The position numbers and the translations under genes were made by a program. Shown in pieces: positions 1 to 64,000 of a stretch of 64,000 nt of DNA; positions within the stretch are counted from its first letter, which is position 1, and each line of letters starts with the position of its first letter. The notes beneath the pieces are model-generated. The model was not told the DNA's origin. It searched no databases and saw nothing but the letters and a program-made list of their open reading frames with translations. Location: NCBI GenBank assembly GCA_017395635.1, contig JAFQOE010000037.1, positions 62,001-126,000 on the forward strand, given 5' to 3'. Origin of the DNA: Lachnospiraceae bacterium (GTDB taxonomy: Bacteria; Bacillota; Clostridia; Lachnospirales; Lachnospiraceae).

Positions 1-246
1 CAGCCTGCAACAGGAATTGAATTAAACAAGACCTCTGCTACACTTAGCAAGGGTAAGACTTTGAAATTGAAAGCTACAATAACACCGGGAAATTCAACAG
101 ATAAGGTAACATTCAAGAGTAGCAAGAAGAGTGTTGCAACTGTTGATAGTAAGGGTGTTGTAACAGCTAAGAAGAAAGGAACAGCAACTATTACAGCTAA
201 GACAACTAGTGGTAAGACTGCAAAATGTAAGATTACAGTAAAATAA
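1..246 (+). CDS. C-terminal end of a BIG2 (Ig-like) surface protein, 5' end outside window
   Basis: The open frame runs from the first base to a TAA at 244-246, so only the last 81 residues are visible. They form one bacterial Ig-like group 2 domain. It opens with the usual ELNKTSATLSKGKTLKLKA pattern, continues with the SSKKSVATVDSKGVVTAKKKGTATITA core, and ends in KCKITVK directly before the stop. BIG2 domains are common repeats in secreted or cell-wall proteins of Lachnospiraceae, so this is probably the tail of an exported protein. Nothing about its catalytic part can be seen. Two other BIG2 modules occur in the window: the end of the GH16 enzyme and a broken minus-strand fragment near 31 kb. 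Confidence 0.85.
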   Translation, partial: QPATGIELNKTSATLSKGKTLKLKATITPGNSTDKVTFKSSKKSVATVDSKGVVTAKKKGTATITAKTTSGKTAKCKITVK

Positions 247-290
247 TCGAACATAAAGTTCTTTTGAATCAGTGACATAAGATAAGAAGG

Positions 291-332
291 TCTCATACTT
301 TATCGATAAGAGATAAAGTATGAGATTTTTTT
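291..332 (+). terminator. Rho-independent terminator of the BIG2 protein gene
   Basis: TCTCATACTTTATC (291-304) pairs perfectly with GATAAAGTATGAGA (312-325) across a short loop and is followed by seven T residues. It lies 45 bp after the stop codon. The next open frame begins at the final base of the T-run and therefore has no room for its own leader. Confidence 0.9.
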
Positions 333-875
333 ATGACAGAAAGCAAGGTTAGCCCGGAATTAAATATAGCCATTGATCTATCGGTGGAAGAGCGTGAGAA
401 AAGCTTGGATTTGAATGTAGGCTATAGCGAAGAGTTTGAAGAGTGGGAATTGATTATACGGTATACAGGAAGTCTCAGTCAGGTTCGGGATGAATTGGGA
501 ATATCCATCGAAGAATTGTTGGGTGGTTATGCGATTGTCCGGATTCCTCAATATCTGATTGGAAGATTATCGGATTATCCGCAGATTAACTATATTGAAA
601 AACCTAAGTCGTTAATACTTGACCAGATGGTGGGAATTACAGCATCCTGTATCAATTCCGTGCGTTTGCCGGATTATAGCCTCAAAGGAAAGGGTGTGTT
701 AGTGGCTTGTTTGGACTCGGGAATTGTGAATGGAAATGATCCTTATTTGTACGGAGAGAAGGTTAGGGCAAGCTTGATACGAGGTGCCAGAAAGTTGCCC
801 TTTCAAGAAAGACAGCCCTCTCCTTTGGTGGGCTGGGGAGCGCTGTGTCTTGTGGACAGTATACCAAGGGGGTAG
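333..875 (+). pseudogene. truncated S8 (subtilisin/Csp-like) peptidase, N-terminal fragment
   Basis: The 180-codon frame resembles the N-terminal prodomain of clostridial S8 (Csp-like) peptidases, with the pattern GYAIVRIP...YPQINYIEKPK, a conserved SCINSVR segment, then KGKGVLVACLDSGI. The Asp of DSG (residue 128) would be the catalytic Asp. After about residue 135 the family pattern stops: the expected His and Ser regions are absent, and the frame ends at 875 in unrelated sequence (GWGALCLVDSIP). A full-length relative is usually well over 500 residues. There is no ribosome-binding site, and the ATG lies in the T-run of the preceding terminator. I read this as a decayed remnant, cut where the downstream accessory island begins. 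The family is fairly certain; the exact break point (about 725-770) is not. Confidence 0.7.
834..866 (+). repeat. degenerate direct repeat, left copy flanking the accessory island
   Basis: Bases 834-866 align without gaps to 4311-4343. Both share TGGGGAGCG, then TGTGT, then ACAGT, then CCA, and 25 of 33 positions match by my count. The two copies are in the same orientation and bracket the DUF6870/ATPase/TOPRIM/DUF6414 genes. They may be old attachment or recombination sites, or ends of a mobile element. Neither reading is proven. Confidence 0.5.
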
Positions 876-888
876 TCTGCCCTTTTTT
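866..888 (+). terminator. weak terminator-like hairpin
   Basis: AAGGG (866-870) can pair with CCCTT (880-884), followed by a short T-run. It lies right after the left copy of the flanking repeat. The five-pair stem is marginal. Confidence 0.35.
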
Positions 889-952
889 ATGATAACCAAG
901 GGGAAATTCAGTTCTTTTATAAGATACAATATGTTTTCTACAACTTTTTAGT

Positions 953-996
953 AATGGGTAAGAAGTCTGATAAGATTTCTTACCCATTGCATTTTT
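953..996 (+). terminator. Rho-independent terminator upstream of the island genes
   Basis: AATGGGTAAGAA (953-964) pairs with TTCTTACCCATT (977-988) and is followed by GCATTTTT. No intact gene precedes it, so it probably belonged to the broken protease or to lost sequence. It insulates the downstream DUF6870 gene. Confidence 0.8.
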
Positions 997-1088
997 AACA
1001 GAATATTTTAGAATAAAAATGGTTAGTCAACCTATAAAGTCAAGAGGTTTTGCTGGTTTGTCCAAAAGAGTAGAAAGGAAGTTTATTT

Positions 1089-1367
1089 ATGAAATATGAA
1101 GAATTAACATTAGAGGATTTAAAAAGAATGCAGGAGGTTGATGTACGAACGGTAAATATTGAAGAATTAACAGATTTGAGAGATATACAAATTGATACAA
1201 AATTACCGGTAGAGGAGAAATTGCGATTATTCGCAGAGCAGACAAATAATTTGTATATTCATAGAATTGGTGATTATGTAGTGAAAGTAAGGTTTCAGGA
1301 GGAAGGTCCAAGTATTGATGATAAGATGGAAGAGTATTTGAGACATCTTGCGGAGATACATATATAA
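1089..1367 (+). CDS. DUF6870-family small protein
   Basis: A 92-residue acidic protein opening with MKYEELTLEDLKRMQEVDVRTVN. This matches my recollection of the DUF6870 family, short proteins with a conserved LEDLKRMQ...DIRTVD start and a conserved DYVVKVRF-like strand (here GDYVVKVRFQEEG near residues 60-72). Members are frequent in conjugative elements and prophages of Lachnospiraceae, and their function is unknown. A GGAAG ribosome-binding site lies 10-14 bp upstream. The stop is about 100 bp before the ATPase gene, which has its own promoter. The gene suggests the island came from a mobile element. Confidence 0.7.
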   Translation: MKYEELTLEDLKRMQEVDVRTVNIEELTDLRDIQIDTKLPVEEKLRLFAEQTNNLYIHRIGDYVVKVRFQEEGPSIDDKMEEYLRHLAEIHI

Positions 1368-1461
1368 AATAAAAACGGAAAAGCTGTAAAAAAATATTGA
1401 ATATATTTCGAAGTGTTGGTATAATATAAAATAAAAACGTATTATTTGTAAATAAAAACGG
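1366..1461 (+). repeat. three short A-rich direct repeats around the operon promoter
   Basis: The 11-12-mer AAATAAAAACG occurs at 1366-1377, 1428-1439 and 1450-1460. The first copy overlaps the stop of the DUF6870 gene, the second directly follows the -10 box, and the third abuts the ribosome-binding site of the ATPase gene. They could be operator half-sites or simple A-rich drift. Confidence 0.5.
1397..1425 (+). promoter_or_regulatory. sigma-A promoter for the ATPase/TOPRIM/DUF6414 operon
   Basis: TTGAAT (1397-1402), a 17-bp spacer and TATAAT (1420-1425), with an extended TG one base before the -10. This is close to consensus and sits 45 bp before the ATPase start codon, so the operon appears to be independently transcribed. 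Confidence 0.75.
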
Positions 1462-1469
1462 AGGTCGTT

Positions 1470-2627
1470 ATGAAACTTTTAAAAATAACAGTAAATGGTC
1501 TGCCACATTTTAAGGATGTTTTGGATATTGATTTTGTAGCACAGCAAAGAGTTGATGATGATGACAAAGAGCGGCTGTGCAATGTGTTTTCCAATATATA
1601 TGTAAATAAAGCGATTTCATTTATTGGTATTAATGCATCTGGAAAAACAACAATATTGAAAGCTATCTCATTTGTTATGAAAATGTTGAATAATGAGTCA
1701 ATAAACAATATTCAAGCAAAAACAATTATGGATGACCTTGATGATAAACAGCAAGTTATTATCACATCCTTTTTCTTTGATGGGACATATATAAATAAGT
1801 TAGAGTCTTTCATTGGAAAAGAAGTAAATGTCTTAGATGGTAGTGAAAAGCTGATTATACGAGATGAAAAATTATGGTCAAAAGAAATTGGTAAAATAAA
1901 AACAAAGAAGAATATGTTTGATTTTGCTGACTCTGATTTAAAGGAAAAAAGGGATAGTGATGAGCAATATTTAATGGATGATGTTAGTATTATTGTTGCA
2001 GAGAATAAGAAAAAAAATATGAGTATTTTTATCTGCGATATGTTGGAGTGGACAGATCATAATATTTTAAATGTTCTGGGGAGATTTCCTAAAGAACTTT
2101 TAACTTTTCTGGATCCTAGTATAGAATATCTTGAATGTAGTTTGAAGGAAAAGAAAGTTGATATTCGATTGAAGTTTTACGGAAAAGAAGAAATAGTTAT
2201 TAATAGTCCAAGAATTTTGGAAAATTATCTTTCATCAGGAACGATAAAAGGTTTAGGGGTCTTTATGAGCGCGACATTCGCTTTTATTGAAGGAGGATAT
2301 CTTATTATTGATGAAATCGAGAATCATTTTAATAGAGAAATTGTAGCTACATTAATTCGGTTTTTCATGGATAAAAAAGTGAATAAAAATGGAGCAACAA
2401 TTCTATTTTCAACGCATTATTCAGAATTATTAGACGAATTCGATAGAAATGATAGCATTTATGTTGTTAGAAACAAAGAGGGAATTGGAGTAGAAAATTT
2501 GTCTAATATCTTGAAAAGAAATGATATTAAAAAAAGTGAAGTATATGATAGTGATTATCTTGGAGGCACTGTGCCGGCATATGAAGCATACATGGCTCTG
2601 AAAAAAGTACTAATTAGTGTAAAGTAA
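1470..2627 (+). CDS. AAA/ABC-type ATPase of a putative defence operon (AbiLi/RloA-like)
   Basis: A 385-residue SMC/ABC-like ATPase of the AAA_15/AAA_21 type. Visible motifs are Walker A GINASGKTT (residues 53-61), a signature-like LSSGT at 254-258, Walker B YLIIDEIE with D281 and E282, and a switch histidine in STHYSELL (H316). The middle (about 90-230) is charged and variable, as in related overcoming-lysogenization-defect, RloA and AbiLi proteins. The start is ATG 1470 with a GGAGG site 5 bp upstream. The next gene begins 12 bp after the stop and encodes a TOPRIM-like partner, the usual arrangement for two-component ATPase/TOPRIM anti-phage modules. Hydrolysis coupled to activation of the partner is inference. 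Exact subfamily is uncertain; ATPase identity is firm. Confidence 0.8.
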   Translation: MKLLKITVNGLPHFKDVLDIDFVAQQRVDDDDKERLCNVFSNIYVNKAISFIGINASGKTTILKAISFVMKMLNNESINNIQAKTIMDDLDDKQQVIITSFFFDGTYINKLESFIGKEVNVLDGSEKLIIRDEKLWSKEIGKIKTKKNMFDFADSDLKEKRDSDEQYLMDDVSIIVAENKKKNMSIFICDMLEWTDHNILNVLGRFPKELLTFLDPSIEYLECSLKEKKVDIRLKFYGKEEIVINSPRILENYLSSGTIKGLGVFMSATFAFIEGGYLIIDEIENHFNREIVATLIRFFMDKKVNKNGATILFSTHYSELLDEFDRNDSIYVVRNKEGIGVENLSNILKRNDIKKSEVYDSDYLGGTVPAYEAYMALKKVLISVK

Positions 2628-2639
2628 GGGGGCTGTAGT

Positions 2640-3167
2640 ATGGGAAGATATGTTGCCTGTATTTGTGAAGGTGGTGCAGAAAGAGCAATATTAGATTTGC
2701 TACTTGATAATCACAAATTGATCTTCGAACGCAAAGAGTTGATAGAGGAAGAAGTCTTAAGGTGCAGAAGTGGTAAGGAATTTGAGGAAAGATACTTAAG
2801 AAAAGGATTTACAGATAAAATTACCATTTATCGTATTTTGGATTCGCGTAGTGAGAGATTCAATTTGAGTAAAGCATACATGCAAAAAGTAGATGTGAAA
2901 AATGTCATAACGGCTCCGGAAATCGAGAAACTAATTATTTGCAATGAGAAAAAGTATAAAGATTACGAAAGAGAAGCAAGAAAAAATCCAAGACTAAAGC
3001 CTAGCATTTATTGTAAGTCAATATTAAAGTTTAATAATGTAAAAAGTTATGATTTTGTAACAGAATATTTTTCGGATATGCAGGTTTTATTGAATGCATT
3101 ACATGAATATCGGAGAGTTTCAAAGGTCAGAGCTGATGAGATGACGATATGGGATTTGTTACGATAA
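2640..3167 (+). CDS. TOPRIM/RloB-like protein, partner of the ATPase
   Basis: A 175-residue protein starting MGRYVACICEGGAERAILDLLL. A hydrophobic strand followed by CEGxxE (E10, G11, E14) is the start of a TOPRIM-like fold, as in RloB and OLD nucleases. A second strand ending in ILDSR (D68, R70) could supply the metal-binding acid, and PEIEKLIICNE (94-103) resembles the conserved downstream acidic helix. As I recall, the RloB family includes lactococcal AbiLii, needed for phage abortive infection beside an AbiLi ATPase. The protein is somewhat short for RloB. Its gene lies 12 bp after the ATPase gene and 42 bp before the DUF6414-like gene, so the three look co-transcribed. Nuclease activity is inferred, not shown. 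Confidence 0.6.
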   Translation: MGRYVACICEGGAERAILDLLLDNHKLIFERKELIEEEVLRCRSGKEFEERYLRKGFTDKITIYRILDSRSERFNLSKAYMQKVDVKNVITAPEIEKLIICNEKKYKDYEREARKNPRLKPSIYCKSILKFNNVKSYDFVTEYFSDMQVLLNALHEYRRVSKVRADEMTIWDLLR

Positions 3168-3209
3168 AATACAGTATTGTATAGCTAAATAAAAAGAGGT
3201 GATCAGCAA

Positions 3210-4112
3210 ATGAAACAATTTTTGTATCTTGATACAGATATTATTAATTCAATTATTGCTCAAACAGAGAAAGGTCTTGTACAAAGTTTGTCTGATGAGG
3301 AAGTTTCTACTGAAACGGAAACAGACAGTTTAAATGCGTCTATAAAAGGTACAGGAACGATTGGTGGCTCGATAGTAAAATTGGCTAAAGCAGAAGCAAA
3401 TCTTTCTGGAAGCTTAGAGAGTATTGAAGGGGGAAGTTTATCATCGACTTCACGACAGATTATTAGTAAAACACTACATGATGCGGCTTTTGATATTGCA
3501 TATGCATACATTAGTCCATCTGAAATTGAGTTACAAAGTCAAAGTAATGATGAGACAGGTAATTATGTTGAATTAACAAGAGTATTTGATTTTGTTGATT
3601 TGGATTATCTTGAGAAACTTTTTGAAAAAGACGGTATAATTGAATTTATTAAGAAAACTTCAGCAGAACAAATTGAAGCAGAAGCAGAAAAAGTTAAAGA
3701 AGGACACAATAGAGAACAATTGCGTAAAGCAGGCATAAATTTTAAGCAGGAAATAAAAAAGGCGATTGATGCAAATAATAAACAATATGATGATATTGCG
3801 GTAATCATAAAAGCTATGCGAGGTTTAATACCATACAATCGAATGTTGATTTCTAGTGATGGATATCTGGTGCCGTTAAACACAAAGTATTTCCGAGTGG
3901 ATCCTTTAGACTTAGGATTTAAGTATGGTGGAGAAATTACATGTGTTGGAATGATTACAAACATAATAGGAGAAGACACAAATCCTAATGATGAAAATAA
4001 CATTTTTGCTACAGTGCAGTTTACAGCAAATGAAGTGTTGAGAAAATTACTACCGACGAGCGAAAATAATTTATGTGTTATACACCCGATTGCTATTTAT
4101 TATGGTAGATAG
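3210..4112 (+). CDS. DUF6414-like protein, third gene of the putative defence operon
   Basis: A 300-residue soluble protein. Its N-terminus MKQFLYLDTDIINSIIAQTEKGL matches my memory of the DUF6414 family signature (YLDtd.inS..AQ.e.Gl). A Ser/Gly-rich stretch (about 30-80: GTGTIGGSIVKLAKAEANLSGS) follows, then a mixed domain with an acidic helix (about 140-190) and a C-terminal strand-rich part ending in VIHPIAIYYGR. No catalytic motif, signal peptide or membrane segment is visible. Ribosome-binding site GAGGTGA precedes ATG 3210. The family has no established function. Its place directly after an ATPase/TOPRIM pair suggests a sensor, regulator or effector of the same system, which is inference. 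Confidence 0.6.
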   Translation: MKQFLYLDTDIINSIIAQTEKGLVQSLSDEEVSTETETDSLNASIKGTGTIGGSIVKLAKAEANLSGSLESIEGGSLSSTSRQIISKTLHDAAFDIAYAYISPSEIELQSQSNDETGNYVELTRVFDFVDLDYLEKLFEKDGIIEFIKKTSAEQIEAEAEKVKEGHNREQLRKAGINFKQEIKKAIDANNKQYDDIAVIIKAMRGLIPYNRMLISSDGYLVPLNTKYFRVDPLDLGFKYGGEITCVGMITNIIGEDTNPNDENNIFATVQFTANEVLRKLLPTSENNLCVIHPIAIYYGR

Positions 4113-4530
4113 TTTGAATTATAACAATCTTTAATGATGTTGAAAAGTCGAGGAGCGGTTCCTTGGCTTTTTTACTTAACATTAACTTCCCATCAATTTT
4201 TACTGAACTTAGCAGACATTTACCATTACCCCAACGAAGATATGCGGGTTAGCGAGAATTTCTTTAAAAAAGTTAAAAAAGTTCTTAGCAATAACTTGAC
4301 ATTAAAGGGGTGGGGAGCGTTGTGTGTAAAGAACAGTTTGCCATCATAAGAGAAAATGGCTATTAGAAGAGATAGATTAAGAAATGTGTTTTTTGTTTGA
4401 AAAATACATTAACTTGAATATCGCTTTATGATAAAATAAAGGTATATATCAGAATTAGATAGTAGTGGTTGAAATATGGATAGAGTATAGTTAAGAGCAA
4501 CAGCTTTTTACATGAATGAGGTGACACAAT
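4113..4530. other. gene-free right edge of the accessory island
   Basis: This 418-bp AT-rich stretch holds the right copy of the degenerate flanking repeat (4311-4343) and a possible small hairpin (GCCAT 4340-4344 with ATGGC) just after it. A 71-codon frame from 4134 has no ribosome-binding site and ends in a peptide (GWGALCVKNSLP) similar to the end of the broken protease frame, because both cross the repeat. I see no convincing promoter for the next gene. Confidence 0.5.
4311..4343 (+). repeat. degenerate direct repeat, right copy flanking the accessory island
   Basis: Ungapped match to 834-866 at 25 of 33 positions, same orientation. It lies about 200 bp after the DUF6414-like gene and so marks the likely right boundary of the island. 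Confidence 0.5.
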
Positions 4531-5151
4531 TTGAAAATTTTAGTAGATGCGGATGCCTGTCCGGTTGTTCGTAACATAGAAGAAATTGCAGAGCAATATA
4601 ATATCCCTGTGTGTCTGTTTTGTGACACCAATCACGTTCTTACTTCATCCTACAGTGAGGTAAAGATAATCGGTGCAGGTGCAGATGCGGTTGACTTTGC
4701 TCTAGTGAATCAATGCCAAAAGGGTGACTTAGTGGTGACCCAGGATTATGGGGTGGCAGCTATGGCCTTGGGGAAGGGCGCTTATGGAATTCACCAGAGT
4801 GGCAAATGGTACACCGATGAGAATATTGATCGTATGCTGATGGAACGTCATATGGCGAAAAAGGCTCGCATGGGAAAGAGGAAACATCATTTGAAAGGAT
4901 TTGCTAAACGGACGGAGCAGGATAACCGGATTTTTGAGGAATCTTTTACTAACCTTGTTCGAAAAATTCTTTGTGAAGAAGGTCATATGAGGGCTGTAAT
5001 TCGTAGTAGTATATGTACGGGGGAGAAGGTTGCCGGATTTAAGAATTTACACACAGGTAAATTTGAAGATATGATGTTAATTAAGACAGAAAAGGATGTG
5101 GAGTCTTTTCAGAAGAAGTATGGGGTTCACACGATAGTAAAAGAGTATTAA
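4531..5151 (+). CDS. YaiI/YqxD (UPF0178) family protein with C-terminal extension
   Basis: A 206-residue protein beginning KILVDADACPVV, the hallmark of UPF0178, with the later family segments GADAVDFAL, GDLVVTQDYGVAA and RMGKRKHHLKGFAKRT. The family has a PIN/NYN-like nuclease fold with acidic residues at D7, D9 and in the TQDYG segment, but its substrate is unknown. The start is TTG 4531, supported by GAGGTG 7 bp upstream; no ATG fits. Family members usually stop at about 150 residues. Here about 55 extra residues follow (from GHMRAVIRSS), with no motif I recognise. The gene stands alone. Confidence 0.85.
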   Translation: MKILVDADACPVVRNIEEIAEQYNIPVCLFCDTNHVLTSSYSEVKIIGAGADAVDFALVNQCQKGDLVVTQDYGVAAMALGKGAYGIHQSGKWYTDENIDRMLMERHMAKKARMGKRKHHLKGFAKRTEQDNRIFEESFTNLVRKILCEEGHMRAVIRSSICTGEKVAGFKNLHTGKFEDMMLIKTEKDVESFQKKYGVHTIVKEY

Positions 5152-5285
5152 TGTAATAAATTAGGATAAATATAGTTAAATATATAAAGTTTTGTATTTT
5201 AATTAAAAGTTTAAGTTTGATGGAGAGTATGTCAAACATAAACAGAAGAAGTTTTATAAAGCATATAGAAAATGGAGAGGGAACA

Positions 5286-6878
5286 ATGAGAGATAATTGG
5301 GGAAAGAGATTCAGTGTTTTTTTGCTAACTGCATGTATAGCATTGACCGGATTCAATGTATGTCCGAATCAGGTACAAGCGACAGCGACAGAATTTACAG
5401 GAACACATTTTTCGGATGGATTTAATTCGTATGATAAAGATGCATGGCATAAAGCTCGTAATTATTCGAATGGCAGTGTGTTTTATTGTACATGGAGAGA
5501 AGCGAATATTGTTTTCAATGATGGAATCATGGAAATGTCCATCAAGGAGGATACCGGCGAAACAGAATATGAAAAGTATTCGGGGGGCGAATATCGAACA
5601 GATCACTTCTATCATTATGGATTGTATCAAGTGAATATGAAACCTATTAAGAATGATGGAGTTGTAAGTTCCTTTTTTGTCTATACAGGTCCTTCAGATA
5701 ATAGGAATTGGGATGAAATTGATATTGAATTCATTGGGAAAGATACCACCAAGGTACAGTTTAATTACTTTACGGATGGTGTAGGTGATCATGAGTATTT
5801 ATACGATTTGGGTTTTGATGCATCAAAAGAATATCATACCTATGGATTTTATTGGGCAAATGATTATATTGCATGGTATGTAGATGGCAAAGAGGTTTAT
5901 AGAACTCCAGAGTCGGAAGCAAACATTATTCCGAATGAATCGGGTAGAATTATGATGAATGTATGGCCCGGAAAAGGAGTAGATGCCTGGCTGAATCCAT
6001 ATGATGGTAATACACCGATTACCGCATATTACGATTGGATGTCGTGGGACGCATCAAAAGGAACAAGTGAAGAGCCAAGTACGAGCGAAGAACCAAGTAC
6101 GAGCGAAGAACCGACTACAAGCGAAGAAGCAAATACGAGCGAAGAACCAAAGACAAGTGAAGAACCGAGTAAAGGTGAAGAACCGACCACGAGTGATAAA
6201 ACCGACACAGATGATCAGAGTAAGAATTTTAAGGTGGAGGAAATTACAGAGGGAATATCTACTGTTCAGGCGACACAGTTAATCACGTCAGATGAAACAG
6301 ACAATGATTTCAAAGGTACTACATTTAGTTTGTTAAGTCTACGAGTAGCAAAGACAGCCAAGATATCTCAGAAGTTAAAGTGGAATAAGGTTAAAGGTGC
6401 AAAGGGTTACATGATTTTTGGCAGTAAATGCGGCACAAAGATGAAGTTATTAAAGACTATCCCTAAAGGTTCTACCACAAGCTGGACGCGAAAGCAGTTA
6501 AAGAAGAATACATATTACAAATACCTGGTACTTGCATATAAAGTGGTGGATGGAGAAAAAGTTACACTTTCTGCATCGAAAATGGTACATGCTCCGACAA
6601 CAGGCGGAAAATATTGTGATATCAAGTCTGTGAAAGTCAATAAATCAAGCGTGTCTTTAAAGAAGGGAAAAACGTTCTCACTGAAAACTACCGCAGTGAA
6701 AACAAAGAGTAAGCAAATTCTTAAGAATCACAGAAAGATATCCTATGAATCTACCAATGAAAAGGTAGCAACTGTATCAAAGAAAGGAAAAATCACTGCA
6801 AAAAAGAAGGGAACCTGTTATGTGTATGCCTATGCACAAAATGGTGCATTTAAGAAAATTGAGGTAACAGTAAAATAA
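5286..6878 (+). CDS. secreted GH16 endo-beta-glucanase (lichenase/laminarinase-like) with FN3-like and BIG2 domains
   Basis: A 530-residue extracellular hydrolase. Start ATG 5286 is preceded by GGAGAGGG and gives a signal peptide of about 32 residues (KRFSVFLLTACIALTGF...QVQA). Residues about 35-258 form a GH16 jelly roll with the catalytic motif WDEIDIEF: E144 nucleophile, D146, E148 acid/base. The compact domain and C-terminal MMNVWPG...YYDWM resemble lichenases (beta-1,3-1,4-glucanases), so cereal-type mixed-linkage glucan is the likely substrate. A TSEEPS repeat linker follows (260-307), then a fibronectin III-like domain (about 360-435) and a terminal BIG2 domain (about 447-530). No LPXTG anchor is seen. 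The gene is monocistronic and ends at a hairpin. Confidence 0.88.
   Translation: MRDNWGKRFSVFLLTACIALTGFNVCPNQVQATATEFTGTHFSDGFNSYDKDAWHKARNYSNGSVFYCTWREANIVFNDGIMEMSIKEDTGETEYEKYSGGEYRTDHFYHYGLYQVNMKPIKNDGVVSSFFVYTGPSDNRNWDEIDIEFIGKDTTKVQFNYFTDGVGDHEYLYDLGFDASKEYHTYGFYWANDYIAWYVDGKEVYRTPESEANIIPNESGRIMMNVWPGKGVDAWLNPYDGNTPITAYYDWMSWDASKGTSEEPSTSEEPSTSEEPTTSEEANTSEEPKTSEEPSKGEEPTTSDKTDTDDQSKNFKVEEITEGISTVQATQLITSDETDNDFKGTTFSLLSLRVAKTAKISQKLKWNKVKGAKGYMIFGSKCGTKMKLLKTIPKGSTTSWTRKQLKKNTYYKYLVLAYKVVDGEKVTLSASKMVHAPTTGGKYCDIKSVKVNKSSVSLKKGKTFSLKTTAVKTKSKQILKNHRKISYESTNEKVATVSKKGKITAKKKGTCYVYAYAQNGAFKKIEVTVK
6063..6206 (+). repeat. 18-bp coding repeat (TSEEPS linker) in the glucanase
   Basis: Eight in-frame 18-bp units encode variants of Thr-Ser-Glu-Glu-Pro-Ser. 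Early units are nearly identical and later ones diverge (KGEEPT, TSDKTD). This is a flexible interdomain linker prone to slippage in copy number. Confidence 0.85.
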
Positions 6879-6886
6879 GTAAGCTA

Positions 6887-6930
6887 AAGGGGATATTGTC
6901 AAAGAAATACATGTTTGACAATGTCCCCTT
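6887..6930 (+). terminator. terminator hairpin after the glucanase gene
   Basis: AAGGGGATATTGTCAAA (6887-6903) pairs with TTTGACAATGTCCCCTT (6914-6930) with a single mismatch. The T-run afterwards is weak (GTTGAATT), so termination may be partial. Confidence 0.7.
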
Positions 6931-6979
6931 GTTGAATTAGTAGCGGTCGTTATGGAGTTTTTTGTCGAAAAGTTTGTCC

Positions 6980-7009
6980 TTGTCACGAGAAGAGTTGCTA
7001 TGTTATACT
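6980..7009 (+). promoter_or_regulatory. sigma-A promoter for the small membrane protein gene
   Basis: TTGTCA (6980-6985), 18-bp spacer, TATACT (7004-7009) with a TG extension. It lies 50 bp before the chosen start codon at 7059. Confidence 0.6.
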
Positions 7010-7058
7010 CACCTTGAATATAGCATTTTATGGGATGCAGAAAGGGAAGGATGCAAGG

Positions 7059-7493
7059 ATGAAAAAGACATATCGAATGATTATAACTGTATTAGCATTA
7101 TTGGTTATGGTGGTATCGGGAATTCGTATTGATAATTCTAGTGATGTGTTTGTTTCAGATGCAGATTTTTCTTATGTTTCGGATGCTTCGTCAATGTTAA
7201 AGGCTGAATCTTATGAGGTGAATAGAAGATATAGTCAGATTGAACAGCCGAGTTGTTGGAATGGGCATGGTTCGGCTCGTCTTTCTTCCTCTTTATTCAG
7301 ACGTTCTCAGACTCTTGAAAGAAGTCATGAGAGATATGAAATGTCAATTGCTACTTTGGATAGTATATTCAAAGTTGTTTTATTTTCAATTATTATGATT
7401 CTATTTGCAGCAGGCGGTACAGGGCTTTCTATGCCGATTCGATGCCTGTTGTGTTATATCCATGGACTAGATGGAAAAAAGAGAATAGCCTAA
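7059..7493 (+). CDS. small membrane/secreted protein of unknown function
   Basis: I do not recognise this 144-residue protein. ATG 7059 is chosen over upstream starts because GGGAAGG lies 8 bp before it and the promoter lies just upstream. The N-terminus (MKKTYRMIITVLALLVMVVSG) is a signal peptide or membrane anchor. A Ser-rich, partly basic middle follows (about 30-95), then a second hydrophobic helix near residues 105-125 (VVLFSIIMILFAAGGTGL) and a short basic tail. This arrangement would place the middle outside the cell if both helices span the membrane. It precedes the Na/Pi cotransporter by 79 bp and could be co-transcribed with it. Confidence 0.6.
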   Translation: MKKTYRMIITVLALLVMVVSGIRIDNSSDVFVSDADFSYVSDASSMLKAESYEVNRRYSQIEQPSCWNGHGSARLSSSLFRRSQTLERSHERYEMSIATLDSIFKVVLFSIIMILFAAGGTGLSMPIRCLLCYIHGLDGKKRIA

Positions 7494-7572
7494 TTATGTT
7501 CAATGTTGTATACGGAATGCAATTATGCGTTTCGTCTTATTTTCGTGTGCAAAAAAGGAGAAATGAAAAGAG

Positions 7573-9213
7573 ATGAAGTTCACAGACATAATGGGACTAT
7601 TAGGAGGATTGGCGCTATTTTTATATGGAATGCAGATGATGAGCGCTGGTTTGGAAGCAGCCGCTGGTAACAAGATGAAGCAGATTTTGGAAAAGCTTAC
7701 TGCAAATCGTTTTTTAGGTGTTTTAGTTGGTGCTGTTATTACAGCAATTATTCAGTCATCATCAGCAACCACTGTAATGGTTGTAGGTTTTGTTAATTCG
7801 GGAATGATGACTTTACGCCAGGCAGTATGGATTATTATGGGTGCTAATATTGGAACCACTATTACGGGACAGTTGATTGCGTTAGATGTTGGTGCGATTG
7901 CTCCTATTATTGCGTTTTTAGGTGTTGCAGTTGTTGTATTTTCAAAAAATGTAAAATTACATCATATTGGTAATATTTTTGCCGGATTGGGTATCCTATT
8001 TATTGGTATGGATATGATGGGGGCTGCAATGAAGCCTTTACAGAATTCACAAGCTTTTGTGGATATGTTAACAACATTTGAAAATCCGGTTCTTGGTATT
8101 CTTGCAGGAACAATCTTTACAGCTATTATCCAATCCTCTTCAGCGTCTGTTGGTATTTTACAGGCTTTGTCAGCTAGTGGGATTATTGGACTTTCAAGTG
8201 CTGCTTATGTATTGTTCGGTATGAATATTGGTACATGTATTACGGCGTTCCTTGCATCCATCGGAACGAATCGTAATGCGAGACGTACAACAGTGATACA
8301 TGTCTCATTTAATGTGATTGGTACATGTATCTTTACAACCCTTTGTATACTTACACCATTGGTTGCATTTATGGAGAGTTTAGCACCTGGTAATGGTCCG
8401 GCGCAGATTGCAAACTTGCATACTATATTTAATATTGTAACAACCTGTTTGTTGATTCCGTTTGGTAATCTTCTTGCAAAGTTTTCTGAGAAGATTCTTC
8501 CTGATGTAGAGGAAGAGGATGGTGTGATTAAGCTTCAGTATCTTCCGAGTCTCAAGAGCATTGAAGAAGACAGACTTGGTTTGTCTGCAATCAGTATGGA
8601 CGCTACAAAGAATGAGATTCATCGCATGATGGTGATGGCAAAGAAGAATATTTCTTTGAGTTTTGATGCATTTATGAATCGTAATACAGATTTGATTGAA
8701 GAGGTTGATCAAACGGAAGAATACATTGATTTCTTAAACAAAGAGATTTCAAAGTATATATCAAAAGTAATTACCCATGAACGTAATGAATACGGAAGTA
8801 AGATTTTGAATGCATATTTCAAGATTACAAGTAATGTGGAACGTATTGGTGATCACGCAATCAATATTTGTGGTTATTCAAAGATGTTAAAAGAGAGAAA
8901 TATCCAGTTTTCTGAGATTGCACAGAAGGAAATTCGAGAGATGAAAGCCATATGTGATTCTTTGATGGAGCATTTGTTGAATCCGGAAGCAGATGCAGTA
9001 GAAAGCTATGGTGTGATTGCATCCATGGAACAGAAGATTGATGATATGACAAAACAGTATAGAGAGAACATGTTAGAGAGAATTTCAAAGGGTACATGTA
9101 CAGATGAAGGAAGTATTTTGTATTCTGAGATGTTGACAGACTTTGAGCGAATTGGAGATCATGCTTTGAATATTTCAAAGGAAATGACAGAAATTCAGAT
9201 TGCTCAACAATAA
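7573..9213 (+). CDS. Na+/phosphate cotransporter family protein with C-terminal PhoU domain
   Basis: A 546-residue membrane protein of the NptA/YjbB type. The N-terminal 310 residues contain two inverted Na_Pi_cotrans repeats, each with the QSSSA signature (IIQSSSATTVMVVG and IIQSSSASVGILQA) and flanking glycine-rich helices. Residues about 340-546 form a cytoplasmic PhoU-like helical bundle with the paired acidic motif ERIGDHA occurring twice (near 435 and 530). The family moves inorganic phosphate with sodium, and the PhoU part is thought to control flux. ATG 7573 follows an AGGAG at 12 bp. The 297-bp gap after it is largely the foldback element. No pho regulator is adjacent. Confidence 0.9.
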   Translation: MKFTDIMGLLGGLALFLYGMQMMSAGLEAAAGNKMKQILEKLTANRFLGVLVGAVITAIIQSSSATTVMVVGFVNSGMMTLRQAVWIIMGANIGTTITGQLIALDVGAIAPIIAFLGVAVVVFSKNVKLHHIGNIFAGLGILFIGMDMMGAAMKPLQNSQAFVDMLTTFENPVLGILAGTIFTAIIQSSSASVGILQALSASGIIGLSSAAYVLFGMNIGTCITAFLASIGTNRNARRTTVIHVSFNVIGTCIFTTLCILTPLVAFMESLAPGNGPAQIANLHTIFNIVTTCLLIPFGNLLAKFSEKILPDVEEEDGVIKLQYLPSLKSIEEDRLGLSAISMDATKNEIHRMMVMAKKNISLSFDAFMNRNTDLIEEVDQTEEYIDFLNKEISKYISKVITHERNEYGSKILNAYFKITSNVERIGDHAINICGYSKMLKERNIQFSEIAQKEIREMKAICDSLMEHLLNPEADAVESYGVIASMEQKIDDMTKQYRENMLERISKGTCTDEGSILYSEMLTDFERIGDHALNISKEMTEIQIAQQ

Positions 9214-9255
9214 TTACACATGCATGTCGACCAACTTGCATAAGTAGATTGTAAG

Positions 9256-9463
9256 TAGGCGTTTGCGAAACTTAAGTTTGTATTGTAATGCTTGCGCAAA
9301 TTTAACATACCAACGCAGGACGTTTGCACTTGCCACAATGCGTAGCGGTACTAAGTTCGACAATGTCTCACTAAGTACCGACGGATTGTGAAGCACCTGC
9401 TTATGGTACTTGTTAAACTTGCGCAAGGCAATGAAAGTTTTTGGTGAGTTTTGCAAACGCCTA
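9256..9463 (+). mobile_element. foldback MITE-like element, full copy 1
   Basis: A 208-bp element bounded by TAGGCGTTTGCGAAACT on the left and the inverse of TAGGCGTTTGCAAAACT on the right (terminal inverted repeats with one mismatch in 17). The two halves are complementary along most of their length, with shared blocks such as CTTGCGCAA, TTTAACA, GCAGG and CGGTACT, so a transcript would fold into one long hairpin. No coding capacity is present. Copy 2 at 51657-51862 is about 90% identical by eye. No perfect target-site duplication is evident, although TAGATTGTAA and TAGATTATAA flank the two ends. It separates the Na/Pi and Ca2+-ATPase genes. Confidence 0.8.
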
Positions 9464-9510
9464 ATAGATTATAAAGAATGTGGGGTGGGTTCATGAAAGG
9501 AGAGATAGAC

Positions 9511-12123
9511 ATGAAAGATATCTATCAAATGAAGACAGATGAGCTTTATAGTCATATAGGTTCCAATGAGAAAGGTTTGACTAGTGACGAAGTAAGGGAT
9601 AGAAAAGAGAAGTATGGAGACAATGTTTTAGAAGAAGGTAAGAGAAAGACTGCTTTGCAGGTGTTTTTTGAGCAGTTTTGTGATTTGCTTGTAATCATAT
9701 TGATTATTGCAGCAGTGATTTCCATGTTGTCCGGTAATATAGAAAGTACGATTGTTATCTTTGTAGTTATTATTTTGAATGCTATTTTGGGGACGGTTCA
9801 GTATGTGAAAGCGGAGAAATCGTTGGATTCTTTGAAAGCATTATCCTCTCCGCATGCAAAGGTGATACGTGATGGTAATAAAATAGAAATACCGTCGAAA
9901 GAAGTTGTGCCGGGAGATTTGTTATTGTTAGAAGCTGGAGATATGATTGTGGCAGATGGTAGAGTTCTACACAATTATTCCTTGCAGGTAAACGAAAGTT
10001 CTTTGACCGGTGAGTCCACGAATGTAGATAAAGCGGATGTGGTATTAGAAGGTGAGCTTCCTTTGGGAGATCGCATTAATATGGTGTATTCCGGTACCCT
10101 TGTTACCTATGGCCGTGCAGAGGTTCTTGTGACCGGAACGGGTATGCAGACAGAAATGGGTAAGATTGCAGGATTGATGAATGCAACCAAGGAAAAGCGT
10201 ACACCGTTACAGGTAAGTTTAGATGGATTTAGCAAACGTCTTGCCATTATTATCATAGCGATTTGTATTGTTGTATTTGCGTTGCAGATGTACCAAGGAA
10301 CGGCCTTGTTGGATTCCTTGATGTTTGCGGTTGCTTTGGCGGTAGCTGCAATTCCGGAAGCATTAGGTTCCATTGTAACCATTGTGCAGGCGATGGGAAC
10401 ACAGAAAATGGCTGCAGACAACGCGATTATGAAGGAGCTTAAGGCAGTAGAAAGTCTAGGGTGTGTATCGGTTATATGTTCGGATAAGACAGGTACCTTA
10501 ACACAGAACAAAATGACGGTAACAGATGTTTATATTAATGGTGCATGCATTAAGCCTGAGGATTTGGATATTACAGTACAGCTTCATCGATATTTGCTAT
10601 ATACAGCAATTTTGAATAATGATTCCAGTATTCGTGATGGAAAGGGAATTGGCGACCCTACAGAGTCCTGTTTATTAATCATGGCAGAAAATGCAGGTCT
10701 TACTAAGAAAGGTATTGATGAAGAAGTAATCCGGGATATGATGCCAAGAATGGAAGAGCTTCCGTTTGATTCCGACAGAAAGCTTATGAGTACGAAGTAT
10801 CATATTCATGGTATACCAACCGTGCTTACCAAGGGAGCGGTGGATGTCTTGTTAGACCGCATTGACAACATTGCTACGGTAGATGGTGTTCGTCCTTTGT
10901 CAGAGCAGGACAAAGAAGCAATTATTGCACAAAATCAACGCTTTTCGGAAAATGGATTGCGTGTTTTGGCATTTGCATATAAGGAAGTAGATGCGAATGA
11001 AACCTTATCTTTTGAAAATGAAAATGGATATACTTTCATTGGTTTAGTGGCGATGATTGATCCGCCAAGAGAGGAATCCAAGCAGGCGGTAGCGGATGCA
11101 AAGGAAGCCGGCATTAAGACGATTATGATAACTGGTGACCACAAGGTAACTGCTTCTGCAATTGCAAAGCAAATTGGGATTTACAGCGATGGGGATTTGG
11201 CGGTAACGGGAACAGAGTTAGATGCAATGTCAGATGAGATGTTGGATCAGATTCTTCCACAGATTTCAGTATATGCAAGAGTTTCGCCAGAGAACAAGAT
11301 TCGAATTGTAGATGCATGGCAAAGAAGAGGTAATATTGTTTCGATGACCGGAGATGGTGTCAATGATGCACCGGCTCTTAAGAAGGCGGATATTGGTGTT
11401 GCTATGGGAATTACCGGTACAGAGGTATCGAAAGATGCATCGGCAATGATTTTGTCGGATGACAATTTTGCAACGATTATCAAGGCAGTATTGAATGGTA
11501 GAAATGTATATCGCAATATCAAAAATGCGATTCAGTTCTTACTTTCCGGTAACATGGCAGGTATCTTTACGGTATTATATTGTTGTCTGCTGGCACTTCC
11601 AGCACCATTTAAACCGGTGCACCTATTGTTTATCAATCTGTTGACAGACTCCTTGCCTGCTCTTGCAATTGGTATGGAGCCAACAGATAAGAAATTGCTA
11701 CAAGATAAACCGAGAGATCCGAAGACCGGTATTATGACAAAGGATTTTGTAATGCATTTGTTGGGATATGGTTTGATGATAGCGATTGTTACTATGATAG
11801 CATTTTATATTGGGTTAGGTCCGCAAAAGGATGCAGCCATGGCAAGTACAATGGCATTTGCTACATTAACTTTGGCGAGATTGCTCCATGGTTTTAATTG
11901 TAGAAGTAATCAGTCCATTTTCCGAATCGGATTTATGAGCAATGTTTGGAGTGTTGGAGCATTTATCTTGGGTGTGGCATTTTTAGCAATTGTATTATTT
12001 GTACCGTTTATGAAAAAATTATTTTTTGTGTCAACCTTATCGGGGGGGCAACTTGTATCTATTATAGGATTGGCAATTTTACCAACCGTTTCGATTCAGA
12101 TTACAAGGGCTTTACGAAAATAA
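9511..12123 (+). CDS. P-type Ca2+-transporting ATPase (PMCA/SERCA-like)
   Basis: An 870-residue P2-type ATPase that exports Ca2+ at the expense of ATP. The sequence shows the N-terminal cation-ATPase domain, the actuator motif LTGES, TM4 with AAIPEAL, the phosphorylation motif SDKTGTLT (D325), nucleotide-binding segments, TGDGVNDAPALKKADIG, and about ten membrane helices. Start ATG 9511 is favoured because AGGAG lies 8 bp upstream; ATGs at 9478 and 9493 lack sites. TM4 PEAL and TM6 NLLTDSLPALAIG fit a single-site Ca2+ pump like Listeria LMCA1. The Ca2+/Na+ antiporter gene begins 39 bp downstream, so the two form a calcium-export operon. The foldback element ends 47 bp before the start codon and may contain or separate its promoter. 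Confidence 0.93.
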   Translation: MKDIYQMKTDELYSHIGSNEKGLTSDEVRDRKEKYGDNVLEEGKRKTALQVFFEQFCDLLVIILIIAAVISMLSGNIESTIVIFVVIILNAILGTVQYVKAEKSLDSLKALSSPHAKVIRDGNKIEIPSKEVVPGDLLLLEAGDMIVADGRVLHNYSLQVNESSLTGESTNVDKADVVLEGELPLGDRINMVYSGTLVTYGRAEVLVTGTGMQTEMGKIAGLMNATKEKRTPLQVSLDGFSKRLAIIIIAICIVVFALQMYQGTALLDSLMFAVALAVAAIPEALGSIVTIVQAMGTQKMAADNAIMKELKAVESLGCVSVICSDKTGTLTQNKMTVTDVYINGACIKPEDLDITVQLHRYLLYTAILNNDSSIRDGKGIGDPTESCLLIMAENAGLTKKGIDEEVIRDMMPRMEELPFDSDRKLMSTKYHIHGIPTVLTKGAVDVLLDRIDNIATVDGVRPLSEQDKEAIIAQNQRFSENGLRVLAFAYKEVDANETLSFENENGYTFIGLVAMIDPPREESKQAVADAKEAGIKTIMITGDHKVTASAIAKQIGIYSDGDLAVTGTELDAMSDEMLDQILPQISVYARVSPENKIRIVDAWQRRGNIVSMTGDGVNDAPALKKADIGVAMGITGTEVSKDASAMILSDDNFATIIKAVLNGRNVYRNIKNAIQFLLSGNMAGIFTVLYCCLLALPAPFKPVHLLFINLLTDSLPALAIGMEPTDKKLLQDKPRDPKTGIMTKDFVMHLLGYGLMIAIVTMIAFYIGLGPQKDAAMASTMAFATLTLARLLHGFNCRSNQSIFRIGFMSNVWSVGAFILGVAFLAIVLFVPFMKKLFFVSTLSGGQLVSIIGLAILPTVSIQITRALRK

Positions 12124-12162
12124 AGCATTGTGTTATATTTTATTTACTAAGGAGGAAGAATC

Positions 12163-13134
12163 ATGGAACTATTATTGCAATTTGTGTTATTGGTAGTCGG
12201 CTTTGTTATGTTGGTAAAGGGTGCTGACTGGTTTGTGGATGGAGCGGCTGGAATTGCTGACAAATTTGGAATTCCACAGATGGTAATTGGTCTTACTATT
12301 GTTGCGATGGGTACATCTGCGCCGGAAGCTGCGGTAAGTGTGACTGCTGCTTTGAAGGGAAGTGCAGCGATTACCATTGGTAATGTTGTAGGAAGTAACA
12401 TTATGAATATTTTGATTATTTTGGGTGTTACAGCGGTGATTACTTCGGTGGCAATAGCGAAGTCTACTTTGAAGATTGAGTTGCCGATTATGTTGCTTAT
12501 TACTGTCATGTTAATGGTGATGGGATATACTGGTAATGAAGTGAGTCGTGTGGAAGGTGTTATCATGTGGGTTGCATTTATTGCATACCTAACATATCTC
12601 TTTATTGTAGCTAAGAATAATCCGCAACCGTCAAGTGAGGAAGAAGAAAAGAAAAAGTCGATTTGGTTACTGATTGCTTTGGTTCCAATTGGTCTTGCTT
12701 TGATAGTGTTTGGAAGTGATATCGCAGTAGATGCAGCTACGAATATCGCGAAAGCGGCTGGTTTAAGTGATCATTTTATCGGTCTTACAATTGTAGCACT
12801 TGGAACATCATTACCGGAGTTGTTTACTTCTGTATCTGCTGCTAGAAAGGGTAATGCAGATATTGCAATTGGTAATATTGTAGGAAGTAATATCTTCAAT
12901 ATTTTATTCGTTGTAGGTACATCTGCAATTATTACACCGGTAGTATTTGAGTCAAAGTTCCTGATTGATATGCTTGTTGCAATCGCGGCAGGAGTGTTGT
13001 TGTGGGTATGTACATTTAAGAGTAAACAGTTAAAGCGTCCTCATGGTGCAATTATGCTTGTGGGTTATGCTGTGTATTTTGTATATTTATTAAAGTTTGC
13101 AGATAAAGCAGCAGCGTTGATTGAAAAACTGTAA
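12163..13134 (+). CDS. Ca2+/Na+ antiporter (CaCA family, YrbG-like)
   Basis: A 323-residue membrane antiporter with the internal duplication typical of the family. Both halves carry the alpha-repeat GLTIVAxGTSxPE ([18 protein letters not shown] near residue 45 and [18 protein letters not shown] near 205), each followed by an AIGNxVGSNIxNI helix. About ten helices are predicted, split by a charged cytoplasmic loop (SSEEEEKKK near 160). It would extrude Ca2+ using the Na+ or H+ gradient and complements the upstream P-type pump. A strong AAGGAGGAAG site precedes ATG 12163. A perfect palindrome downstream probably ends the operon. Confidence 0.92.
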
Positions 13135-13208
13135 TGGTTCAATACAGGGTAATGGATTTACGAATTGTAACTATGAAGGTACTGAATAGTTATGTTCATA
13201 AAATGATA

Positions 13209-13238
13209 AGAAGGTCAGGCACATGTGCCTGACCTTCT
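13209..13238 (+). terminator. perfect 30-bp palindrome, likely terminator of the calcium operon
   Basis: The half-site AGAAGGTCAGGCACA is followed directly by its exact reverse complement. The stem is strong but the following bases (ATTAATG) are a poor U-tract, so it could alternatively be a recognition site or an mRNA-stabilising hairpin. Confidence 0.6.
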
Positions 13239-13262
13239 ATTAATGAGGGGGGAGAGGATTTC

Positions 13263-13281
13263 AGTACAACTAAGTTGTACT
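13263..13281. promoter_or_regulatory. 19-bp operator-like inverted repeat
   Basis: AGTACAACT, a single A, then AGTTGTACT: perfect nine-base arms. The size and symmetry suit a dimeric repressor. Its position (about 215 bp before the Dabb gene) does not identify the regulated promoter. Confidence 0.45.
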
Positions 13282-13494
13282 ATATGAAAAGCTCTTACGA
13301 GACATAATATACTTGTGATTTGTGAACAAACTGTGTTTAAAATGTTTTACTTCTGTGAAAATTATGGTTTGAAAGTAACAGTTCAGAAATAGGTTTCATT
13401 TTTTGAAATAATGTAGTAAGATAAAGAATAGTAAATGCTGGTAACTGCGAAGCGATGGAGCAGTTATGAAAGCTTAATAATAAGGAGGAGAGGT

Positions 13495-13797
13495 ATGGTT
13501 CGCCATTTGATTTTATGGAAATTAAAGGAAAGTTTAACTGTTGAAGAAAAAAAGCAGGTTTTATTAGATATGAAAGAGAATCTGGAAGGTTTGGTTGGAA
13601 TGGTTCCGGGTCTTGTGAGTCTTAAGATTGTGATAAATGAAATGGAATCATCCAATGCAGACGTAATGTTGGATAGTGTGTTGGAGAGTGAAGAAGCGTT
13701 GAAAGGGTATCAGGGACATCCTGATCATGTGGCAGTTGCCAATACATATGTAAGACCATTTACAGAGGTTCGTATGTGTATGGACTATGTAGAATAA
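13495..13797 (+). CDS. Dabb (stress-responsive alpha/beta barrel) family protein
   Basis: A 100-residue protein starting [12 protein letters not shown], the typical first strand of dimeric alpha/beta-barrel (Dabb) proteins, with a helix of about 30 residues, a [10 protein letters not shown] strand and the conserved [18 protein letters not shown] near the end. The family is widespread and often linked to stress, but its activity is mostly unknown. ATG 13495 is chosen because AAGGAGGAG lies 4 bp upstream; an earlier in-frame start at 13435 has no site. It stands alone, 91 bp before the ABC ATPase gene. Confidence 0.88.
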
Positions 13798-13888
13798 TAG
13801 AGTCGAATGCATATATAGTTGCCTGTTCGAGGATAGCGGAATATATGTAAATTTAGTCGTAACTGTATTAAGAAGAGGATGGAAGACA

Positions 13889-14647
13889 ATGAAAGTTATT
13901 GAAATGAATCATGTCAAGAAAAGCTTTGGTAATAAGGAAGTTTTGAAAGATATTAGTTTTGCTGTGGAAGAAGGAGAAGTGGTTTCTATAATTGGACCAT
14001 CCGGTTCCGGTAAATCTACCCTTCTTCGTTGTGCTACCTTTTTAGAGCGAATGGACGGTGGAACCATTACTTATATGAATGAGGAAGTGGTAAGGGAACA
14101 CCTTGGACGTTCTGTATATCCTACACAGAAGCAACTTCGTCAGGTGTGTAATTGTTTTGGTTTGGTATTCCAGAATTTTAATTTGTTTCCACACTATTCA
14201 GTATTGAAGAATATTATGGATGCACCGATGAGTATTCAGAAACGGAATGAGAAAGAAGTCTATGAGGAAGTGAAAGAGCTTTTGCTGAAGGTGGGATTAT
14301 CAGATAAGGAGAATGCGTATCCTTGTGAGCTTTCCGGTGGTCAGCAGCAACGTGTGGCCATTGCAAGAGCATTGGCGATGAAACCAAAGATGTTATATTT
14401 TGATGAACCTACATCTGCACTTGATCCGGAGCTTACGGCAGAAATCCTAAAGATTATGAAAGAGCTTGCAGCAGAGAATATGACAATGGTTATTGTTACA
14501 CATGAGATTGATTTTGCAAAGGCAGTTTCTGATAGAGTGATTTTTATGGATGAAGGTGTGATTGTGGAGGAAGGTTCACCGAGGGATGTGATTGATCATC
14601 CAAGAAATCTGAGAACACAAGAATTCCTGAAAAAGTTGAATTATTAA
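13889..14647 (+). CDS. polar amino-acid ABC transporter ATP-binding protein (GlnQ-like), orphan
   Basis: A 252-residue ABC ATPase close to GlnQ/HisP. It shows Walker [10 protein letters not shown] (36-44), the Q-loop region [17 protein letters not shown], signature [15 protein letters not shown], Walker [16 protein letters not shown] and the switch histidine VTHE. An insertion (about 66-90, [19 protein letters not shown]) widens the segment before the Q-loop. Such proteins normally sit with a permease and a solute-binding protein. Neither is adjacent here, since the next gene is a CarD-type regulator after a strong terminator. It may serve a permease encoded elsewhere. Confidence 0.9.
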
Positions 14648-14697
14648 GAATGGATAAAGTTGACATAATGTATGTCGACGATATGGAATCTGTGATG

Positions 14698-14745
14698 AAA
14701 AAGCAAGAAAGAATGTTCGTTTTAGGGCATTCTTTCTTGCTTTTT
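14698..14745 (+). terminator. strong terminator after the orphan ABC ATPase gene
   Basis: AAAAAGCAAGAAAGAATG (14698-14715) pairs perfectly with CATTCTTTCTTGCTTTTT (14728-14745). A-rich and T-rich arms would also allow function on the other strand. Confidence 0.9.
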
Positions 14746-14921
14746 GAGACTTTACGAATCTGAGTTGGAAACAAAAGTAAGCTTTGTATATTTTGTGCAA
14801 ATGTGTGAAATAATATTATTAATATAAATGATAATTGGATGGAGATTCGGGTGTTGTAAAAATGCACAATAATTTTTTAGGTGTAGTGTGAAAAACGCAG
14901 AAAATGGGAAAAACGAATAAA

Positions 14922-14951
14922 TTGACTTACAAAATTTTACTAAATTTGATA
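14922..14951 (+). promoter_or_regulatory. probable promoter of the CarD-like gene
   Basis: TTGACT (14922-14927) is a good -35 box. The -10 is less clear: TTGATA at 14946-14951 (18-bp spacer) is the best fit, overlapping a TATTAT further on. Confidence 0.45.
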
Positions 14952-15002
14952 TTATTAATACAGTCGCGAAAGTTGGCCTTATTTTAGAAAGAGAGGAGAA
15001 AA

Positions 15003-15524
15003 ATGTTTAGTATTGGTGAGTATATCGTTTATGGAATGAATGGTGTATGTAGGGTGGAAGAGATTGGACCGATGAGCTTGGGTGGTGTAGACAGTGACAA
15101 GGTGTATTATACACTATTACCCCTATACACAAAAGGAAGCAGAGTGTTTACACCTGTGGATAATCAGAAGGTTATTATGAGACCGGTTATTAGTGAACAG
15201 GAAGTGTGTCAGTTGATTGATGACATACAGAATATTGAAGAGATTGACGTGACAGATGACAAACGAAGAGAGTTAGCATACAAAGAAGCAGTGAAGTCTT
15301 GTGATTGTAGAGAGCTGATTCGTATTATTAACACAACTCGTAAGAGAAAACAAGAGCGTTTAGCTCAAGGAAAGAAGATATCAGCTTGCGATGAGCGTTA
15401 TTTGAAGCAGGCTCAGGATACTTTATATGGTGAGTTTGCAATTAGTTTGAAGATTGAAAAAGGTGAAGTTGAGGAGTTCATTTCGAGCAGAATGAAAACG
15501 CCTAAGATGGCTCCGGCGTCATAA
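15003..15524 (+). CDS. CarD-family transcriptional regulator
   Basis: A 173-residue protein. Residues 1-60 form a CarD/TRCF RNA-polymerase-interacting domain (MFSIGEYIVYGMNGVCRVEEI...YYTLLPLY...VFTPVDN), and the rest is a helical C-terminal domain with basic stretches (TTRKRKQERLAQGKK). CarD-type proteins bind the RNA polymerase beta subunit and tune initiation at rRNA and other promoters. GAGAGGAGA precedes ATG 15003 by 2-6 bp. The gene is alone between terminators. Clostridia often carry several small CarD paralogues, so its exact regulon cannot be guessed. Confidence 0.88.
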   Translation: MFSIGEYIVYGMNGVCRVEEIGPMSLGGVDSDKVYYTLLPLYTKGSRVFTPVDNQKVIMRPVISEQEVCQLIDDIQNIEEIDVTDDKRRELAYKEAVKSCDCRELIRIINTTRKRKQERLAQGKKISACDERYLKQAQDTLYGEFAISLKIEKGEVEEFISSRMKTPKMAPAS

Positions 15525-15543
15525 GTGAATACGATAGGATGAA

Positions 15544-15585
15544 GCGGTTAGTACTTTTGAAAGAAGGTCCTAACCGTTTTTTACC
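15544..15585 (+). terminator. terminator of the CarD-like gene
   Basis: CGGTTAG (15544-15550) pairs with CTAACCG ahead of TTTTTTA, with a 17-18-base loop that can pair slightly further. Confidence 0.75.
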
Positions 15586-15776
15586 TTATTTGTTCTCTGT
15601 GTTTTCTATTGCGCATATTTGCTTGCATTCTGGAAAGATATTCGTTACAATGTGCTTTGTGCATTGTGAAACAATTGCTAAAAGTCGATATATGACAAAT
15701 GCAAAGTATTTTCGAATGTGGCTTTAAATGGTTATGAATTGAAAATCTATAATGTCAGAGGTAGGAGTTGGATAGA

Positions 15777-17174
15777 ATGAAAGAAAATAAGGAAGAAAAA
15801 ATGCAAGAGATGAAAAAGGAAAACAAAATGGGAACAATGCCGGTAAACCGTTTGCTGGTTTCTATGGCATTACCGATGATGTTATCGATGTTGGTACAGG
15901 CTTGCTACAATATTGTAGATAGTTTGTTCCTGGCAAAGATAAGTGAAGATTGTTTGACGGCGGTATCTTTGGCGTTTGCTGTGCAAATGTTAGTCGTATC
16001 CTTTGCAGGAGGTCTTGGAGTAGGTGTCAATGCCCTGCTTTCCAAAAGTCTGGGAGAAAAGAATTTCAAAGAAGCGAATCGTGCTGCGATGAATGGTCTG
16101 TTTGTTGCAATCATTGGAGCGGTTGTATTTATGATTTTTGGATTGTTTTTTTGTGAAGCGTACTTCCGTGCACAAACAGATGTAGAAACGATTGTAAAGG
16201 AAGGAAGCTCGTATCTTTCAATTTGTATGACGTGTAGCTTTGCAATGATTGCACAAATGATATTAGAGCGCTTGTTGCAGTCGACCGGAAAGACGATGTA
16301 TTCCATGACAACACAAATGGTGGGAGCCATTACGAATATTGTGTTGGACCCAATCTTCATTTTTGGTTATTTTGGAGTGCCTGCTATGGGGACTGCCGGT
16401 GCGGCGGTTGCTACAGTATTAGGTCAGTTAGTTGCGGCTACTCTGGCACTTGTTTTCAATTTGAAAGTGAACAAAGAGATTCAGTTCTCTTTTGCGGGAC
16501 TTCGCCCACGTGCAGCTACAATTAAGAAAATATTAACAGTTGGCGTTCCTGCTATGGTAATGCAGTCTGTGGGTTCTGTGATGAATTTTGGAATGAATCA
16601 GATATTGCTGACATTTTCAGAAACTGCAACTGCAGTATTTGGTGTATACTTTAAGTTAAACAGTTTTATCTTTATGCCGGTATTCGGTATGAATAACGCA
16701 GTGGTACCGATTCTTGCGTATAATTATGGTGCACGCTATAAAAAACGTATGACAAAGACATTGAAGCTTAGTCTTATGTATTCATTTACAATTATGACAA
16801 TTGGTATGATAATTTTCCAGACAATACCGGATAAGTTGCTGGGTATTTTTGAAGCGTCAGAGAATATGTTGGCGATTGGTATACCGGCACTTCGTACAAT
16901 TAGTATATCGTTTGTGCTTGCATCTATTTGTATTATCTTGATTTCTAGTTTTCAGGCCTTGGGAAATGGTCATTACAGTCTGATTATTTCACTGATTCGT
17001 CAGTTGTTGGTATTGCTTCCTGTAGCATATGTATTTTCTTTAACGAGAAATATTAATATGGTATGGTGGGCGTTTCCGATTGCGGAGTCGGTTGCTTTGT
17101 GTTTATGTATCGGATATTTTGTCAGATTATATCGAAAGAAAATCAAACCGTTGGAATTACCGTTACAGGAATAG
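15777..17174 (+). CDS. MATE family multidrug/cation efflux transporter
   Basis: A 465-residue protein of the MATE family (DinF/NorM branch). A charged N-terminal tail of about 20 residues precedes PVNRLLVSMALPMMLSMLVQACYNIVDSLFLAKI, the family's first helix, and twelve membrane helices follow in two six-helix halves. The second half opens with LTVGVPAMVMQSVGSVMNFGMNQIL. Transport is driven by Na+ or H+. ATG 15777 has AGGAG 9 bp upstream, which makes a TTG start at 15768 unlikely. Nothing adjacent indicates a specific substrate. A second, only distantly similar MATE gene lies at 42.4 kb. Confidence 0.9.
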   Translation: MKENKEEKMQEMKKENKMGTMPVNRLLVSMALPMMLSMLVQACYNIVDSLFLAKISEDCLTAVSLAFAVQMLVVSFAGGLGVGVNALLSKSLGEKNFKEANRAAMNGLFVAIIGAVVFMIFGLFFCEAYFRAQTDVETIVKEGSSYLSICMTCSFAMIAQMILERLLQSTGKTMYSMTTQMVGAITNIVLDPIFIFGYFGVPAMGTAGAAVATVLGQLVAATLALVFNLKVNKEIQFSFAGLRPRAATIKKILTVGVPAMVMQSVGSVMNFGMNQILLTFSETATAVFGVYFKLNSFIFMPVFGMNNAVVPILAYNYGARYKKRMTKTLKLSLMYSFTIMTIGMIIFQTIPDKLLGIFEASENMLAIGIPALRTISISFVLASICIILISSFQALGNGHYSLIISLIRQLLVLLPVAYVFSLTRNINMVWWAFPIAESVALCLCIGYFVRLYRKKIKPLELPLQE

Positions 17175-17281
17175 ACTTTCCTAGAGGGATTGATTATGTT
17201 ATAATGCCATTAGCATTTTGTTTGTAGAGATGAAATGTTAATTTGAATTATGGGTCTTGAAGATTGAAAGGCAAATAAATT

Positions 17282-18154
17282 ATGGGTAGAAGGAATAAGA
17301 AAGATATATATGGAATATATGAATTTTCGGATGATATGCCAAGGAAGAAATACAGAGAAAGAAAACCGTTAACGTTACGCAGGATAGGTAAGATATTCGG
17401 GATTATTGTGTGTATTCTTGCTATTATGTATGGAGTGGTTTTTGGGGTTAAGTATAGTATGCGCCAAAAAGCAATTTCACTTTATGAGTGTCAGGATTAT
17501 GATAGTGCGATTGATATGTTTTGCGAAGCATTGAAACCAAGATTGCCATTGATGGATTCTTTTGATAATGATGTGCGGTTCTATCTTGCAGATTGCTATA
17601 TTAACACAGGTGAATATGCATTGGCTTGTCAACAGTACGATTTTATCAGATTGTGGTCAGATGATGAAGAAGTAGAAGGTTTGGATTATCTTCAAAATGT
17701 ATCCTATGGTTTGTTATTATACAGTTGGGAAGAATATAGAAGTGCATTACCGATCTTACTAGAGGCTTATGAGGATGGATATCGTGATTTAATATTATAT
17801 GTTGGAAGCTGTTATGGTCAGACGGGTGATTTGGAAAATATGCAGATTTACTATAATGTATTTTTGAAGGATAATCCGATGAACAGCTTTATGTATGCAC
17901 AATATGCAGCAATTGCTTTGGATGAAGACAGATTAGAGGAAGCATTATCCTATATTGAGATAGGGAAAGGCTTGGGAGATCAGTCTAATATTAAAGAAAT
18001 TCTGTTTGATGAAATTGTATATTATGAGAAATTGAAGGATTATAATACAGCTTATAAAAAGGCTTGTGAGTTTGTTGAATTATATCCGGATGATATGAAT
18101 GGTAGAAATGAGTATGATCTTTTGTATACAAGACATACCTTATCGGAAGAGTAA
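17282..18154 (+). CDS. membrane-anchored TPR-repeat protein of unknown function
   Basis: A 290-residue protein with a basic N-terminal cytoplasmic part (RKKYRERKPLTLRR), a single membrane helix (about 39-60, IFGIIVCILAIMYGVVFGV) and an extracellular region of tetratricopeptide-like helix pairs (ISLYECQDYDSAIDMFCEAL, RFYLADCYINTGEYALACQQY, and later units). The repeats suggest a scaffold for protein contacts. The hflX gene begins 12 bp after the stop, so the two are likely co-transcribed. No enzymatic motif is visible. Confidence 0.75.
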   Translation: MGRRNKKDIYGIYEFSDDMPRKKYRERKPLTLRRIGKIFGIIVCILAIMYGVVFGVKYSMRQKAISLYECQDYDSAIDMFCEALKPRLPLMDSFDNDVRFYLADCYINTGEYALACQQYDFIRLWSDDEEVEGLDYLQNVSYGLLLYSWEEYRSALPILLEAYEDGYRDLILYVGSCYGQTGDLENMQIYYNVFLKDNPMNSFMYAQYAAIALDEDRLEEALSYIEIGKGLGDQSNIKEILFDEIVYYEKLKDYNTAYKKACEFVELYPDDMNGRNEYDLLYTRHTLSEE

Positions 18155-18166
18155 TTGGAGGTGCAT

Positions 18167-19423
18167 ATGGCACAGTTTTTTGAGAATCAATCTGAAGAAG
18201 AACGGGTGATATTAGTTGCTGTCAACGAAAAGAATGATACGTCGGCAGATGCATCTTTAGAGGAGTTGGCAGAACTGGTTAAAACTGCCGGTGCAGTAAG
18301 TGTTGGTACACTTACACAGAACTTGGAGTATGCACATGGTTCGACTTATTTAGGAAAAGGAAAATTGGAAGAACTTAAGACAATGCTTGTGGCACTGGAT
18401 GCTACAGGCATTGTTTGCGATACAGAACTTACACCGGCTCAGATGAAAAATCTATCGCAAATATTAGATACAAAGATTATGGATCGTACTATGATTATAT
18501 TGGATATTTTTGCTGCAAGAGCGAATACCAGAGAAGGTAAAATTCAAGTAGAGCTGGCACAGCTTAAGTATAATGCCACGATGCTGGTTGGTCTTAGGGA
18601 CTCTTTATCCAGATTAGGTGGTGGAATTGGTACACGAGGTCCGGGTGAGAAAAAATTAGAGATGGATCGTCGATTGATCCGAGAGGAAATATCAAAGTTA
18701 AAGAGAGAGTTAGAAGCTGTTAAAAAGCATAGAGAAACACAAAGAAAATTGCGTAGTAATAACAGCAGTCCGGTGGTGTGTATTGTAGGGTATACGAATG
18801 CAGGTAAATCAACGTTGTTGAATCATTTGACGAATGCAGATGTATTATCTGAAGACAAATTGTTTGCAACACTAGACCCTACGACACGAATGATGAAATT
18901 GCCAAATGGTCAAAGTATTATGTTGACTGATACGGTTGGTTTTATTTCAAGATTGCCGCATCATTTAATTCAGGCTTTTCGTTCTACATTGGAAGAAGCG
19001 AAGTATAGTGATATCATTTTGCATGTTGTGGATGCATCCAATCCGGATATGGATCGTCAGATGTATGCAGTTTATGAAACGTTAAGACAGTTGGATATTA
19101 AGGATAAACCGGTGATTACCGTTTTTAATAAGGTGGATTGTTTTGAGGAAATGCCGGTGTTGAAAGATTTGCGGGCAGATGCTACAACATTTGTTTCGGC
19201 AAAGACGGGACAAGGTGTATTGCACTTGTTAGAGACCATTGAAATTAAGATTGCTGAAAGTCAGGTTTATGTAGAGATGGTATTGCCATATAAAGCGACA
19301 GGGATGTTGACGGATATCCGTACGTACGGACAATTGTTGGAAGAGGACTATCGGGAAGAAGGAATCTTTATTCGTGCTAATGTGAGAAAGCAGGATGTAG
19401 CGAGATTGGAAGAATTGCAATAG
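18167..19423 (+). CDS. hflX: GTPase HflX (ribosome-associated)
   Basis: A 418-residue HflX protein. The N-terminal nucleotide-binding domain (about 1-165) includes the conserved YLGKGKLEEL and DTELTPAQMKNL; the coiled linker carries GGIGTRGPGEKKLEMDRR; the G domain has G1 GYTNAGKST (208-216, K214), G3 DTVGF and G4 NKVD. HflX binds the 50S subunit and rescues stalled ribosomes, especially under heat or antibiotic stress. ATG 18167 is preceded by GGAGG at 5 bp; the TTG at 18155 overlaps that site and is rejected. The ABC-F gene follows after 14 bp, forming a translation-related group. Confidence 0.95.
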   Translation: MAQFFENQSEEERVILVAVNEKNDTSADASLEELAELVKTAGAVSVGTLTQNLEYAHGSTYLGKGKLEELKTMLVALDATGIVCDTELTPAQMKNLSQILDTKIMDRTMIILDIFAARANTREGKIQVELAQLKYNATMLVGLRDSLSRLGGGIGTRGPGEKKLEMDRRLIREEISKLKRELEAVKKHRETQRKLRSNNSSPVVCIVGYTNAGKSTLLNHLTNADVLSEDKLFATLDPTTRMMKLPNGQSIMLTDTVGFISRLPHHLIQAFRSTLEEAKYSDIILHVVDASNPDMDRQMYAVYETLRQLDIKDKPVITVFNKVDCFEEMPVLKDLRADATTFVSAKTGQGVLHLLETIEIKIAESQVYVEMVLPYKATGMLTDIRTYGQLLEEDYREEGIFIRANVRKQDVARLEELQ

Positions 19424-19437
19424 TAGGAGAAATCAAT

Positions 19438-21270
19438 ATGAACATTTTGAATATTGAAAATGTGACAAAGGTATATGGGGATAAAGTCTTATTTGACAAG
19501 GTATGTCTGGGGATTAATGAAGGCGATAAGATTGGTGTTATTGGAGTAAATGGTTCCGGTAAGAGTACATTTTTGAAAATGATTGCCGGTTTGGAAGAGA
19601 CAGATGAAGGAAAGATTATCAAAAATAACCAGGCGGATATTGCATATCTGGCACAAAATACAGAATTCGAAGATGGAGATACAATACTATCCTATGTGTG
19701 CCGGGATAAAGTGAGCTCAAATCCGAATTGGAATATTGAAGCGGAAGCAAAGAGTATTTTGAAAAAGCTTTTTATAGAAGATGTGGATGCGTTGATTGCA
19801 CCATTATCCGGAGGAGAAAAGAAACGAATTGCTTTGGCAAGAACACTACTTGCACCGGCGAAGATATTGATATTGGATGAGCCTACTAACCATTTGGATA
19901 ATCGAATGGTTATGTGGTTAGAGGAATACTTACAAAAGTATAGTGGTGTGTTGATTATGGTTACCCATGATCGTTATTTTCTTGATCGCGTAACCAATAA
20001 GATTGTGGAGATTGACAGAGGCAGCATTTACACCTATGAAGCGAATTATTCGGGTTTTTTGGAACTTAGGCAACAAAGAATAGACAGTGAAGTTGCCAGT
20101 TATCGTAAAGTACAGAGTATCCTGAGAACAGAGATTGAGTGGGTGAGACGTGGTGCGCAGGCGCGTTCTACGAAACAGAAGGCTCGGTTGGAACGTTTTC
20201 AGGAAATGCAGTCTATGAAAGCACCGGAACTGGAAAAGCAAGTGGAGATGGATTCTCTTGCATCCCGATTGGGTAAGAAGACCATTGAATTAGAGAATGT
20301 TTCCAAGAGCTATGCCGGAAGAACGTTAATTCGGGATTTTACCTATTATACAATTCGCAATGAAAGAATTGGTATTGTGGGAGAGAATGGATGTGGTAAG
20401 ACTACCTTGCTCAAAATGTTGGTTGGTGAAGAAGTGCCGGATAGTGGAACGATTACGATGGGCGAAACGATTCGTATCGGTTATTTTTCTCAGATGGCGG
20501 AGCATATGGAACCGGAAATGCGGGTAATCGACTATGTGAAAAATGTCGCTGAATATATAAGAACCAGCAAAGGATTAACTTCAGCATCACAGATGTGTGA
20601 GCGATTTTTATTCACACCGGAAATTCAGTACAATCCGATTGGAAAGTTATCGGGTGGAGAAAAGAGACGTTTGTATTTGCTAAAGGTGTTAATGACAGCG
20701 CCAAATGTATTGATTTTAGATGAACCGACGAATGATTTGGATATTGCTACGTTAACAATTTTAGAGGACTATCTGGATTACTTTGAAGGGATTGTGATAG
20801 TGGTTTCCCATGACCGTTATTTTCTTGACCGGGTGGTTGACCGCATATTTGCATTTGAAGCAAATGGTGTGATTACGCAGTATGAGGGGGATTATACAAC
20901 CTATATGGAAAAGGCCATTGCCAATGGTACTTTTATGAAAGGAAAAATGACGTTATCAGAGTCCTTGAAGGAGGAGTCTGCGAAAGTTGTTGATAGCAAG
21001 GCTACCTGGAAGGGGAATCGGGAAAAGAAATTGAAGTTTACCTATCAGGAGCAAAAAGAATATGAGACAATTGATGAGGAGATTGCTAAGCTGGAAGAAC
21101 GGATTGAGACATTAGAACAGGAAATGTCAACTGTAGCAAGTCAATATACAAAGCTTCAGGAACTTTCGGAGGAAAAGGAAGAATTAGAGCAACAATTAGA
21201 AGAAAAAATGGACCGATGGGTATATTTGAATGACTTGGCAGAAAAGATTGCGGAAGGTGCATTAGCATAA
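19438..21270 (+). CDS. ABC-F ATPase (Uup-like), ribosome-associated
   Basis: A 610-residue soluble protein with two ABC domains and no membrane segment. The first has GVNGSGKST, LSGGEKKRIALARTLL and LDEPTNHLD; the second has GENGCGKTT, LSGGEKRRLYLLKVLM and LDEPTNDLD. A basic interdomain linker (REIEWVRRGAQARSTKQKARL-like) lies between about 215 and 270. A C-terminal coiled coil (about 525-605, rich in KLEERIETLEQE-type heptads) is typical of the Uup branch. ABC-F proteins act at the ribosomal E site in translation, and some protect against antibiotics. The gene follows hflX by 14 bp, and a terminator lies just after it. Confidence 0.9.
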   Translation: MNILNIENVTKVYGDKVLFDKVCLGINEGDKIGVIGVNGSGKSTFLKMIAGLEETDEGKIIKNNQADIAYLAQNTEFEDGDTILSYVCRDKVSSNPNWNIEAEAKSILKKLFIEDVDALIAPLSGGEKKRIALARTLLAPAKILILDEPTNHLDNRMVMWLEEYLQKYSGVLIMVTHDRYFLDRVTNKIVEIDRGSIYTYEANYSGFLELRQQRIDSEVASYRKVQSILRTEIEWVRRGAQARSTKQKARLERFQEMQSMKAPELEKQVEMDSLASRLGKKTIELENVSKSYAGRTLIRDFTYYTIRNERIGIVGENGCGKTTLLKMLVGEEVPDSGTITMGETIRIGYFSQMAEHMEPEMRVIDYVKNVAEYIRTSKGLTSASQMCERFLFTPEIQYNPIGKLSGGEKRRLYLLKVLMTAPNVLILDEPTNDLDIATLTILEDYLDYFEGIVIVVSHDRYFLDRVVDRIFAFEANGVITQYEGDYTTYMEKAIANGTFMKGKMTLSESLKEESAKVVDSKATWKGNREKKLKFTYQEQKEYETIDEEIAKLEERIETLEQEMSTVASQYTKLQELSEEKEELEQQLEEKMDRWVYLNDLAEKIAEGALA

Positions 21271-21275
21271 TAGGC

Positions 21276-21344
21276 AGAACATAAAAGTTGTAATAAATTG
21301 TGGTGTAAAAGTACATTTCGATTTGTTACAACTTTTTTTGTTCT
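21276..21344 (+). terminator. terminator after the ABC-F gene
   Basis: AAAGTTGTAA near 21284-21293 pairs with TTACAACTTT near 21326-21335, followed by a run of T residues and a further AGAACA/TGTTCT outer pairing. The loop is long (about 30 bases). Confidence 0.7.
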
Positions 21345-21479
21345 ATAAAATGTTAACTTCACGTTTCTTTCACAATGGTGACATAATCTATTGGATATAT
21401 TTTGTTGAAAAATGTTTTTTTAAAATTGGAAAAAGGTGGAAGAAACACACGAAAATATTGGATTTATAGAGTTTTTTTG

Positions 21480-21508
21480 TTGAAATATAGGAAAGAGTAT
21501 AGTATTAT
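21480..21508 (+). promoter_or_regulatory. promoter of the glucosaminidase/cohesin-like operon
   Basis: TTGAAA (21480-21485), 17-bp spacer, TATTAT (21503-21508). It lies 54 bp before the start codon of the glucosaminidase gene. Confidence 0.65.
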
Positions 21509-21561
21509 GTAACTAACTTATGTCAATTAATTATGTTTAACAATTATTAAGAGGAGTACTT

Positions 21562-23811
21562 ATGATTAATAAAAGAGATATTATTAAGAGAAAGGCAATA
21601 CGGTGTTTAACGTTTTTATTTGTTTGTATGTTATGCATTCCGATGGTTGGAATGAAGGCAGAAGCAGGAACAACCTGTAAGTCTAAGATTTCTTATCCGG
21701 GTTCGACAACAGCAAAAGTGAATTTTCGCCAGAAAGCGGGAACGAATTATAAGACGTATGGAATGCTTAAAAAAGGGCAGAGTGTAACGATTTTGGGCTG
21801 GTGTACCAATAACGGTATGAAATGGTACAAATGTAAAGCCAAGATTAATGGAAAGAACAAAACAGGTTATATCAGTTCATCCTATGTGAAACAGAAATCA
21901 AAACCGACAGGTTATACTAATAAGAAGGTTGAAACGACATTGAATGTTCGCAAATCAGCAAAGACATCCTCTAAGGTTTTGATGAAAATTCCGGCAGGGA
22001 CGAAAGTAACTGTTCACGGAATTAAGTATGCACAAAAGAAATATTGGTACAAGGTTAAAGTTACTTACAATAACAAGACTCAAACGGGTTATGTTGACAG
22101 TGCGTACATAGATGTTAAAAATAGTACGACTAATTCGGGTGATTCTTCGAATTCAACTAATCCGACTAATCCAATTAATCCGACACCAAGTCAACCAACT
22201 TTGACGGGTTATGTGAATGAAAAGGTTACCAGCACCTTGAATGTTCGTAATAAAGCAAATGTACAAAGTACCATTTTGGTATCAATTCCTAGAAATACAC
22301 AAGTTACGATTCTTGGAATAACTGGAGACTGGTATAATATTAAAGTTACTTATAACAAGAAAACTTACACAGGATATGCCTCAAAGATGTATATAACAAT
22401 TAAAGAGGATAATAGTAGTAATACAGATAACAACAATTCCAATAATACAGACAATAACAATTCTAATAATACGGATAATAACAATAATGATTCCGGTGAT
22501 ACAACGGATCAGGCATTCGAGGTTTTATTACAGAATTTTCCTGAAAGTTATAAAGCCAGCCTGCGTGCAATGCATGTAGAATATCCGAATTGGCGATTTG
22601 TAGCAGTTAATACAGGTTTGGATTGGAATACTGTGATTGCTAACGAAAGTATTGTGGGACGTAATGTAATTCAGAGTAATTATCCAAGAGGAACTGCAAC
22701 TTTGGCACCATTTTCCTATTTGTCAACAGAAGCGGGTGCATACGATTGGGCAAAAGACAAATATGTTGTAAAAGATGGATCGAACTGGTACAGTGCGAAT
22801 TCCCAGGTGATTGCGCATTACATGGATCCAAGAAATTTCTTGAATACTACGGACATTTTCCAGTTTGAAGCATTGGCTTATGATGAGTCACAAAGTATTT
22901 CAGTTGTTCAGAGTATTTTGAGTAATACATTTATGAGTGGTGACTATAGTGCGTATGATTCCACAACGAAGCAAACGGTAACAGGTTCTTATAAAGATGC
23001 TTTTATGGATGCAGGTAAGAGTGCCAAAGCGAATCCATATTTCCTTGCTACCAGAGCGAAACAGGAAGTAGGTGTCAGTGTTTCTAATGCAACCAGTGGT
23101 ACTTATGCAGGTTATGAAGGAATTTATAATTTTTATAATATTGGTGCTTTTGATGGAACCAATGCAGTAGCCAAAGGTTTGCAATGGGCAAAGGGCGGAG
23201 CGTCAGGTTCAACTACCTATGGAAGACCGTGGACGACACCGTATAAGTCGATTGTAGGAGGTGCACAGTATATTGCACAGAACTATATTAACCAAGGTCA
23301 GAATACTTTGTATTTCCAGAAGTTTAATGTGAAGCCTAATAATCCATCTGATTTGTATCTTCATCAGTATATGACAAATGTACAGGCACCATATTCGGAG
23401 GGAAGAATAACCAGAACAGCATATAATACAATGGGAATTTTAGGTGATTCCATGGTATTCTATATTCCTGTTTATTATAATATGCCGGAAACGGCTTGTG
23501 CACTTCCGGCGGTAAGTGGTAATCCGAATCCTTACTTATCAAGCGTGAAGCTATATAACGGTGAAACGGAGATTGCAGGTATGACACCTACGTTTGCATA
23601 TAATCAGTTTGAATATACCATAGCTGTTCCGATGGCTGTCACCTCAATAACATTGAAGGCTTCAACCGTCAGCAAATATGCAACAGTAACCGGTACAGGA
23701 ACATATAATCTGCAAGAGCCTGGAATACCGACAACAATTCAGTTGATAGGACAGGCACAGAATGGTGCAGCGCAAGTATATACAATTAACATAACTCGTA
23801 ACACACAGTAA
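21562..23811 (+). CDS. secreted N-acetylglucosaminidase (GH73-like) with SH3b domains
   Basis: A 749-residue cell-wall hydrolase. A signal peptide (about 1-36) is followed by three bacterial SH3 domains (about 38-112, 118-190 and 213-280), each with an LNVR- or VNFR-type start and GYxxSxYV-type end. An Asn/Ser/Thr/Asp linker with repeated NNSNNTDNN units (285-313) leads to the catalytic domain (about 318-645). The catalytic domain includes FPESYKASLRAMHVEYPNW and the probable catalytic glutamate E502 in AKQEVG. A cadherin-like beta-sandwich ends the protein (653-749). It should cut the glycan strand of peptidoglycan during growth or separation. The 27-bp gap to the next gene suggests one operon. 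Confidence 0.88.
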   Translation: MINKRDIIKRKAIRCLTFLFVCMLCIPMVGMKAEAGTTCKSKISYPGSTTAKVNFRQKAGTNYKTYGMLKKGQSVTILGWCTNNGMKWYKCKAKINGKNKTGYISSSYVKQKSKPTGYTNKKVETTLNVRKSAKTSSKVLMKIPAGTKVTVHGIKYAQKKYWYKVKVTYNNKTQTGYVDSAYIDVKNSTTNSGDSSNSTNPTNPINPTPSQPTLTGYVNEKVTSTLNVRNKANVQSTILVSIPRNTQVTILGITGDWYNIKVTYNKKTYTGYASKMYITIKEDNSSNTDNNNSNNTDNNNSNNTDNNNNDSGDTTDQAFEVLLQNFPESYKASLRAMHVEYPNWRFVAVNTGLDWNTVIANESIVGRNVIQSNYPRGTATLAPFSYLSTEAGAYDWAKDKYVVKDGSNWYSANSQVIAHYMDPRNFLNTTDIFQFEALAYDESQSISVVQSILSNTFMSGDYSAYDSTTKQTVTGSYKDAFMDAGKSAKANPYFLATRAKQEVGVSVSNATSGTYAGYEGIYNFYNIGAFDGTNAVAKGLQWAKGGASGSTTYGRPWTTPYKSIVGGAQYIAQNYINQGQNTLYFQKFNVKPNNPSDLYLHQYMTNVQAPYSEGRITRTAYNTMGILGDSMVFYIPVYYNMPETACALPAVSGNPNPYLSSVKLYNGETEIAGMTPTFAYNQFEYTIAVPMAVTSITLKASTVSKYATVTGTGTYNLQEPGIPTTIQLIGQAQNGAAQVYTINITRNTQ

Positions 23812-23838
23812 GAACAGAAGGAAAGGAAGCGCAATTAT

Positions 23839-24870
23839 ATGAAGAAAACAATATCTATTATCTTAGCAATTGCATTAGTTCTTGGACTTTCTGTTTTGGG
23901 TGTTACATCGCAGAATAGAGCTTATGCAAAGAATGCAGAGATGCATTTGGAAGTGCCGGATAATATTAAGAAGGCCAATGAATTCAAGGTAACGGTAGTA
24001 TTAGAAAGTGATGTTCAGTTATATTCCATTGATGCATATCTTTCCTATAATGCAGACTTATTGGAGTTCGTTCCGGATAATAACTATGTGACAGGTGCCA
24101 ACGGTGTATTGGAATTAAAGGATTCTTATGAGGAAGAAACAAAGCGTGCAACTTATGAAATTACATTTAAGGCTTTGGAAACCGGTATAGCTGAGGTGGC
24201 CCTAACCAATGTGTATTTAATTGATTATGAAGACTTGGATTATATTACAGTAGCACCTTCTGCAAAACAGTTTGAGATAGGAGTGAATCAAACGGTTGCT
24301 GAAGATGCGAGATTATCAGAGTTAGTCGTAGCTCCGGGTCAATTTACCGAGGATTTTCATCCGAATGTGTTGAATTATGAAATACATGTGGGATTGGAGG
24401 TAACTACAGTTGGCGTTAGTGCAATCCCTATGAATGAGGACAGTATAGTAGGGTTGGAGATGCCGGATACACTACAGCTTGGTGAGAATGTTATCAAAGT
24501 TACAGTTACTGCTATGTCCGGTAATGTGAATGTATACACAATCAAGGTGATTCGTGAAGAAATTCCGAAGTCATCGGATGAAGAATCCGTTGATGATATA
24601 TATGTTACTGAAGAGAAGGCAACTGAAAGTACAACAGAAGCAGAGCAAGCTACGAAAGAGGAAACAACACAGAGTACTTCAGAAACGACGACAGAACAAG
24701 ATACAACAGAGAAAGCTGAGATAAGTGAAGAAACAGCAGTAGAAAGTACAGAACAAAACACAACAGAGGAAACTGTAACAAGTGAAAGTACTTTAGAAGA
24801 AAATGAAGAGACAGGTACAACAGAGAAAGCTGTAACAGGCGAAAAGGCAACGGAAGAAAATACAGATTGA
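23839..24870 (+). CDS. secreted cohesin-like and cadherin-like domain protein with Thr/Glu tail
   Basis: A 343-residue exported protein. A signal peptide (about 1-31, ending near AYAKNA) precedes a cohesin-like domain (about 33-150) with LEVPDNIKKANEFKVTVVLE, the LSYNADLLEFVP strand and ATYEITFKAL. A cadherin-like beta-sandwich follows (about 158-246, LSELVVAPGQFTEDFHPNVLNYEI). The last 95 residues are a Thr/Glu/Ser-rich, strongly acidic tail with no sorting signal or membrane helix. It shares its second domain type with the C-terminus of the upstream glucosaminidase, suggesting both work at the same wall site. No dockerin protein is visible here, so cohesin binding in the cellulosome sense should not be assumed. 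Confidence 0.75.
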   Translation: MKKTISIILAIALVLGLSVLGVTSQNRAYAKNAEMHLEVPDNIKKANEFKVTVVLESDVQLYSIDAYLSYNADLLEFVPDNNYVTGANGVLELKDSYEEETKRATYEITFKALETGIAEVALTNVYLIDYEDLDYITVAPSAKQFEIGVNQTVAEDARLSELVVAPGQFTEDFHPNVLNYEIHVGLEVTTVGVSAIPMNEDSIVGLEMPDTLQLGENVIKVTVTAMSGNVNVYTIKVIREEIPKSSDEESVDDIYVTEEKATESTTEAEQATKEETTQSTSETTTEQDTTEKAEISEETAVESTEQNTTEETVTSESTLEENEETGTTEKAVTGEKATEENTD

Positions 24871-24953
24871 GTTACAACGAAGATCAATAAGATACCAAAG
24901 ATAATGTAGAGATACAAAAGTGTAAGAATAAGTTACAAAAGATAAAAGGAACG

Positions 24954-25018
24954 CGTTCGTATTGATATATCCCATGTCAAATAGATAAGGGGTATATCAG
25001 AACACGTTCCTTGATTTT
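24954..25018. terminator. convergent terminator between the wall operon and hslO
   Basis: AAGGAACGCGTTC near 24956 pairs with GAACACGTTCCTT near 25000-25012, with an inner GATATATCCC/GGGGTATATC pairing. TTGATTTTTG follows on the plus strand. The stem lies between convergent genes and could serve both. Confidence 0.75.
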
Positions 25019-25079
25019 TGTTTGAAAATAATGTGACTGTCTGGAGTTAGATTCGAAAATAACTCTAAACAGTTGCAAA

Positions 25080-25952
25080 TTATTTTGTTATCATGTTTTG
25101 TAAATCGGGTATGTCAAAGGTATATTTCTTGTTACAGAAATGACATCCCACTTCGATTGGCTTACCGTCTGAAATCATATCTTCAATTTCCGCTTTTCCA
25201 ACACTCATAATTGCTTTGTAAACACGTTCTTTTGAACAATCACAATGATATTTTGGAGTGATGGAATCATTGAATACAACATCGTACCCTTCAAAGAGTT
25301 TGTTTATCATATCTTCCGGAGATATTCCTTTATCCATTAAGGATGTGATGGATGAAAAGTCATTCAGTCTTGTTTCTAAATCGGTAATTAATTCTTCTTC
25401 TGCGAAAGGCATAAGCTGAATAATGAAACCGCCTGCATGTTTTACTGTGTTGTCCTTTTCCATAAGAACACCTAAAGCTACAGAAGTAGGAATTTGTTCA
25501 CTGGTGGCAAAATAATAGGTTAAATCTTCTGCGATTTCACCGGTTGTCAAGTTAGATTGACCGACATAAGGTTCTTTTAGTCCAAGATCTTTAATTACAC
25601 TTAGTACGCCTAAATCGAGTGCTTTTCCTACATCCAGTTTGCCTTGTGGACTCGGTGGTAACATGACCTCCGGGTTGTTAGCATATCCTTTGACTTGTGC
25701 TTTTGCATTGGCGGTCACTGTTAAACCGTTGATGGGTCCGGAACACTGAATCTGTAAAGTTAGCACATCGGAATCGTTTTTGCACATGCTGCCCATCATT
25801 GCGCCTGCTGTTAAAAGTCGGCCTAATGCAGCAGTTGCAACAGGACTTGTATTGTGTGTTGCACGAGCTGTTTCAACCAAATCTTTGGAATAGGATGCAA
25901 AAAAACGCACCTGGTTATTGGCAGCCATACCTCTGATAATTGTATCTTTCAT
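25080..25952 (-). CDS. hslO: Hsp33 redox-regulated chaperone
   Basis: A 290-residue Hsp33. The N-terminal holdase domain has the family patterns RFFASYSKDLVETARATHNTSPVATAALGRLLTAGA and YxG/TGEIAEDL. The C-terminal redox switch carries the four zinc cysteines as CDC and CHFC (about residues 235-270). Oxidation releases zinc and activates the chaperone against aggregation. Its ATG overlaps the stop of the upstream methyltransferase gene by 4 bp, so both are translated from one minus-strand mRNA. An oxidative-stress role fits an anaerobe. Confidence 0.95.
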   Translation of the reverse strand: MKDTIIRGMAANNQVRFFASYSKDLVETARATHNTSPVATAALGRLLTAGAMMGSMCKNDSDVLTLQIQCSGPINGLTVTANAKAQVKGYANNPEVMLPPSPQGKLDVGKALDLGVLSVIKDLGLKEPYVGQSNLTTGEIAEDLTYYFATSEQIPTSVALGVLMEKDNTVKHAGGFIIQLMPFAEEELITDLETRLNDFSSITSLMDKGISPEDMINKLFEGYDVVFNDSITPKYHCDCSKERVYKAIMSVGKAEIEDMISDGKPIEVGCHFCNKKYTFDIPDLQNMITK

Positions 25953-26707
25953 ATCTGTTCTCCATTTCTTGCGATTATATAGATACGCTCACTGTCATCC
26001 GTTGGTGGATTATCAGTAAATGCGTCATATGCCGTAACATATTCTAAACCAGCCTCTGTCAGTAAGTCAATTATTTCTTCTAAGTAATATCCCCGTTGGT
26101 GATGAACTTCATTGTATTTTTCGTAAAGATTCGTATCGGTTTGTTTTACGAATATCGTCAAATCGTATTGATTTACATTGTCTTCTTCAAAGAAATTATT
26201 CTCCCAGGTGTAACTGCAATCATCCTGATGGTCGCAAAAAGTTTGATCGCCTAGTACATTTTGGTAAAAGTGTAGCGTTTTTAAATCGAAGATAAAGACA
26301 CCGTTGGGTTTTAGATAAGTTTTTACACCTTGAAAAGTGTACAGAATATCTTCTTTACATAGTAAATAGTTTAGGCTATCACAGACACAATAAAATCCAT
26401 CATAAGAATCATTTAAAATCATATCGCTCATATCCTGCAACAGCAAATTGATGTTAGAGTTATATGTAAGTTTTTCGGCAGCAATACTTAACATATCCGG
26501 TGAATTATCGATGCCTGTAATTTCAAATCCTTGGTTGGACATTAAAAGTGAAAGAGTAGCGGTGCCACATCCCAATTCTACAAGTTTACCACTTGTGATA
26601 TGATATTGTTGAAATAAGTGAGAGATATATTCACTCCATTCTTCGTATGGAATGTTATCCATAAATGTGTCGTATACATATGCAAAATTATTATAGCTGG
26701 TTGACAT
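25949..26707 (-). CDS. class I SAM-dependent methyltransferase
   Basis: A 252-residue protein with a Rossmann methyltransferase core: MSTSYNNFAYVYDTFMDNIPYEEW at the start, motif I VELGCGTATLSLLM near residue 42, an acidic ribose-binding strand (ITGIDNS) and motif IV near YDGFYCVCDSLNYL. The N-terminal YDxxM pattern is common in small-molecule and quinone-like methyltransferases, so the substrate is unknown. It overlaps hslO by 4 bp and lies 85 bp downstream of the YtxH-like gene, separated by a terminator. Confidence 0.85.
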   Translation of the reverse strand: MSTSYNNFAYVYDTFMDNIPYEEWSEYISHLFQQYHITSGKLVELGCGTATLSLLMSNQGFEITGIDNSPDMLSIAAEKLTYNSNINLLLQDMSDMILNDSYDGFYCVCDSLNYLLCKEDILYTFQGVKTYLKPNGVFIFDLKTLHFYQNVLGDQTFCDHQDDCSYTWENNFFEEDNVNQYDLTIFVKQTDTNLYEKYNEVHHQRGYYLEEIIDLLTEAGLEYVTAYDAFTDNPPTDDSERIYIIARNGEQI

Positions 26708-26725
26708 AAGATGTTCCTTTCATAA

Positions 26726-26756
26726 GAAAACCGTAATAGCATCATACTATTACGGT
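26726..26756 (-). terminator. minus-strand terminator after the YtxH-like gene
   Basis: ACCGTAATAG and CTATTACGGT form a perfect ten-pair stem (26730-26739 with 26747-26756). On the minus strand the stem is followed by TTTTCTTATG. It separates the upstream YtxH-like gene from the methyltransferase/hslO pair. Confidence 0.85.
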
Positions 26757-26792
26757 ATCGTATTGATAATAAATGATAGATGTAATATAGGA

Positions 26793-27263
26793 TTAGAAGT
26801 CTAGTTTGTCCATGTCAGCTAATGTGTCCGGATCTTCGGAAACATCAGATAATCCTTCGTTTTCGTAACCTGAAATTTCTTCTGTTACAGATTTTTTATT
26901 ATCGGCATCATTACCAAAAGAAATTGTAGGAATTGTCTCGGACTCAGCTTTTGGTGAATCAACCTCATCTTCTTCTTTTGGATTGATTGTAATGGCAGTA
27001 TATTCTCTGTTCAGCTTAGCATCCTCAGTAAACACGTCATCTTCGAAATTATCTTCAAAGTCATCATCAAAGAAGAAATCATCCTCTTCGTCGGTGTGTT
27101 TGTCCTTCATATTATTACGTAATTCATCGAACTTATCAGATGCTTTTTTGTAGACAGAGCTTTCTTTAATCTGATCACGGAAAATATAGCATACACCACC
27201 GATAGCAGCTACGGTTGTCGTGAAGGCAAGCAATTTGCCAAATGTAGAATTTTTCTTACCCAT
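26793..27263 (-). CDS. YtxH-like small membrane-anchored acidic protein
   Basis: A 156-residue protein starting MGKKNSTFGKLLAFTTTVAAIGGVCYIF, a single N-terminal membrane helix with a short basic lead as in YtxH-type proteins. A charged helix follows (KESSVYKKASDKFDELRNNMKDK), then a long low-complexity acidic region (EEDDFFFDDDFEDNFEDD) and a disordered tail. ATG 27263 has AAGGAGAG 8 bp upstream on the minus strand; a TTG two codons earlier is less likely. Function is unknown. Confidence 0.7.
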   Translation of the reverse strand: MGKKNSTFGKLLAFTTTVAAIGGVCYIFRDQIKESSVYKKASDKFDELRNNMKDKHTDEEDDFFFDDDFEDNFEDDVFTEDAKLNREYTAITINPKEEDEVDSPKAESETIPTISFGNDADNKKSVTEEISGYENEGLSDVSEDPDTLADMDKLDF

Positions 27264-27624
27264 AAACAATTCTCTCCTTACTTATGAAATACAAAATAAT
27301 AACTATATTCGTAACTGTAAAGATTAGGAAACAGTTACCTTAAATTCATTTTAATACGTTAAATAGGAAAATGCAATTCATTTTTCTTTGCATTTCATTA
27401 TTATGTCAATAGTATATGTATATTATTCTAAAATATGAAGTAAGAAAGGTTGAGGTTAGAAAAAATGGTTACTTTATGCAAAATATACAATTGAAATCTG
27501 TCAAAATAACTGAAAGCAAATAAAAAATTAGTTGTAAATGGGCAAAAGTTGTGATATTATTTAAATAATCAAGTGGGATTTATTTATTTCACACAAATTT
27601 CAAGAGGTGAGGAGGAGAACGACA
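27264..27624. other. divergent intergenic region with inverted repeats
   Basis: This 361-bp region separates divergent genes. It contains a perfect inverted repeat GTAACTGT (27311-27318) with ACAGTTAC (27331-27338), about 50 bp upstream of the minus-strand start. A second is AAATGCAA (27369-27376) with TTGCATTT (27388-27395). A promoter for the plus-strand gene lies near its right end. The first repeat may be an operator or a leader hairpin of the YtxH-like gene. Confidence 0.5.
27532..27560 (+). promoter_or_regulatory. promoter of the 703-residue unknown protein gene
   Basis: TTGTAA (27532-27537), 17-bp spacer, TATTAT (27555-27560), 65 bp before the start codon. Confidence 0.55.
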
Positions 27625-29736
27625 ATGCAGAATTTGCCAGCTAATGTTACGCGCAGTAACGATACTAATATTATTTCTATTGCAGCATCTTCGAATAAGG
27701 GAATGTTGATTCGCTTTTTGAATGAACAAGTGGAAGAAGGATTTTATGCGTTAGTTATTGATTACTTAAAGGATCATAATTTCGATTTGTCCACTATGCT
27801 TGTTGATGATGATGTGAAAGCACAGTGTACAAAGCTATATGAATTAGCAGAGTTTGTTGATGAACATATCAAGAAGGAAGGTAAATACGAGATTGAAGAA
27901 TGGATTGAGCCATTATTCAAATTTGTATATGGTGACATTGATCCGACTGATACAGATTCTATTATTAATACAACCGGTATTTACCGTTACAGTATATGGT
28001 TGATTTATTTATATCAGCTTGATCGCTTTGGTGAGGCGATGCGCTTGATTGGTGAAAGAGTTGCGCCTCTTTTGATTAATACTTGTTATCAGATTGCAGA
28101 TGCAGATGATAGACCAGCTACATATGATAAGGCTGTTATGGGTTATATGGATTTAATCAATGTTGTTATGGAGATGGATATTTCACCGGCTGCTGCGAAC
28201 TCTGAGTCATACATGAACAATTTAGAGGTGCTGTATGATTATTTTGTGGAAGATACACATGTTGGTAATGATTACAAGATTCAGTTCAGCATGGGAATAT
28301 TCAACTCATTTATTCGCAAGCAGGATTATGCAAAAGCATTTGAGTTTTATGGATTGAATGCAGAGTATATTCCGGTAGATAATATGGTTGTGTATGATAA
28401 CTTCAAAGAGTTGATTCGCAATTGTAACAGTACACAGTATACGAATGTATTAAGTAGAACCGTCATTTCTGCAATTTCAAAGCAAGATATCTATAATAAG
28501 AGAATTGATAGTTTGTTGGTAGAAGTGTCAGCTTTTGTTAAGAAGATATATCGTTATATTGAAGATGAGCCAACAATGAAACGTAATTTACAGATTTTAG
28601 GTGCGGGTTCTTCTTTATCAGATAAAACAAATGTTTTTGAAGGTTTATATGAGTATAACCTTGTGTTCCATGAGTGTGGAATTAAGCAGTTGGTTAATCA
28701 GGATTTATCGACTCGCTCATGGGAAGAAAAGTATGAGATTCTTGAAATGTTATATACAACATTGAATGTAGTATTTGATGGATATAATGTATATGAGATT
28801 TCTAATCGTATCGAGCATCAATATGTAGAACTTACGTGGATTGGTAATTATGTGAATGCGAATCCATCACTGCTTAAGCTGTTCTTTAGTGTGAAAGAAA
28901 AGATTAAGGCATTTAAGGTGCGTAAGAATACTATTATTGAGAAGAGCAGAACAAGCTATGAGATCAAACAGTTGTTAGAAGATAGACAGAAACATCTTGT
29001 GTTCTTAGCTGCTAATGATATGATTAAGCATGGTTTGAATGACAAACAGTCTCGTATCTTACATGATTCATATAATATGGATCGTGCAAAGAAGATGTTC
29101 CAGGATACTTATGCGAAAGTGAATTTGCCTTCTAAGTATGATTCCGGAAAACAAGAAACATCATCTTCATCATCTAAGTTTGGATTTGGCAAGATGGCGG
29201 CTGCGGCAACAAGTTCTAATAATCCGGAGTTGAATAAGATGTTTGCGAATCTTCAGATTGAAGAGATGCTTTGTAAGTCAGAGTGGTTATGGCATCAATA
29301 TACAGAAAAACACACAGAGCGTCAGTCAGAGGAAGAAGTAACATACAGTGTTGCATGTTTGGTTAAAGTAGTAGAATTATTGATTGTCCGTAAGCACAAA
29401 GCGGCAGCACCTGAGGCTTCTCCGAATAAAAAGGTTATTATTACTAAGACAGGCAAGGTGATTGAGTTGTCAGATGAGTCAGATGATAAGCCGGTTAACC
29501 GTAAGAGTAATGAACCTACTGTTATTGAGCATATTAATACAATTGAAGAGTACTTGAAGGATCGTCGTGAAGAGAACATTGCATATGTTAAGTCATATAT
29601 CGAAGATTGGGTTAGTATGTTAATGCAGAATAAGTTTGATAAGGATTCGTTATTATCTCTATATGATGCAGATGAGATTCGTGCAAAGACTTTACAGACA
29701 ATTAAGAAGTTGAGTATTGATATGGTATCATTATAA
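27625..29736 (+). CDS. large helical cytosolic protein of unknown function
   Basis: I do not recognise this 703-residue protein. No signal peptide or membrane helix is visible. The sequence is almost entirely helical and acidic, with a tetratricopeptide-like character in places (KQDYAKAFEFYGLNAEYIP; RFGEAMRLIGERV). A Ser/Ala-rich low-complexity break near residues 510-535 divides it into a long N-terminal and a shorter C-terminal half. ATG 27625 is chosen because GGAGGAG lies about 8 bp upstream; the GTG at 27607 overlaps that site. It is monocistronic, with its own promoter and terminator. The steady codon use and clean regulatory signals suggest a real housekeeping-type lineage gene rather than a mobile one. 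Confidence 0.8.
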   Translation: MQNLPANVTRSNDTNIISIAASSNKGMLIRFLNEQVEEGFYALVIDYLKDHNFDLSTMLVDDDVKAQCTKLYELAEFVDEHIKKEGKYEIEEWIEPLFKFVYGDIDPTDTDSIINTTGIYRYSIWLIYLYQLDRFGEAMRLIGERVAPLLINTCYQIADADDRPATYDKAVMGYMDLINVVMEMDISPAAANSESYMNNLEVLYDYFVEDTHVGNDYKIQFSMGIFNSFIRKQDYAKAFEFYGLNAEYIPVDNMVVYDNFKELIRNCNSTQYTNVLSRTVISAISKQDIYNKRIDSLLVEVSAFVKKIYRYIEDEPTMKRNLQILGAGSSLSDKTNVFEGLYEYNLVFHECGIKQLVNQDLSTRSWEEKYEILEMLYTTLNVVFDGYNVYEISNRIEHQYVELTWIGNYVNANPSLLKLFFSVKEKIKAFKVRKNTIIEKSRTSYEIKQLLEDRQKHLVFLAANDMIKHGLNDKQSRILHDSYNMDRAKKMFQDTYAKVNLPSKYDSGKQETSSSSSKFGFGKMAAAATSSNNPELNKMFANLQIEEMLCKSEWLWHQYTEKHTERQSEEEVTYSVACLVKVVELLIVRKHKAAAPEASPNKKVIITKTGKVIELSDESDDKPVNRKSNEPTVIEHINTIEEYLKDRREENIAYVKSYIEDWVSMLMQNKFDKDSLLSLYDADEIRAKTLQTIKKLSIDMVSL

Positions 29737-29765
29737 AAGTATTTGCAAATATAAGATAAAGATTT

Positions 29766-29794
29766 AGGGGGACTTTTTGAGTTCCCCTCTTTAT
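29766..29794 (+). terminator. terminator of the 703-residue protein gene
   Basis: AGGGGGAC near 29766 pairs with GTTCCCCT near 29781-29788, followed by CTTTAT. The U-tract is short. Confidence 0.7.
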
Positions 29795-29828
29795 AGTATT
29801 ATGATAGGGTAATGGAGTACATTAATAT

Positions 29829-30281
29829 ATGAAGAATGATAAAACAAAAGGCTTGTCGATAGTGGAAATTGTCATATTGATTGTAGTTTTGATTGCAATT
29901 ATAGTTTTTATGTTTCCGGTAATTACAGGATATGTGAAGAAGAGTCGATTACAGGCAGATATGGAAACGGCGAAAGAACTTGCAACGGTTATGACCGATG
30001 TACTAATGCAAGAAAAGATTAGCGATAATGCAGTGGAACACGCAACCCCTCGTTTGGTTTCTAATATGGATGGAAATGATTTTAAAAAAGCTGTATATGC
30101 TGCTTTGGATAAAGAAGAAATCAAGGGTAAGACAAAGAAAAATATAGATGGAGAAATGTTGGGTGTCCCTGAATTCTATTACACATTAAGTGTATCAAAG
30201 AAACAGATAGAAATCTATTATGGAGGAATAACAGAAGAATATAGGATTTATCCGAAAGTTGGTAGTAAATTAGTGAAGTGA
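29829..30281 (+). CDS. lone type IV prepilin-like protein
   Basis: A 150-residue protein with a class III signal: basic leader MKNDKTKG, then LSIVEIVILIVVLIAIIVFMFPVI. Cleavage would fall after G8, with the conserved glutamate at mature position 5 and a long hydrophobic helix. The remainder is a short mixed domain without cysteines. Proteins like this are major or minor pilins or pseudopilins and need a prepilin peptidase, ATPase and platform protein, none of which is encoded nearby. ATG 29829 has a GGAG at 11 bp. It lies just before the tRNA-Gly promoter. Confidence 0.75.
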   Translation: MKNDKTKGLSIVEIVILIVVLIAIIVFMFPVITGYVKKSRLQADMETAKELATVMTDVLMQEKISDNAVEHATPRLVSNMDGNDFKKAVYAALDKEEIKGKTKKNIDGEMLGVPEFYYTLSVSKKQIEIYYGGITEEYRIYPKVGSKLVK

Positions 30282-30345
30282 TGAGAAATGGATGAATTGC
30301 GATAATAAAAATATATAAAAAATTATATAAAAATCAAATTTGTTG

Positions 30346-30374
30346 TTGACAAATTGCTTTTCACTTGATATACT
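30346..30374 (+). promoter_or_regulatory. strong promoter of the tRNA-Gly pair
   Basis: TTGACA (30346-30351), 17-bp spacer, TATACT (30369-30374). The first tRNA base is 21 bp further on. Confidence 0.85.
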
Positions 30375-30394
30375 ATCAACTGTTGTAAGGATAT

Positions 30395-30466
<72 letters not shown>

Positions 30467-30503
30467 CTTCTTTTTCAAATTGAATAAGATGTTTACAAAG
30501 CAT

Positions 30504-30564
<61 letters not shown>

Positions 30565-30575
<11 letters not shown>

Positions 30576-30657
30576 CTGAACAAAAAAAGATATCCGAATG
30601 GATATCTTTTTTTGTTTCGAGCCCAGAAGAGGGCTCGAAGTTCGATCTTCTCCGTTC
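30565..30657 (+). repeat. tandem repeat unit A: tRNA 3' end plus terminator
   Basis: This 93-bp segment is nearly repeated at 30703-30795 with a constant offset of 138 bp. It contains the last bases of the second tRNA, a terminator hairpin (GATATCC/GGATATC with A- and T-runs, 30582-30613) and a second hairpin TTCGAGCCC/GGGCTCGAA (30616-30639). Confidence 0.8.
30582..30613 (+). terminator. terminator of the tRNA-Gly transcript
   Basis: AAAAAAAGATATCC, loop GAAT, GGATATCTTTTTTT: a perfect 14-pair stem with built-in T-run. An equivalent second hairpin follows in repeat unit B near 30719-30751. Confidence 0.92.
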
Positions 30658-30702
30658 CACTCCGGTCGGCGCATAACCCGAGGTCCACCGGACCTCATGC
30701 GC

Positions 30703-30795
30703 CGTCTCACACTCTGAACAAAAAAGATATCCGAATGGATATCTTTTTTTTGTTTCGAGCCCAGAAGAGGGCTCGAAGTTCGATTGTCTCCGTTC
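30703..30795 (+). repeat. tandem repeat unit B: decayed tRNA end plus second terminator
   Basis: Match to unit A at offset 138. The tRNA-derived part now reads CGTCTCACACTCT rather than CGTCTCGCGCTCT. The 45 bp between the units can fold as GGCGCAT/ATGCGCC with an inner GAGGTCC/GGACCTC. The unit ends at the stop codon of the minus-strand BIG2 fragment. Confidence 0.75.
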
Positions 30796-31258
30796 AATTA
30801 TTTGTTTCTTCTTTTTCTAGTAATTCAATGATGACAAGCTTTAATTCACTACTATCCGGTGTTGTTGGACTATCCGGTGTTACTGGTTCATTCGGTGTCG
30901 TTGGCTCATCTGGTGTTGATGGCTGTGTAGGCTCGTTTGGTTGAGATGGTGTTTGTTCGTCTGTTGATTTTGCTTGTACTGTTAAATTACATTTATAGCT
31001 TTTCTTGTTTTTAGCTTTACATGTAATGGTTACATTACCTGCTTTTTTTGCTGTGATTACACCTTTTTTTGATACTGTGGCTATTGATGTATTACTACTT
31101 TTCCAACTCTTTGCCTTGCTTCCTGTTATTTTTAAAGTGTGGGTTGTCCCTACTATTAATGTTAAGCGTGTATTATTTAAATAGGGATTCTTTACGGTTA
31201 CCTTACATTTGTATGTCTTGCTATTGATTTTAGCTGTGATTGTAGCTTTGCCTTTCTT
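30794..31258 (-). pseudogene. 5'-truncated BIG2-domain protein fragment
   Basis: Read on the minus strand from about 31258, the frame encodes KKGKATITAKINSKTYKCKV, a second full BIG2 domain (SSNTSIATVSKKGVITAKKAGNVTITC), a Pro/Thr/Glu/Asp linker (TPDEPTTPNEP-type) and a short acidic end before TGA at 30796-30794. Upstream of 31258 the homology stops and a TAA appears within six codons, so the N-terminal part and start are missing. It resembles the other BIG2 proteins in this window, though here the domain precedes a linker. I read it as the leftover 3' end of a surface-protein gene. Confidence 0.7.
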
Positions 31259-31481
31259 TTGTGGGATTTGTTATGTATATATTTCAGAACATCTTGATGG
31301 TTACAAAAACTGTGTAAATGGAAGATGTATCACATTAAAAAACAAAAATATAATACATCTATTATTTGATCTTACAATGTTCATGTATTACTACGATAAT
31401 TATATAATAGCACTAATAATAATCGCAACAGTTATATTGATGATACGCCATATGTTCCGTTGGGTTTATGCGCCGTTATAG
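31259..31481 (+). pseudogene. possible membrane-protein fragment joined to the BIG2 remnant
   Basis: From the break point the plus strand has an open frame of about 73 codons (ICYVYISEHLDGYKNCVNGR, then IIALIIIATVILMIRHMF) ending at TAG 31479-31481. It contains one clear hydrophobic helix. No start codon with a ribosome-binding site lies inside it, because the frame runs back into the antisense of the BIG2 fragment. It may be the tail of a lost membrane-protein gene or chance. Low certainty. Confidence 0.3.
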
Positions 31482-31574
31482 ACATTGAATAGTAGTAACG
31501 AATAATAAAACATAGAAAAGACACAAATGTGATATATAGTGTTACAATATCAAGTATAGAGGGAGTGATGTGAT

Positions 31575-32003
31575 ATGAATCAAGGTACAGGATTCAAACA
31601 GAAAGTATTACAATTTATGCAAGGAAGATACGGTGTGGATCAGTTATCCAATTTTTTGATTGGGTTGGCTGTGTTTGTTGCACTTGTTGGAATGATTGTG
31701 CGTGTTCCGGTTATTAATATTTTCTGTTGGGTGTTGATTATTATAGGGTATATGCGCATCTTTTCGAAAAATATAAGCAAGCGATATGCAGAGAATCAGA
31801 AGTTTTTAGATAAGACTTTTGGTATCCGTAATGCTTTTGCAAAAGTGAAATATCGCATGAAATATGGAAAACAGACGTCGGAACCATTTTATATTTACAA
31901 GTGTAAGAAATGTGGTCAGAAGATACGCATTCCGAAAGGAAAGGGTAAGATAATGATTACATGTCCAAAGTGTAAGTTTCAATTTAAAAAATATAGTCGA
32001 TAG
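31575..32003 (+). CDS. small membrane protein with C-terminal zinc ribbon
   Basis: A 142-residue protein. Two hydrophobic helices (about 28-45 FLIGLAVFVALVGMIV and 48-62 INIFCWVLIIIGYM) are followed by a basic linker and a C-terminal zinc ribbon with CKKCG and CPKC (about 110-135). GGGAGTGATGTG precedes ATG 31575. The metal site is likely structural or nucleic-acid binding; the function is unknown. It is followed after 75 bp by the DUF5685 and J-domain genes and may be part of the same group. Confidence 0.75.
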   Translation: MNQGTGFKQKVLQFMQGRYGVDQLSNFLIGLAVFVALVGMIVRVPVINIFCWVLIIIGYMRIFSKNISKRYAENQKFLDKTFGIRNAFAKVKYRMKYGKQTSEPFYIYKCKKCGQKIRIPKGKGKIMITCPKCKFQFKKYSR

Positions 32004-32078
32004 AACGCGAAAGTTTACATAATGTTGACAGAGGGTTCGTATGGTATCGAAATAATAGACACGGGAGAATAGCAAAAT

Positions 32079-32957
32079 ATGTTTGGTTACGTTGTGATTA
32101 ATAAACCGGAATTAAAAATTAAAGATTTTGATGAGTATCGTGCCTATTATTGTGGTCTTTGCAAAGCTTTGAAACAACAGGCAGGTGCAAGAGGTCAGAT
32201 GTCGTTAAGTTATGATATGACATTTTTGGCTGTATTACTTAGTCTTTTATATGAACCGGAAGAAAGAGAGTATTTGACTCGTTGTATGGTACATCCGGTT
32301 ACAAAGCATCGAATGAAGAAGAATGCAATGATTGATTATGTGGCAGATATGAATTTGTTATTAACCGGATATAAATGCAGGGATGATTTTACGGATGAAA
32401 AGAATGTGATGAAAGCCTGCTATGGTGCGATGTTACATAGTTCGGTTAGGAAAATTCAAAATATATACGAGAGACAAACGCATCAGGTAGAGAAATCTTT
32501 GAAAGAATTAGCTTTGCTAGAGAAAGAATGTAACTATGATATCGATAAGTTATCCGCTTGTTTTGGTCGTTTGTTAGAAGAAATTTTCGTTGTCAGAGAG
32601 GATGAATGGGAAACTTATCTGCGAAAAATTGGTTTTTATATTGGGAAATTTGTGTATATTCTGGATGCATATGATGACCTGGAAAAAGATAAGAAAAAAG
32701 GATGTTTTAATCCATTTATAGAGAAAGAAAAGGAAGAAGATTTTGATGAATGGGTTAAACAGTTATTGTTAATGAGTGCAGCAGAATTTGCAAGAGATTT
32801 TGAAAAGTTGCCAATTGTAGATAATGTTGATATACTGCGTAATATCATTTATTCTGGTATATGGGTTCGATATGAGGAAGTACGGAAAAAGAGAAGTCAA
32901 GCTGATGACCGGAATAATGAAGACAATGAACAAACGGAGAAGAAACAATACAATTAG
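32079..32957 (+). CDS. DUF5685-family protein
   Basis: A 292-residue protein starting MFGYVVINKPELKIKDFDEYRAYYCGLCKALK, which matches my memory of DUF5685, including the YCGLC motif and conserved LSYDMTFLAVLL. It is helical, with the segment GKFVYILDAYDDLEKDKKKGCFNPF near 205-230. The DDxxxD there recalls the acidic motif of helical prenyl-synthase folds, but with no second motif I would not call it an enzyme. The last 25 residues are polar and charged. The J-domain gene begins 36 bp later, an arrangement I associate with Lachnospiraceae. Confidence 0.75.
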   Translation: MFGYVVINKPELKIKDFDEYRAYYCGLCKALKQQAGARGQMSLSYDMTFLAVLLSLLYEPEEREYLTRCMVHPVTKHRMKKNAMIDYVADMNLLLTGYKCRDDFTDEKNVMKACYGAMLHSSVRKIQNIYERQTHQVEKSLKELALLEKECNYDIDKLSACFGRLLEEIFVVREDEWETYLRKIGFYIGKFVYILDAYDDLEKDKKKGCFNPFIEKEKEEDFDEWVKQLLLMSAAEFARDFEKLPIVDNVDILRNIIYSGIWVRYEEVRKKRSQADDRNNEDNEQTEKKQYN

Positions 32958-32993
32958 GAATTAAGATAGATAGGAAAGACATGGAGGAATGAA

Positions 32994-33662
32994 ATGAGAA
33001 GTCCATATGATATATTAGGTGTGGCACCTGATGCATCAGAAGATGAAATAAAGAAGGCATATCGCAAGTTGAGTCGTAAGTATCATCCGGATGCTAATAT
33101 GAATAATCCGAATAAAGAACAGGCTGAAGAACGTTTTAAAGAAGTTCAGCAGGCGTATGATGCGATTATGAATGGTAAAACGAATGATGGCTATGGTGGA
33201 TATGGAGCGAATTACGGTGGAAATAGGTATGGCGGTTTTGGTGGATTTGGCGGTTTTGGAACAAATTATGGTAACCAAAGTGCTAATTCATATGGAGATG
33301 ACAAAGATGCTCAATATTTGAATGCTGCGATGAATTATATTCGTGGAGGTGATTATAATTCGGCGCTTCGTATATTGTCAGAGATTGAGAATCGAACCGG
33401 AAAATGGTATTATGTAGCGGCAATTGCCAATTACAGTGCTGGTAACCAGGCGACAGCAATGCAGTATATACAAATTGCTATGAAGATGGAACCTGGCAAT
33501 GTGGAATACCGTCAGTTGTATAATACAATGCAGGCTGGTGGTTCGTGGTATACTACAAGAAGTGCAGAATATGGTTATCCGGGTTCGGGTAGTAATTATT
33601 GTTGCAATTTGTGTTTAATGAACCTATGTTTAAATATGCTTTGTGGTGGTCCATGTTGTTAA
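32994..33662 (+). CDS. J-domain (DnaJ-like) protein with Gly-rich linker and TPR-like region
   Basis: A 222-residue protein. Residues 1-62 are a J domain ([30 protein letters not shown]) with the HPD motif that stimulates Hsp70. A Gly/Tyr/Asn/Phe-rich linker follows (about 65-95), then a helical TPR-like region ([28 protein letters not shown]). The tail is unusually Cys-rich ([22 protein letters not shown]). There is no zinc-finger domain, so this is not a classical DnaJ. AGGAATGA precedes the ATG. It probably acts with the DUF5685 protein encoded just upstream. Confidence 0.85.
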
Positions 33663-33728
33663 TTACGTTTCGTGTATTACAGAAGACACAAAAGCTTGGT
33701 ATATGTTGTGATAGATTGGAGAGGGATT

Positions 33729-34331
33729 ATGGAGAGAGAATATAAGGAATATGACAGTTCATTTTTTGCGATGTTATCTCGTATGAAGTATATTAATCGT
33801 TGGGCATTAATGCGCAATTCGTATCCGGAGAATATTAGTGAGCATTCTTTAGAAGTTGGAATGATTGCTCATGTTCTTGCAGTGATTAGTAATAAAAAAT
33901 ATGGTAATCATTTAAATGCAGAGAGGGCGGCGTTAATCGGAATGTATCATGACTGTACGGAAATTATTACGGGTGATATGCCGACGCCTATTAAGTATTA
34001 TAATAGGGACACGGTGGAAGCATATAAGTATGTGGAGGAGCAGGCGGCAAAAGATTTGCTGGATATGTTGCCGGATTATTTGCGAGATGAGTATGAAGCT
34101 ATTTTGTTTCCGAAAGAGGAGGAAGAATATCTTTGGAAGTTGGTTAAGGCTGCAGATCGCTTGTCTGCGTATATCAAGTGTATTGAAGAAGAGAAAGCGG
34201 GAAATCGGGAATTTGCCAATGCTAAGTCTTCGGTATATGCAAAGCTAACGGAGATGGATATTCCGGAAGTTAGAGATTTTGTTCGTGATTTTGTGGAAGC
34301 ATATAAAAAGACGTTGGATGAATTAAAGTGA
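33729..34331 (+). CDS. yfbR: HD-domain 5'-deoxynucleotidase (YfbR family)
   Basis: A 200-residue HD phosphohydrolase. It shows the YfbR patterns RMKYINRWALMRNSYPENISEHSLEVGMIAHVL, the metal-binding YHDCTEIITGDMPTPIKY and KAADRLSAYIKC. The family removes phosphate from deoxynucleoside 5'-monophosphates in nucleotide salvage. ATG 33729 follows GGAGAGGG; an in-frame start at 33672 would need an implausible leader and no site. The gene lies about 66 bp after the J-domain gene. Confidence 0.9.
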   Translation: MEREYKEYDSSFFAMLSRMKYINRWALMRNSYPENISEHSLEVGMIAHVLAVISNKKYGNHLNAERAALIGMYHDCTEIITGDMPTPIKYYNRDTVEAYKYVEEQAAKDLLDMLPDYLRDEYEAILFPKEEEEYLWKLVKAADRLSAYIKCIEEEKAGNREFANAKSSVYAKLTEMDIPEVRDFVRDFVEAYKKTLDELK

Positions 34332-34394
34332 TTGGGTTAAGGAATGAATTGGAAATGGATGAAGCAAAACATTCCAATCGTTCTAGAATTAGCA

Positions 34395-34423
34395 TAGACA
34401 TATTTTGTAAAAAAAGGTATAAT
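34395..34423 (+). promoter_or_regulatory. promoter of glgA-serS
   Basis: TAGACA (34395-34400), 17-bp spacer, consensus TATAAT (34418-34423). It lies about 100 bp before glgA, leaving a moderate leader without an obvious riboswitch. Confidence 0.7.
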
Positions 34424-34523
34424 CATATAAATGGAGAGTTATGGGTGTTTGGATGCATAATATGCATGCACTATATTGTTCTATTGGTTTGTATTGAGAT
34501 TATGATGATGGAGGGTATTAGTT

Positions 34524-35975
34524 ATGAAGAATATTTTATTTGTAGCATCAGAATGTGTCCCTTTTATTAAAACAGGTGGTTTGGCGGACGTTGTAGGTGC
34601 ATTGCCTAAGATGTTTCCGAAAGAGGAATATGATGTCCGTGTTGTAATTCCGAATTACACATGTATTCCTTGGGAATATAGAGAGAAGTTCCAGTATGTA
34701 CATCATTTTTACATGGATTTAGGTCAGCGTTTTGAAAATGTACATGTTGGTATCATGACAATGGAGATGGAAGGAATTAAGTATTATTTCATTGATAATG
34801 AATATTACTTTTCGGGATGGTCTCCATACGGAACAATTCGTTTCGATATCGAGAAATTTACATTCTTTAGTAAAGCAGCTTTGGCAATCTTGCCGGTTAT
34901 TAATTTTAAGCCGGATGTGATTCACTGTCATGACTGGCAAGCTGGTTTGGTTCCTGTATATTTGCATACGCTTTACAGAGAGAATCCGTTTTTCTATGGA
35001 ACTAAGACTATTATGACAGTTCATAACTTGAAGTTTCAGGGTGTTTGGGATGTGAAGACATTTAAGCACATATCAGGACTTCCGGATTATGTATTTACAC
35101 CGGATCGTATGGAGTTCTTCAAAGACGGTAATATGTTGAAAGCCGGAATGATTTATTCAGATTATATCACTACTGTGAGTGACACCTATGCCGGAGAGAT
35201 TCAGACACCGGAATATGGAGAGAATTTGGATGATGTATTGCGTTTCCATAATCAGAAACTTTGTGGTATTGTGAATGGTATTGATTATGATGTATACAAT
35301 CCTAATAAGGATGAGAAGCTATACAAACAATACAATGTTCGCAGTTACAAGAAGGGCAAATCTATCAATAAAATGGAGCTTCAGAAAGAACTTGGATTAC
35401 CGGTGGATGAGAATAAGTATATGATTGGTATTATTTCTCGTCTAACAGACCAGAAAGGTTTGGATTTGATTGATTGGGTAATGGAAGGTATTGTGGATCC
35501 GTATGTACAGCTTGTGGTAATCGGTACTGGCGAAGCCAGGTATGAGAATATGTTTAAGCATTATCAGTGGGTATATTCAGATAGGGTTTCAGCTAATATT
35601 TATTATAATGATGAGAGAGCACACAGATTGTATGCTGCTGCTGATGCAATGCTTATGCCATCAAGGTTTGAGCCGTGTGGATTGACACAGTTGATTTCAC
35701 TTCGGTATGGAACTGTACCGATTGTTAGAGAAACAGGTGGATTGAGAGATACAGTTGTTCCGTATAACGAGTATGAAGGAACCGGTACCGGATTCTCATT
35801 TGCTAATTATAATGCAGAAGAGATGTTAAAGGTTATTAATTATTCAAAAGAAATCTATTTCGATCACAGAGAAGATTGGAATAAGATGGTAGTGAGAGGA
35901 ATGAAGGAAGACTTCTCATGGGATAAATCTGCAGTGAAATATATGCAGTTATATGATAAAGTTTTAGGATATTAA
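34524..35975 (+). CDS. glgA: glycogen synthase (ADP-glucose)
   Basis: A 483-residue GT5 glycosyltransferase. The N-terminal MKNILFVASECVPFIKTGGLADVVGALP includes the KTGGL loop (K16) that binds ADP-glucose. The central HCHDWQAGLVP and the C-terminal SRFEPCGLTQLISLRYGTVPIVRETGGLRDTV are diagnostic. It elongates alpha-1,4-glucan in storage glycogen. GGAGG precedes the ATG. The gene is followed after 13 bp by serS. The other glg genes are not in the window. Confidence 0.95.
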   Translation: MKNILFVASECVPFIKTGGLADVVGALPKMFPKEEYDVRVVIPNYTCIPWEYREKFQYVHHFYMDLGQRFENVHVGIMTMEMEGIKYYFIDNEYYFSGWSPYGTIRFDIEKFTFFSKAALAILPVINFKPDVIHCHDWQAGLVPVYLHTLYRENPFFYGTKTIMTVHNLKFQGVWDVKTFKHISGLPDYVFTPDRMEFFKDGNMLKAGMIYSDYITTVSDTYAGEIQTPEYGENLDDVLRFHNQKLCGIVNGIDYDVYNPNKDEKLYKQYNVRSYKKGKSINKMELQKELGLPVDENKYMIGIISRLTDQKGLDLIDWVMEGIVDPYVQLVVIGTGEARYENMFKHYQWVYSDRVSANIYYNDERAHRLYAAADAMLMPSRFEPCGLTQLISLRYGTVPIVRETGGLRDTVVPYNEYEGTGTGFSFANYNAEEMLKVINYSKEIYFDHREDWNKMVVRGMKEDFSWDKSAVKYMQLYDKVLGY

Positions 35976-35988
35976 GAGGAGAGAGAAC

Positions 35989-37266
35989 ATGATCGACATC
36001 AAATTTTTACGCGAGAATCCTGACGTTGTAAAGCAGAACATCAAGAATAAGTTTCAGGATGATAAGTTACCTTTAGTAGACGAAGTGATTGAACTAGACG
36101 CCAAGAGCCGTGAGGCGAAGGGGAAAGCAGACGCACTTCGTGCTGACCGTAATAAGATTTCGAAACAGATTGGTGCTTTGATGGCGCAGGGTAAGAAAGA
36201 AGAAGCAGAGGAAACGAAGAGGCTTGTAACAGAACGTTCTGCAGAGTTGGCTGCTTTAGAGGAGCAGGAGAAGGAATTACAGGAAAAGATTACCAATATT
36301 ATGATGGTAATTCCTAATATTATTGATCCTTCTGTTCCAATCGGTAAAGATGACAGTGAGAATGTTGAGATTCAGAAATATGGTGAACCGTTGGTTCCTG
36401 ATTTTGAAGTTCCATATCATACAGAGATTATGGAAAAGTTTGACGGAATTGATTTGGATGCAGCGGGTAAGGTTGCAGGTAATGGTTTTTATTATTTAAT
36501 GGGAGATATTGCAAGATTACATTCAGCAATTATTTCTTATGCAAGAGATTTCATGATTGACAGAGGATTTACTTATTGTATTCCTCCATTTATGATTCGC
36601 TCTAACGTAGTAACGGGAGTGATGAGTTTTGCTGAGATGGATGCTATGATGTATAAGATTGAAGGAGAAGATTTATACTTAATCGGTACAAGTGAGCATT
36701 CGATGATTGGTAAATTTATAGATACAATTATTAAGGAAGATCAGTTGCCAAAGACACTTACAAGTTATTCTCCTTGTTTCCGTAAGGAAAAGGGTGCGCA
36801 CGGTATTGAGGAGAGAGGCGTATATCGTATTCACCAGTTTGAGAAACAGGAAATGATCGTTGTATGTAAGCCGGAAGAAAGCCCAATGTGGTTTGAAAAA
36901 TTATGGCAGAATACAGTAGATTTGTTCCGAACATTAGATATTCCGGTTCGTACATTAGAGTGCTGTTCAGGAGATTTGGCAGATCTTAAAGTGAAGTCTA
37001 TTGATGTTGAAGCATGGTCACCACGTCAGAAAAAGTACTTCGAGGTTGGAAGTTGTTCGAATTTAGGAGATGCACAGGCAAGACGTCTTAAGATTCGTGT
37101 AGATGCTGCGGATGGAAAGTATTATGCGCATACATTGAATAATACAGTAGTAGCACCACCACGTATGTTGATTGCGTTCTTAGAGAACAATCTGAATGAA
37201 GATGGAAGTGTGAATATTCCGGAAGCATTACGTCCGTATATGGGTGGTAAGGATAAGATTCAGTAA
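35989..37266 (+). CDS. serS: seryl-tRNA synthetase
   Basis: A 425-residue class II synthetase: an N-terminal coiled-coil arm (about 25-110, alternating KEAEETKRL-type helices) that contacts the tRNA long arm, motif 2 (SPCFRKEKGAHGIEERGVYRIHQFEKQEM) and motif 3 (NNTVVAPPRMLIAFLENN). It charges tRNA-Ser. It begins 13 bp after glgA, so no room exists for a T-box leader of its own. This differs from many Firmicutes, where serS is T-box controlled. The DUF975 gene follows. Confidence 0.95.
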   Translation: MIDIKFLRENPDVVKQNIKNKFQDDKLPLVDEVIELDAKSREAKGKADALRADRNKISKQIGALMAQGKKEEAEETKRLVTERSAELAALEEQEKELQEKITNIMMVIPNIIDPSVPIGKDDSENVEIQKYGEPLVPDFEVPYHTEIMEKFDGIDLDAAGKVAGNGFYYLMGDIARLHSAIISYARDFMIDRGFTYCIPPFMIRSNVVTGVMSFAEMDAMMYKIEGEDLYLIGTSEHSMIGKFIDTIIKEDQLPKTLTSYSPCFRKEKGAHGIEERGVYRIHQFEKQEMIVVCKPEESPMWFEKLWQNTVDLFRTLDIPVRTLECCSGDLADLKVKSIDVEAWSPRQKKYFEVGSCSNLGDAQARRLKIRVDAADGKYYAHTLNNTVVAPPRMLIAFLENNLNEDGSVNIPEALRPYMGGKDKIQ

Positions 37267-37304
37267 TATGGATATATATGCAAAAGCGAAAGGAGTATAG
37301 GATT

Positions 37305-37886
37305 ATGTCTAACTCGGAGTTTAGAGCACGTGCAAGAGAGCAGTTAGATGGTAATATTTTTTCTGAGAAATGGTTAATGGCAATAGCAGCTTGTTTTATC
37401 GTAAGTTCACTTAGTACGATTGCTGGTAGTGTTATTCCATATATAGGAGCTCTGCTTGTTGTAGGACCTTTGTCTTATGGGCTTTCATATGTTTTTTTGA
37501 ATCAGGCTCGTAATGGTCAATCAATTAATTTGGGAGATTTATTCAAAGGATTTAACGAAGATTTACTTCAAAATTTCTTGCTTGGTTTGATGATTTCTAT
37601 CTTTACGTATTTGTGGTCAATGTTATTTGTAATTCCAGGTATTATCAAAGCGTATTCTTATTCAATGGCTTATTACATCAAAGTAGATAATCCGACTTGG
37701 GGATGGAAAGATTGCATTGATGAGAGTCGTAAAAAGATGGATGGTCATAAGATGGAATTGTTTATATTAGACCTAAGCTTTATTGGATGGATTCTTCTAG
37801 GTTCTTTGCTATGTGGTTTTGGTGTTCTTTGGGTTGTGCCATATATGAATGCATCACACGCACATTTTTATGAAACAATTCGTTAA
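37305..37886 (+). CDS. DUF975-family membrane protein
   Basis: A 193-residue protein starting MSNSEFRARAREQLDGNIFSEKWLMAIAACFI. The RARAREQL-type opening and the central VVGPLSYGLSYVFLNQAR plus IPGIIKAYSYSMAYYI are typical of DUF975. Four or five hydrophobic helices are predicted. ATG 37305 is preferred over 37278 because AAAGGAG lies about 10 bp upstream. The function is unknown. The gene ends at a strong hairpin shared with the convergent LysR gene. Confidence 0.85.
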   Translation: MSNSEFRARAREQLDGNIFSEKWLMAIAACFIVSSLSTIAGSVIPYIGALLVVGPLSYGLSYVFLNQARNGQSINLGDLFKGFNEDLLQNFLLGLMISIFTYLWSMLFVIPGIIKAYSYSMAYYIKVDNPTWGWKDCIDESRKKMDGHKMELFILDLSFIGWILLGSLLCGFGVLWVVPYMNASHAHFYETIR

Positions 37887-37901
37887 TGAATAATAATCTA
37901 A

Positions 37902-37942
37902 TACAAAAGCTTCGCCGTTGATAGTTGGCGAAGCTTTTGTAT
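37902..37942. terminator. bidirectional terminator between DUF975 and LysR genes
   Basis: TACAAAAGCTTCGCC (37902-37916) pairs perfectly with GGCGAAGCTTTTGTA (37927-37941). A- and T-rich arms allow use in both directions. Confidence 0.9.
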
Positions 37943-37967
37943 TTTCGGTTAGAAAATTATATTGAAA

Positions 37968-38846
37968 TTATTCTGTCATTTTCTTGAAATATTTTAGTAT
38001 GTGCTTATGCATAGTCTTTACAGCAGGAGCCATTGTATCCGTATTCAGTGCACATATACCGATGGTGCGATGCTCAGATGGTTTTAGCGGATACATATTT
38101 ACATCATAGGGAATATTTTGCATGACAAGACGGGGCATAATGCAGACTCCTAATCCTGCTGCTACCATAGCAATGGTGCTTAAATCATCCACGACATGGC
38201 AGGAAGAGTGGATGGAAAGCTGATATTTTCCAAAAAGATTCTGGATATCAGCATCGGTACTTTCACGTTGGGAAACAAATCGTTGTTTCGCTAGTTCTTC
38301 TAATGCAATATATCTTTTGTTTTTTGGGCGGAAATTCTTAGGTGCAACACAAAGGAGTTCGTCTTCATATAACGCAATAATTGGTAAGTCTTTACAACTT
38401 GATTCAGAAAGAAATCCCAAATCGACCACACCGGTCTTGATCCAATTATATACATCTTCATAGGTTCCCTGGTATATCTTTATTTCAATATTGGGATGAA
38501 GTTTGGAAAAACTGGTCACTAAATCCGGTATAAAATTATTGCACACAGAAGAGAAAGTACCAATCTTAACAGAACCATGTGTCAATCCGTTAAATTCCAA
38601 AATTGCCTGTTGAAGTTTTGCGTCACTATTCAATACAGTTAAAATATAGGGTTGCAGATTTTCACCGTAACTGGTAAGGGTAACACCGTTCTTGTTGCGA
38701 TTAAATAGTGGAAATCCCAATTCTTTTTCTGCTGTGGAAACAGCATGGCTGATAGCAGAAGGAGTAAGATTTAATACTTCTGCTGCACGCTGAAAGCTTC
38801 CTTGTTCTACAACTGTTTGAAAAATCTGATATGCCAATAATGTCAT
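37968..38846 (-). CDS. LysR-family transcriptional regulator
   Basis: A 292-residue LTTR. The N-terminal winged HTH reads YQIFQTVVEQGSFQRAAEVLNLTPSAISHAVSTAEKELGFPLFNR. The C-terminal effector domain begins near residue 85 (HGSVKIGTFSSVCNNFIPDLV). ATG 38846 is chosen because AAGGAG lies about 8 bp upstream and 4 bp separate it from the stop of the AAA gene; a longer frame from 38876 would overlap that gene. Co-transcription with the AAA protein is likely. The target is unknown, since the regulator does not diverge from another operon as LTTRs often do. Confidence 0.88.
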   Translation of the reverse strand: MTLLAYQIFQTVVEQGSFQRAAEVLNLTPSAISHAVSTAEKELGFPLFNRNKNGVTLTSYGENLQPYILTVLNSDAKLQQAILEFNGLTHGSVKIGTFSSVCNNFIPDLVTSFSKLHPNIEIKIYQGTYEDVYNWIKTGVVDLGFLSESSCKDLPIIALYEDELLCVAPKNFRPKNKRYIALEELAKQRFVSQRESTDADIQNLFGKYQLSIHSSCHVVDDLSTIAMVAAGLGVCIMPRLVMQNIPYDVNMYPLKPSEHRTIGICALNTDTMAPAVKTMHKHILKYFKKMTE

Positions 38847-38850
38847 ATAA

Positions 38851-40305
38851 TTACTCCTTGTTGAAAATATGTGCAAGATCTGCCGGTTTCAATGTCATTA
38901 ATGCATCTGCATCTGTAATGTTTTCTTCTAATAAACGATTTGCCTGAGCAGATATGGCGATGTCTAAGAAGTTTCTTACATCTCTGGCATTACCAAAGTA
39001 TTTGTCTGCATTTTGTACATATAATGCTAATTGCTCTTTTAGATAAGAACTTCCTTCTGTGCTTAGCACATAATCGTTGCTCTTACAAAAACGAAGGAAT
39101 ATATCATATAAATCATCAGCGGTATAGTCAGGAAAATGAATTGTTTTCTGAAAACGTGACTTTAAACCGGGGTTGGATTTTACAAAATTGTCCATAAGAT
39201 CAGGATATCCGGCAACAATGACAATTAAGTCGTCACGGTTATCCTCCATACCTTTAACAAGAGTATCTATCGCTTCCTGTCCGAAGTCACCGCCTTGGGT
39301 TTCATTGGAAAGAGAATAAGCTTCGTCAATAAATAATACACCACCCTTAGCTCTGTCAATTACTTCTTTTACTTTGATAGCAGTTTGTCCCATGTAGGCA
39401 GCAACCATTCCGGAACGATCTACTTCTACCATGTGGCCTTTTGATAAAATGCCAAGTGAACTGTATATTTGAGATAGAAGACGGGCAACGGTAGTCTTAC
39501 CGGTTCCTGGATTTCCGGTGAATACAAAGTGTTTCGTAACAGAAGGAGCTTTTAATCCGTTTTTGGTACGAATTTCAACTATTTTTAATAGGTTGATTAA
39601 GTTTTTAACTTCTTCTTTAACGGACGCTAAACCAATTAAAGATTCCAGTTCATTCAACAAAGAATCTAAGTCGGCCATTGTTTTATCGTTTTCAATTATG
39701 GTACCTACGAATGGAATATCGTTATTCGGTGCTTCATTGACTTGTTTTTCTTCTTTTGATTTTAGTTTAAATGGAATGCTATCCGGTCTATGTGGTGCAA
39801 CACCACCACTTTTGGTATAGGATCGAACAGCGTTTTCTAACATGAAACGGTAGCGTGTGAGTTGGTTAACTTCTTTTTCGTCTACATTTTTACAGCTGGA
39901 TAAGAAGTCTTCACCTATCATCTGAAAGGTTAATATATACAACTTTTTAATATCATAGTATTTGGATTGATGAACGATTAATTCGTCATTTGCAAAATCC
40001 AGGAAATAACGCAGGGATGCAGGTGGTTGATTGAGAAAATCATCACGAACAATTCTGCTACTGGCAGCAAAGGATTTCATTGTGTCGCTGTCAAAAGTAT
40101 ATCCAAAGGATTTGTTGATATAACGAATTTCGTCTTTTGCAATGATATGGTCAGCGATAGTCAGGAAAATAAGAAAATCTCTTAAATCAATTCTTAATAG
40201 TTCGCTGACAGATATATCTTCCTGGGTATTCTTCATTAAGTATTTATCAATTTTCCTGGCAATGTCTAATGTATTATTATATACGTCTTGTGTTTCTGAA
40301 TTCAT
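38851..40305 (-). CDS. AAA+ ATPase of the CbxX/SpoVK family
   Basis: A 484-residue protein. A long helical N-terminal region (about 1-205) with no recognised domain precedes a single AAA+ module. Motifs are Walker A GNPGTGKTT (near 255), pore-like MVAAYMGQT, Walker B GVLFIDEAYSL and sensor region GNARDVRNFLD. The family includes SpoVK and CbxX, which remodel partner proteins. ATG 40305 has GAGGTG about 5 bp upstream on the minus strand. It lies just upstream of the LysR gene. The N-terminal half probably defines its partner, which cannot be guessed. Confidence 0.85.
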   Translation of the reverse strand: MNSETQDVYNNTLDIARKIDKYLMKNTQEDISVSELLRIDLRDFLIFLTIADHIIAKDEIRYINKSFGYTFDSDTMKSFAASSRIVRDDFLNQPPASLRYFLDFANDELIVHQSKYYDIKKLYILTFQMIGEDFLSSCKNVDEKEVNQLTRYRFMLENAVRSYTKSGGVAPHRPDSIPFKLKSKEEKQVNEAPNNDIPFVGTIIENDKTMADLDSLLNELESLIGLASVKEEVKNLINLLKIVEIRTKNGLKAPSVTKHFVFTGNPGTGKTTVARLLSQIYSSLGILSKGHMVEVDRSGMVAAYMGQTAIKVKEVIDRAKGGVLFIDEAYSLSNETQGGDFGQEAIDTLVKGMEDNRDDLIVIVAGYPDLMDNFVKSNPGLKSRFQKTIHFPDYTADDLYDIFLRFCKSNDYVLSTEGSSYLKEQLALYVQNADKYFGNARDVRNFLDIAISAQANRLLEENITDADALMTLKPADLAHIFNKE

Positions 40306-40414
40306 TCGTCCACCTCTCATTCTTCTATAAAAGTTGCTTTAGTAGAATAATACCAAAAAAATGAGCTTCCATCAACCAAAGCTTGAAGAAAATTCATGTT
40401 TTGCAACTATATCA

Positions 40415-40443
40415 TTGTTTTTTTTGTGTTAAAAGAGTATACT
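40415..40443 (+). promoter_or_regulatory. promoter of the AI-2E-type transporter gene
   Basis: TTGTTT (40415-40420), 17-bp spacer, TATACT (40438-40443), 51 bp before the start codon. Confidence 0.6.
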
Positions 40444-40493
40444 AATCTCACTTGTGGCTTATTGATAATCTGTATATAAACAGGAGGTTTTAA

Positions 40494-41753
40494 ATGAAAG
40501 ATTTAGCTTATAGGAAGTTTCTAAAATATGGTATTACAGTAGCTGTATTGGTTTTGCTGGTTATGAATTTTACAACAGTAGTCGGATGGTGCAATACCTT
40601 ATTTTCAGTTGCATATCCGTTGACATTAGGATGTGTCATTGCATATATTTTAAATATTTTGATGGTGCGTTTAGAAAAATTGTATTTCCCTAAAAGTACC
40701 AAAAAGATTGTAGTGAAAACGAGACGCGGAGTATGTATCGTGTTGTCTCTTACGCTTTTGGTTATGATTGTGATTTTTGTGTTGTATTTAGTGATTCCAC
40801 AGGTTGTTGATTGCTTTGTTGTCATTTCGAAAGATGTACCGGGCGTAATACAAAATGTATGGGATTTTTTGGTTGAGCATTCCGACCAGATACCGGCCTT
40901 ACAGGAGCAACTTACAAGTCTGGAATTAGACTGGGGTGGAATTATTAATAAAGTAACATCCGGATTGATGTCCGGTACGAAGGGAATTCTGTCTTCTGCA
41001 ACGACGCTTGTCGGTTCCTTCTTTGGAGCAGTTACCAATGGTGTGATTGCTTTGATTTTTAGTATGTATGTCTTAATCTGTAAGGAAGAAATAGCAGGTC
41101 GTTGTAATCGTGTTATGAAAGCATTTATGAAAACAGAAGTGTATGACAAGACAATTTATGTCTTGGATGTCGTACATAAGAGTTTTTCTAATTTCTTTGT
41201 AGGACAGGCAACAGAAGCAGTAATTCTTGGAACACTTTGTACAATTGGTATGTGGATTATCCGAATCCCATATGCCGGTCCAATCGGAGCATTAGTTGGA
41301 TTGACAGCACTAATTCCGGTGTTTGGTGGATATATAGGTGCTGCATTAGGAGCATTTATGATTTTAACAGTAGATCCTAAGTTAGCATTGGTGTTTATTA
41401 TTTATTTGTTGATTTTACAGCAATTAGAAGGAAATCTTATTTATCCAAGAGTGGTGGGTTCTTCTATTGGGTTACCTGGTATTTGGGTGCTTGCAGCCAT
41501 TATGATTGGTAGTGGATTAGGTGGAGTTGTTGGAATGCTGGTTGGGGTTCCGATTTCAGCAGCAGCTTACAAGCTATTAAGAGATGCGACTGCAAAAAGA
41601 GAAGCAGAAAAAGGAATCGTTGTAGAGAGCATTGAAACACAGAAGAAAGAAGAGATACAAGACAAGCAACAACCAAGAGAAGAAAATAAGCAGAAGCAAA
41701 CGTTTACAAAAAAGGTTACAGATAAATCAAAAAGAAAAAATATTAAAAAATAA
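40494..41753 (+). CDS. AI-2E family transporter (YdiK/PerM-like)
   Basis: A 419-residue integral membrane protein with about eight helices, an N-terminal pair followed by a large loop (about 95-155), and a C-terminal bundle with the family patterns SNFFVGQATEAVILGTLCTIGMWI, PYAGPIGALVGLTALIPVFGGYIGA and LEGNLIYPRVVGSSIGLPGIWVL. The last 50 residues are basic and disordered (ending KKVTDKSKRKNIKK). The family includes autoinducer-2 exporters and Na+/H+ antiporters, so the substrate is uncertain. AGGAGG precedes the ATG. Confidence 0.88.
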   Translation: MKDLAYRKFLKYGITVAVLVLLVMNFTTVVGWCNTLFSVAYPLTLGCVIAYILNILMVRLEKLYFPKSTKKIVVKTRRGVCIVLSLTLLVMIVIFVLYLVIPQVVDCFVVISKDVPGVIQNVWDFLVEHSDQIPALQEQLTSLELDWGGIINKVTSGLMSGTKGILSSATTLVGSFFGAVTNGVIALIFSMYVLICKEEIAGRCNRVMKAFMKTEVYDKTIYVLDVVHKSFSNFFVGQATEAVILGTLCTIGMWIIRIPYAGPIGALVGLTALIPVFGGYIGAALGAFMILTVDPKLALVFIIYLLILQQLEGNLIYPRVVGSSIGLPGIWVLAAIMIGSGLGGVVGMLVGVPISAAAYKLLRDATAKREAEKGIVVESIETQKKEEIQDKQQPREENKQKQTFTKKVTDKSKRKNIKK

Positions 41754-41790
41754 AGTTTTTATGAAAAGATGAGTAATATAATTAAAGTTC

Positions 41791-41819
41791 TTGACAAATT
41801 TTATCGAAATTGGTAGATT
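41791..41819 (+). promoter_or_regulatory. promoter of the DUF5684 gene
   Basis: TTGACA (41791-41796), 17-bp spacer, TAGATT (41814-41819), 45 bp before the ATG. Confidence 0.6.
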
Positions 41820-41864
41820 ATTGCATGCAGTTAACTGCGAATTAAGAAGAGGGAGGATCACACG

Positions 41865-42248
41865 ATGTATTCAGATTATGGTTATGATTATGGCGCAGGT
41901 ACAGCTGCTTTAACAGCGTTTTATGGTATGTATAGCATTGTTGTTATAATAATTTCAGTGCTTTTGATTATTGGATTATGGAAGCTGTTTGTTAAAGCAG
42001 GAGAGCCGGGTTGGGCCGCAATTGTTCCGTTCTACAACTCATATGTATTATTCAAGATTGCGATGGGTAACGGATGGTTGTTCTTGCTAACCTTTATTCC
42101 ATGTGTGGGATTGATTGCACCTTTCGTTGCTTACTTTATGTTAGCGAAGAAGTTTGGTAAGGGTACCGGCTTTGGTGTTGGTTTGGTTTTATTGACACCA
42201 ATCTTCTTGTTAATGCTTGCATTTGGTGATGCTGAGTATGAAGGCTAA
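41865..42248 (+). CDS. DUF5684-family small membrane protein
   Basis: A 127-residue protein. A Tyr/Gly/Ala-rich extracellular start (MYSDYGYDYGAGTAAL) precedes a helix (about 25-42), then the family core GLWKLFVKAGEPGWAAIVPFYNSYVLFKIA, and two more helices. This matches my memory of DUF5684, a widespread Gram-positive family of unknown function, sometimes fused to signal peptidase or other surface proteins. GGGAGGA precedes the ATG. It is monocistronic, with promoter and terminator. Confidence 0.8.
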   Translation: MYSDYGYDYGAGTAALTAFYGMYSIVVIIISVLLIIGLWKLFVKAGEPGWAAIVPFYNSYVLFKIAMGNGWLFLLTFIPCVGLIAPFVAYFMLAKKFGKGTGFGVGLVLLTPIFLLMLAFGDAEYEG

Positions 42249-42267
42249 TCATTAAGAGATTGCATAG

Positions 42268-42297
42268 AAACTGCCTCGAAAGGGGCAGTTTTCTTTT
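42268..42297 (+). terminator. terminator of the DUF5684 gene
   Basis: AAACTGCC (42268-42275) pairs with GGCAGTTT (42284-42291), followed by TCTTTTT. Confidence 0.85.
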
Positions 42298-42373
42298 TAT
42301 GATAGATATAGGAAAGTGCTCTTTTCTACGAGGATGCGCAGATGACGCTTTGTTCTTATAGGAGATGAAAACA

Positions 42374-43699
42374 ATGACGAAGGATTTGACGATAGGAAAA
42401 CCGAATAGAGTGTTATGGCAATTTTGTTTGCCACTATTTGGGAGTGTAATATTTCAGCAAATGTATAATATTGCGGATAGTCTGATTGCAGGACAATTGA
42501 TTGGAGAAAATGCGTTAGCAGCAATTGGAAATAGTTATGAGATTACCCTCATATTTATTGCATTTGCATTTGGTTGTAATATTGGATGTTCTGTAATAGT
42601 ATCACAATTGTTTGGAGCAAAGAAATTGAATGCAATGAAGACGGCTGTTTATACAGCATTCATAGCATCTGCATTTTTGTGCGTATTGTTGATGTTATTC
42701 GGAATTATACTGGGTGAAAAAATGCTTTTGCTTATTCAGACACCGGATGTAATTATGGATGACTCTAGGTTGTATTTAGATATTTATGTATGGGGATTTC
42801 CGTTTTTGCTATTTTACAATATTGCGACAGGCATTTTTTCCGGAATAGGTGATTCCAAAACGCCATTTTATTTCCTTGCATTTTCCTCTGTTACGAATAT
42901 TATAGTGGATATATGGTTTGTTAAGGGATTTGGTATGGGGGTGGCAGGTGTTGCCTGGGCAACCTTCCTGTGTCAGGGTATTAGCTGTATTTTATCTATG
43001 TTTGTTGTGCTTCGAAGATTGAATCGATTTGAATCAAAAGAGAAAGTAGATATTTTCTCCTGGGATTTGTTAAGAAAAATTGCAGCAATTGCAATTCCAA
43101 GCATATTTCAACAAAGCTTCATTTCAATTGGAAACATTATGATTCAAGGTGTAATCAATGGGTTTGGTCCCGGTGTGATTGCAGGATATGCAGCATCTGT
43201 GAAATTGAACAATTTAGTGATTGCATCACTTACAACATTAGGAAATGGGATTTCGAATTTTACTGCGCAAAATATTGGGGCAGGAAAACTGCCAAGAGTA
43301 AAAGAAGGTTTTCGTGTAGGAATTAAGATGGTATGGATGTTATGTGTACCATTCATATTGTTGTATGTGGTATTTGGAAGACAGCTAATGAATCTATTTT
43401 TAAGTGAACCATCGATAGATGCGTTGAATACAGGAATTACGTTCTTGCGTATTCTGGCACCGTTTTATTTAATAATATCTGTAAAGCTTGCGACAGATGG
43501 TATTCTTCGTGGTGCAGGAATGATGAAGCAATTTATGGTGGCAACTTTTTCAGACTTGATTTTACGAGTTTTGTTAGCTGTTGTGTTGTCCGGATATTTG
43601 GGTTCTGTAGGAATATGGTGTGCCTGGCCGATTGGATGGGCGATTGGAACGGTATTGTCGTTAAGGTTTTATCGTGGTGGTCTATGGAATAAAAAGTAG
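42374..43699 (+). CDS. MATE family efflux transporter, second copy
   Basis: A 441-residue MATE transporter starting MTKDLTIGKPNRVLWQFCLPLFGSVIFQQMYNIADSLIAGQLIG, with twelve membrane helices and the second-half start RKIAAIAIPSIFQQSFISIGNIMIQ. ATG 42374 lies 9 bp after AGGAG; an ATG at 42365 would abut the site directly. It differs clearly from the MATE at 15.8 kb, so this is not a recent duplication. The cardiolipin synthase gene begins 16 bp later. Confidence 0.9.
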   Translation: MTKDLTIGKPNRVLWQFCLPLFGSVIFQQMYNIADSLIAGQLIGENALAAIGNSYEITLIFIAFAFGCNIGCSVIVSQLFGAKKLNAMKTAVYTAFIASAFLCVLLMLFGIILGEKMLLLIQTPDVIMDDSRLYLDIYVWGFPFLLFYNIATGIFSGIGDSKTPFYFLAFSSVTNIIVDIWFVKGFGMGVAGVAWATFLCQGISCILSMFVVLRRLNRFESKEKVDIFSWDLLRKIAAIAIPSIFQQSFISIGNIMIQGVINGFGPGVIAGYAASVKLNNLVIASLTTLGNGISNFTAQNIGAGKLPRVKEGFRVGIKMVWMLCVPFILLYVVFGRQLMNLFLSEPSIDALNTGITFLRILAPFYLIISVKLATDGILRGAGMMKQFMVATFSDLILRVLLAVVLSGYLGSVGIWCAWPIGWAIGTVLSLRFYRGGLWNKK

Positions 43700-43715
43700 T
43701 GAGGAGATGAAGTAC

Positions 43716-45308
43716 ATGGAACAAGAAGAAAATGTAGGCTTGCGTCTCTGGAAAAAGGGAAAACAAGGCTTATTAAATATTCTATTTAGTCGACTTGGTT
43801 TGATTACCTTATTATTTTTTATTAATATTGGCTCTATGGTTTTGACATATAAGTGGTGTAGTGAATCGATACCACAGTTGACTAGTTGGTTGACAATTTT
43901 GGAAATAGGTATGATTATATATCTGTTCAACTGTGATTTTGACAGTAATGTGAAGTTAACATGGTTGATGGTAATTATGGTATTGCCTTTGTTCGGGTCT
44001 GTGTTTCTTTTGTATACCCGTTTAGACATTGGACATCGAGCTATTAAGCATCGCATGCAGCAATTGTTAGAAGAGACAAAAGATAGCCTGGAACAAAAGA
44101 CAGAGGTTTTGCAACAGTTAAAAATGGTTAACTCAGAAAGTGCTACCTTGGTTCATTATGTGAATAGAACAGGTTGTTATCCGGTATATGCAAATACACA
44201 TGTTAAGTATTTTCCTTTGGGTGAGCATAAGTTAGATGAATTGTTGTTACAACTAGAACAGGCAAAACATTTTATTTTTTTAGAGTATTTCATTGTAGAA
44301 GAAGGATTGATGTGGGGTAAGGTATTAGAAATCCTTGCTCGTAAAGCAAAAGAAGGGGTAGAAATACGCATGCTGTATGATGGCAGTTGTGAATTTACCA
44401 CGTTACCACACGATTATCCAAAGCGAATTCGTAAGTTAGGAATTCAATGTAAGATGTTTGCGCCATTAACCCCATTTGTATCTACTATGTATAACTATCG
44501 GGATCATCGTAAGATATTGGTGATTGACGGACATACCGCTTTTACCGGAGGAATTAATCTGGCCGATGAATATATTAATGTGAAGAAAAAGTATGGTCAT
44601 TGGAAGGATGCAGCAATTATGTTACAAGGGGAGGCTGCAAGAAGCTTCACGCTAATGTTTTTGCAAATATGGAATGTAGATACAAAAGGAGAGGATTTTA
44701 GCAAATACCTTACTTTTGATATGGGAAATAGATGCCTGACAGATTCAAACCTGACAGAGAAAGGATATGTGTTGCCGTATGGAGACTACCCGCTAGATAG
44801 TGACAAAGTGGGTGAGAGAATCTATATGGATATTTTGAATCAAGCGGTTGAATATGTGCATATTATGTCACCGTATTTGATTTTGGATGAAGAAATGAAA
44901 GCTGCGTTGCAGTTTGCGGCTGAGCGTGGAATTGATGTAAAGATTATTTTGCCCGGAGTGCCGGATAAAAAGGGACCTTATGCATTGGCAAAAACCTATT
45001 ACAAGGCACTACTAAGCTCAGGAGTGAAATTATATGAATATACACCAGGTTTTGTTCATGCTAAAGTGTTTGTCAGTGATAATGTAAAAAGTGTGGTTGG
45101 AACGATTAATCTGGATTATCGAAGTTTCTATCATCATTTTGAGTGTGCTACTTATATGTATGGTGTGGATTGTATCCCTGAAATAGAGAAGGATTTTCAA
45201 GAAACCCTTGCAGAATGTAGAGAAGTTACGTTTGAGATGGTTAAAAAGGAAAAATGGTGGGTAAAATTAGCAGGTAGCCTGTTGAAAGCATTTGCACCAT
45301 TAATATAA
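43716..45308 (+). CDS. cls: cardiolipin synthase (phospholipase D family)
   Basis: A 530-residue membrane enzyme that condenses two phosphatidylglycerol molecules. Two N-terminal helices (about 20-75) are followed by two PLD domains with HxKxxxxD motifs: HRKILVIDGHTAFTGGINL and HAKVFVSDNVKSVVGTINL. ATG 43716 follows GTGAGGAG at 9 bp, while the ATG at 43707 abuts that site. It likely shares an mRNA with the MATE gene. Closely related phospholipid-processing roles cannot be excluded from sequence alone. Confidence 0.92.
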   Translation: MEQEENVGLRLWKKGKQGLLNILFSRLGLITLLFFINIGSMVLTYKWCSESIPQLTSWLTILEIGMIIYLFNCDFDSNVKLTWLMVIMVLPLFGSVFLLYTRLDIGHRAIKHRMQQLLEETKDSLEQKTEVLQQLKMVNSESATLVHYVNRTGCYPVYANTHVKYFPLGEHKLDELLLQLEQAKHFIFLEYFIVEEGLMWGKVLEILARKAKEGVEIRMLYDGSCEFTTLPHDYPKRIRKLGIQCKMFAPLTPFVSTMYNYRDHRKILVIDGHTAFTGGINLADEYINVKKKYGHWKDAAIMLQGEAARSFTLMFLQIWNVDTKGEDFSKYLTFDMGNRCLTDSNLTEKGYVLPYGDYPLDSDKVGERIYMDILNQAVEYVHIMSPYLILDEEMKAALQFAAERGIDVKIILPGVPDKKGPYALAKTYYKALLSSGVKLYEYTPGFVHAKVFVSDNVKSVVGTINLDYRSFYHHFECATYMYGVDCIPEIEKDFQETLAECREVTFEMVKKEKWWVKLAGSLLKAFAPLI

Positions 45309-45398
45309 TAGATCTTCTACAGGAATGTTGACACATTTGAAAGCGAAATGAATAATATAGTAGTAGAGTGAAAGCTCTGATAGATAAGGAGTGATAAT

Positions 45399-46151
45399 AT
45401 GCAAATGATTTTGTTGACAGCAATAGGTGTGGGAGGAGCAACGATTATAGGAGCGTTGATTGGATTTTTCTTTCGCAATGTATCACACCGGATAAATGAT
45501 ATCATACTGAGTTTTGCAGCGGGAATCATGCTGGCAGCAGCCATAATTGGATTGATTTTACCTTCAGTAGAAATGGTAGATGAAAGAGGATTATGGCTTC
45601 CGGTAGTTGGCATTTTTATGGGAGCATTATTCTTGAATGCAATGGACAAAATGACACCTCACTTACACAAAGTGACAGGGGTAGATATTGAGGCACATGA
45701 AAATAACCGTAATTTAGATAGTGCATTGCTATTTATGTTAGCGGTTGCCATACACAATTTGCCGGAAGGTATGGCGGCAGGAGTCGGTTTTGCAGGTGAG
45801 GATACGAGCGCAGCTTTAACGGTTGCAGTTGGTATTGCATTACAGAATGTTCCGGAAGGTATTGTAACGGTGTCTCCGTTAGTTTTAGCAGGAGTTAAGC
45901 GAAGTCGGGCATTTTTACTTGCAGCCATTACCGGTTTGATTGAAGTAGTGGGAACATTTATAGGATATTCGTTGGCTGCGATATCAACTGGTATTTTGCC
46001 GTTTGCGTTGGCTTTTGCAGGAGGAACGATGCTTTACATTATCAGTGATGAAATGATACCGGAAACCCATAGTCATGGATATGAGCGAACAGCGACGTAT
46101 TCGTTATTAATTGGTTTTGTGGTAATGTTGATTATGAATACAATACTGTAA
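45399..46151 (+). CDS. ZIP family metal-ion transporter (ZupT-like)
   Basis: A 250-residue protein with about eight helices. The binuclear-site helices carry HNLPEGMAAGVGF and NVPEGIVTVSPL, and the first helix pair carries RINDIILSFAAGIMLAAAIIGLILPSVE. It should import Zn2+, Fe2+ or Mn2+. AAGGAG precedes ATG 45399. It is monocistronic with a strong terminator after it. The DtxR/MntR-like regulator at 54.5 kb might control it, but no shared operator was identified. Confidence 0.9.
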   Translation: MQMILLTAIGVGGATIIGALIGFFFRNVSHRINDIILSFAAGIMLAAAIIGLILPSVEMVDERGLWLPVVGIFMGALFLNAMDKMTPHLHKVTGVDIEAHENNRNLDSALLFMLAVAIHNLPEGMAAGVGFAGEDTSAALTVAVGIALQNVPEGIVTVSPLVLAGVKRSRAFLLAAITGLIEVVGTFIGYSLAAISTGILPFALAFAGGTMLYIISDEMIPETHSHGYERTATYSLLIGFVVMLIMNTIL

Positions 46152-46165
46152 GTAAGAAGAAAAGT

Positions 46166-46254
46166 AAAAAAGAAAAGTGTTTTGGACAGACCTCCTAATC
46201 GTTAGAGTTTTGATTTGACTTTGGGGTTTCTGTTCATGACACTTTTCCTTTTTT
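46166..46254. terminator. bidirectional terminator between the ZIP and metallophosphoesterase genes
   Basis: AAAAAAGAAAAGTGT (from 46167) pairs with ACACTTTTCCTTTTTT (46239-46254), with a further GGACAGA/TCTGTTC pairing inside. The right arm overlaps the stop codon of the convergent gene by 2 bp. Confidence 0.8.
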
Positions 46255-47128
46255 ATATGCTGACAGGTTTGGATATAATTTCTCTTTGGAGATATAATCT
46301 ACCATTTGTTTGGGTTCTCATACACCATTTGACTAGAGTAAGAGTGGTGTTTTCTATTTCTATGCAGGTAATACAGTTTGGATGAATTAAGCTTCCTGCA
46401 TTGCAATAATAGGGTGATTTGGAGGTTAGCAGTGGACGATGAGTATGCCCTGCAATTAGGATATGTTTCGTATCAGTTGCCCACGCATTCAATTTCTTTT
46501 CCGTATCAGTTCGAATATAATAATTTTTGGCAGCACTAGTAGGATCCGTGATTCCGAAATGCTCTAATGGTTTCCATAGATATCGCACCAAAAATTGTGC
46601 CAGTGGCCAAAAGGTAGAGTTGAGCAGGCTCACTTGATGTCCGTGAGTGAGATAAAGGGCTTTTTCGGGATTGGATGTGGCACGAAGGATAATCGATTCG
46701 TGACAGCTCAGTGGTTGAAATAGCTCTTTGTTTTTTGTAGTATCAGTGCAATAGAGTCGAGCATATTTTTTTCTGACGTAGTTTTTGTTGTGTTTCGCAA
46801 TGTCGTGATTACCGTATAGCATATAAAACCGGTGTGTTTCATGGAATTTAGAAAATAATCTATATATATCATGATAGGTGTTTTGGATGCTTTCCAAATC
46901 TTTATTTTCCCAGAGTTCTTCTCCATCTCCAAGCTCTATATAAGTAAATTGATTTTGATAATAATATTTCAAAGCGACAAAGCACAAATTCTTGTTCTTG
47001 AAAAAATTGTCATTCTTGTTTCCAACCCCTCTGTGACAATCACTCATAATGACATATTTGGTGTTTGGCAAGAGGGGAAGTTCAAGTGCATCTTTGAATG
47101 CTTTATCCATACGATGATGGGCACTCAT
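46253..47128 (-). CDS. calcineurin-like metallophosphoesterase
   Basis: A 291-residue protein with all metallophosphoesterase blocks: YVIMSDCHRGVGNKNDNF (DxH), ELGDGEELWE (GD), MLYGNHDIAKHN (GNHD), YLTHGHQVS and IAGHTHRPL (GHxH). The spacing and the GDGEELWE region recall UDP-2,3-diacylglucosamine hydrolase (LpxH) relatives that occur in Firmicutes without lipid A, so the substrate is unknown. It overlaps the upstream DUF4474 gene by 4 bp, indicating translational coupling on the minus strand. Confidence 0.88.
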   Translation of the reverse strand: MSAHHRMDKAFKDALELPLLPNTKYVIMSDCHRGVGNKNDNFFKNKNLCFVALKYYYQNQFTYIELGDGEELWENKDLESIQNTYHDIYRLFSKFHETHRFYMLYGNHDIAKHNKNYVRKKYARLYCTDTTKNKELFQPLSCHESIILRATSNPEKALYLTHGHQVSLLNSTFWPLAQFLVRYLWKPLEHFGITDPTSAAKNYYIRTDTEKKLNAWATDTKHILIAGHTHRPLLTSKSPYYCNAGSLIHPNCITCIEIENTTLTLVKWCMRTQTNGRLYLQREIISKPVSI

Positions 47129-48093
47129 GATTGCCTACTTGAATATTTATTTGATACAGAAAAGATATGTTGTGCTTTTTTGGTTGTCATACAGCGTTTC
47201 TTAGTATGGCAATGTTTATCGAATCGATGGAATCGAAATATTTTGCGAAATAGAAAAGGCAAAAAATAATAGATATACAATATGCGGTCTTCTGTAGCTT
47301 CAAATGGTTTTGTAAAACTTAGATATAGTTTGCAAAACTGGCGATTGCTCCATTGGGAAATCTTGCTCCAAAAACGAGTGTATAAGGTATTGATTTCAAA
47401 TGGTGATTTTTCGAAATAGAAATATACTCGCAAACCGTGAATGGAGATATCGTTTGCAGACACACCTGCATTAAGTAAACCGTTAACAAATGCGTGTTGC
47501 ATATCACTATTTGGAAAAATAATAGAGTTATCTGTCGCAAGTTTTTTGGGATCAGCAAAGTGTCCTACATCAAAAGAGGTAAGCCACCAATGTGTCTGAG
47601 ACATTTCCACACAGGTATTATCAGGGTAAAAGAGACGGAAGGAAAGAGGTAACATTTCCTGTTCTGTAATTTCGGTAAATAAGGTAGTTTTGTATTCTTC
47701 AGGTTTTACAATATGATCGGCATGGTAGATACCAATTTCAGCGCCACAGTTAATACCGTATTGCCCTTTCCAAAACTGAATTAACCACGTTTTGTTGTTG
47801 TAATTAAAATAAACAGGAAGACTATCAAACACCATCTGGAAACGAGGTGCCATATAGTCATATAGAAAAGTATATCCCAGGTTTTTTTGCCATGCGTTTA
47901 AACTAGATGAGAAAATCCCCGGGCAACAGTGGTATTGGTAACCAAAAGTGCTTACTAGTTCATTGGCGAATGCACATTTTTCTGTTTGTTTCATTTCTGT
48001 AATCTTACAAATAATACGTTTTTTTCTATGGTATATAAATACGCTACTTAATACAGCTACAAGCAATAGTAAGAATAAAAAGTAATACATCAT
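47125..48093 (-). CDS. DUF4474-domain membrane-anchored protein
   Basis: A 322-residue protein with an N-terminal membrane helix (about 2-22, YYFLFLLLLVAVLSSVFIYH). The large domain (about 45-285) has FGYQYHCCPGIFSSSLNAWQKNLGYTFLYD, WLIQFWKGQYGINCGAEIGIY and RLFYPDNTCVEMSQTHWWLTSFDVG, matching my memory of DUF4474. The C-terminal 60 residues are basic. The function is unknown. The 4-bp overlap with the metallophosphoesterase gene suggests a shared task at the membrane. Confidence 0.75.
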   Translation of the reverse strand: MMYYFLFLLLLVAVLSSVFIYHRKKRIICKITEMKQTEKCAFANELVSTFGYQYHCCPGIFSSSLNAWQKNLGYTFLYDYMAPRFQMVFDSLPVYFNYNNKTWLIQFWKGQYGINCGAEIGIYHADHIVKPEEYKTTLFTEITEQEMLPLSFRLFYPDNTCVEMSQTHWWLTSFDVGHFADPKKLATDNSIIFPNSDMQHAFVNGLLNAGVSANDISIHGLRVYFYFEKSPFEINTLYTRFWSKISQWSNRQFCKLYLSFTKPFEATEDRILYIYYFLPFLFRKIFRFHRFDKHCHTKKRCMTTKKAQHIFSVSNKYSSRQS

Positions 48094-48284
48094 TTAGCAT
48101 CCTATGTTGTTTGATTTTATTTTATGCAGGTAAAAAGAATAGTGTGCATGGAAGAATCCAAATGTAAAGAATAGAGAATATTTTTACCAAATGTTTCTAT
48201 ACTATAAAGAGGACAAAATGTATGTGAAGAGGAATTTGTTAGTTACATGCGTAAAGTGAACACGTGGATATTAGGAGGAAAATT

Positions 48285-49385
48285 ATGAATGTGGGAATAA
48301 CGTTACCTGTTACGAATGAGAATGGTTACTATGAGATTCGATTGGAAAGTATTGGTGGTTTAGGAGCAAATCTTTGTGGGAAGATGTTGGGGGAGTTAGG
48401 CGCAGTTTATATGAAATTGAATTCTGCCAGTTTTTCCAGCTATGGTTCGGAAAAAAGAGGTTCTCCTGTAAAGGCATTTATTCGTTATAGTGCACCGGAT
48501 AGAGAGATTGGTATTAATTCACCGGTGGAAAAACCACATATCCTTGGATTATTTCATGAAGCTATGATTGGAAAAAGCGCAGTGAATGCAGGTGTGGATG
48601 AGAATACTCAGATTGTTATCAATACTACAAGTACTCCGAATGAAATTCGGGAAAAAATGAAGCTTTATGGGGGAACGATACATTGTATTGATGCATTGGG
48701 CATTGCCATGGAAGAAAAAAGTCGTATTAATATGGTGATGTTAGGAGCTGTGGCAAAGGTATCCGGATTTATTCCGTTAGAAGCTCTTGAGGAGATTGTA
48801 AAGGAAACGGTTGGAAAGAAATATCCTGCGATGTTAGAGGGAAACTTGGCCGGAGTGCGTAGAGGATATGCAGAGCTTATAAGTAAGCAGTTTGCGCCTA
48901 CGGACGATAAAGAATACGCATATATTCCTTATGAGGATGTTAAGAGTCAATGGGGATATGTCAATGCTCCAATCGGTGGTGTGAATGTCTGTCCGGGTTC
49001 TACGGTATCCAATGATTTGTCAGCTTCAAGAGAAGGATATATTCCACTTTTTATCAAGGAACGTTGTATTAACTGCGGTTTGTGTGACAGTACTTGTCCT
49101 GATATGGTATTCCAGTTTGAAAAGGGAGAGTACAAGGGTAAAGAAATGATGGTAAATCAAGGGCTTGACTATCATCATTGTAAGGGGTGCCTGCGTTGTG
49201 TAGAAGTGTGTCCTGTAAATGCTTTAGTACAGGGCGTTGAGAAGGAACATCCGAGTCCGGAATATTCTATGAGAAACAAAGATTTGTTGCAGGGAGACAT
49301 GGAGTATGAAGAAGTGGGAGCAAACTCATATGTGACCAGTGAATCCTATTTGACAGAAGAACGCGTGGATGGAGGTTTGGTATAA
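48285..49385 (+). CDS. 2-oxoacid:ferredoxin oxidoreductase, fused gamma and delta (ferredoxin) subunits
   Basis: A 366-residue protein. Residues about 10-190 form the gamma domain (YYEIRLESIGGLGANLCGKMLGELG and SFSSYGSEKRGSPVKAFIRYS). From about 255 a two-cluster ferredoxin domain follows, with CINCGLCDSTCPD and CKGCLRCVEVCP, which would carry electrons from the active site. AGGAGG precedes ATG 48285. The stop overlaps the alpha-beta gene by one base, so both form one enzyme. Substrate (pyruvate, 2-oxoglutarate or branched 2-oxoacids) cannot be told from sequence here. A second, separately encoded oxidoreductase begins at 63.2 kb. Confidence 0.88.
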   Translation: MNVGITLPVTNENGYYEIRLESIGGLGANLCGKMLGELGAVYMKLNSASFSSYGSEKRGSPVKAFIRYSAPDREIGINSPVEKPHILGLFHEAMIGKSAVNAGVDENTQIVINTTSTPNEIREKMKLYGGTIHCIDALGIAMEEKSRINMVMLGAVAKVSGFIPLEALEEIVKETVGKKYPAMLEGNLAGVRRGYAELISKQFAPTDDKEYAYIPYEDVKSQWGYVNAPIGGVNVCPGSTVSNDLSASREGYIPLFIKERCINCGLCDSTCPDMVFQFEKGEYKGKEMMVNQGLDYHHCKGCLRCVEVCPVNALVQGVEKEHPSPEYSMRNKDLLQGDMEYEEVGANSYVTSESYLTEERVDGGLV

Positions 49386-51640
49386 TGAAAGAACAAAAAA
49401 TGTTATTTGAAAGTGGTAATGAGTTGGCAGCTTATGCAGCAAAACAGATTAACTATCATGTGATGGGTTATTACCCAATTACTCCTTCTACCCAGATTGC
49501 GGAATATTTGGATCAAATGAAGGCCGATGGTGAGCATGACATATCTTTGATTGCAGCGGAGGGGGAACATAGTGCTGCTGGAATCTGTTATGGTGCTACC
49601 ACGGGTGGTGGTAGAGTGTTTAATGCCACCAGTGCAAACGGTTTGTTATATGCAATTGAACAGTTACCGGTACAGTCAGGAACCCGTATGCCGATGGTGA
49701 TGAATGTAGCCTGTCGTACCGTGTCCGGTCCGCTGTCTATCAAAGGAGATCACAGTGATATTATGTATACCTTAAATGCGGGGTGGTTGATTCTGTTTGC
49801 CAACACACCACAGGAAGTGTATGACTTTAATATATGTGCATTGAAATGGGCAGAGAAGGTAAAGCTGCCTGTGATTGTAGCATTTGATGGATTTTTTACC
49901 AGTCATCAAAAACGAAACAGTCTGGTGTTTGCAGATGATAACGTGGTTAAGGATTTTGTTGGAAAGTATGAAGCGAAATATTCTGTGTTAGATATGGAAC
50001 ATCCAGTTTCTATCGGCTCCTATATGAATGAACCGGATATTATCAATAATAAATACCAACTTCATATTGCAATGGAAGAAGCGCGTCAGGAGTTGCCTGA
50101 GATTTTCAAGGAATATGAAGGACTTTCCGGAAGAGCTTATGATGTAGTCGAAGGATATTGTTGTGAGGATGCAGAAGTGTTGCTGTTCATTCTAGGCTCC
50201 GCATATCATACAGCTAAGGTAGTAGTAGATAAGTTGCGGGCAGAAGGAAAAAAGGTGGGTGTATTTACAACTAAGTTGCTTCGTCCTTATCCGGCTAAGC
50301 AGTTGTATGAAATATGTAAAAATGCACAGACGATTATTGTGGCAGACCGACAAGACAGTTATGGTGCAGGTGGTGGTAATCTTACTATTGAATTGAAGGC
50401 AATGTTACAGGAGTATCAATCAAAGTCTGCTGAGCATGTTTCGGAACAAGGGGTGCAGAGTGGTATTGCGGGTAACATTACCTGTAGTGTTTGTCCATCT
50501 TGTAAAGTGATTAGCCGAGTGTATGGTTTAGGAGGAAAGGATTTTTATGAAGAGGATGCCAGAACCCTTTTTTTGTTAGGTTATGATGAGGGGGCAAAAT
50601 CTTTTGATTATATAGGGGTCTATCCTGGAGATATGGAGTATAAAGAAACCAAGCTATTTGAACCACTTAAATCGGAAGATACGTTGATTAGCTGTAAAAC
50701 TTTGAATGAGTCTACTGCTATGCCGAAACGTCTTGCTCCGGGACACGGTGCCTGTCCGGGATGTGGGATACCGGTGAATGTTAATATGTTGATGAGGGGA
50801 ATCAAAGGCAATGTAGTGATTTTGTTCCAGACGGGTTGTGGTATGGTTGTAACTACTGCTTATCCAAAGACTGCATTTAAGGTACCGTATGTACACAACC
50901 TTTTCCAAAATGGTGCGGCTACTTTATCCGGTTTGGTTGAAATGTTCAAGCAAAAGCAAAAACGTGGAGAGTATCCGGAAGGAGACATCACATTTGTTAT
51001 GGTGAGTGGAGATGGTGGAATGGATATCGGTATGGGTTCTGCTCTTGGAACAGCAATTCGTGGTGCCAATTTGATTATTTTTGAATATGATAATGGTGGA
51101 TATATGAACACAGGATATCAGTTGTCCTATTCTACACCAATGGGGGCAAAAAGTTCTACATCTCATGTGGGAAATATGCAATATGGAAAGACTTTCTTTC
51201 ATAAAGATTCTCCAATGCTGATGGCGGCAACCAATATGCCTTATGTGGCAACTGTGGCGGAATCTAATCCGTTGGATTTTATGAAAAAGGCAGAAAAAGC
51301 GCAGAAATATGCAAATGAATATGGAACGGCCTATGTGAAAGCAATATCTGCCTGTCCTCTGAATTGGAACGATTCACCAAATAAAGAACGCAGTGTTATT
51401 GCGGCAGCAGTGGATTGTTGCTATTTCCCTTTGTTTGAAATAGAACAGGGCATAACAAGCTTAAGTTATAATCCGGAAAAAGCGAAAAAGAAGATACTAG
51501 TTTCAGATTGGCTTACCATGATGGGCAGAACCAAGCATTTAGCAAAAGAGGAATATCGTAGCGTTGTAGAGAGTATTCAGACAGAAGTGGACAGACGATG
51601 GGAGCGATTGAAGGCAATGGCGGAGCATCCGTTACTATAG
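49385..51640 (+). CDS. 2-oxoacid:ferredoxin oxidoreductase, fused alpha and beta subunits
   Basis: A 751-residue protein. The alpha part (about 1-380) has the pyrimidine-binding domain GNELAAYAAKQINYHVMGYYPITPSTQIAEYL and the conserved AEGEHSAAGICYGATTGG. The beta part (from about 440) opens with GHGACPGCGIPVNVNMLM and carries the thiamine-diphosphate motif VSGDGGMDIGMGSALGTAIRGANL. Together with the gamma-delta gene it should oxidise a 2-oxoacid with CoA and reduce ferredoxin. The alpha-beta fusion is an unusual layout. The start overlaps the previous stop by one base. Foldback element copy 2 begins 16 bp after its end. Confidence 0.9.
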   Translation: MKEQKMLFESGNELAAYAAKQINYHVMGYYPITPSTQIAEYLDQMKADGEHDISLIAAEGEHSAAGICYGATTGGGRVFNATSANGLLYAIEQLPVQSGTRMPMVMNVACRTVSGPLSIKGDHSDIMYTLNAGWLILFANTPQEVYDFNICALKWAEKVKLPVIVAFDGFFTSHQKRNSLVFADDNVVKDFVGKYEAKYSVLDMEHPVSIGSYMNEPDIINNKYQLHIAMEEARQELPEIFKEYEGLSGRAYDVVEGYCCEDAEVLLFILGSAYHTAKVVVDKLRAEGKKVGVFTTKLLRPYPAKQLYEICKNAQTIIVADRQDSYGAGGGNLTIELKAMLQEYQSKSAEHVSEQGVQSGIAGNITCSVCPSCKVISRVYGLGGKDFYEEDARTLFLLGYDEGAKSFDYIGVYPGDMEYKETKLFEPLKSEDTLISCKTLNESTAMPKRLAPGHGACPGCGIPVNVNMLMRGIKGNVVILFQTGCGMVVTTAYPKTAFKVPYVHNLFQNGAATLSGLVEMFKQKQKRGEYPEGDITFVMVSGDGGMDIGMGSALGTAIRGANLIIFEYDNGGYMNTGYQLSYSTPMGAKSSTSHVGNMQYGKTFFHKDSPMLMAATNMPYVATVAESNPLDFMKKAEKAQKYANEYGTAYVKAISACPLNWNDSPNKERSVIAAAVDCCYFPLFEIEQGITSLSYNPEKAKKKILVSDWLTMMGRTKHLAKEEYRSVVESIQTEVDRRWERLKAMAEHPLL

Positions 51641-51656
51641 AGTTAATAAATATTGT

Positions 51657-51862
51657 TAGGTAATTGCGAAACTCAAGTTTGTATTGTAATGCTTGTGCAA
51701 ATTTAACACACCAACGCAGGACGTTTGCACTTGCCACAATGCGTAACGGTACTAAGTTCGACTATGTCTCACTAAGTACTGACGGATTGTGAAGCACCTG
51801 CTTATGGTATTGTTAAATTTGCACAAGGCAATGACAGGTTTTGAGAGTTTCGCAATTGCCTA
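51657..51862 (+). mobile_element. foldback MITE-like element, full copy 2
   Basis: A 206-bp copy with ends TAGGTAATTGCGAAACT and the inverse of TAGGCAATTGCGAAACT (one mismatch in 17). Left and right halves are complementary over most of their length as in copy 1. By eye about 90% of positions agree with copy 1, with most differences in the terminal 15 bp of each side, where changes are compensated between the two ends. It sits between the oxidoreductase alpha-beta gene and rubredoxin, ending 32 bp before the rubredoxin start. Confidence 0.8.
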
Positions 51863-51894
51863 AAAAATATAGTCAAAGAAAGGAGAATGTGGTT

Positions 51895-52053
51895 ATGCAG
51901 TATGTGTGTGACGTATGTGGATGGATTTATGATGAAGAGGAAGGATATGAGGAGCAGGGGATTGCACCAGGTACAAAGTGGGAAGATGTACCGGAGGATT
52001 TTGTGTGTCCACTTTGTATGGTAGGAAAAGAACAGTTTAGTGAAGTTGGATAA
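51895..52053 (+). CDS. rubredoxin
   Basis: A 52-residue protein, MQYVCDVCGWIYDEEEGYEEQG..., with the FeS4 ligands C5 and C8 (CxxC) and C38 and C41 (CPLC), plus the aromatic core GWIYDEEEG and GTKWEDVPEDFVCPLC. It is a one-electron carrier, in anaerobes often for oxygen or peroxide reduction. ATG 51895 has AGGAG 9 bp upstream; a longer frame into the foldback element is not credible. It lies after the oxidoreductase operon but is separated from it by the element. Confidence 0.95.
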   Translation: MQYVCDVCGWIYDEEEGYEEQGIAPGTKWEDVPEDFVCPLCMVGKEQFSEVG

Positions 52054-52063
52054 TATCAGTAGT

Positions 52064-52094
52064 AGGGAACTTTTTAATAAGTTCTCTATTTTTT
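52064..52094 (+). terminator. terminator of the rubredoxin gene
   Basis: AGGGAACTT (52064-52072) pairs with AAGTTCTCT (52079-52087) through one wobble, followed by ATTTTTT. Confidence 0.8.
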
Positions 52095-52228
52095 ATTTTG
52101 TCACCGTTGAATTTTTTATCTGATAAATAAAGTTTTGGAAATTTGTAATTCGTAGCATTAAAATAACGGGAATTATGTGATACAATAGATTGCAATAGAG
52201 AGATGCTGTAATAAAGGAGAAACAGATT

Positions 52229-53305
52229 ATGGATAAAGAAACGATAGTGGATTCTAATACATCCAATACAGAACACAAGCGTCGTGTGCGTTATAAGGGT
52301 ACACATCCTAGAAAATTTAGTGAGAAATACAAAGAACACAATCCGGAGAAGTACGCAGATACGATAGAAAAAGTGATTCAGAAAGGAAGTACTCCGGCGG
52401 GAATGCACATTTCGATTATGGTACCGGAAATCTTGGAATTTTTACAGATACAGCCGGGTCAGCAGGGCTTAGACGCAACTTTAGGATATGGTGGACATAC
52501 CAGAAAAATGCTAGAGTGCCTGGATGGTAAAGGTCATATGTATGGCTTGGATGTAGACCCAATTGAATCAGAAAAGACAAAGGAAAGATTAGCAAAAGCA
52601 GGTTTTGGTGAAGATATTTTGACGGTTAAGCTTATGAATTTTGCAGATGTGGATAAGCTGTTGGAAGAAACAGATGGGTTTGATTTCATTTTGGCGGACC
52701 TTGGCGTATCCTCTATGCAAATTGACAATCCGGAAAGAGGTTTTTCATACAAGGTGGACGGTCCTTTGGATTTACGTTTGAATCCGGAAAAGGGAATTTC
52801 GGCAGCAGAGCGACTACAGAAGATTTCGAAAGATGAGTTGATTGGAATGTTAGAAGAAAATGCGGATGAGCCTTATGCAGAAGAGATTGCAGAGGTGATT
52901 GTGAATGAAACTCGCAAGGGGAATAAGATTGACACAACGAAAAAACTGGCTGAGTTAATTGAAAAGGCATTGGTGTATGTACCAAAGGATGAAAAGAAAG
53001 ATGCAGTAAAGAAATCCTGTGCAAGAACTTTTCAGGCACTTCGTATTGATGTGAACAATGAATTTGAGGTGTTGGATTCTTTCTTGGAAAAATTACCATC
53101 CATTCTAAAACCAGGGGGCAGAGTAGCGATTCTGACTTTTCATTCAGGGGAAGACAGATTGGTTAAAAAATCTTTCAAATGGCATAAACAGTTGGGGAAT
53201 TATAGTGAAATTGCAAGAGATGTGGTGCGTCCGTCCAAAGAAGAGTGTATTCGAAACAGTCGGGCTCATTCCACAAAAATGAGATGGGCTGTTAAGTCAA
53301 TGTAA
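52229..53305 (+). CDS. RsmH (MraW)-like rRNA methyltransferase paralogue outside the dcw cluster
   Basis: A 358-residue protein with the RsmH fold: SAM motif GLDATLGYGGHTRKML, acidic ribose loop YGLDVDP, FILADLGVSSMQIDNPERGFSY, and the helical insertion followed by RTFQALRIDVNNEFEVLDSFL and RVAILTFHSGEDRLVK. RsmH makes N4-methylcytidine in 16S rRNA. The usual motif is DATLGxGGHS, whereas here it is YGGHT, and there is an N-terminal basic extension (about 1-55). mraZ and ftsL-type neighbours are absent, so this looks like a paralogue or relocated copy. GGAG precedes ATG 52229. Confidence 0.85.
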   Translation: MDKETIVDSNTSNTEHKRRVRYKGTHPRKFSEKYKEHNPEKYADTIEKVIQKGSTPAGMHISIMVPEILEFLQIQPGQQGLDATLGYGGHTRKMLECLDGKGHMYGLDVDPIESEKTKERLAKAGFGEDILTVKLMNFADVDKLLEETDGFDFILADLGVSSMQIDNPERGFSYKVDGPLDLRLNPEKGISAAERLQKISKDELIGMLEENADEPYAEEIAEVIVNETRKGNKIDTTKKLAELIEKALVYVPKDEKKDAVKKSCARTFQALRIDVNNEFEVLDSFLEKLPSILKPGGRVAILTFHSGEDRLVKKSFKWHKQLGNYSEIARDVVRPSKEECIRNSRAHSTKMRWAVKSM

Positions 53306-53443
53306 TGCGCTAAAGTATTGTATGATTGTATAGAAAAAAAGACAAAAAACAGAGTTTATTTTGTGGAAAATGGGTTGAGAAATTGCCAAAAAATTATATA
53401 ATATAAGAAGATTGTATACAAAAAGAGAATGGAGGAATATATA

Positions 53444-54433
53444 ATGCATGGTTTTGGGCAGATGATTAATATTTTGAAGAAAAACCCTAAAACAATTGTG
53501 TTGACAGAGGGTACAGATGCAAGAGTGTTAGAAGCTTCTTCTCGATTGCTTGCCAGTAATTTCTTACATCCAATTTTGATTGGTAATCCGGAAGAAATTT
53601 ACGATGCGGCTGAAGAGTGTGGTTTTAATATTAGAGGATCGGAAATTATTAATCCGGCTACTTATGATAAGATGGATGAGATGGTGGAGCAGTTTTGTGA
53701 GATTCGTAAAGACAAAGGGGTTACACCTGAGCAGGCAAAAGAGTATTTGTTACAGAATAATTATTTTGGAACGATGTTGGTAAAGATGGGATATGCAGAT
53801 TCATTGCTTGGTGGAGCTACTTATTCTACTGCTGATACAGTAAGACCGGCATTACAGCTTATTAAAACGAAACCGGGTAATTCTATTGTATCTTCTTGTT
53901 TTATTTTGGTTCGTCCGTCAGCAACCGGTGGTAACGAAGTATTGGCAATGGGTGACTGTGGTATTATTATTAAACCAACAGAAGATGAGTTGGTTGAAAT
54001 TGCGGAAGAAACAATGCGTTGTGCCAGAATATTTGGTGTTGACCCAAGAGTAGCCTTCCTTAGTTATTCTACAGATGGATCCGGTAACGGTGAAGATGTG
54101 GATAGAATGCGTAATGCAGCTATGAAGACAAAGAGACGTAATCCGGACGTTCCGATTGGTGGCGAATTACAGTTTGATGCAGCAGTATCGCCTAAGGTAT
54201 CTAGGAAGAAATGTCCGGAATCAGAGATTGCCGGTGCAGCGAATACATTTATTTTCCCGGATATCAATGCAGGTAATATTGGTTATAAGATTGCACAGAG
54301 AATGGGTAATTTCGAAGCGTATGGTCCGATTCTTTTAGGTTTGAATTCGCCAATTAATGATTTGTCTCGTGGTTGTACTGCAGCAGAAGTATATTCTATG
54401 GCAATTATTACAGCAGCATTAGCGAATCAGTAA
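53444..54433 (+). CDS. pta: phosphate acetyltransferase
   Basis: A 329-residue short-form Pta. Visible patterns are KNPKTIVLTEGTDARVLEA, YADSLLGGATYSTADTVRPALQ, the phosphate/CoA loop region SSCFILV...GDCGIIIKPT, VAFLSYSTDGSG and the C-terminal NTFIFPDINAGNIGYKIAQRMG with GPILLGLNSPINDLSRG. It interconverts acetyl-CoA and acetyl phosphate in acetate formation. ATG 53444 follows GGAGG at 8 bp; the ATG at 53429 overlaps that site. No acetate kinase gene is adjacent, which is unusual. A strong hairpin follows. Confidence 0.93.
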   Translation: MHGFGQMINILKKNPKTIVLTEGTDARVLEASSRLLASNFLHPILIGNPEEIYDAAEECGFNIRGSEIINPATYDKMDEMVEQFCEIRKDKGVTPEQAKEYLLQNNYFGTMLVKMGYADSLLGGATYSTADTVRPALQLIKTKPGNSIVSSCFILVRPSATGGNEVLAMGDCGIIIKPTEDELVEIAEETMRCARIFGVDPRVAFLSYSTDGSGNGEDVDRMRNAAMKTKRRNPDVPIGGELQFDAAVSPKVSRKKCPESEIAGAANTFIFPDINAGNIGYKIAQRMGNFEAYGPILLGLNSPINDLSRGCTAAEVYSMAIITAALANQ

Positions 54434-54455
54434 TAATACATAAGGGTAGAAGATG

Positions 54456-54485
54456 ACAAAAGCCAGACGATGTCTGGCTTTTGTA
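54456..54485. terminator. bidirectional terminator after pta
   Basis: ACAAAAGCCAGA (54456-54467) pairs perfectly with TCTGGCTTTTGT (54473-54484). It lies between convergent pta and the DtxR-like gene. Confidence 0.88.
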
Positions 54486-54517
54486 TATGAATGAAATCTG
54501 TGATTGTGGAATGGTTG

Positions 54518-54892
54518 TTATGATTGGTTGATTGTTGATATGAAATTCTTGATTGCTTCAAAGCTTTCTTTGCTCATTGCGTGTTCCATTTTGCATGCAT
54601 CCTCGGAAGCAATCTTTTCATTTACTCCAAGACTTGTTAACCATGTGCGGAATACTTCATGGCGTTCATATATCATTTCAGCAATTTCACGTCCGGTTTG
54701 CGTAAGTGAGATATATCCTGCATCCGATACGGTGATATGTTCTTTTTCGCGCAAATTCTTCATTGCAATACTAACACTGGATTTCTTATATCCTAACTCG
54801 GTAGCTACGTCAACAGAACGTACGACAGGTAATGTTTTACTCAAAATTAATATAGTTTCTAAATAATTTTCGGCTGATTCATTCGTACTCAT
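54518..54892 (-). CDS. DtxR/MntR-family metal-dependent repressor
   Basis: A 124-residue protein. The N-terminal winged helix (ENYLETILILSKTLPVVRSVDVATELGYKKSSVSIAMKNLREKEHI) and the dimerisation helices with metal-ligand-type residues (GREIAEMIYERHEVFRTWLTSLGV...DACKMEHAMS) are typical of MntR and small DtxR proteins. The SH3-like third domain of long DtxR is missing, as in MntR. It likely represses a transporter when Mn2+ or Fe2+ is high. On the minus strand its leader is the divergent region shared with the ABC exporter operon, a plausible target. Confidence 0.9.
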   Translation of the reverse strand: MSTNESAENYLETILILSKTLPVVRSVDVATELGYKKSSVSIAMKNLREKEHITVSDAGYISLTQTGREIAEMIYERHEVFRTWLTSLGVNEKIASEDACKMEHAMSKESFEAIKNFISTINQS

Positions 54893-55243
54893 AATTTCCT
54901 CCTAAATATATGTAAATCTATAAAGATATGTTGGCATTACATGAATGATTAGTTGATTGTAACACATTTGTATGAAAATTCAAAGAAAGAAAAAATAACG
55001 GATGAAAGATATGGTATTCTATTGACATAACGAATGAATTTTTTGCATTTATGTAAATATGTGACGTATATGTGAAACTCTTGCAAACTACTTGCATTTG
55101 AATAAGGATAGAGCTAGAATGTTCGTTGCCGAATAGTTTGGATTGTAATGCTTATGGTACTTGTTAAACTTGCACAAGACAATGACAGTTTTTGAGAGTT
55201 TCGCAATAGCCTAAGAAAATCTTAAAATAAAAGGAGTGACAGT
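54893..55243. other. divergent intergenic region with deleted foldback element
   Basis: This 351-bp region lies between the divergent repressor and ABC exporter genes. It contains the internally deleted foldback copy (55125-55213) and a possible -35 box TTGACA (55022-55027) without a convincing -10 box at normal spacing. I could not identify a clear MntR-type operator. Confidence 0.5.
55125..55213 (+). mobile_element. internally deleted foldback element, copy 3
   Basis: About 89 bp. The left part matches copy 1 around GATTGTAATGCTT, then jumps directly to the right part TATGGTACTTGTTAAACTTG, through to the right end AGAGTTTCGCAATAGCCTA. The join falls at TGCTT, which occurs on both sides of the missing segment in copy 1 (ATGCTTGCGC and CTGCTTATGG), so deletion between short direct repeats explains it. 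The left terminal repeat is poorly preserved. It ends 30 bp before the ABC exporter start codon. Confidence 0.7.
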
Positions 55244-56992
55244 ATGTTAAAAACATTAGGAAAACAGTTATACGGATTTCGAAAAGATTCTGTATTGACG
55301 CCATGCTTTATGATATTGGAAGTTGCAATGGAAATGATTATCCCATTGATGATGGCTTCTATTATTGATAATGGTGTAGAGGTTGGAAATATTAACCACA
55401 TTTATAAGATGGGAATTTTCATGGTGATTGCTGCAGCGATTGGTTTGTTTGCAGGACTTATGGGTGGTAAACATGGAGCTAGGGCCTCAGCCGGTTTGGC
55501 AAGAAATTTGCGTCGTTCTATGTATGAAAACATTCAGACCTTTTCTTTTGCTAATATCGATAAATTTTCAACGGCTGGTCTGGTTACCCGTATGACTACT
55601 GATGTGACAAATATTCAGAATGCATATCAGATGATTCTTCGTATGTGTATTCGTTCGTTGATCAGTTTTGTGTGTGCTATGTGTATGGCATTTTTGATTA
55701 GTCCTAAGCTTGCAAGTGTATATCTTGTTGCAGTGTTAGTGTTGGGCACCGTGTTAGGGATTTTGGTTCCGAGAGCGATGAAATATTTTAATAATGTATT
55801 TCCGAAATATGATGACTTAAATGAGAGTGTACAGGAAAATGTATCTGCTATTCGTGTGGTAAAAGCATTTGTTCGTGAGGATTACGAAAGAGAACGTTTT
55901 TCAAAAGCGAGTAACGCGTTGTATGGAATGTTTGTAAAGGCTGAATCCATTGTAGCATTGAATGGTCCACTTATGCAGATTACAATTTATTCTTGTATTT
56001 TGTTAATTTCATGGATTGGTGCTAAGATGGTGGTACATTCAGAACTTGCTACGGGAGAGCTTATGAGTTTGTTTGCTTATTGTATGAACATTTTGATGAG
56101 CTTAATGATACTATCGGTAATGTTTGTTATGATTACATTGAGTCTTGCAAGTGCAAAACGTATTGCGGAAGTATTGAATGAAAAGAGTAGTCTAACAAAT
56201 CCGGATAATCCGGTGATGGAAGTTTTGGATGGTAGTATCACATTTGAACATGTGAATTTTAACTATCATGAAGCAACGAAGGATTGGGTGTTGAACGATA
56301 TTAATTTGGAGATTTCTTCTGGTGAAACCATCGGTATTATTGGAGGAACAGGAAGTTCTAAGACTACTTTTGCAAATATGATTAGCAGAATTTATGACGT
56401 ATCAGAAGGTAGTGTTAAGGTTGGTGGTAGAGATGTTCGCGAATATGACTTGGAAACACTTCGTAATCAGGTAGCGGTTGTTTTGCAGAAGAATGTGTTA
56501 TTTTCGGGAACTATATTAGACAACCTTCGTTGGGGTGATATGAATGCAACTGAGGAAGAATGTATTCGAGCTTGTAAACTTGCTTGTGCAGATGACTTTA
56601 TTCAGAGTTTTCCGGATGGATATAACACCTACATTGAACAAGGTGGTACGAATGTATCCGGTGGTCAGAAACAACGTATTTGTATTGCAAGGGCATTGCT
56701 TAAGAAACCTAAGATTTTGATATTGGATGATTCTACCAGTGCGGTAGATACTGCAACGGATGCGAGAATTTGTAAAGCATTCCGTGAGGAGATTCCGGAT
56801 ACTACCAAGATTATTATTGCACAGAGAATTGCCAGTGTGGAACATGCTGATCGAATTATTGTTATGGAAGACGGCGCTATCAATGGTTTTGGTACACATG
56901 AGGAATTGCTTGCCAACAATGAGATATATCAGGATATTTATGAATCTCAGACTGGTGGATGTGGTGATTTTGATGAAGGAGGTGACAAGTAA
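55244..56992 (+). CDS. heterodimeric ABC exporter subunit 1 (permease-ATPase)
   Basis: A 582-residue half-transporter. About six helices in the N-terminal 310 residues form the exporter-type membrane domain, followed by an ABC domain. Walker A reads GGTGSSKTT (Ser for the usual second Gly), signature VSGGQKQRICIARAL, Walker B ILILDDSTSAVD. The Asp in place of the catalytic Glu after Walker B marks a degenerate site, as in heterodimeric exporters such as TM287/288. The stop overlaps the start of subunit 2 by one base. GGAGTGA precedes ATG 55244. Substrate is unknown. Confidence 0.92.
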   Translation: MLKTLGKQLYGFRKDSVLTPCFMILEVAMEMIIPLMMASIIDNGVEVGNINHIYKMGIFMVIAAAIGLFAGLMGGKHGARASAGLARNLRRSMYENIQTFSFANIDKFSTAGLVTRMTTDVTNIQNAYQMILRMCIRSLISFVCAMCMAFLISPKLASVYLVAVLVLGTVLGILVPRAMKYFNNVFPKYDDLNESVQENVSAIRVVKAFVREDYERERFSKASNALYGMFVKAESIVALNGPLMQITIYSCILLISWIGAKMVVHSELATGELMSLFAYCMNILMSLMILSVMFVMITLSLASAKRIAEVLNEKSSLTNPDNPVMEVLDGSITFEHVNFNYHEATKDWVLNDINLEISSGETIGIIGGTGSSKTTFANMISRIYDVSEGSVKVGGRDVREYDLETLRNQVAVVLQKNVLFSGTILDNLRWGDMNATEEECIRACKLACADDFIQSFPDGYNTYIEQGGTNVSGGQKQRICIARALLKKPKILILDDSTSAVDTATDARICKAFREEIPDTTKIIIAQRIASVEHADRIIVMEDGAINGFGTHEELLANNEIYQDIYESQTGGCGDFDEGGDK

Positions 56993-58932
56993 TGGGGCAT
57001 GACAATAATAGTGCAAGCCAAGTGAAAACGGTGAAAGGACCGGGCGGAAGGGTGCCTAGAGGACAGAAACCTATGGTGGATAACCCGGGTAAGATTTTAA
57101 AGAGGTTGTTTGGCTATGTGATGAAGTATTACAAGTTCCATGTGGTTGTTGTTATTATTTGTATATTCTTAAGTGTAATTTGCAATGCACAGGGAACGAT
57201 GTTCATGCAAACATTGATTGACGGTTATATTGCACCTTTATTAGGTTCAAAGAATCCGGATTTTTCAGGACTTGCCGGTGCAATTGGTAAAGTTGCAGGA
57301 TTTTATTTGTTAGGTGTAACGGCGACCTATATTCATAGTCGTTTGATGGTGAATGTAACACAGGGAACTCTTAGAAATATTCGTAATGAGATGTTTGTAC
57401 ATATGGAAGGGTTGCCGATTAAGTATTTTGATACGCATGCACATGGGGATATTATGTCGTTGTATACGAATGATATTGATACTTTGAGACAGGTGATTTC
57501 TCAAAGTGCACCTCAACTTCTGAATAGTGCCATTACAATCGTGACAGTATTGATTTGTATGATTCGGTTAAGTATTCCACTTACTGTTACTACTTTGCTT
57601 ATGGTTGGCGTAATGATGATGGTTACTGCCAAGGTTGCCGGTAAATCCGGAAAATACTTTGTGCAGCAACAAAAGGATATCGGTACTGTGAATGGATATA
57701 TCGAAGAAATGATGTCCGGACAGAAGGTTGTAAAGGTATTTTGTCATGAAGAACAGTGTAAGAGTGACTTTAATAAGTTAAATGACCAACTGTTTGATAG
57801 TGCATATAAGGCCAATAAGTTTGCCAATATGTTAGGACCGATTAATGCACAGCTTGGTAACATGAGTTATGTAGTATGTGTTATTGTGGGTAGTTTGTTG
57901 GCAATCAATGGAATTGGCAGCTTGACTCTAGGAACGCTTGCAAGTTTCTTGACATTTAATAAGAGCTTTAACATGCCAATTAACCAGATTAGTATGCAGT
58001 TTAATTCAATTATTATGGCGCTTGCAGGAGCAGACCGTGTCTTCAAATTGTTGGATGAAGAAAAAGAAACAGATAATGGTTATGTGAAGCTTGTAGTTGT
58101 AGAAGAGAAAGATGGCGTAATTACGGAAAGTGATAAGAAATATACCGGAAAATGGGCTTGGAAGCATGAACATCAGGCGGATGGTACAGTAACCTATGAG
58201 CCTTTGCAAGGTGGTGTAGTCTTTGATAAGGTAGACTTTGGTTATACGGACGAGAAGATGGTATTGCATGATATTGAACTGTATGCGAAACCGGGACAGA
58301 AGATTGCGTTTGTTGGTTCTACCGGTGCAGGTAAAACAACAATTACCAATTTGATTAACCGTTTCTATGATATTCAGGATGGTAAAATTCGATATGATGG
58401 AATTAATGTTAATAAGATTAAGAAATCTGATTTACGTCAATCGCTTGGAATAGTATTGCAGGATACACATTTGTTTACCGCAACGGTAAGAGAAAATATT
58501 CGTTATGGTAATCTGGATGCAACAGATGCGGAAGTAGAAGCAGCAGCAAAATTGGCTAATGCAGATACATTTATCAAGCATTTACCACAGGGGTATGATA
58601 CAGTACTTACAGGTGATGGTGCGAATTTGAGTCAGGGACAGAGACAGTTGCTTGCTATTGCAAGAGCAACCATAGCAAACCCTCCCGTTTTGATTTTGGA
58701 TGAGGCGACATCTTCTATTGATACCCGTACAGAACGTCTTGTGCAGGACGGTATGGATAAGTTGATGAAGGGAAGAACCACATTTGTGATTGCCCATAGA
58801 TTGTCAACGGTACGTAACAGTGACTGTATTGTGGTGCTTGAGCAGGGGCATATTATTGAAAAGGGAACACATGATGAACTGATAGAGCAGAAGGGTAAGT
58901 ATTATCAGTTGTATACAGGAAAAACTGCGTAG
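56992..58932 (+). CDS. heterodimeric ABC exporter subunit 2 (permease-ATPase)
   Basis: A 646-residue half-transporter with a basic Pro/Gly-rich N-terminal extension (about 1-35), six membrane helices and an ABC domain. It has canonical Walker A GSTGAGKTT, signature LSQGQRQLLAIARA and Walker B VLILDEATSSID, so it supplies the active ATP site. About 45 extra residues (LVVVEEKDGVITESDKKYTGKWAWKHEHQADGT-type) are inserted before the ABC domain, common in this branch. It pairs with the upstream subunit with a one-base overlap. A hairpin at 58957-58982 follows. Confidence 0.92.
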   Translation: MGHDNNSASQVKTVKGPGGRVPRGQKPMVDNPGKILKRLFGYVMKYYKFHVVVVIICIFLSVICNAQGTMFMQTLIDGYIAPLLGSKNPDFSGLAGAIGKVAGFYLLGVTATYIHSRLMVNVTQGTLRNIRNEMFVHMEGLPIKYFDTHAHGDIMSLYTNDIDTLRQVISQSAPQLLNSAITIVTVLICMIRLSIPLTVTTLLMVGVMMMVTAKVAGKSGKYFVQQQKDIGTVNGYIEEMMSGQKVVKVFCHEEQCKSDFNKLNDQLFDSAYKANKFANMLGPINAQLGNMSYVVCVIVGSLLAINGIGSLTLGTLASFLTFNKSFNMPINQISMQFNSIIMALAGADRVFKLLDEEKETDNGYVKLVVVEEKDGVITESDKKYTGKWAWKHEHQADGTVTYEPLQGGVVFDKVDFGYTDEKMVLHDIELYAKPGQKIAFVGSTGAGKTTITNLINRFYDIQDGKIRYDGINVNKIKKSDLRQSLGIVLQDTHLFTATVRENIRYGNLDATDAEVEAAAKLANADTFIKHLPQGYDTVLTGDGANLSQGQRQLLAIARATIANPPVLILDEATSSIDTRTERLVQDGMDKLMKGRTTFVIAHRLSTVRNSDCIVVLEQGHIIEKGTHDELIEQKGKYYQLYTGKTA

Positions 58933-58956
58933 AGTTTATATGTCATTATGTTTGTA

Positions 58957-58990
58957 AGAGCCACTTGAAAACAAGTGGCTCTAGTTGTAT
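58957..58990 (+). terminator. terminator of the ABC exporter operon
   Basis: AGAGCCACTTG, loop AAAA, CAAGTGGCTCT (58957-58982): perfect eleven-pair stem. The following AGTTGTATTATG is a weak U-tract. Confidence 0.75.
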
Positions 58991-59057
58991 TATGATATAA
59001 GTTTTAGTGGTTAGAAAAGTAAAGGATATGTAAAATGAGATTGGAGAGAATTATTAT

Positions 59058-61823
59058 ATGAAAGTGATAAACAAAAAACGTAGTATAGTTACGAATAAGC
59101 CACTGATATTGTATACAGCATTATTTTGGGTTGTTGCGCTTGTTCTTCATTGTGTATTTGAATTTAATGGAATGTCTTATGTGCAAAAAACGGATGGATA
59201 TGCACAACATCTTCCTGTTCTTGCCTATATAGGAAATTATATTCGTGATTATATTCAACAGGTTATCAGTGGAAAGGGAATAATTCCACCAATGTTTGAT
59301 ACCAGTCTTCTTCAGGGGATGGATGTGGTTGGAACTTTGCATTACTATGGATTATTTGAACCATTGAATTGGATTTCAGCTATAGTTTCAACGGAATATG
59401 TGGAAAAGTTGTATGGTATTTTACTTTATGTGAGGCTTTATTTTACGGGTTTCAATTTTATTATATATGTAATGTATCTTAGAAAAAAGGTTGTTGTTTC
59501 CTCCTGGGTTTTTATGCTTGGAGGATTGATGTATGCATTTTGTGGGTATTGTATGTTTGTGGGATTTCGACATCCTTTTTTTACAACTGCTGCAGTTATG
59601 TTACCCTTGATTTTATATGGCGTAGAAAAATGTATTCAGGAAAATAAGGTATCAGTATTTCTTTGGAGTATTGCAGTATCTTGTATGATGAATTTTTATT
59701 TTGCTTATATTAATACAGCGCTTATGGCATTCTATGTTTTGGGACGTTTGTGTTGCGGTAAAGTAATCTCGTGGAAAGAGCGAATGAAATCTGTTATGAG
59801 GTTGATTGGTGCATATGTTTTGGCAGTTGGCATTTCGGCGTTTTCATTTATTCCGGCTGTTATGGTTTTCTTATCGAATTCAAGAGGTGCAGAAGCTGAA
59901 AATGATATTCGTAGTTTGATTGTATATCCGATAGAATATTATGCCAAAGTTTTATATTGTTATATTACCCCTTCAGGTGCAATCGGTTATTGGACTTGTC
60001 TGGGATTTGCTGTGATTGTAGTGCCATGTGTTGTGCTGATGTGGTGTCGTGTGATTCATAAAGAAAAAAGGGAACAACAAATTGTACAGGTGTTTATCGG
60101 TTTTATTGTATCTACGATTATGGTGTTGTTACCTGTTTTTGGTAAGGTTTTAAATGGTTTTGCATATATATCGAATCGTTGGACATATGGATATGCGTTG
60201 ATGGTTGGCTTAGTAGTAGTCTATATGTTTCCGGAAGTGATTTCAGCCAGTAAGAAAGAGAAAATATGTATGGTGTCAGGTTGTTTGGCATCTGCAATAT
60301 ATATTTCGATTATACAATATTATTTGAATCATACTTTTAATATGCTTGATTATATAGCAACGATGATGATAATTGTTATAACAGCGGTGTTAATATACTT
60401 GGTTAATTCGAATATAACAAAAAAAGGTTCAATCATTAGAGGAATGATTGTTGTGACTATATTGTTAAATTTGATAATGAATATATATTTTGTTTTTGCA
60501 CCTGAATATGGCGGATATGTAAAGGAATTTCTTAAGAATGGGACTGCAGTGGCCTATATTGAAAACCTTGGGACATCTTCCTGTGAGGAAATAGAAGAAG
60601 AAAGTTTTTATAGAGTAGACGGACATTGTAATATAGCTAATTCTGCATTGATGTTTGACTATAATAGTACAGGTGGTTATTATAGTGTTATTTCAGAAGA
60701 TTTTTTGTCGTATTATCAGGACTTGGGTATTAGTGGTTTAGATCGCGCCTCTGTATTACAAGGATTTGACAGAAATCAAATATTGAATAGTTTGTCTAAT
60801 ACAAAATATATACAAACCAAACAAAAAAGAGAGGGAAAGCATCTTTACGGTTATCGATATGTAACTTCATCTGTTAATCAAAAAGGGAAAAAATATCATT
60901 TGTATGAAAATGAAAATTATATTCCTTTTGGGTATGTATATAATCAGAGTGTAGATACAGAGAAATTTTATCAATATAGCAAATTGGAGAGACAATTGTT
61001 ATTAACAGAAGCCGTTGTGTTAGATGAAGCGCCAGAAAATTTACAAGTGGATGACTCAGCTTTAACATTGGTAAATAAGAAAGTATATAGCAATGTTTCT
61101 ATCGATGGTGGTAAGGCTACGGTTGCTGATGAGATAAAGAAGGAGTTGCATATTAAAAAGAAGAAAAATTCTACTATTCTTAAGTTTAACAGTGAACCGG
61201 AATCATTGGTGTTTTTAGTCATTAATGGATTAAAAGGAATGGAAAATGAGCAATACAATTACAACCGTTCTTTTGCACATGTAAAGGTAGATAAGGTTAA
61301 GCACAAGTTTTTTATTGGTTCACCAGAGGATGTGGCATACATAGAGAAAGATTCAGTTGTAGTACCTTTAGGTTATTTTGAGGATGCATTGACAAAGTGT
61401 AGTTTGCATTTTGTAAGAAAGGGTATATACAGCTATGAGTCCATAAAAATTGTTAGTGTTCCGATAGATGTATATACAGAGAAGATTTCGAATCTTAAAA
61501 CATGTGCATTACAAAATGCTGAAATTAGTAATAATACAATTAGTGGAAATGTTTCTATGAAAACACAAGGAGTAATGTTATTTTCTGTTCCGTATAGTAA
61601 TGGATGGAAGGCTTATGTAGATGGTAAAGAAGTACAGATACAGAAGGCGAATCTTACATACATGGGACTTGTGTTGGAAGAAGGAGAACATGAGATTAAA
61701 TTAAAATACTGTACTCCAGGAATGGTGCCCGGTATTATAATTAGTATTTTTTCTTTTATGATAAGCATGTTTTGGACTGTAAGAAAAGGTAAACATAGTG
61801 TTGAGTGCGAAGGTGAGAGGTGA
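59058..61823 (+). CDS. YfhO-like large membrane protein
   Basis: A 921-residue protein with about 12-14 helices in the first 470 residues and a C-terminal helix near 895-912. The N-terminus (KTDGYAQHLPVLAYIGNYIRDYI...) and GLFEPLNWISAIV resemble the first loop of bacterial YfhO proteins, GT-C-type enzymes or accessory proteins in glycosylation of envelope polymers. The large extracellular C-terminal part (about 480-890) ends with a beta domain (VPYSNGWKAYVDGKEVQIQKANLTYMGLVLEEGEHEIKLKY) typical of the family. GGAGAGA precedes ATG 59058. The DUF3137 gene begins 6 bp later. The sugar donor and acceptor are unknown. Confidence 0.85.
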   Translation: MKVINKKRSIVTNKPLILYTALFWVVALVLHCVFEFNGMSYVQKTDGYAQHLPVLAYIGNYIRDYIQQVISGKGIIPPMFDTSLLQGMDVVGTLHYYGLFEPLNWISAIVSTEYVEKLYGILLYVRLYFTGFNFIIYVMYLRKKVVVSSWVFMLGGLMYAFCGYCMFVGFRHPFFTTAAVMLPLILYGVEKCIQENKVSVFLWSIAVSCMMNFYFAYINTALMAFYVLGRLCCGKVISWKERMKSVMRLIGAYVLAVGISAFSFIPAVMVFLSNSRGAEAENDIRSLIVYPIEYYAKVLYCYITPSGAIGYWTCLGFAVIVVPCVVLMWCRVIHKEKREQQIVQVFIGFIVSTIMVLLPVFGKVLNGFAYISNRWTYGYALMVGLVVVYMFPEVISASKKEKICMVSGCLASAIYISIIQYYLNHTFNMLDYIATMMIIVITAVLIYLVNSNITKKGSIIRGMIVVTILLNLIMNIYFVFAPEYGGYVKEFLKNGTAVAYIENLGTSSCEEIEEESFYRVDGHCNIANSALMFDYNSTGGYYSVISEDFLSYYQDLGISGLDRASVLQGFDRNQILNSLSNTKYIQTKQKREGKHLYGYRYVTSSVNQKGKKYHLYENENYIPFGYVYNQSVDTEKFYQYSKLERQLLLTEAVVLDEAPENLQVDDSALTLVNKKVYSNVSIDGGKATVADEIKKELHIKKKKNSTILKFNSEPESLVFLVINGLKGMENEQYNYNRSFAHVKVDKVKHKFFIGSPEDVAYIEKDSVVVPLGYFEDALTKCSLHFVRKGIYSYESIKIVSVPIDVYTEKISNLKTCALQNAEISNNTISGNVSMKTQGVMLFSVPYSNGWKAYVDGKEVQIQKANLTYMGLVLEEGEHEIKLKYCTPGMVPGIIISIFSFMISMFWTVRKGKHSVECEGER

Positions 61824-61829
61824 AGCGTT

Positions 61830-62906
61830 ATGATGACATATGAAGCAGTTGAAAAAATGAATAAGCTACATAAGACAAGTAAGAGTATGCTAATTTCATT
61901 AGGTATTGTATGGGGTGTTGGTATTGCAGGTATTATAATAAGTGCTATAGTAAGTGTTACGATTGATCCTGATTCAACCCTATTTGCGATCTTCTTTATA
62001 TGGATCTTTTTCGGTACTGTATATGTAGCCTATGGAATACAACCAAAAGCAAAGGCTGCAGAGAGAGAAATGAGAAGTTTATATAAGGATACCTTTTTGA
62101 ATGGAATATTTAATGAGTTTTTTGATAATGCAAAATATATGGCAGAATTTGGTTTTACACAGGGCAAGGTTGAAGAATTGGGTTTATATCAGTTGGGAAA
62201 CCGTTTTGAATCAGAAGATCAACTGTCAGGTGAATATCAAGGTGTTCGCTTTGAACAATCGGATGTACATATTTGGAAACATACGGATTCCAATGGTTCG
62301 GGAAATGATTCGGACATTGACTATTTCAAAGGAAGAATGTTTGTATTTGATGTTCCGGTAAAGTATAGCCATTCTGTCAAGGTTTTTAGTAAAGTGCCGG
62401 TGGTTGCGAGATATGATTATCGTGTTTGCGAAAGTGCAACTAAACGTGTGGAGATGGAAAGTATGGAATTTAATAATGCATTTACTGTATATTCAGAAGA
62501 TGCACACGATGCATTTTATATCCTGACTCCGGCTATGATGGAGAACTTGCTAAACATTTATCAAAAGTATTGTAGAGTGTCAGATTATAGTTATATTAAC
62601 ATTAGTTTTCATTTTAAAGACAGAAAACTATATTTTGCGATGGAATGTTCTACGAATGCGTTTGATCCGGGAGCTTTTCCGATTTCTTATCCGGAAGAAA
62701 AGAAAAAAATAAAGAAAGATATTCAAGTTATTATTGATTTGATTGAAAGTTTGGATTTAATTGATAAGGATGCGTTGACTGAAAGGGAAGAAGAACCGGT
62801 TGGTGATTTCGAGACATCTTCATGGATGCAGGAAGATTCAAGTAATGATATATTCGAGGAAGACAATCAAAAACCATATACAGGTGGATTGAAGTTGAAA
62901 CTTTAA
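61830..62906 (+). CDS. DUF3137-domain membrane protein
   Basis: A 358-residue protein. Two adjacent N-terminal helices (about 21-70) are followed by a cytoplasmic DUF3137 domain (about 85-300) with GFTQGKVEELGLYQLGNRFESEDQLSGEYQGVRFEQSDVHIW, FKGRMFVFDVPVKY and the downstream YINISFHFKDRKLYFAMEC. The tail (about 305-358) is acidic and disordered. The start may be ATG 61830 or 61833. GAGGTGA lies about 8 bp before it. The gene follows the YfhO-like gene by 6 bp and probably shares its mRNA. The function is unknown. Confidence 0.8.
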   Translation: MMTYEAVEKMNKLHKTSKSMLISLGIVWGVGIAGIIISAIVSVTIDPDSTLFAIFFIWIFFGTVYVAYGIQPKAKAAEREMRSLYKDTFLNGIFNEFFDNAKYMAEFGFTQGKVEELGLYQLGNRFESEDQLSGEYQGVRFEQSDVHIWKHTDSNGSGNDSDIDYFKGRMFVFDVPVKYSHSVKVFSKVPVVARYDYRVCESATKRVEMESMEFNNAFTVYSEDAHDAFYILTPAMMENLLNIYQKYCRVSDYSYINISFHFKDRKLYFAMECSTNAFDPGAFPISYPEEKKKIKKDIQVIIDLIESLDLIDKDALTEREEEPVGDFETSSWMQEDSSNDIFEEDNQKPYTGGLKLKL

Positions 62907-62911
62907 ATAAT

Positions 62912-62952
62912 AAACGGCGTGTTACGAGTAACGTAATATGCCGTTTTGTTTA
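62912..62952 (+). terminator. terminator after the DUF3137 gene
   Basis: AAACGGC (62912-62918) pairs with GCCGTTT (62940-62946), with a nested GTTAC/GTAAC pairing in the loop and a following TTGTTTAATTTT. Confidence 0.8.
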
Positions 62953-63052
62953 ATTTTATTCATTTACACAATGAAATCTATTCATATTTTCACTTTACAA
63001 AAAGAATTATAGCACCTATAATACCGAATAGTGTGCTGTGATTTTGGACAAA

Positions 63053-63090
63053 CAAGGCAATGAAAGTTTTTAAGAGTTTCGCAATTGCTA
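63053..63090 (+). mobile_element. right-end remnant of the foldback element, copy 4
   Basis: The last 38 bp read CAAGGCAATGAAAGTTTTTA then AGAGTTTCGCAATTGCTA, matching the right end of copies 1 and 2. No left half is recognisable upstream. It ends about 100 bp before the second oxidoreductase gamma gene. Confidence 0.65.
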
Positions 63091-63189
63091 GTATCATTAT
63101 TGTGATGAAGAAATGAATTGTTCATAATAAACACAGAAAAGAATAGTGTGGATTATAAGAAGAATCCATAGAATGAAGGAGATTATATC

Positions 63190-63762
63190 GTGAAAAACAC
63201 AGTAGAAATCAGATGGCATGGCCGTGGCGGTCAGGGTGCTAAGTCTGCAGCGCTGATGTTGGCGGATGCAGCATTTATGACAGGTAAATATGTACAGGGC
63301 TTTCCGGAATATGGTCCGGAACGAATGGGAGCACCAATTACAGCGTACAATCGAATCAGTGATACACAGATTCGAGTACACTCTAACATTTATAACCCGG
63401 ATTATGTAGTGGTTGTGGATGAAACTTTGTTGGAAAGCGTTGATGTGACAAAGGGATTGAATCCGGATGGCGCAATTGTGATTAACACAACGAAGAGTGT
63501 GGAAGAAGTAAAGCCATTTTTGAAAGAGTATACAGGTGGCGTATATACGATTGATGCAAGAAGAATTTCGGAGGAAGCATTAGGTAAGTATTTCCCTAAT
63601 TCACCGATGTTGGCAGCAATTGTTGCAATCAGTAAAGTAATGACAAAAGAAGAGTTTTTCCGTGAGATGGAAAGCTCATACAGACATAAATTTGCAAAGA
63701 AACCAGAGGTTATTGATGGTAACCTTAAGGCGTTACATATGGCATATGAGGAGGTGGAGTAA
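63190..63762 (+). CDS. 2-oxoacid:ferredoxin oxidoreductase gamma subunit (PorC/VorC-like)
   Basis: A 190-residue protein starting at GTG 63190, supported by AGGAG about 8 bp upstream. It has VEIRWHGRGGQGAKSAALMLADAA, the family motif GFPEYGPERMGAPITAYNRI and VVVDETLL. It is the gamma subunit of a pyruvate- or 2-oxoisovalerate-type oxidoreductase. The delta (ferredoxin) gene starts immediately after its stop. This second system has separate subunits, unlike the fused enzyme at 48.3 kb. The remaining subunits lie beyond the window. Confidence 0.92.
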   Translation: MKNTVEIRWHGRGGQGAKSAALMLADAAFMTGKYVQGFPEYGPERMGAPITAYNRISDTQIRVHSNIYNPDYVVVVDETLLESVDVTKGLNPDGAIVINTTKSVEEVKPFLKEYTGGVYTIDARRISEEALGKYFPNSPMLAAIVAISKVMTKEEFFREMESSYRHKFAKKPEVIDGNLKALHMAYEEVE

Positions 63763-64000
63763 ATGGCAGCAACTGATATTACAAAGATTACAGAAAAGAG
63801 TAATTGGCAGGATATTACATTAGGTAATCAAATATATGGTGCCGGAACCTCCAAATTATTCAAGACAGGTGAGTGGAGAACACAAACACCAGTATTTCAC
63901 AGTGAGAAATGTAAGCAGTGCTTATTATGTGTACCAGTATGTCCGGATAGTTCGATTCCGGTATGTGACAGCAAGAGAGACGAATTTGATCTTGACCACT
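63763..64000 (+). CDS. 2-oxoacid:ferredoxin oxidoreductase delta (ferredoxin) subunit, 3' end outside window
   Basis: The frame starts at ATG 63763, directly after the gamma stop, and runs off the window. The visible 79 residues include a leader (MAATDITKITEKSNWQDITLGN) and the first 4Fe-4S motif CKQCLLCVPVCPD, matching PorD-type delta subunits. GGAGGTGG lies in the end of the gamma gene. The alpha and beta subunit genes are expected downstream. Confidence 0.9.
   Translation, partial: MAATDITKITEKSNWQDITLGNQIYGAGTSKLFKTGEWRTQTPVFHSEKCKQCLLCVPVCPDSSIPVCDSKRDEFDLDH

Follow-up and report, generated by a model that had tools for sequence, protein, structure and literature searches.

SCC elements use large serine recombinases, insert at a gene's 3′ end and have direct repeats between tandem cassettes, some of which carry no recombinase of their own. 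One paper reports CRISPR-Cas being excised as part of SCCmec (PMC10434264). Among defence systems that combine an ATPase with a TOPRIM protein, the ATPase of PARIS sequesters the TOPRIM protein and frees it upon sensing phage proteins, leading to tRNA cleavage, in an account that also counts AbiL among ATPase-TOPRIM systems (PMC12409363). The DUF6414 family is already tied to defence through DolA of the Dodola system. In the open-licence PubMed Central literature, which is a part of the literature only, we found no paper on RloA, RloB and TOPRIM together, no mention of DUF6414 or of DUF6870 and, among the papers listed, no description of a recombinase-triad and cassette element of the kind reported below.

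A bounded cassette with four genes

We analysed a 64-kb window that forms part of a contig (C65) in a 3.34-Mb assembly of 197 contigs. We assign the host to Lachnospiraceae, the family to which named relatives of the cassette belong. The genes for DUF6870, an ATPase, a small protein and DUF6414 all lie inside one bounded block of this window, which the initial annotation had not noted:

827–4327, + strand: bounded, mobile-like cassette of 3501 bp, 98.6–99.7% identical in three other genomes (L002, L003 and L004)
1089–1367, + strand: DUF6870 gene (PF21757, E = 1e-25)
1470–2627, + strand: ATPase gene, encoding an AbiLi/AAA_21-type ABC ATPase of 385 aa (Pfam AAA_21, E = 3e-14)
2640–3167, + strand: small-protein gene, encoding a TOPRIM-like protein of 175 aa with residues invariant across 32 aligned sequences
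3210–4112, + strand: DUF6414 gene (family of DolA; most likely a passenger), encoding 300 aa (PF19952, E = 1e-33)

The last three ORFs are intact and lie on the same strand with intergenic gaps of 12 and 42 bases. The initial annotation had described an ATPase with Walker A, signature and Walker B motifs, a 175-residue protein with a CEGxxE start, and a 300-residue DUF6414-like protein in tight succession beside a DUF6870 gene on an apparent mobile element, and all of these features were recovered. It had also proposed a near-consensus promoter; the sequence TTGAAT-17-TATAAT, with a TG ahead of the second hexamer, is indeed present at 1397, but promoter-like sites occur barely above the shuffled level (25 observed vs 19.2 in shuffles, s.d. 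3.8), which makes this weak evidence. No Rfam families were found in positions 1–10000 of the window.

We consider it fairly probable that the block is a recombinase-less cassette at the end of a csp gene (encoding a Csp-type subtilase), made up of an abortive-infection pair, a passenger DUF6414 gene and an accessory DUF6870 gene, and served by large serine recombinases in trans. The mechanism that we infer, from mobility and recombinase action to defence by nuclease activity, would begin with 827–4327 as an integrative cassette that is not autonomous and entered the csp 3′ end much as SCC islands do, probably with large serine recombinases acting in trans and DUF6870 as their accessory factor. 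The ATPase and small protein would constitute an abortive-infection device, in which the ABC ATPase keeps the small protein inactive until it senses a phage product and then releases or activates it, and the freed small protein would cut nucleic acid (tRNA or DNA). A broader reading, whose chances we see as evenly balanced, is that undescribed SCC-like islands exist in Lachnospiraceae-type gut bacteria, in which recombinase triads and DUF6870 mobilise defence cassettes, stack them at csp, and recombine within csp. DUF6870 would then be a directionality or accessory factor, recombinase-less cassettes would be mobilised in trans and stacked at csp 3′ ends, and the pair and DUF6414 gene would be the cargo of one such cassette.

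The ATPase and small protein as a conserved pair

A search with the 175-aa protein as query against one genome per species returned 23 loci, in Lachnospiraceae, Oscillospiraceae, Ruminococcaceae, Fusobacteriaceae, Synergistaceae, Sulfurovum, Psychromonas and Bacillales. In 22 of the 23, which span several phyla, the ATPase gene immediately precedes that of the small protein; the lone exception (L024), a partial match of 43 residues, lacks an ATPase. A profile of the small protein matched 34 of the 397 genomes searched in the window's family, the window genome included; the ATPase is present at 23 of the 29 profile-search loci besides the window, a set that may overlap with the 23 loci above, and the remaining six are partial matches. 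Spacing between the two genes ranges from a 15-base gap to a 17-base overlap (18 loci tabulated), and three plasmids carry the pair. Judged by gene order, the ATPase and small protein are a conserved two-gene unit.

The ATPase contains a Walker A motif (GINASGKT), a signature motif (YLSSGTIKG), a Walker B motif (GGYLIIDEIENHFN) and an H-loop (STHY), and the core residues of these motifs are invariant or nearly so across 16 aligned sequences; L019, which has a stop codon, was excluded from the alignments. Over residues 2–368 it matches the PADLOC model of AbiLi (E = 2.5e-32), which together with the conservation of the pair agrees with the earlier suggestion of an ATPase and TOPRIM-like pair of the AbiL/OLD kind. 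It also matches an AriA model (1.3e-13). Many RloB genes of the class likewise stand behind ATPases, and in a small test set these RloB-linked ATPases matched the profile of the window ATPase at up to 4e-16. Both the ATPase and DUF6414 are matched by PHROGs families that have no assigned function (phrog_5836, 4e-33, and phrog_9699, 2e-11). The ATPase is likely the sensor of the pair.

The small protein begins with CICEGGAE, and residues E10, G11, E14, D68, T91, P93, E94, E96 and P121 are invariant in the 32 aligned sequences. Its invariant E10 and E14 constitute the TOPRIM glutamate motif. A conserved DxD was not found: D68 is invariant, residue 70 is mostly R and E72 is nearly invariant, giving a second acidic motif of the form D-S-R with a glutamate four residues past the D. 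The protein shares with RloB an order of motifs, namely an initial glutamate motif, an acidic strand, a block closing on a conserved glutamate, and a late PS. Homology to RloB is unsupported by profile comparison (hhalign, 1.8%), the window protein matches no RloB model in Pfam or PADLOC (Pfam gave 0.011 in just 1 of the 32 sequences), and neither database gave a match to AriB. Relatives were found neither in the PDB nor in viral contigs and phage records. By its motifs the small protein is TOPRIM-like, and it is likely a nuclease effector.

The lack of RloB, AriB or PDB matches and the unconserved DxD would also fit a protein that is not a nuclease, in a pair with a regulatory, housekeeping or plasmid-maintenance role. 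We regard this as unlikely, given that the gene order of the pair and the motif order of the small protein resemble RloB-type systems, and that the pair is patchily distributed across the family, with several copies broken, the pattern to be expected if the system is accessory and costly. For the broken copies, programmed frameshifting or phase variation at an A-tract of the small-protein gene was considered and rejected; they show a lost base, a deletion or a foreign insert, and ordinary decay is simpler because the causes differ among the copies inspected.

Enrichment of defence genes around the pair, which had been anticipated in the form of a defence island, is suggestive only: 105 proteins flanking the pair (of 125 listed) matched 137 PADLOC models at 1e-10, compared with 65 for 105 control proteins, although these values count models rather than proteins and the control set includes csp genes (11 subtilase matches). 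Matches in the flanks include type I and IV restriction, AbiEi and reverse transcriptases, and the controls likewise match GajB and reverse-transcriptase models. The flanks are mostly mutually unrelated, and each Pfam family was seen in at most 3 of the 105 proteins.

The DUF6414 gene as a probable passenger

DUF6414 had been put forward as a fixed partner of the pair, a proposal that did not survive comparison with other genomes, and the family is not new to defence. The DUF6414 profile recovered 9 of 9 positive-control loci, and it found no match among 2176 ORFs from 45 further neighbourhoods of the pair or of its fragments. The family itself occurs in 24 of 391 genomes of the class, the window genome included, and the pair lies within 1.5 kb of DUF6414 at none of the 24 other DUF6414 loci, three of which score below the family cut-off. 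These neighbourhoods are largely those of a chance association, and a fixed trio is rejected.

With regard to defence, three of ten DUF6414 proteins scanned (L025–L027) match the PADLOC model of DolA at 1e-81 to 1e-83, and the other seven, including that of the window, leave it unmatched. The AAA+ protein at L025 is DolB by PADLOC (1.5e-132), and a neighbour related to it is present at 6 of the 24 DUF6414 loci other than the window's; no DolB-like ORF was found within the 64-kb window. In viral contigs, three pattern matches to DUF6414 were obtained and none was confirmed. The DUF6414 gene is most likely a separate passenger and a relative of DolA.

As sampled, the pair and DUF6414 occur together in the window, L002, L003 and L004, as one cassette that is ~99% identical. 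It could be argued from these copies that the trio is a single defence system with DUF6414 as a necessary third part, newly combined in this lineage: the genes share a strand with a gap of 42 bases and possibly a single transcript, all three are preserved intact with hardly any change in four genomes, and some DUF6414 proteins elsewhere adjoin an ATPase, DolB. The four copies nonetheless represent one recent cassette and differ too little for a test of selection, and in view of the separate occurrence of pair and DUF6414 at all other loci examined we find this interpretation improbable.

Cassette boundaries at a csp gene

The cassette is delimited by sequences that resemble csp gene ends:

333–875, + strand: remnant csp gene (Csp-type subtilase), prodomain plus C-terminal tail (Pfam CspB_prodomain, 1.5e-31)
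830–870, + strand: left csp 3′-end repeat (attL-like), containing GGGGAGCGCTGTGT at 835–848
4289–4311, + strand: right-end motif CAATAACTTGACATTAAAGGGGT, common to other csp-end cassettes and some recombinase-module ends
4307–4349, + strand: right csp 3′-end repeat (attR-like), read as a displaced local csp end

The 826 and 1673 bases of the window that adjoin the cassette have no DNA match in L002, L003 or L004 (the L004 copy of the cassette is cut at its left end). To the left, csp similarity to these sister loci persists at the protein level. The window genome also has an intact csp, whose protein is only 39.5% identical to the csp protein adjacent to the L003 cassette; the two may be paralogues. 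Compared with this intact gene, which was used to set the junction, the window csp lacks 420 codons, an in-frame loss between D-S-G and Y-G-I points. Under the broader reading above, this deletion would suggest that triads can recombine sites inside csp.

The sequence GGGGAGCGYTGTGT occurs at both 835 and 4312, two copies per 64 kb against 0.01 expected, and was found nowhere else in the assembly when up to one mismatch was allowed. Translated, both repeat copies give G-W-G-A-L-C, as at a csp 3′ end. In the left repeat, the local csp appears fused to a 3′ end borne by the element. The right copy, which is preceded by constant bases (CAATAACTTGACATTAAA), varies between genomes, as expected if it is the displaced end of the local csp.

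The right junctions of the L258 triad element and of elements in L002 and L222 can be read as insertions at matching points of csp-like genes. A second csp end was detected at only one (G494) of 56 scored csp loci, which counts against our favoured explanation; the 56 exclude 4 of 60 loci that were open-ended and retain two poor cases (L149 and L180). A further point against it comes from L006, where a pair with 89% (ATPase) and 91% (small protein) identity stands behind a csp gene, and neither DUF6870 nor a second csp end was found. At 3 of the 56 csp loci the gene ends in a foreign tail (EDVIIRLH) after G-Y-G, and a related tail is present at one more. By eye, the ORFs behind two of these four foreign-tail loci (L151 and L184) resemble relaxase-bearing elements.

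Recombinase triads and DUF6870

No recombinase gene is present among the ORFs of 827–4327. In L002, a window-type cassette forms part of an array behind a recombinase triad, in the order of three large serine recombinases (551, 555 and 529 aa), a csp end, the cassette, a csp end, a Schlafen AlbA_2 gene, a csp end, and two further genes; the first and third recombinases were identified by Pfam and the second by similarity. A second array, in G644, has four right-end motifs behind a triad whose members are 50%, 33% and 37% identical to those of L002. One gene of this array appears TIR-like by eye. An AlbA_2 gene is also found at a csp end in G494, and G592 has a similar gene of 444 aa.

Allowing up to one mismatch, the right-end motif is present at 9 places, which are spread over 6 of 299 family genomes including that of the window, compared with 2 places for the reversed motif; its rarity weighs against our explanation. 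Inspection by eye placed the motif within 420 bases past the third recombinase in L002, G644 and L281, and more weakly in L256 and L258, and at the remaining 4 of 9 triads none was found within this distance, again a point against it. The window genome has a triad of its own on contig C114, with DUF6870 in front. This triad lies near a gene that resembles rsmG by eye, and away from csp, and this too is at odds with the explanation that we favour.

DUF6870 gave 18 matches, in 12 of 45 family genomes. At 15 of the 18 loci the next gene on the same strand is a large serine recombinase (14 of 17 if counted independently, because L262 and L278 overlap), and DUF6870 is therefore a companion of large serine recombinases. 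The loci without a following recombinase are the window, L279 (a partial match) and L276, where DUF6870 stands behind an apparent subtilase gene and ahead of a 1451-aa gene near the contig end. At L005, a DUF6870-like fragment of 33 residues was observed right before the ATPase, at a contig edge. Its position next to recombinase genes suggests that DUF6870 may set the direction of recombination.

That the block instead moved between csp genes by homologous recombination or another mobile element would be in keeping with the absence of a recombinase gene, with the entry into csp of elements with other left ends, and with the abundance of csp (185 of 299 family genomes) as a source of homology, but the csp-end repeats flanking the cassette are short and diverged, the right-end motif turns up again at other cassettes and close to some triads, and recombinases head the arrays of L002 and G644, so that we give this route little credence.

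Comparison with known systems

A conserved two-gene module can now be told apart from a probable passenger third gene, for which DolA is a known relative, and DUF6870 gains a first hint of function. Of the new leads, the carrier is the best: an SCC-like, triad-linked cassette at csp genes that has no recombinase. Small integrase-less defence cassettes of this kind are a possible route by which defence genes spread among gut bacteria, and the junction sequences make this testable.

As in SCC, the cassette lies at the 3′ end of a gene, here csp, and is flanked by direct repeats, and tandem composite arrays are seen in L002 and G644, though not in the window itself. It differs from SCC in that the window cassette has no recombinase of its own (in L002 the array that contains it begins with a triad), and in its target (csp rather than rlmH), its three consecutive recombinases with DUF6870, and its Lachnospiraceae-type hosts.

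With respect to its cargo, the window protein belongs to the DUF6414 family, as does DolA of Dodola (DolA-DolB), but it gave no match to the DolA model, and none of the ORFs in the 64 kb of the window is DolB-like. In OLD and Gabija the ATPase and TOPRIM are fused, whereas the window has two separate ORFs. The pair is closer to AbiL/RloA-RloB, with an AbiLi-type ATPase, a small-protein gene directly downstream and a similar motif order in the small protein, although the latter is not identified as RloB by Pfam or hhalign. It likewise resembles PARIS (AriA-AriB) in its separate genes for an ABC ATPase (with the AriA match) and a TOPRIM-like protein, although the small protein has no AriB match. 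On our reading, the pair most likely operates as AbiL or PARIS does, with an ATPase sensor and a TOPRIM-like nuclease, and we do not class it as a member of either system.

csp genes and the elements apparently entering them

The Csp-type subtilase gene (csp) whose 3' end holds the cassette is a remnant, at 333-875, and is the second of two csp genes lying about 5 kb apart on the same contig (C65). It has lost 420 codons in frame, and the ends of this loss fall at the same points as apparent element insertions elsewhere. The other csp gene and a hairpin close to the cassette's left boundary are located as follows:

C65:55400-57202 (L086:5401-7203), csp gene
951-990, strong, terminator-like hairpin of 18 pairs with a T-tail

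Among the compared loci, a foreign tail (EDVIIRLH or DGVIIRLR) closes the csp genes of L151, L192, L198 and L184. Relaxase-like and ParM-like ORFs, judged by eye, lie downstream of csp in L151 and L184, and csp therefore seems to have been entered by another element type as well.

A possible second cassette and recombinase elements

A second recombinase-less cassette is perhaps present at L280:3171-8353, where a subtilase-like gene is followed by DUF6870 and then by a protein of 1451 aa that matches no PADLOC model, but the contig ends shortly beyond. Seven loci (L021, L107, L090, L089, L088, L108 and L023) have a disrupted or shortened gene for the small protein; across these genomes the damage comes from lost bases, from deletions or from inserted foreign DNA. 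Large serine recombinase triads occupy varied chromosomal sites (L254-L258, L281 and L284), which suggests that elements carrying them form a wide family. Elsewhere in the window genome, on contig C113 (L115), an ATPase gene is followed by a gene for RloB, the TOPRIM partner of the ATPase in AbiL and RloA-RloB systems, with a serine recombinase gene directly after.
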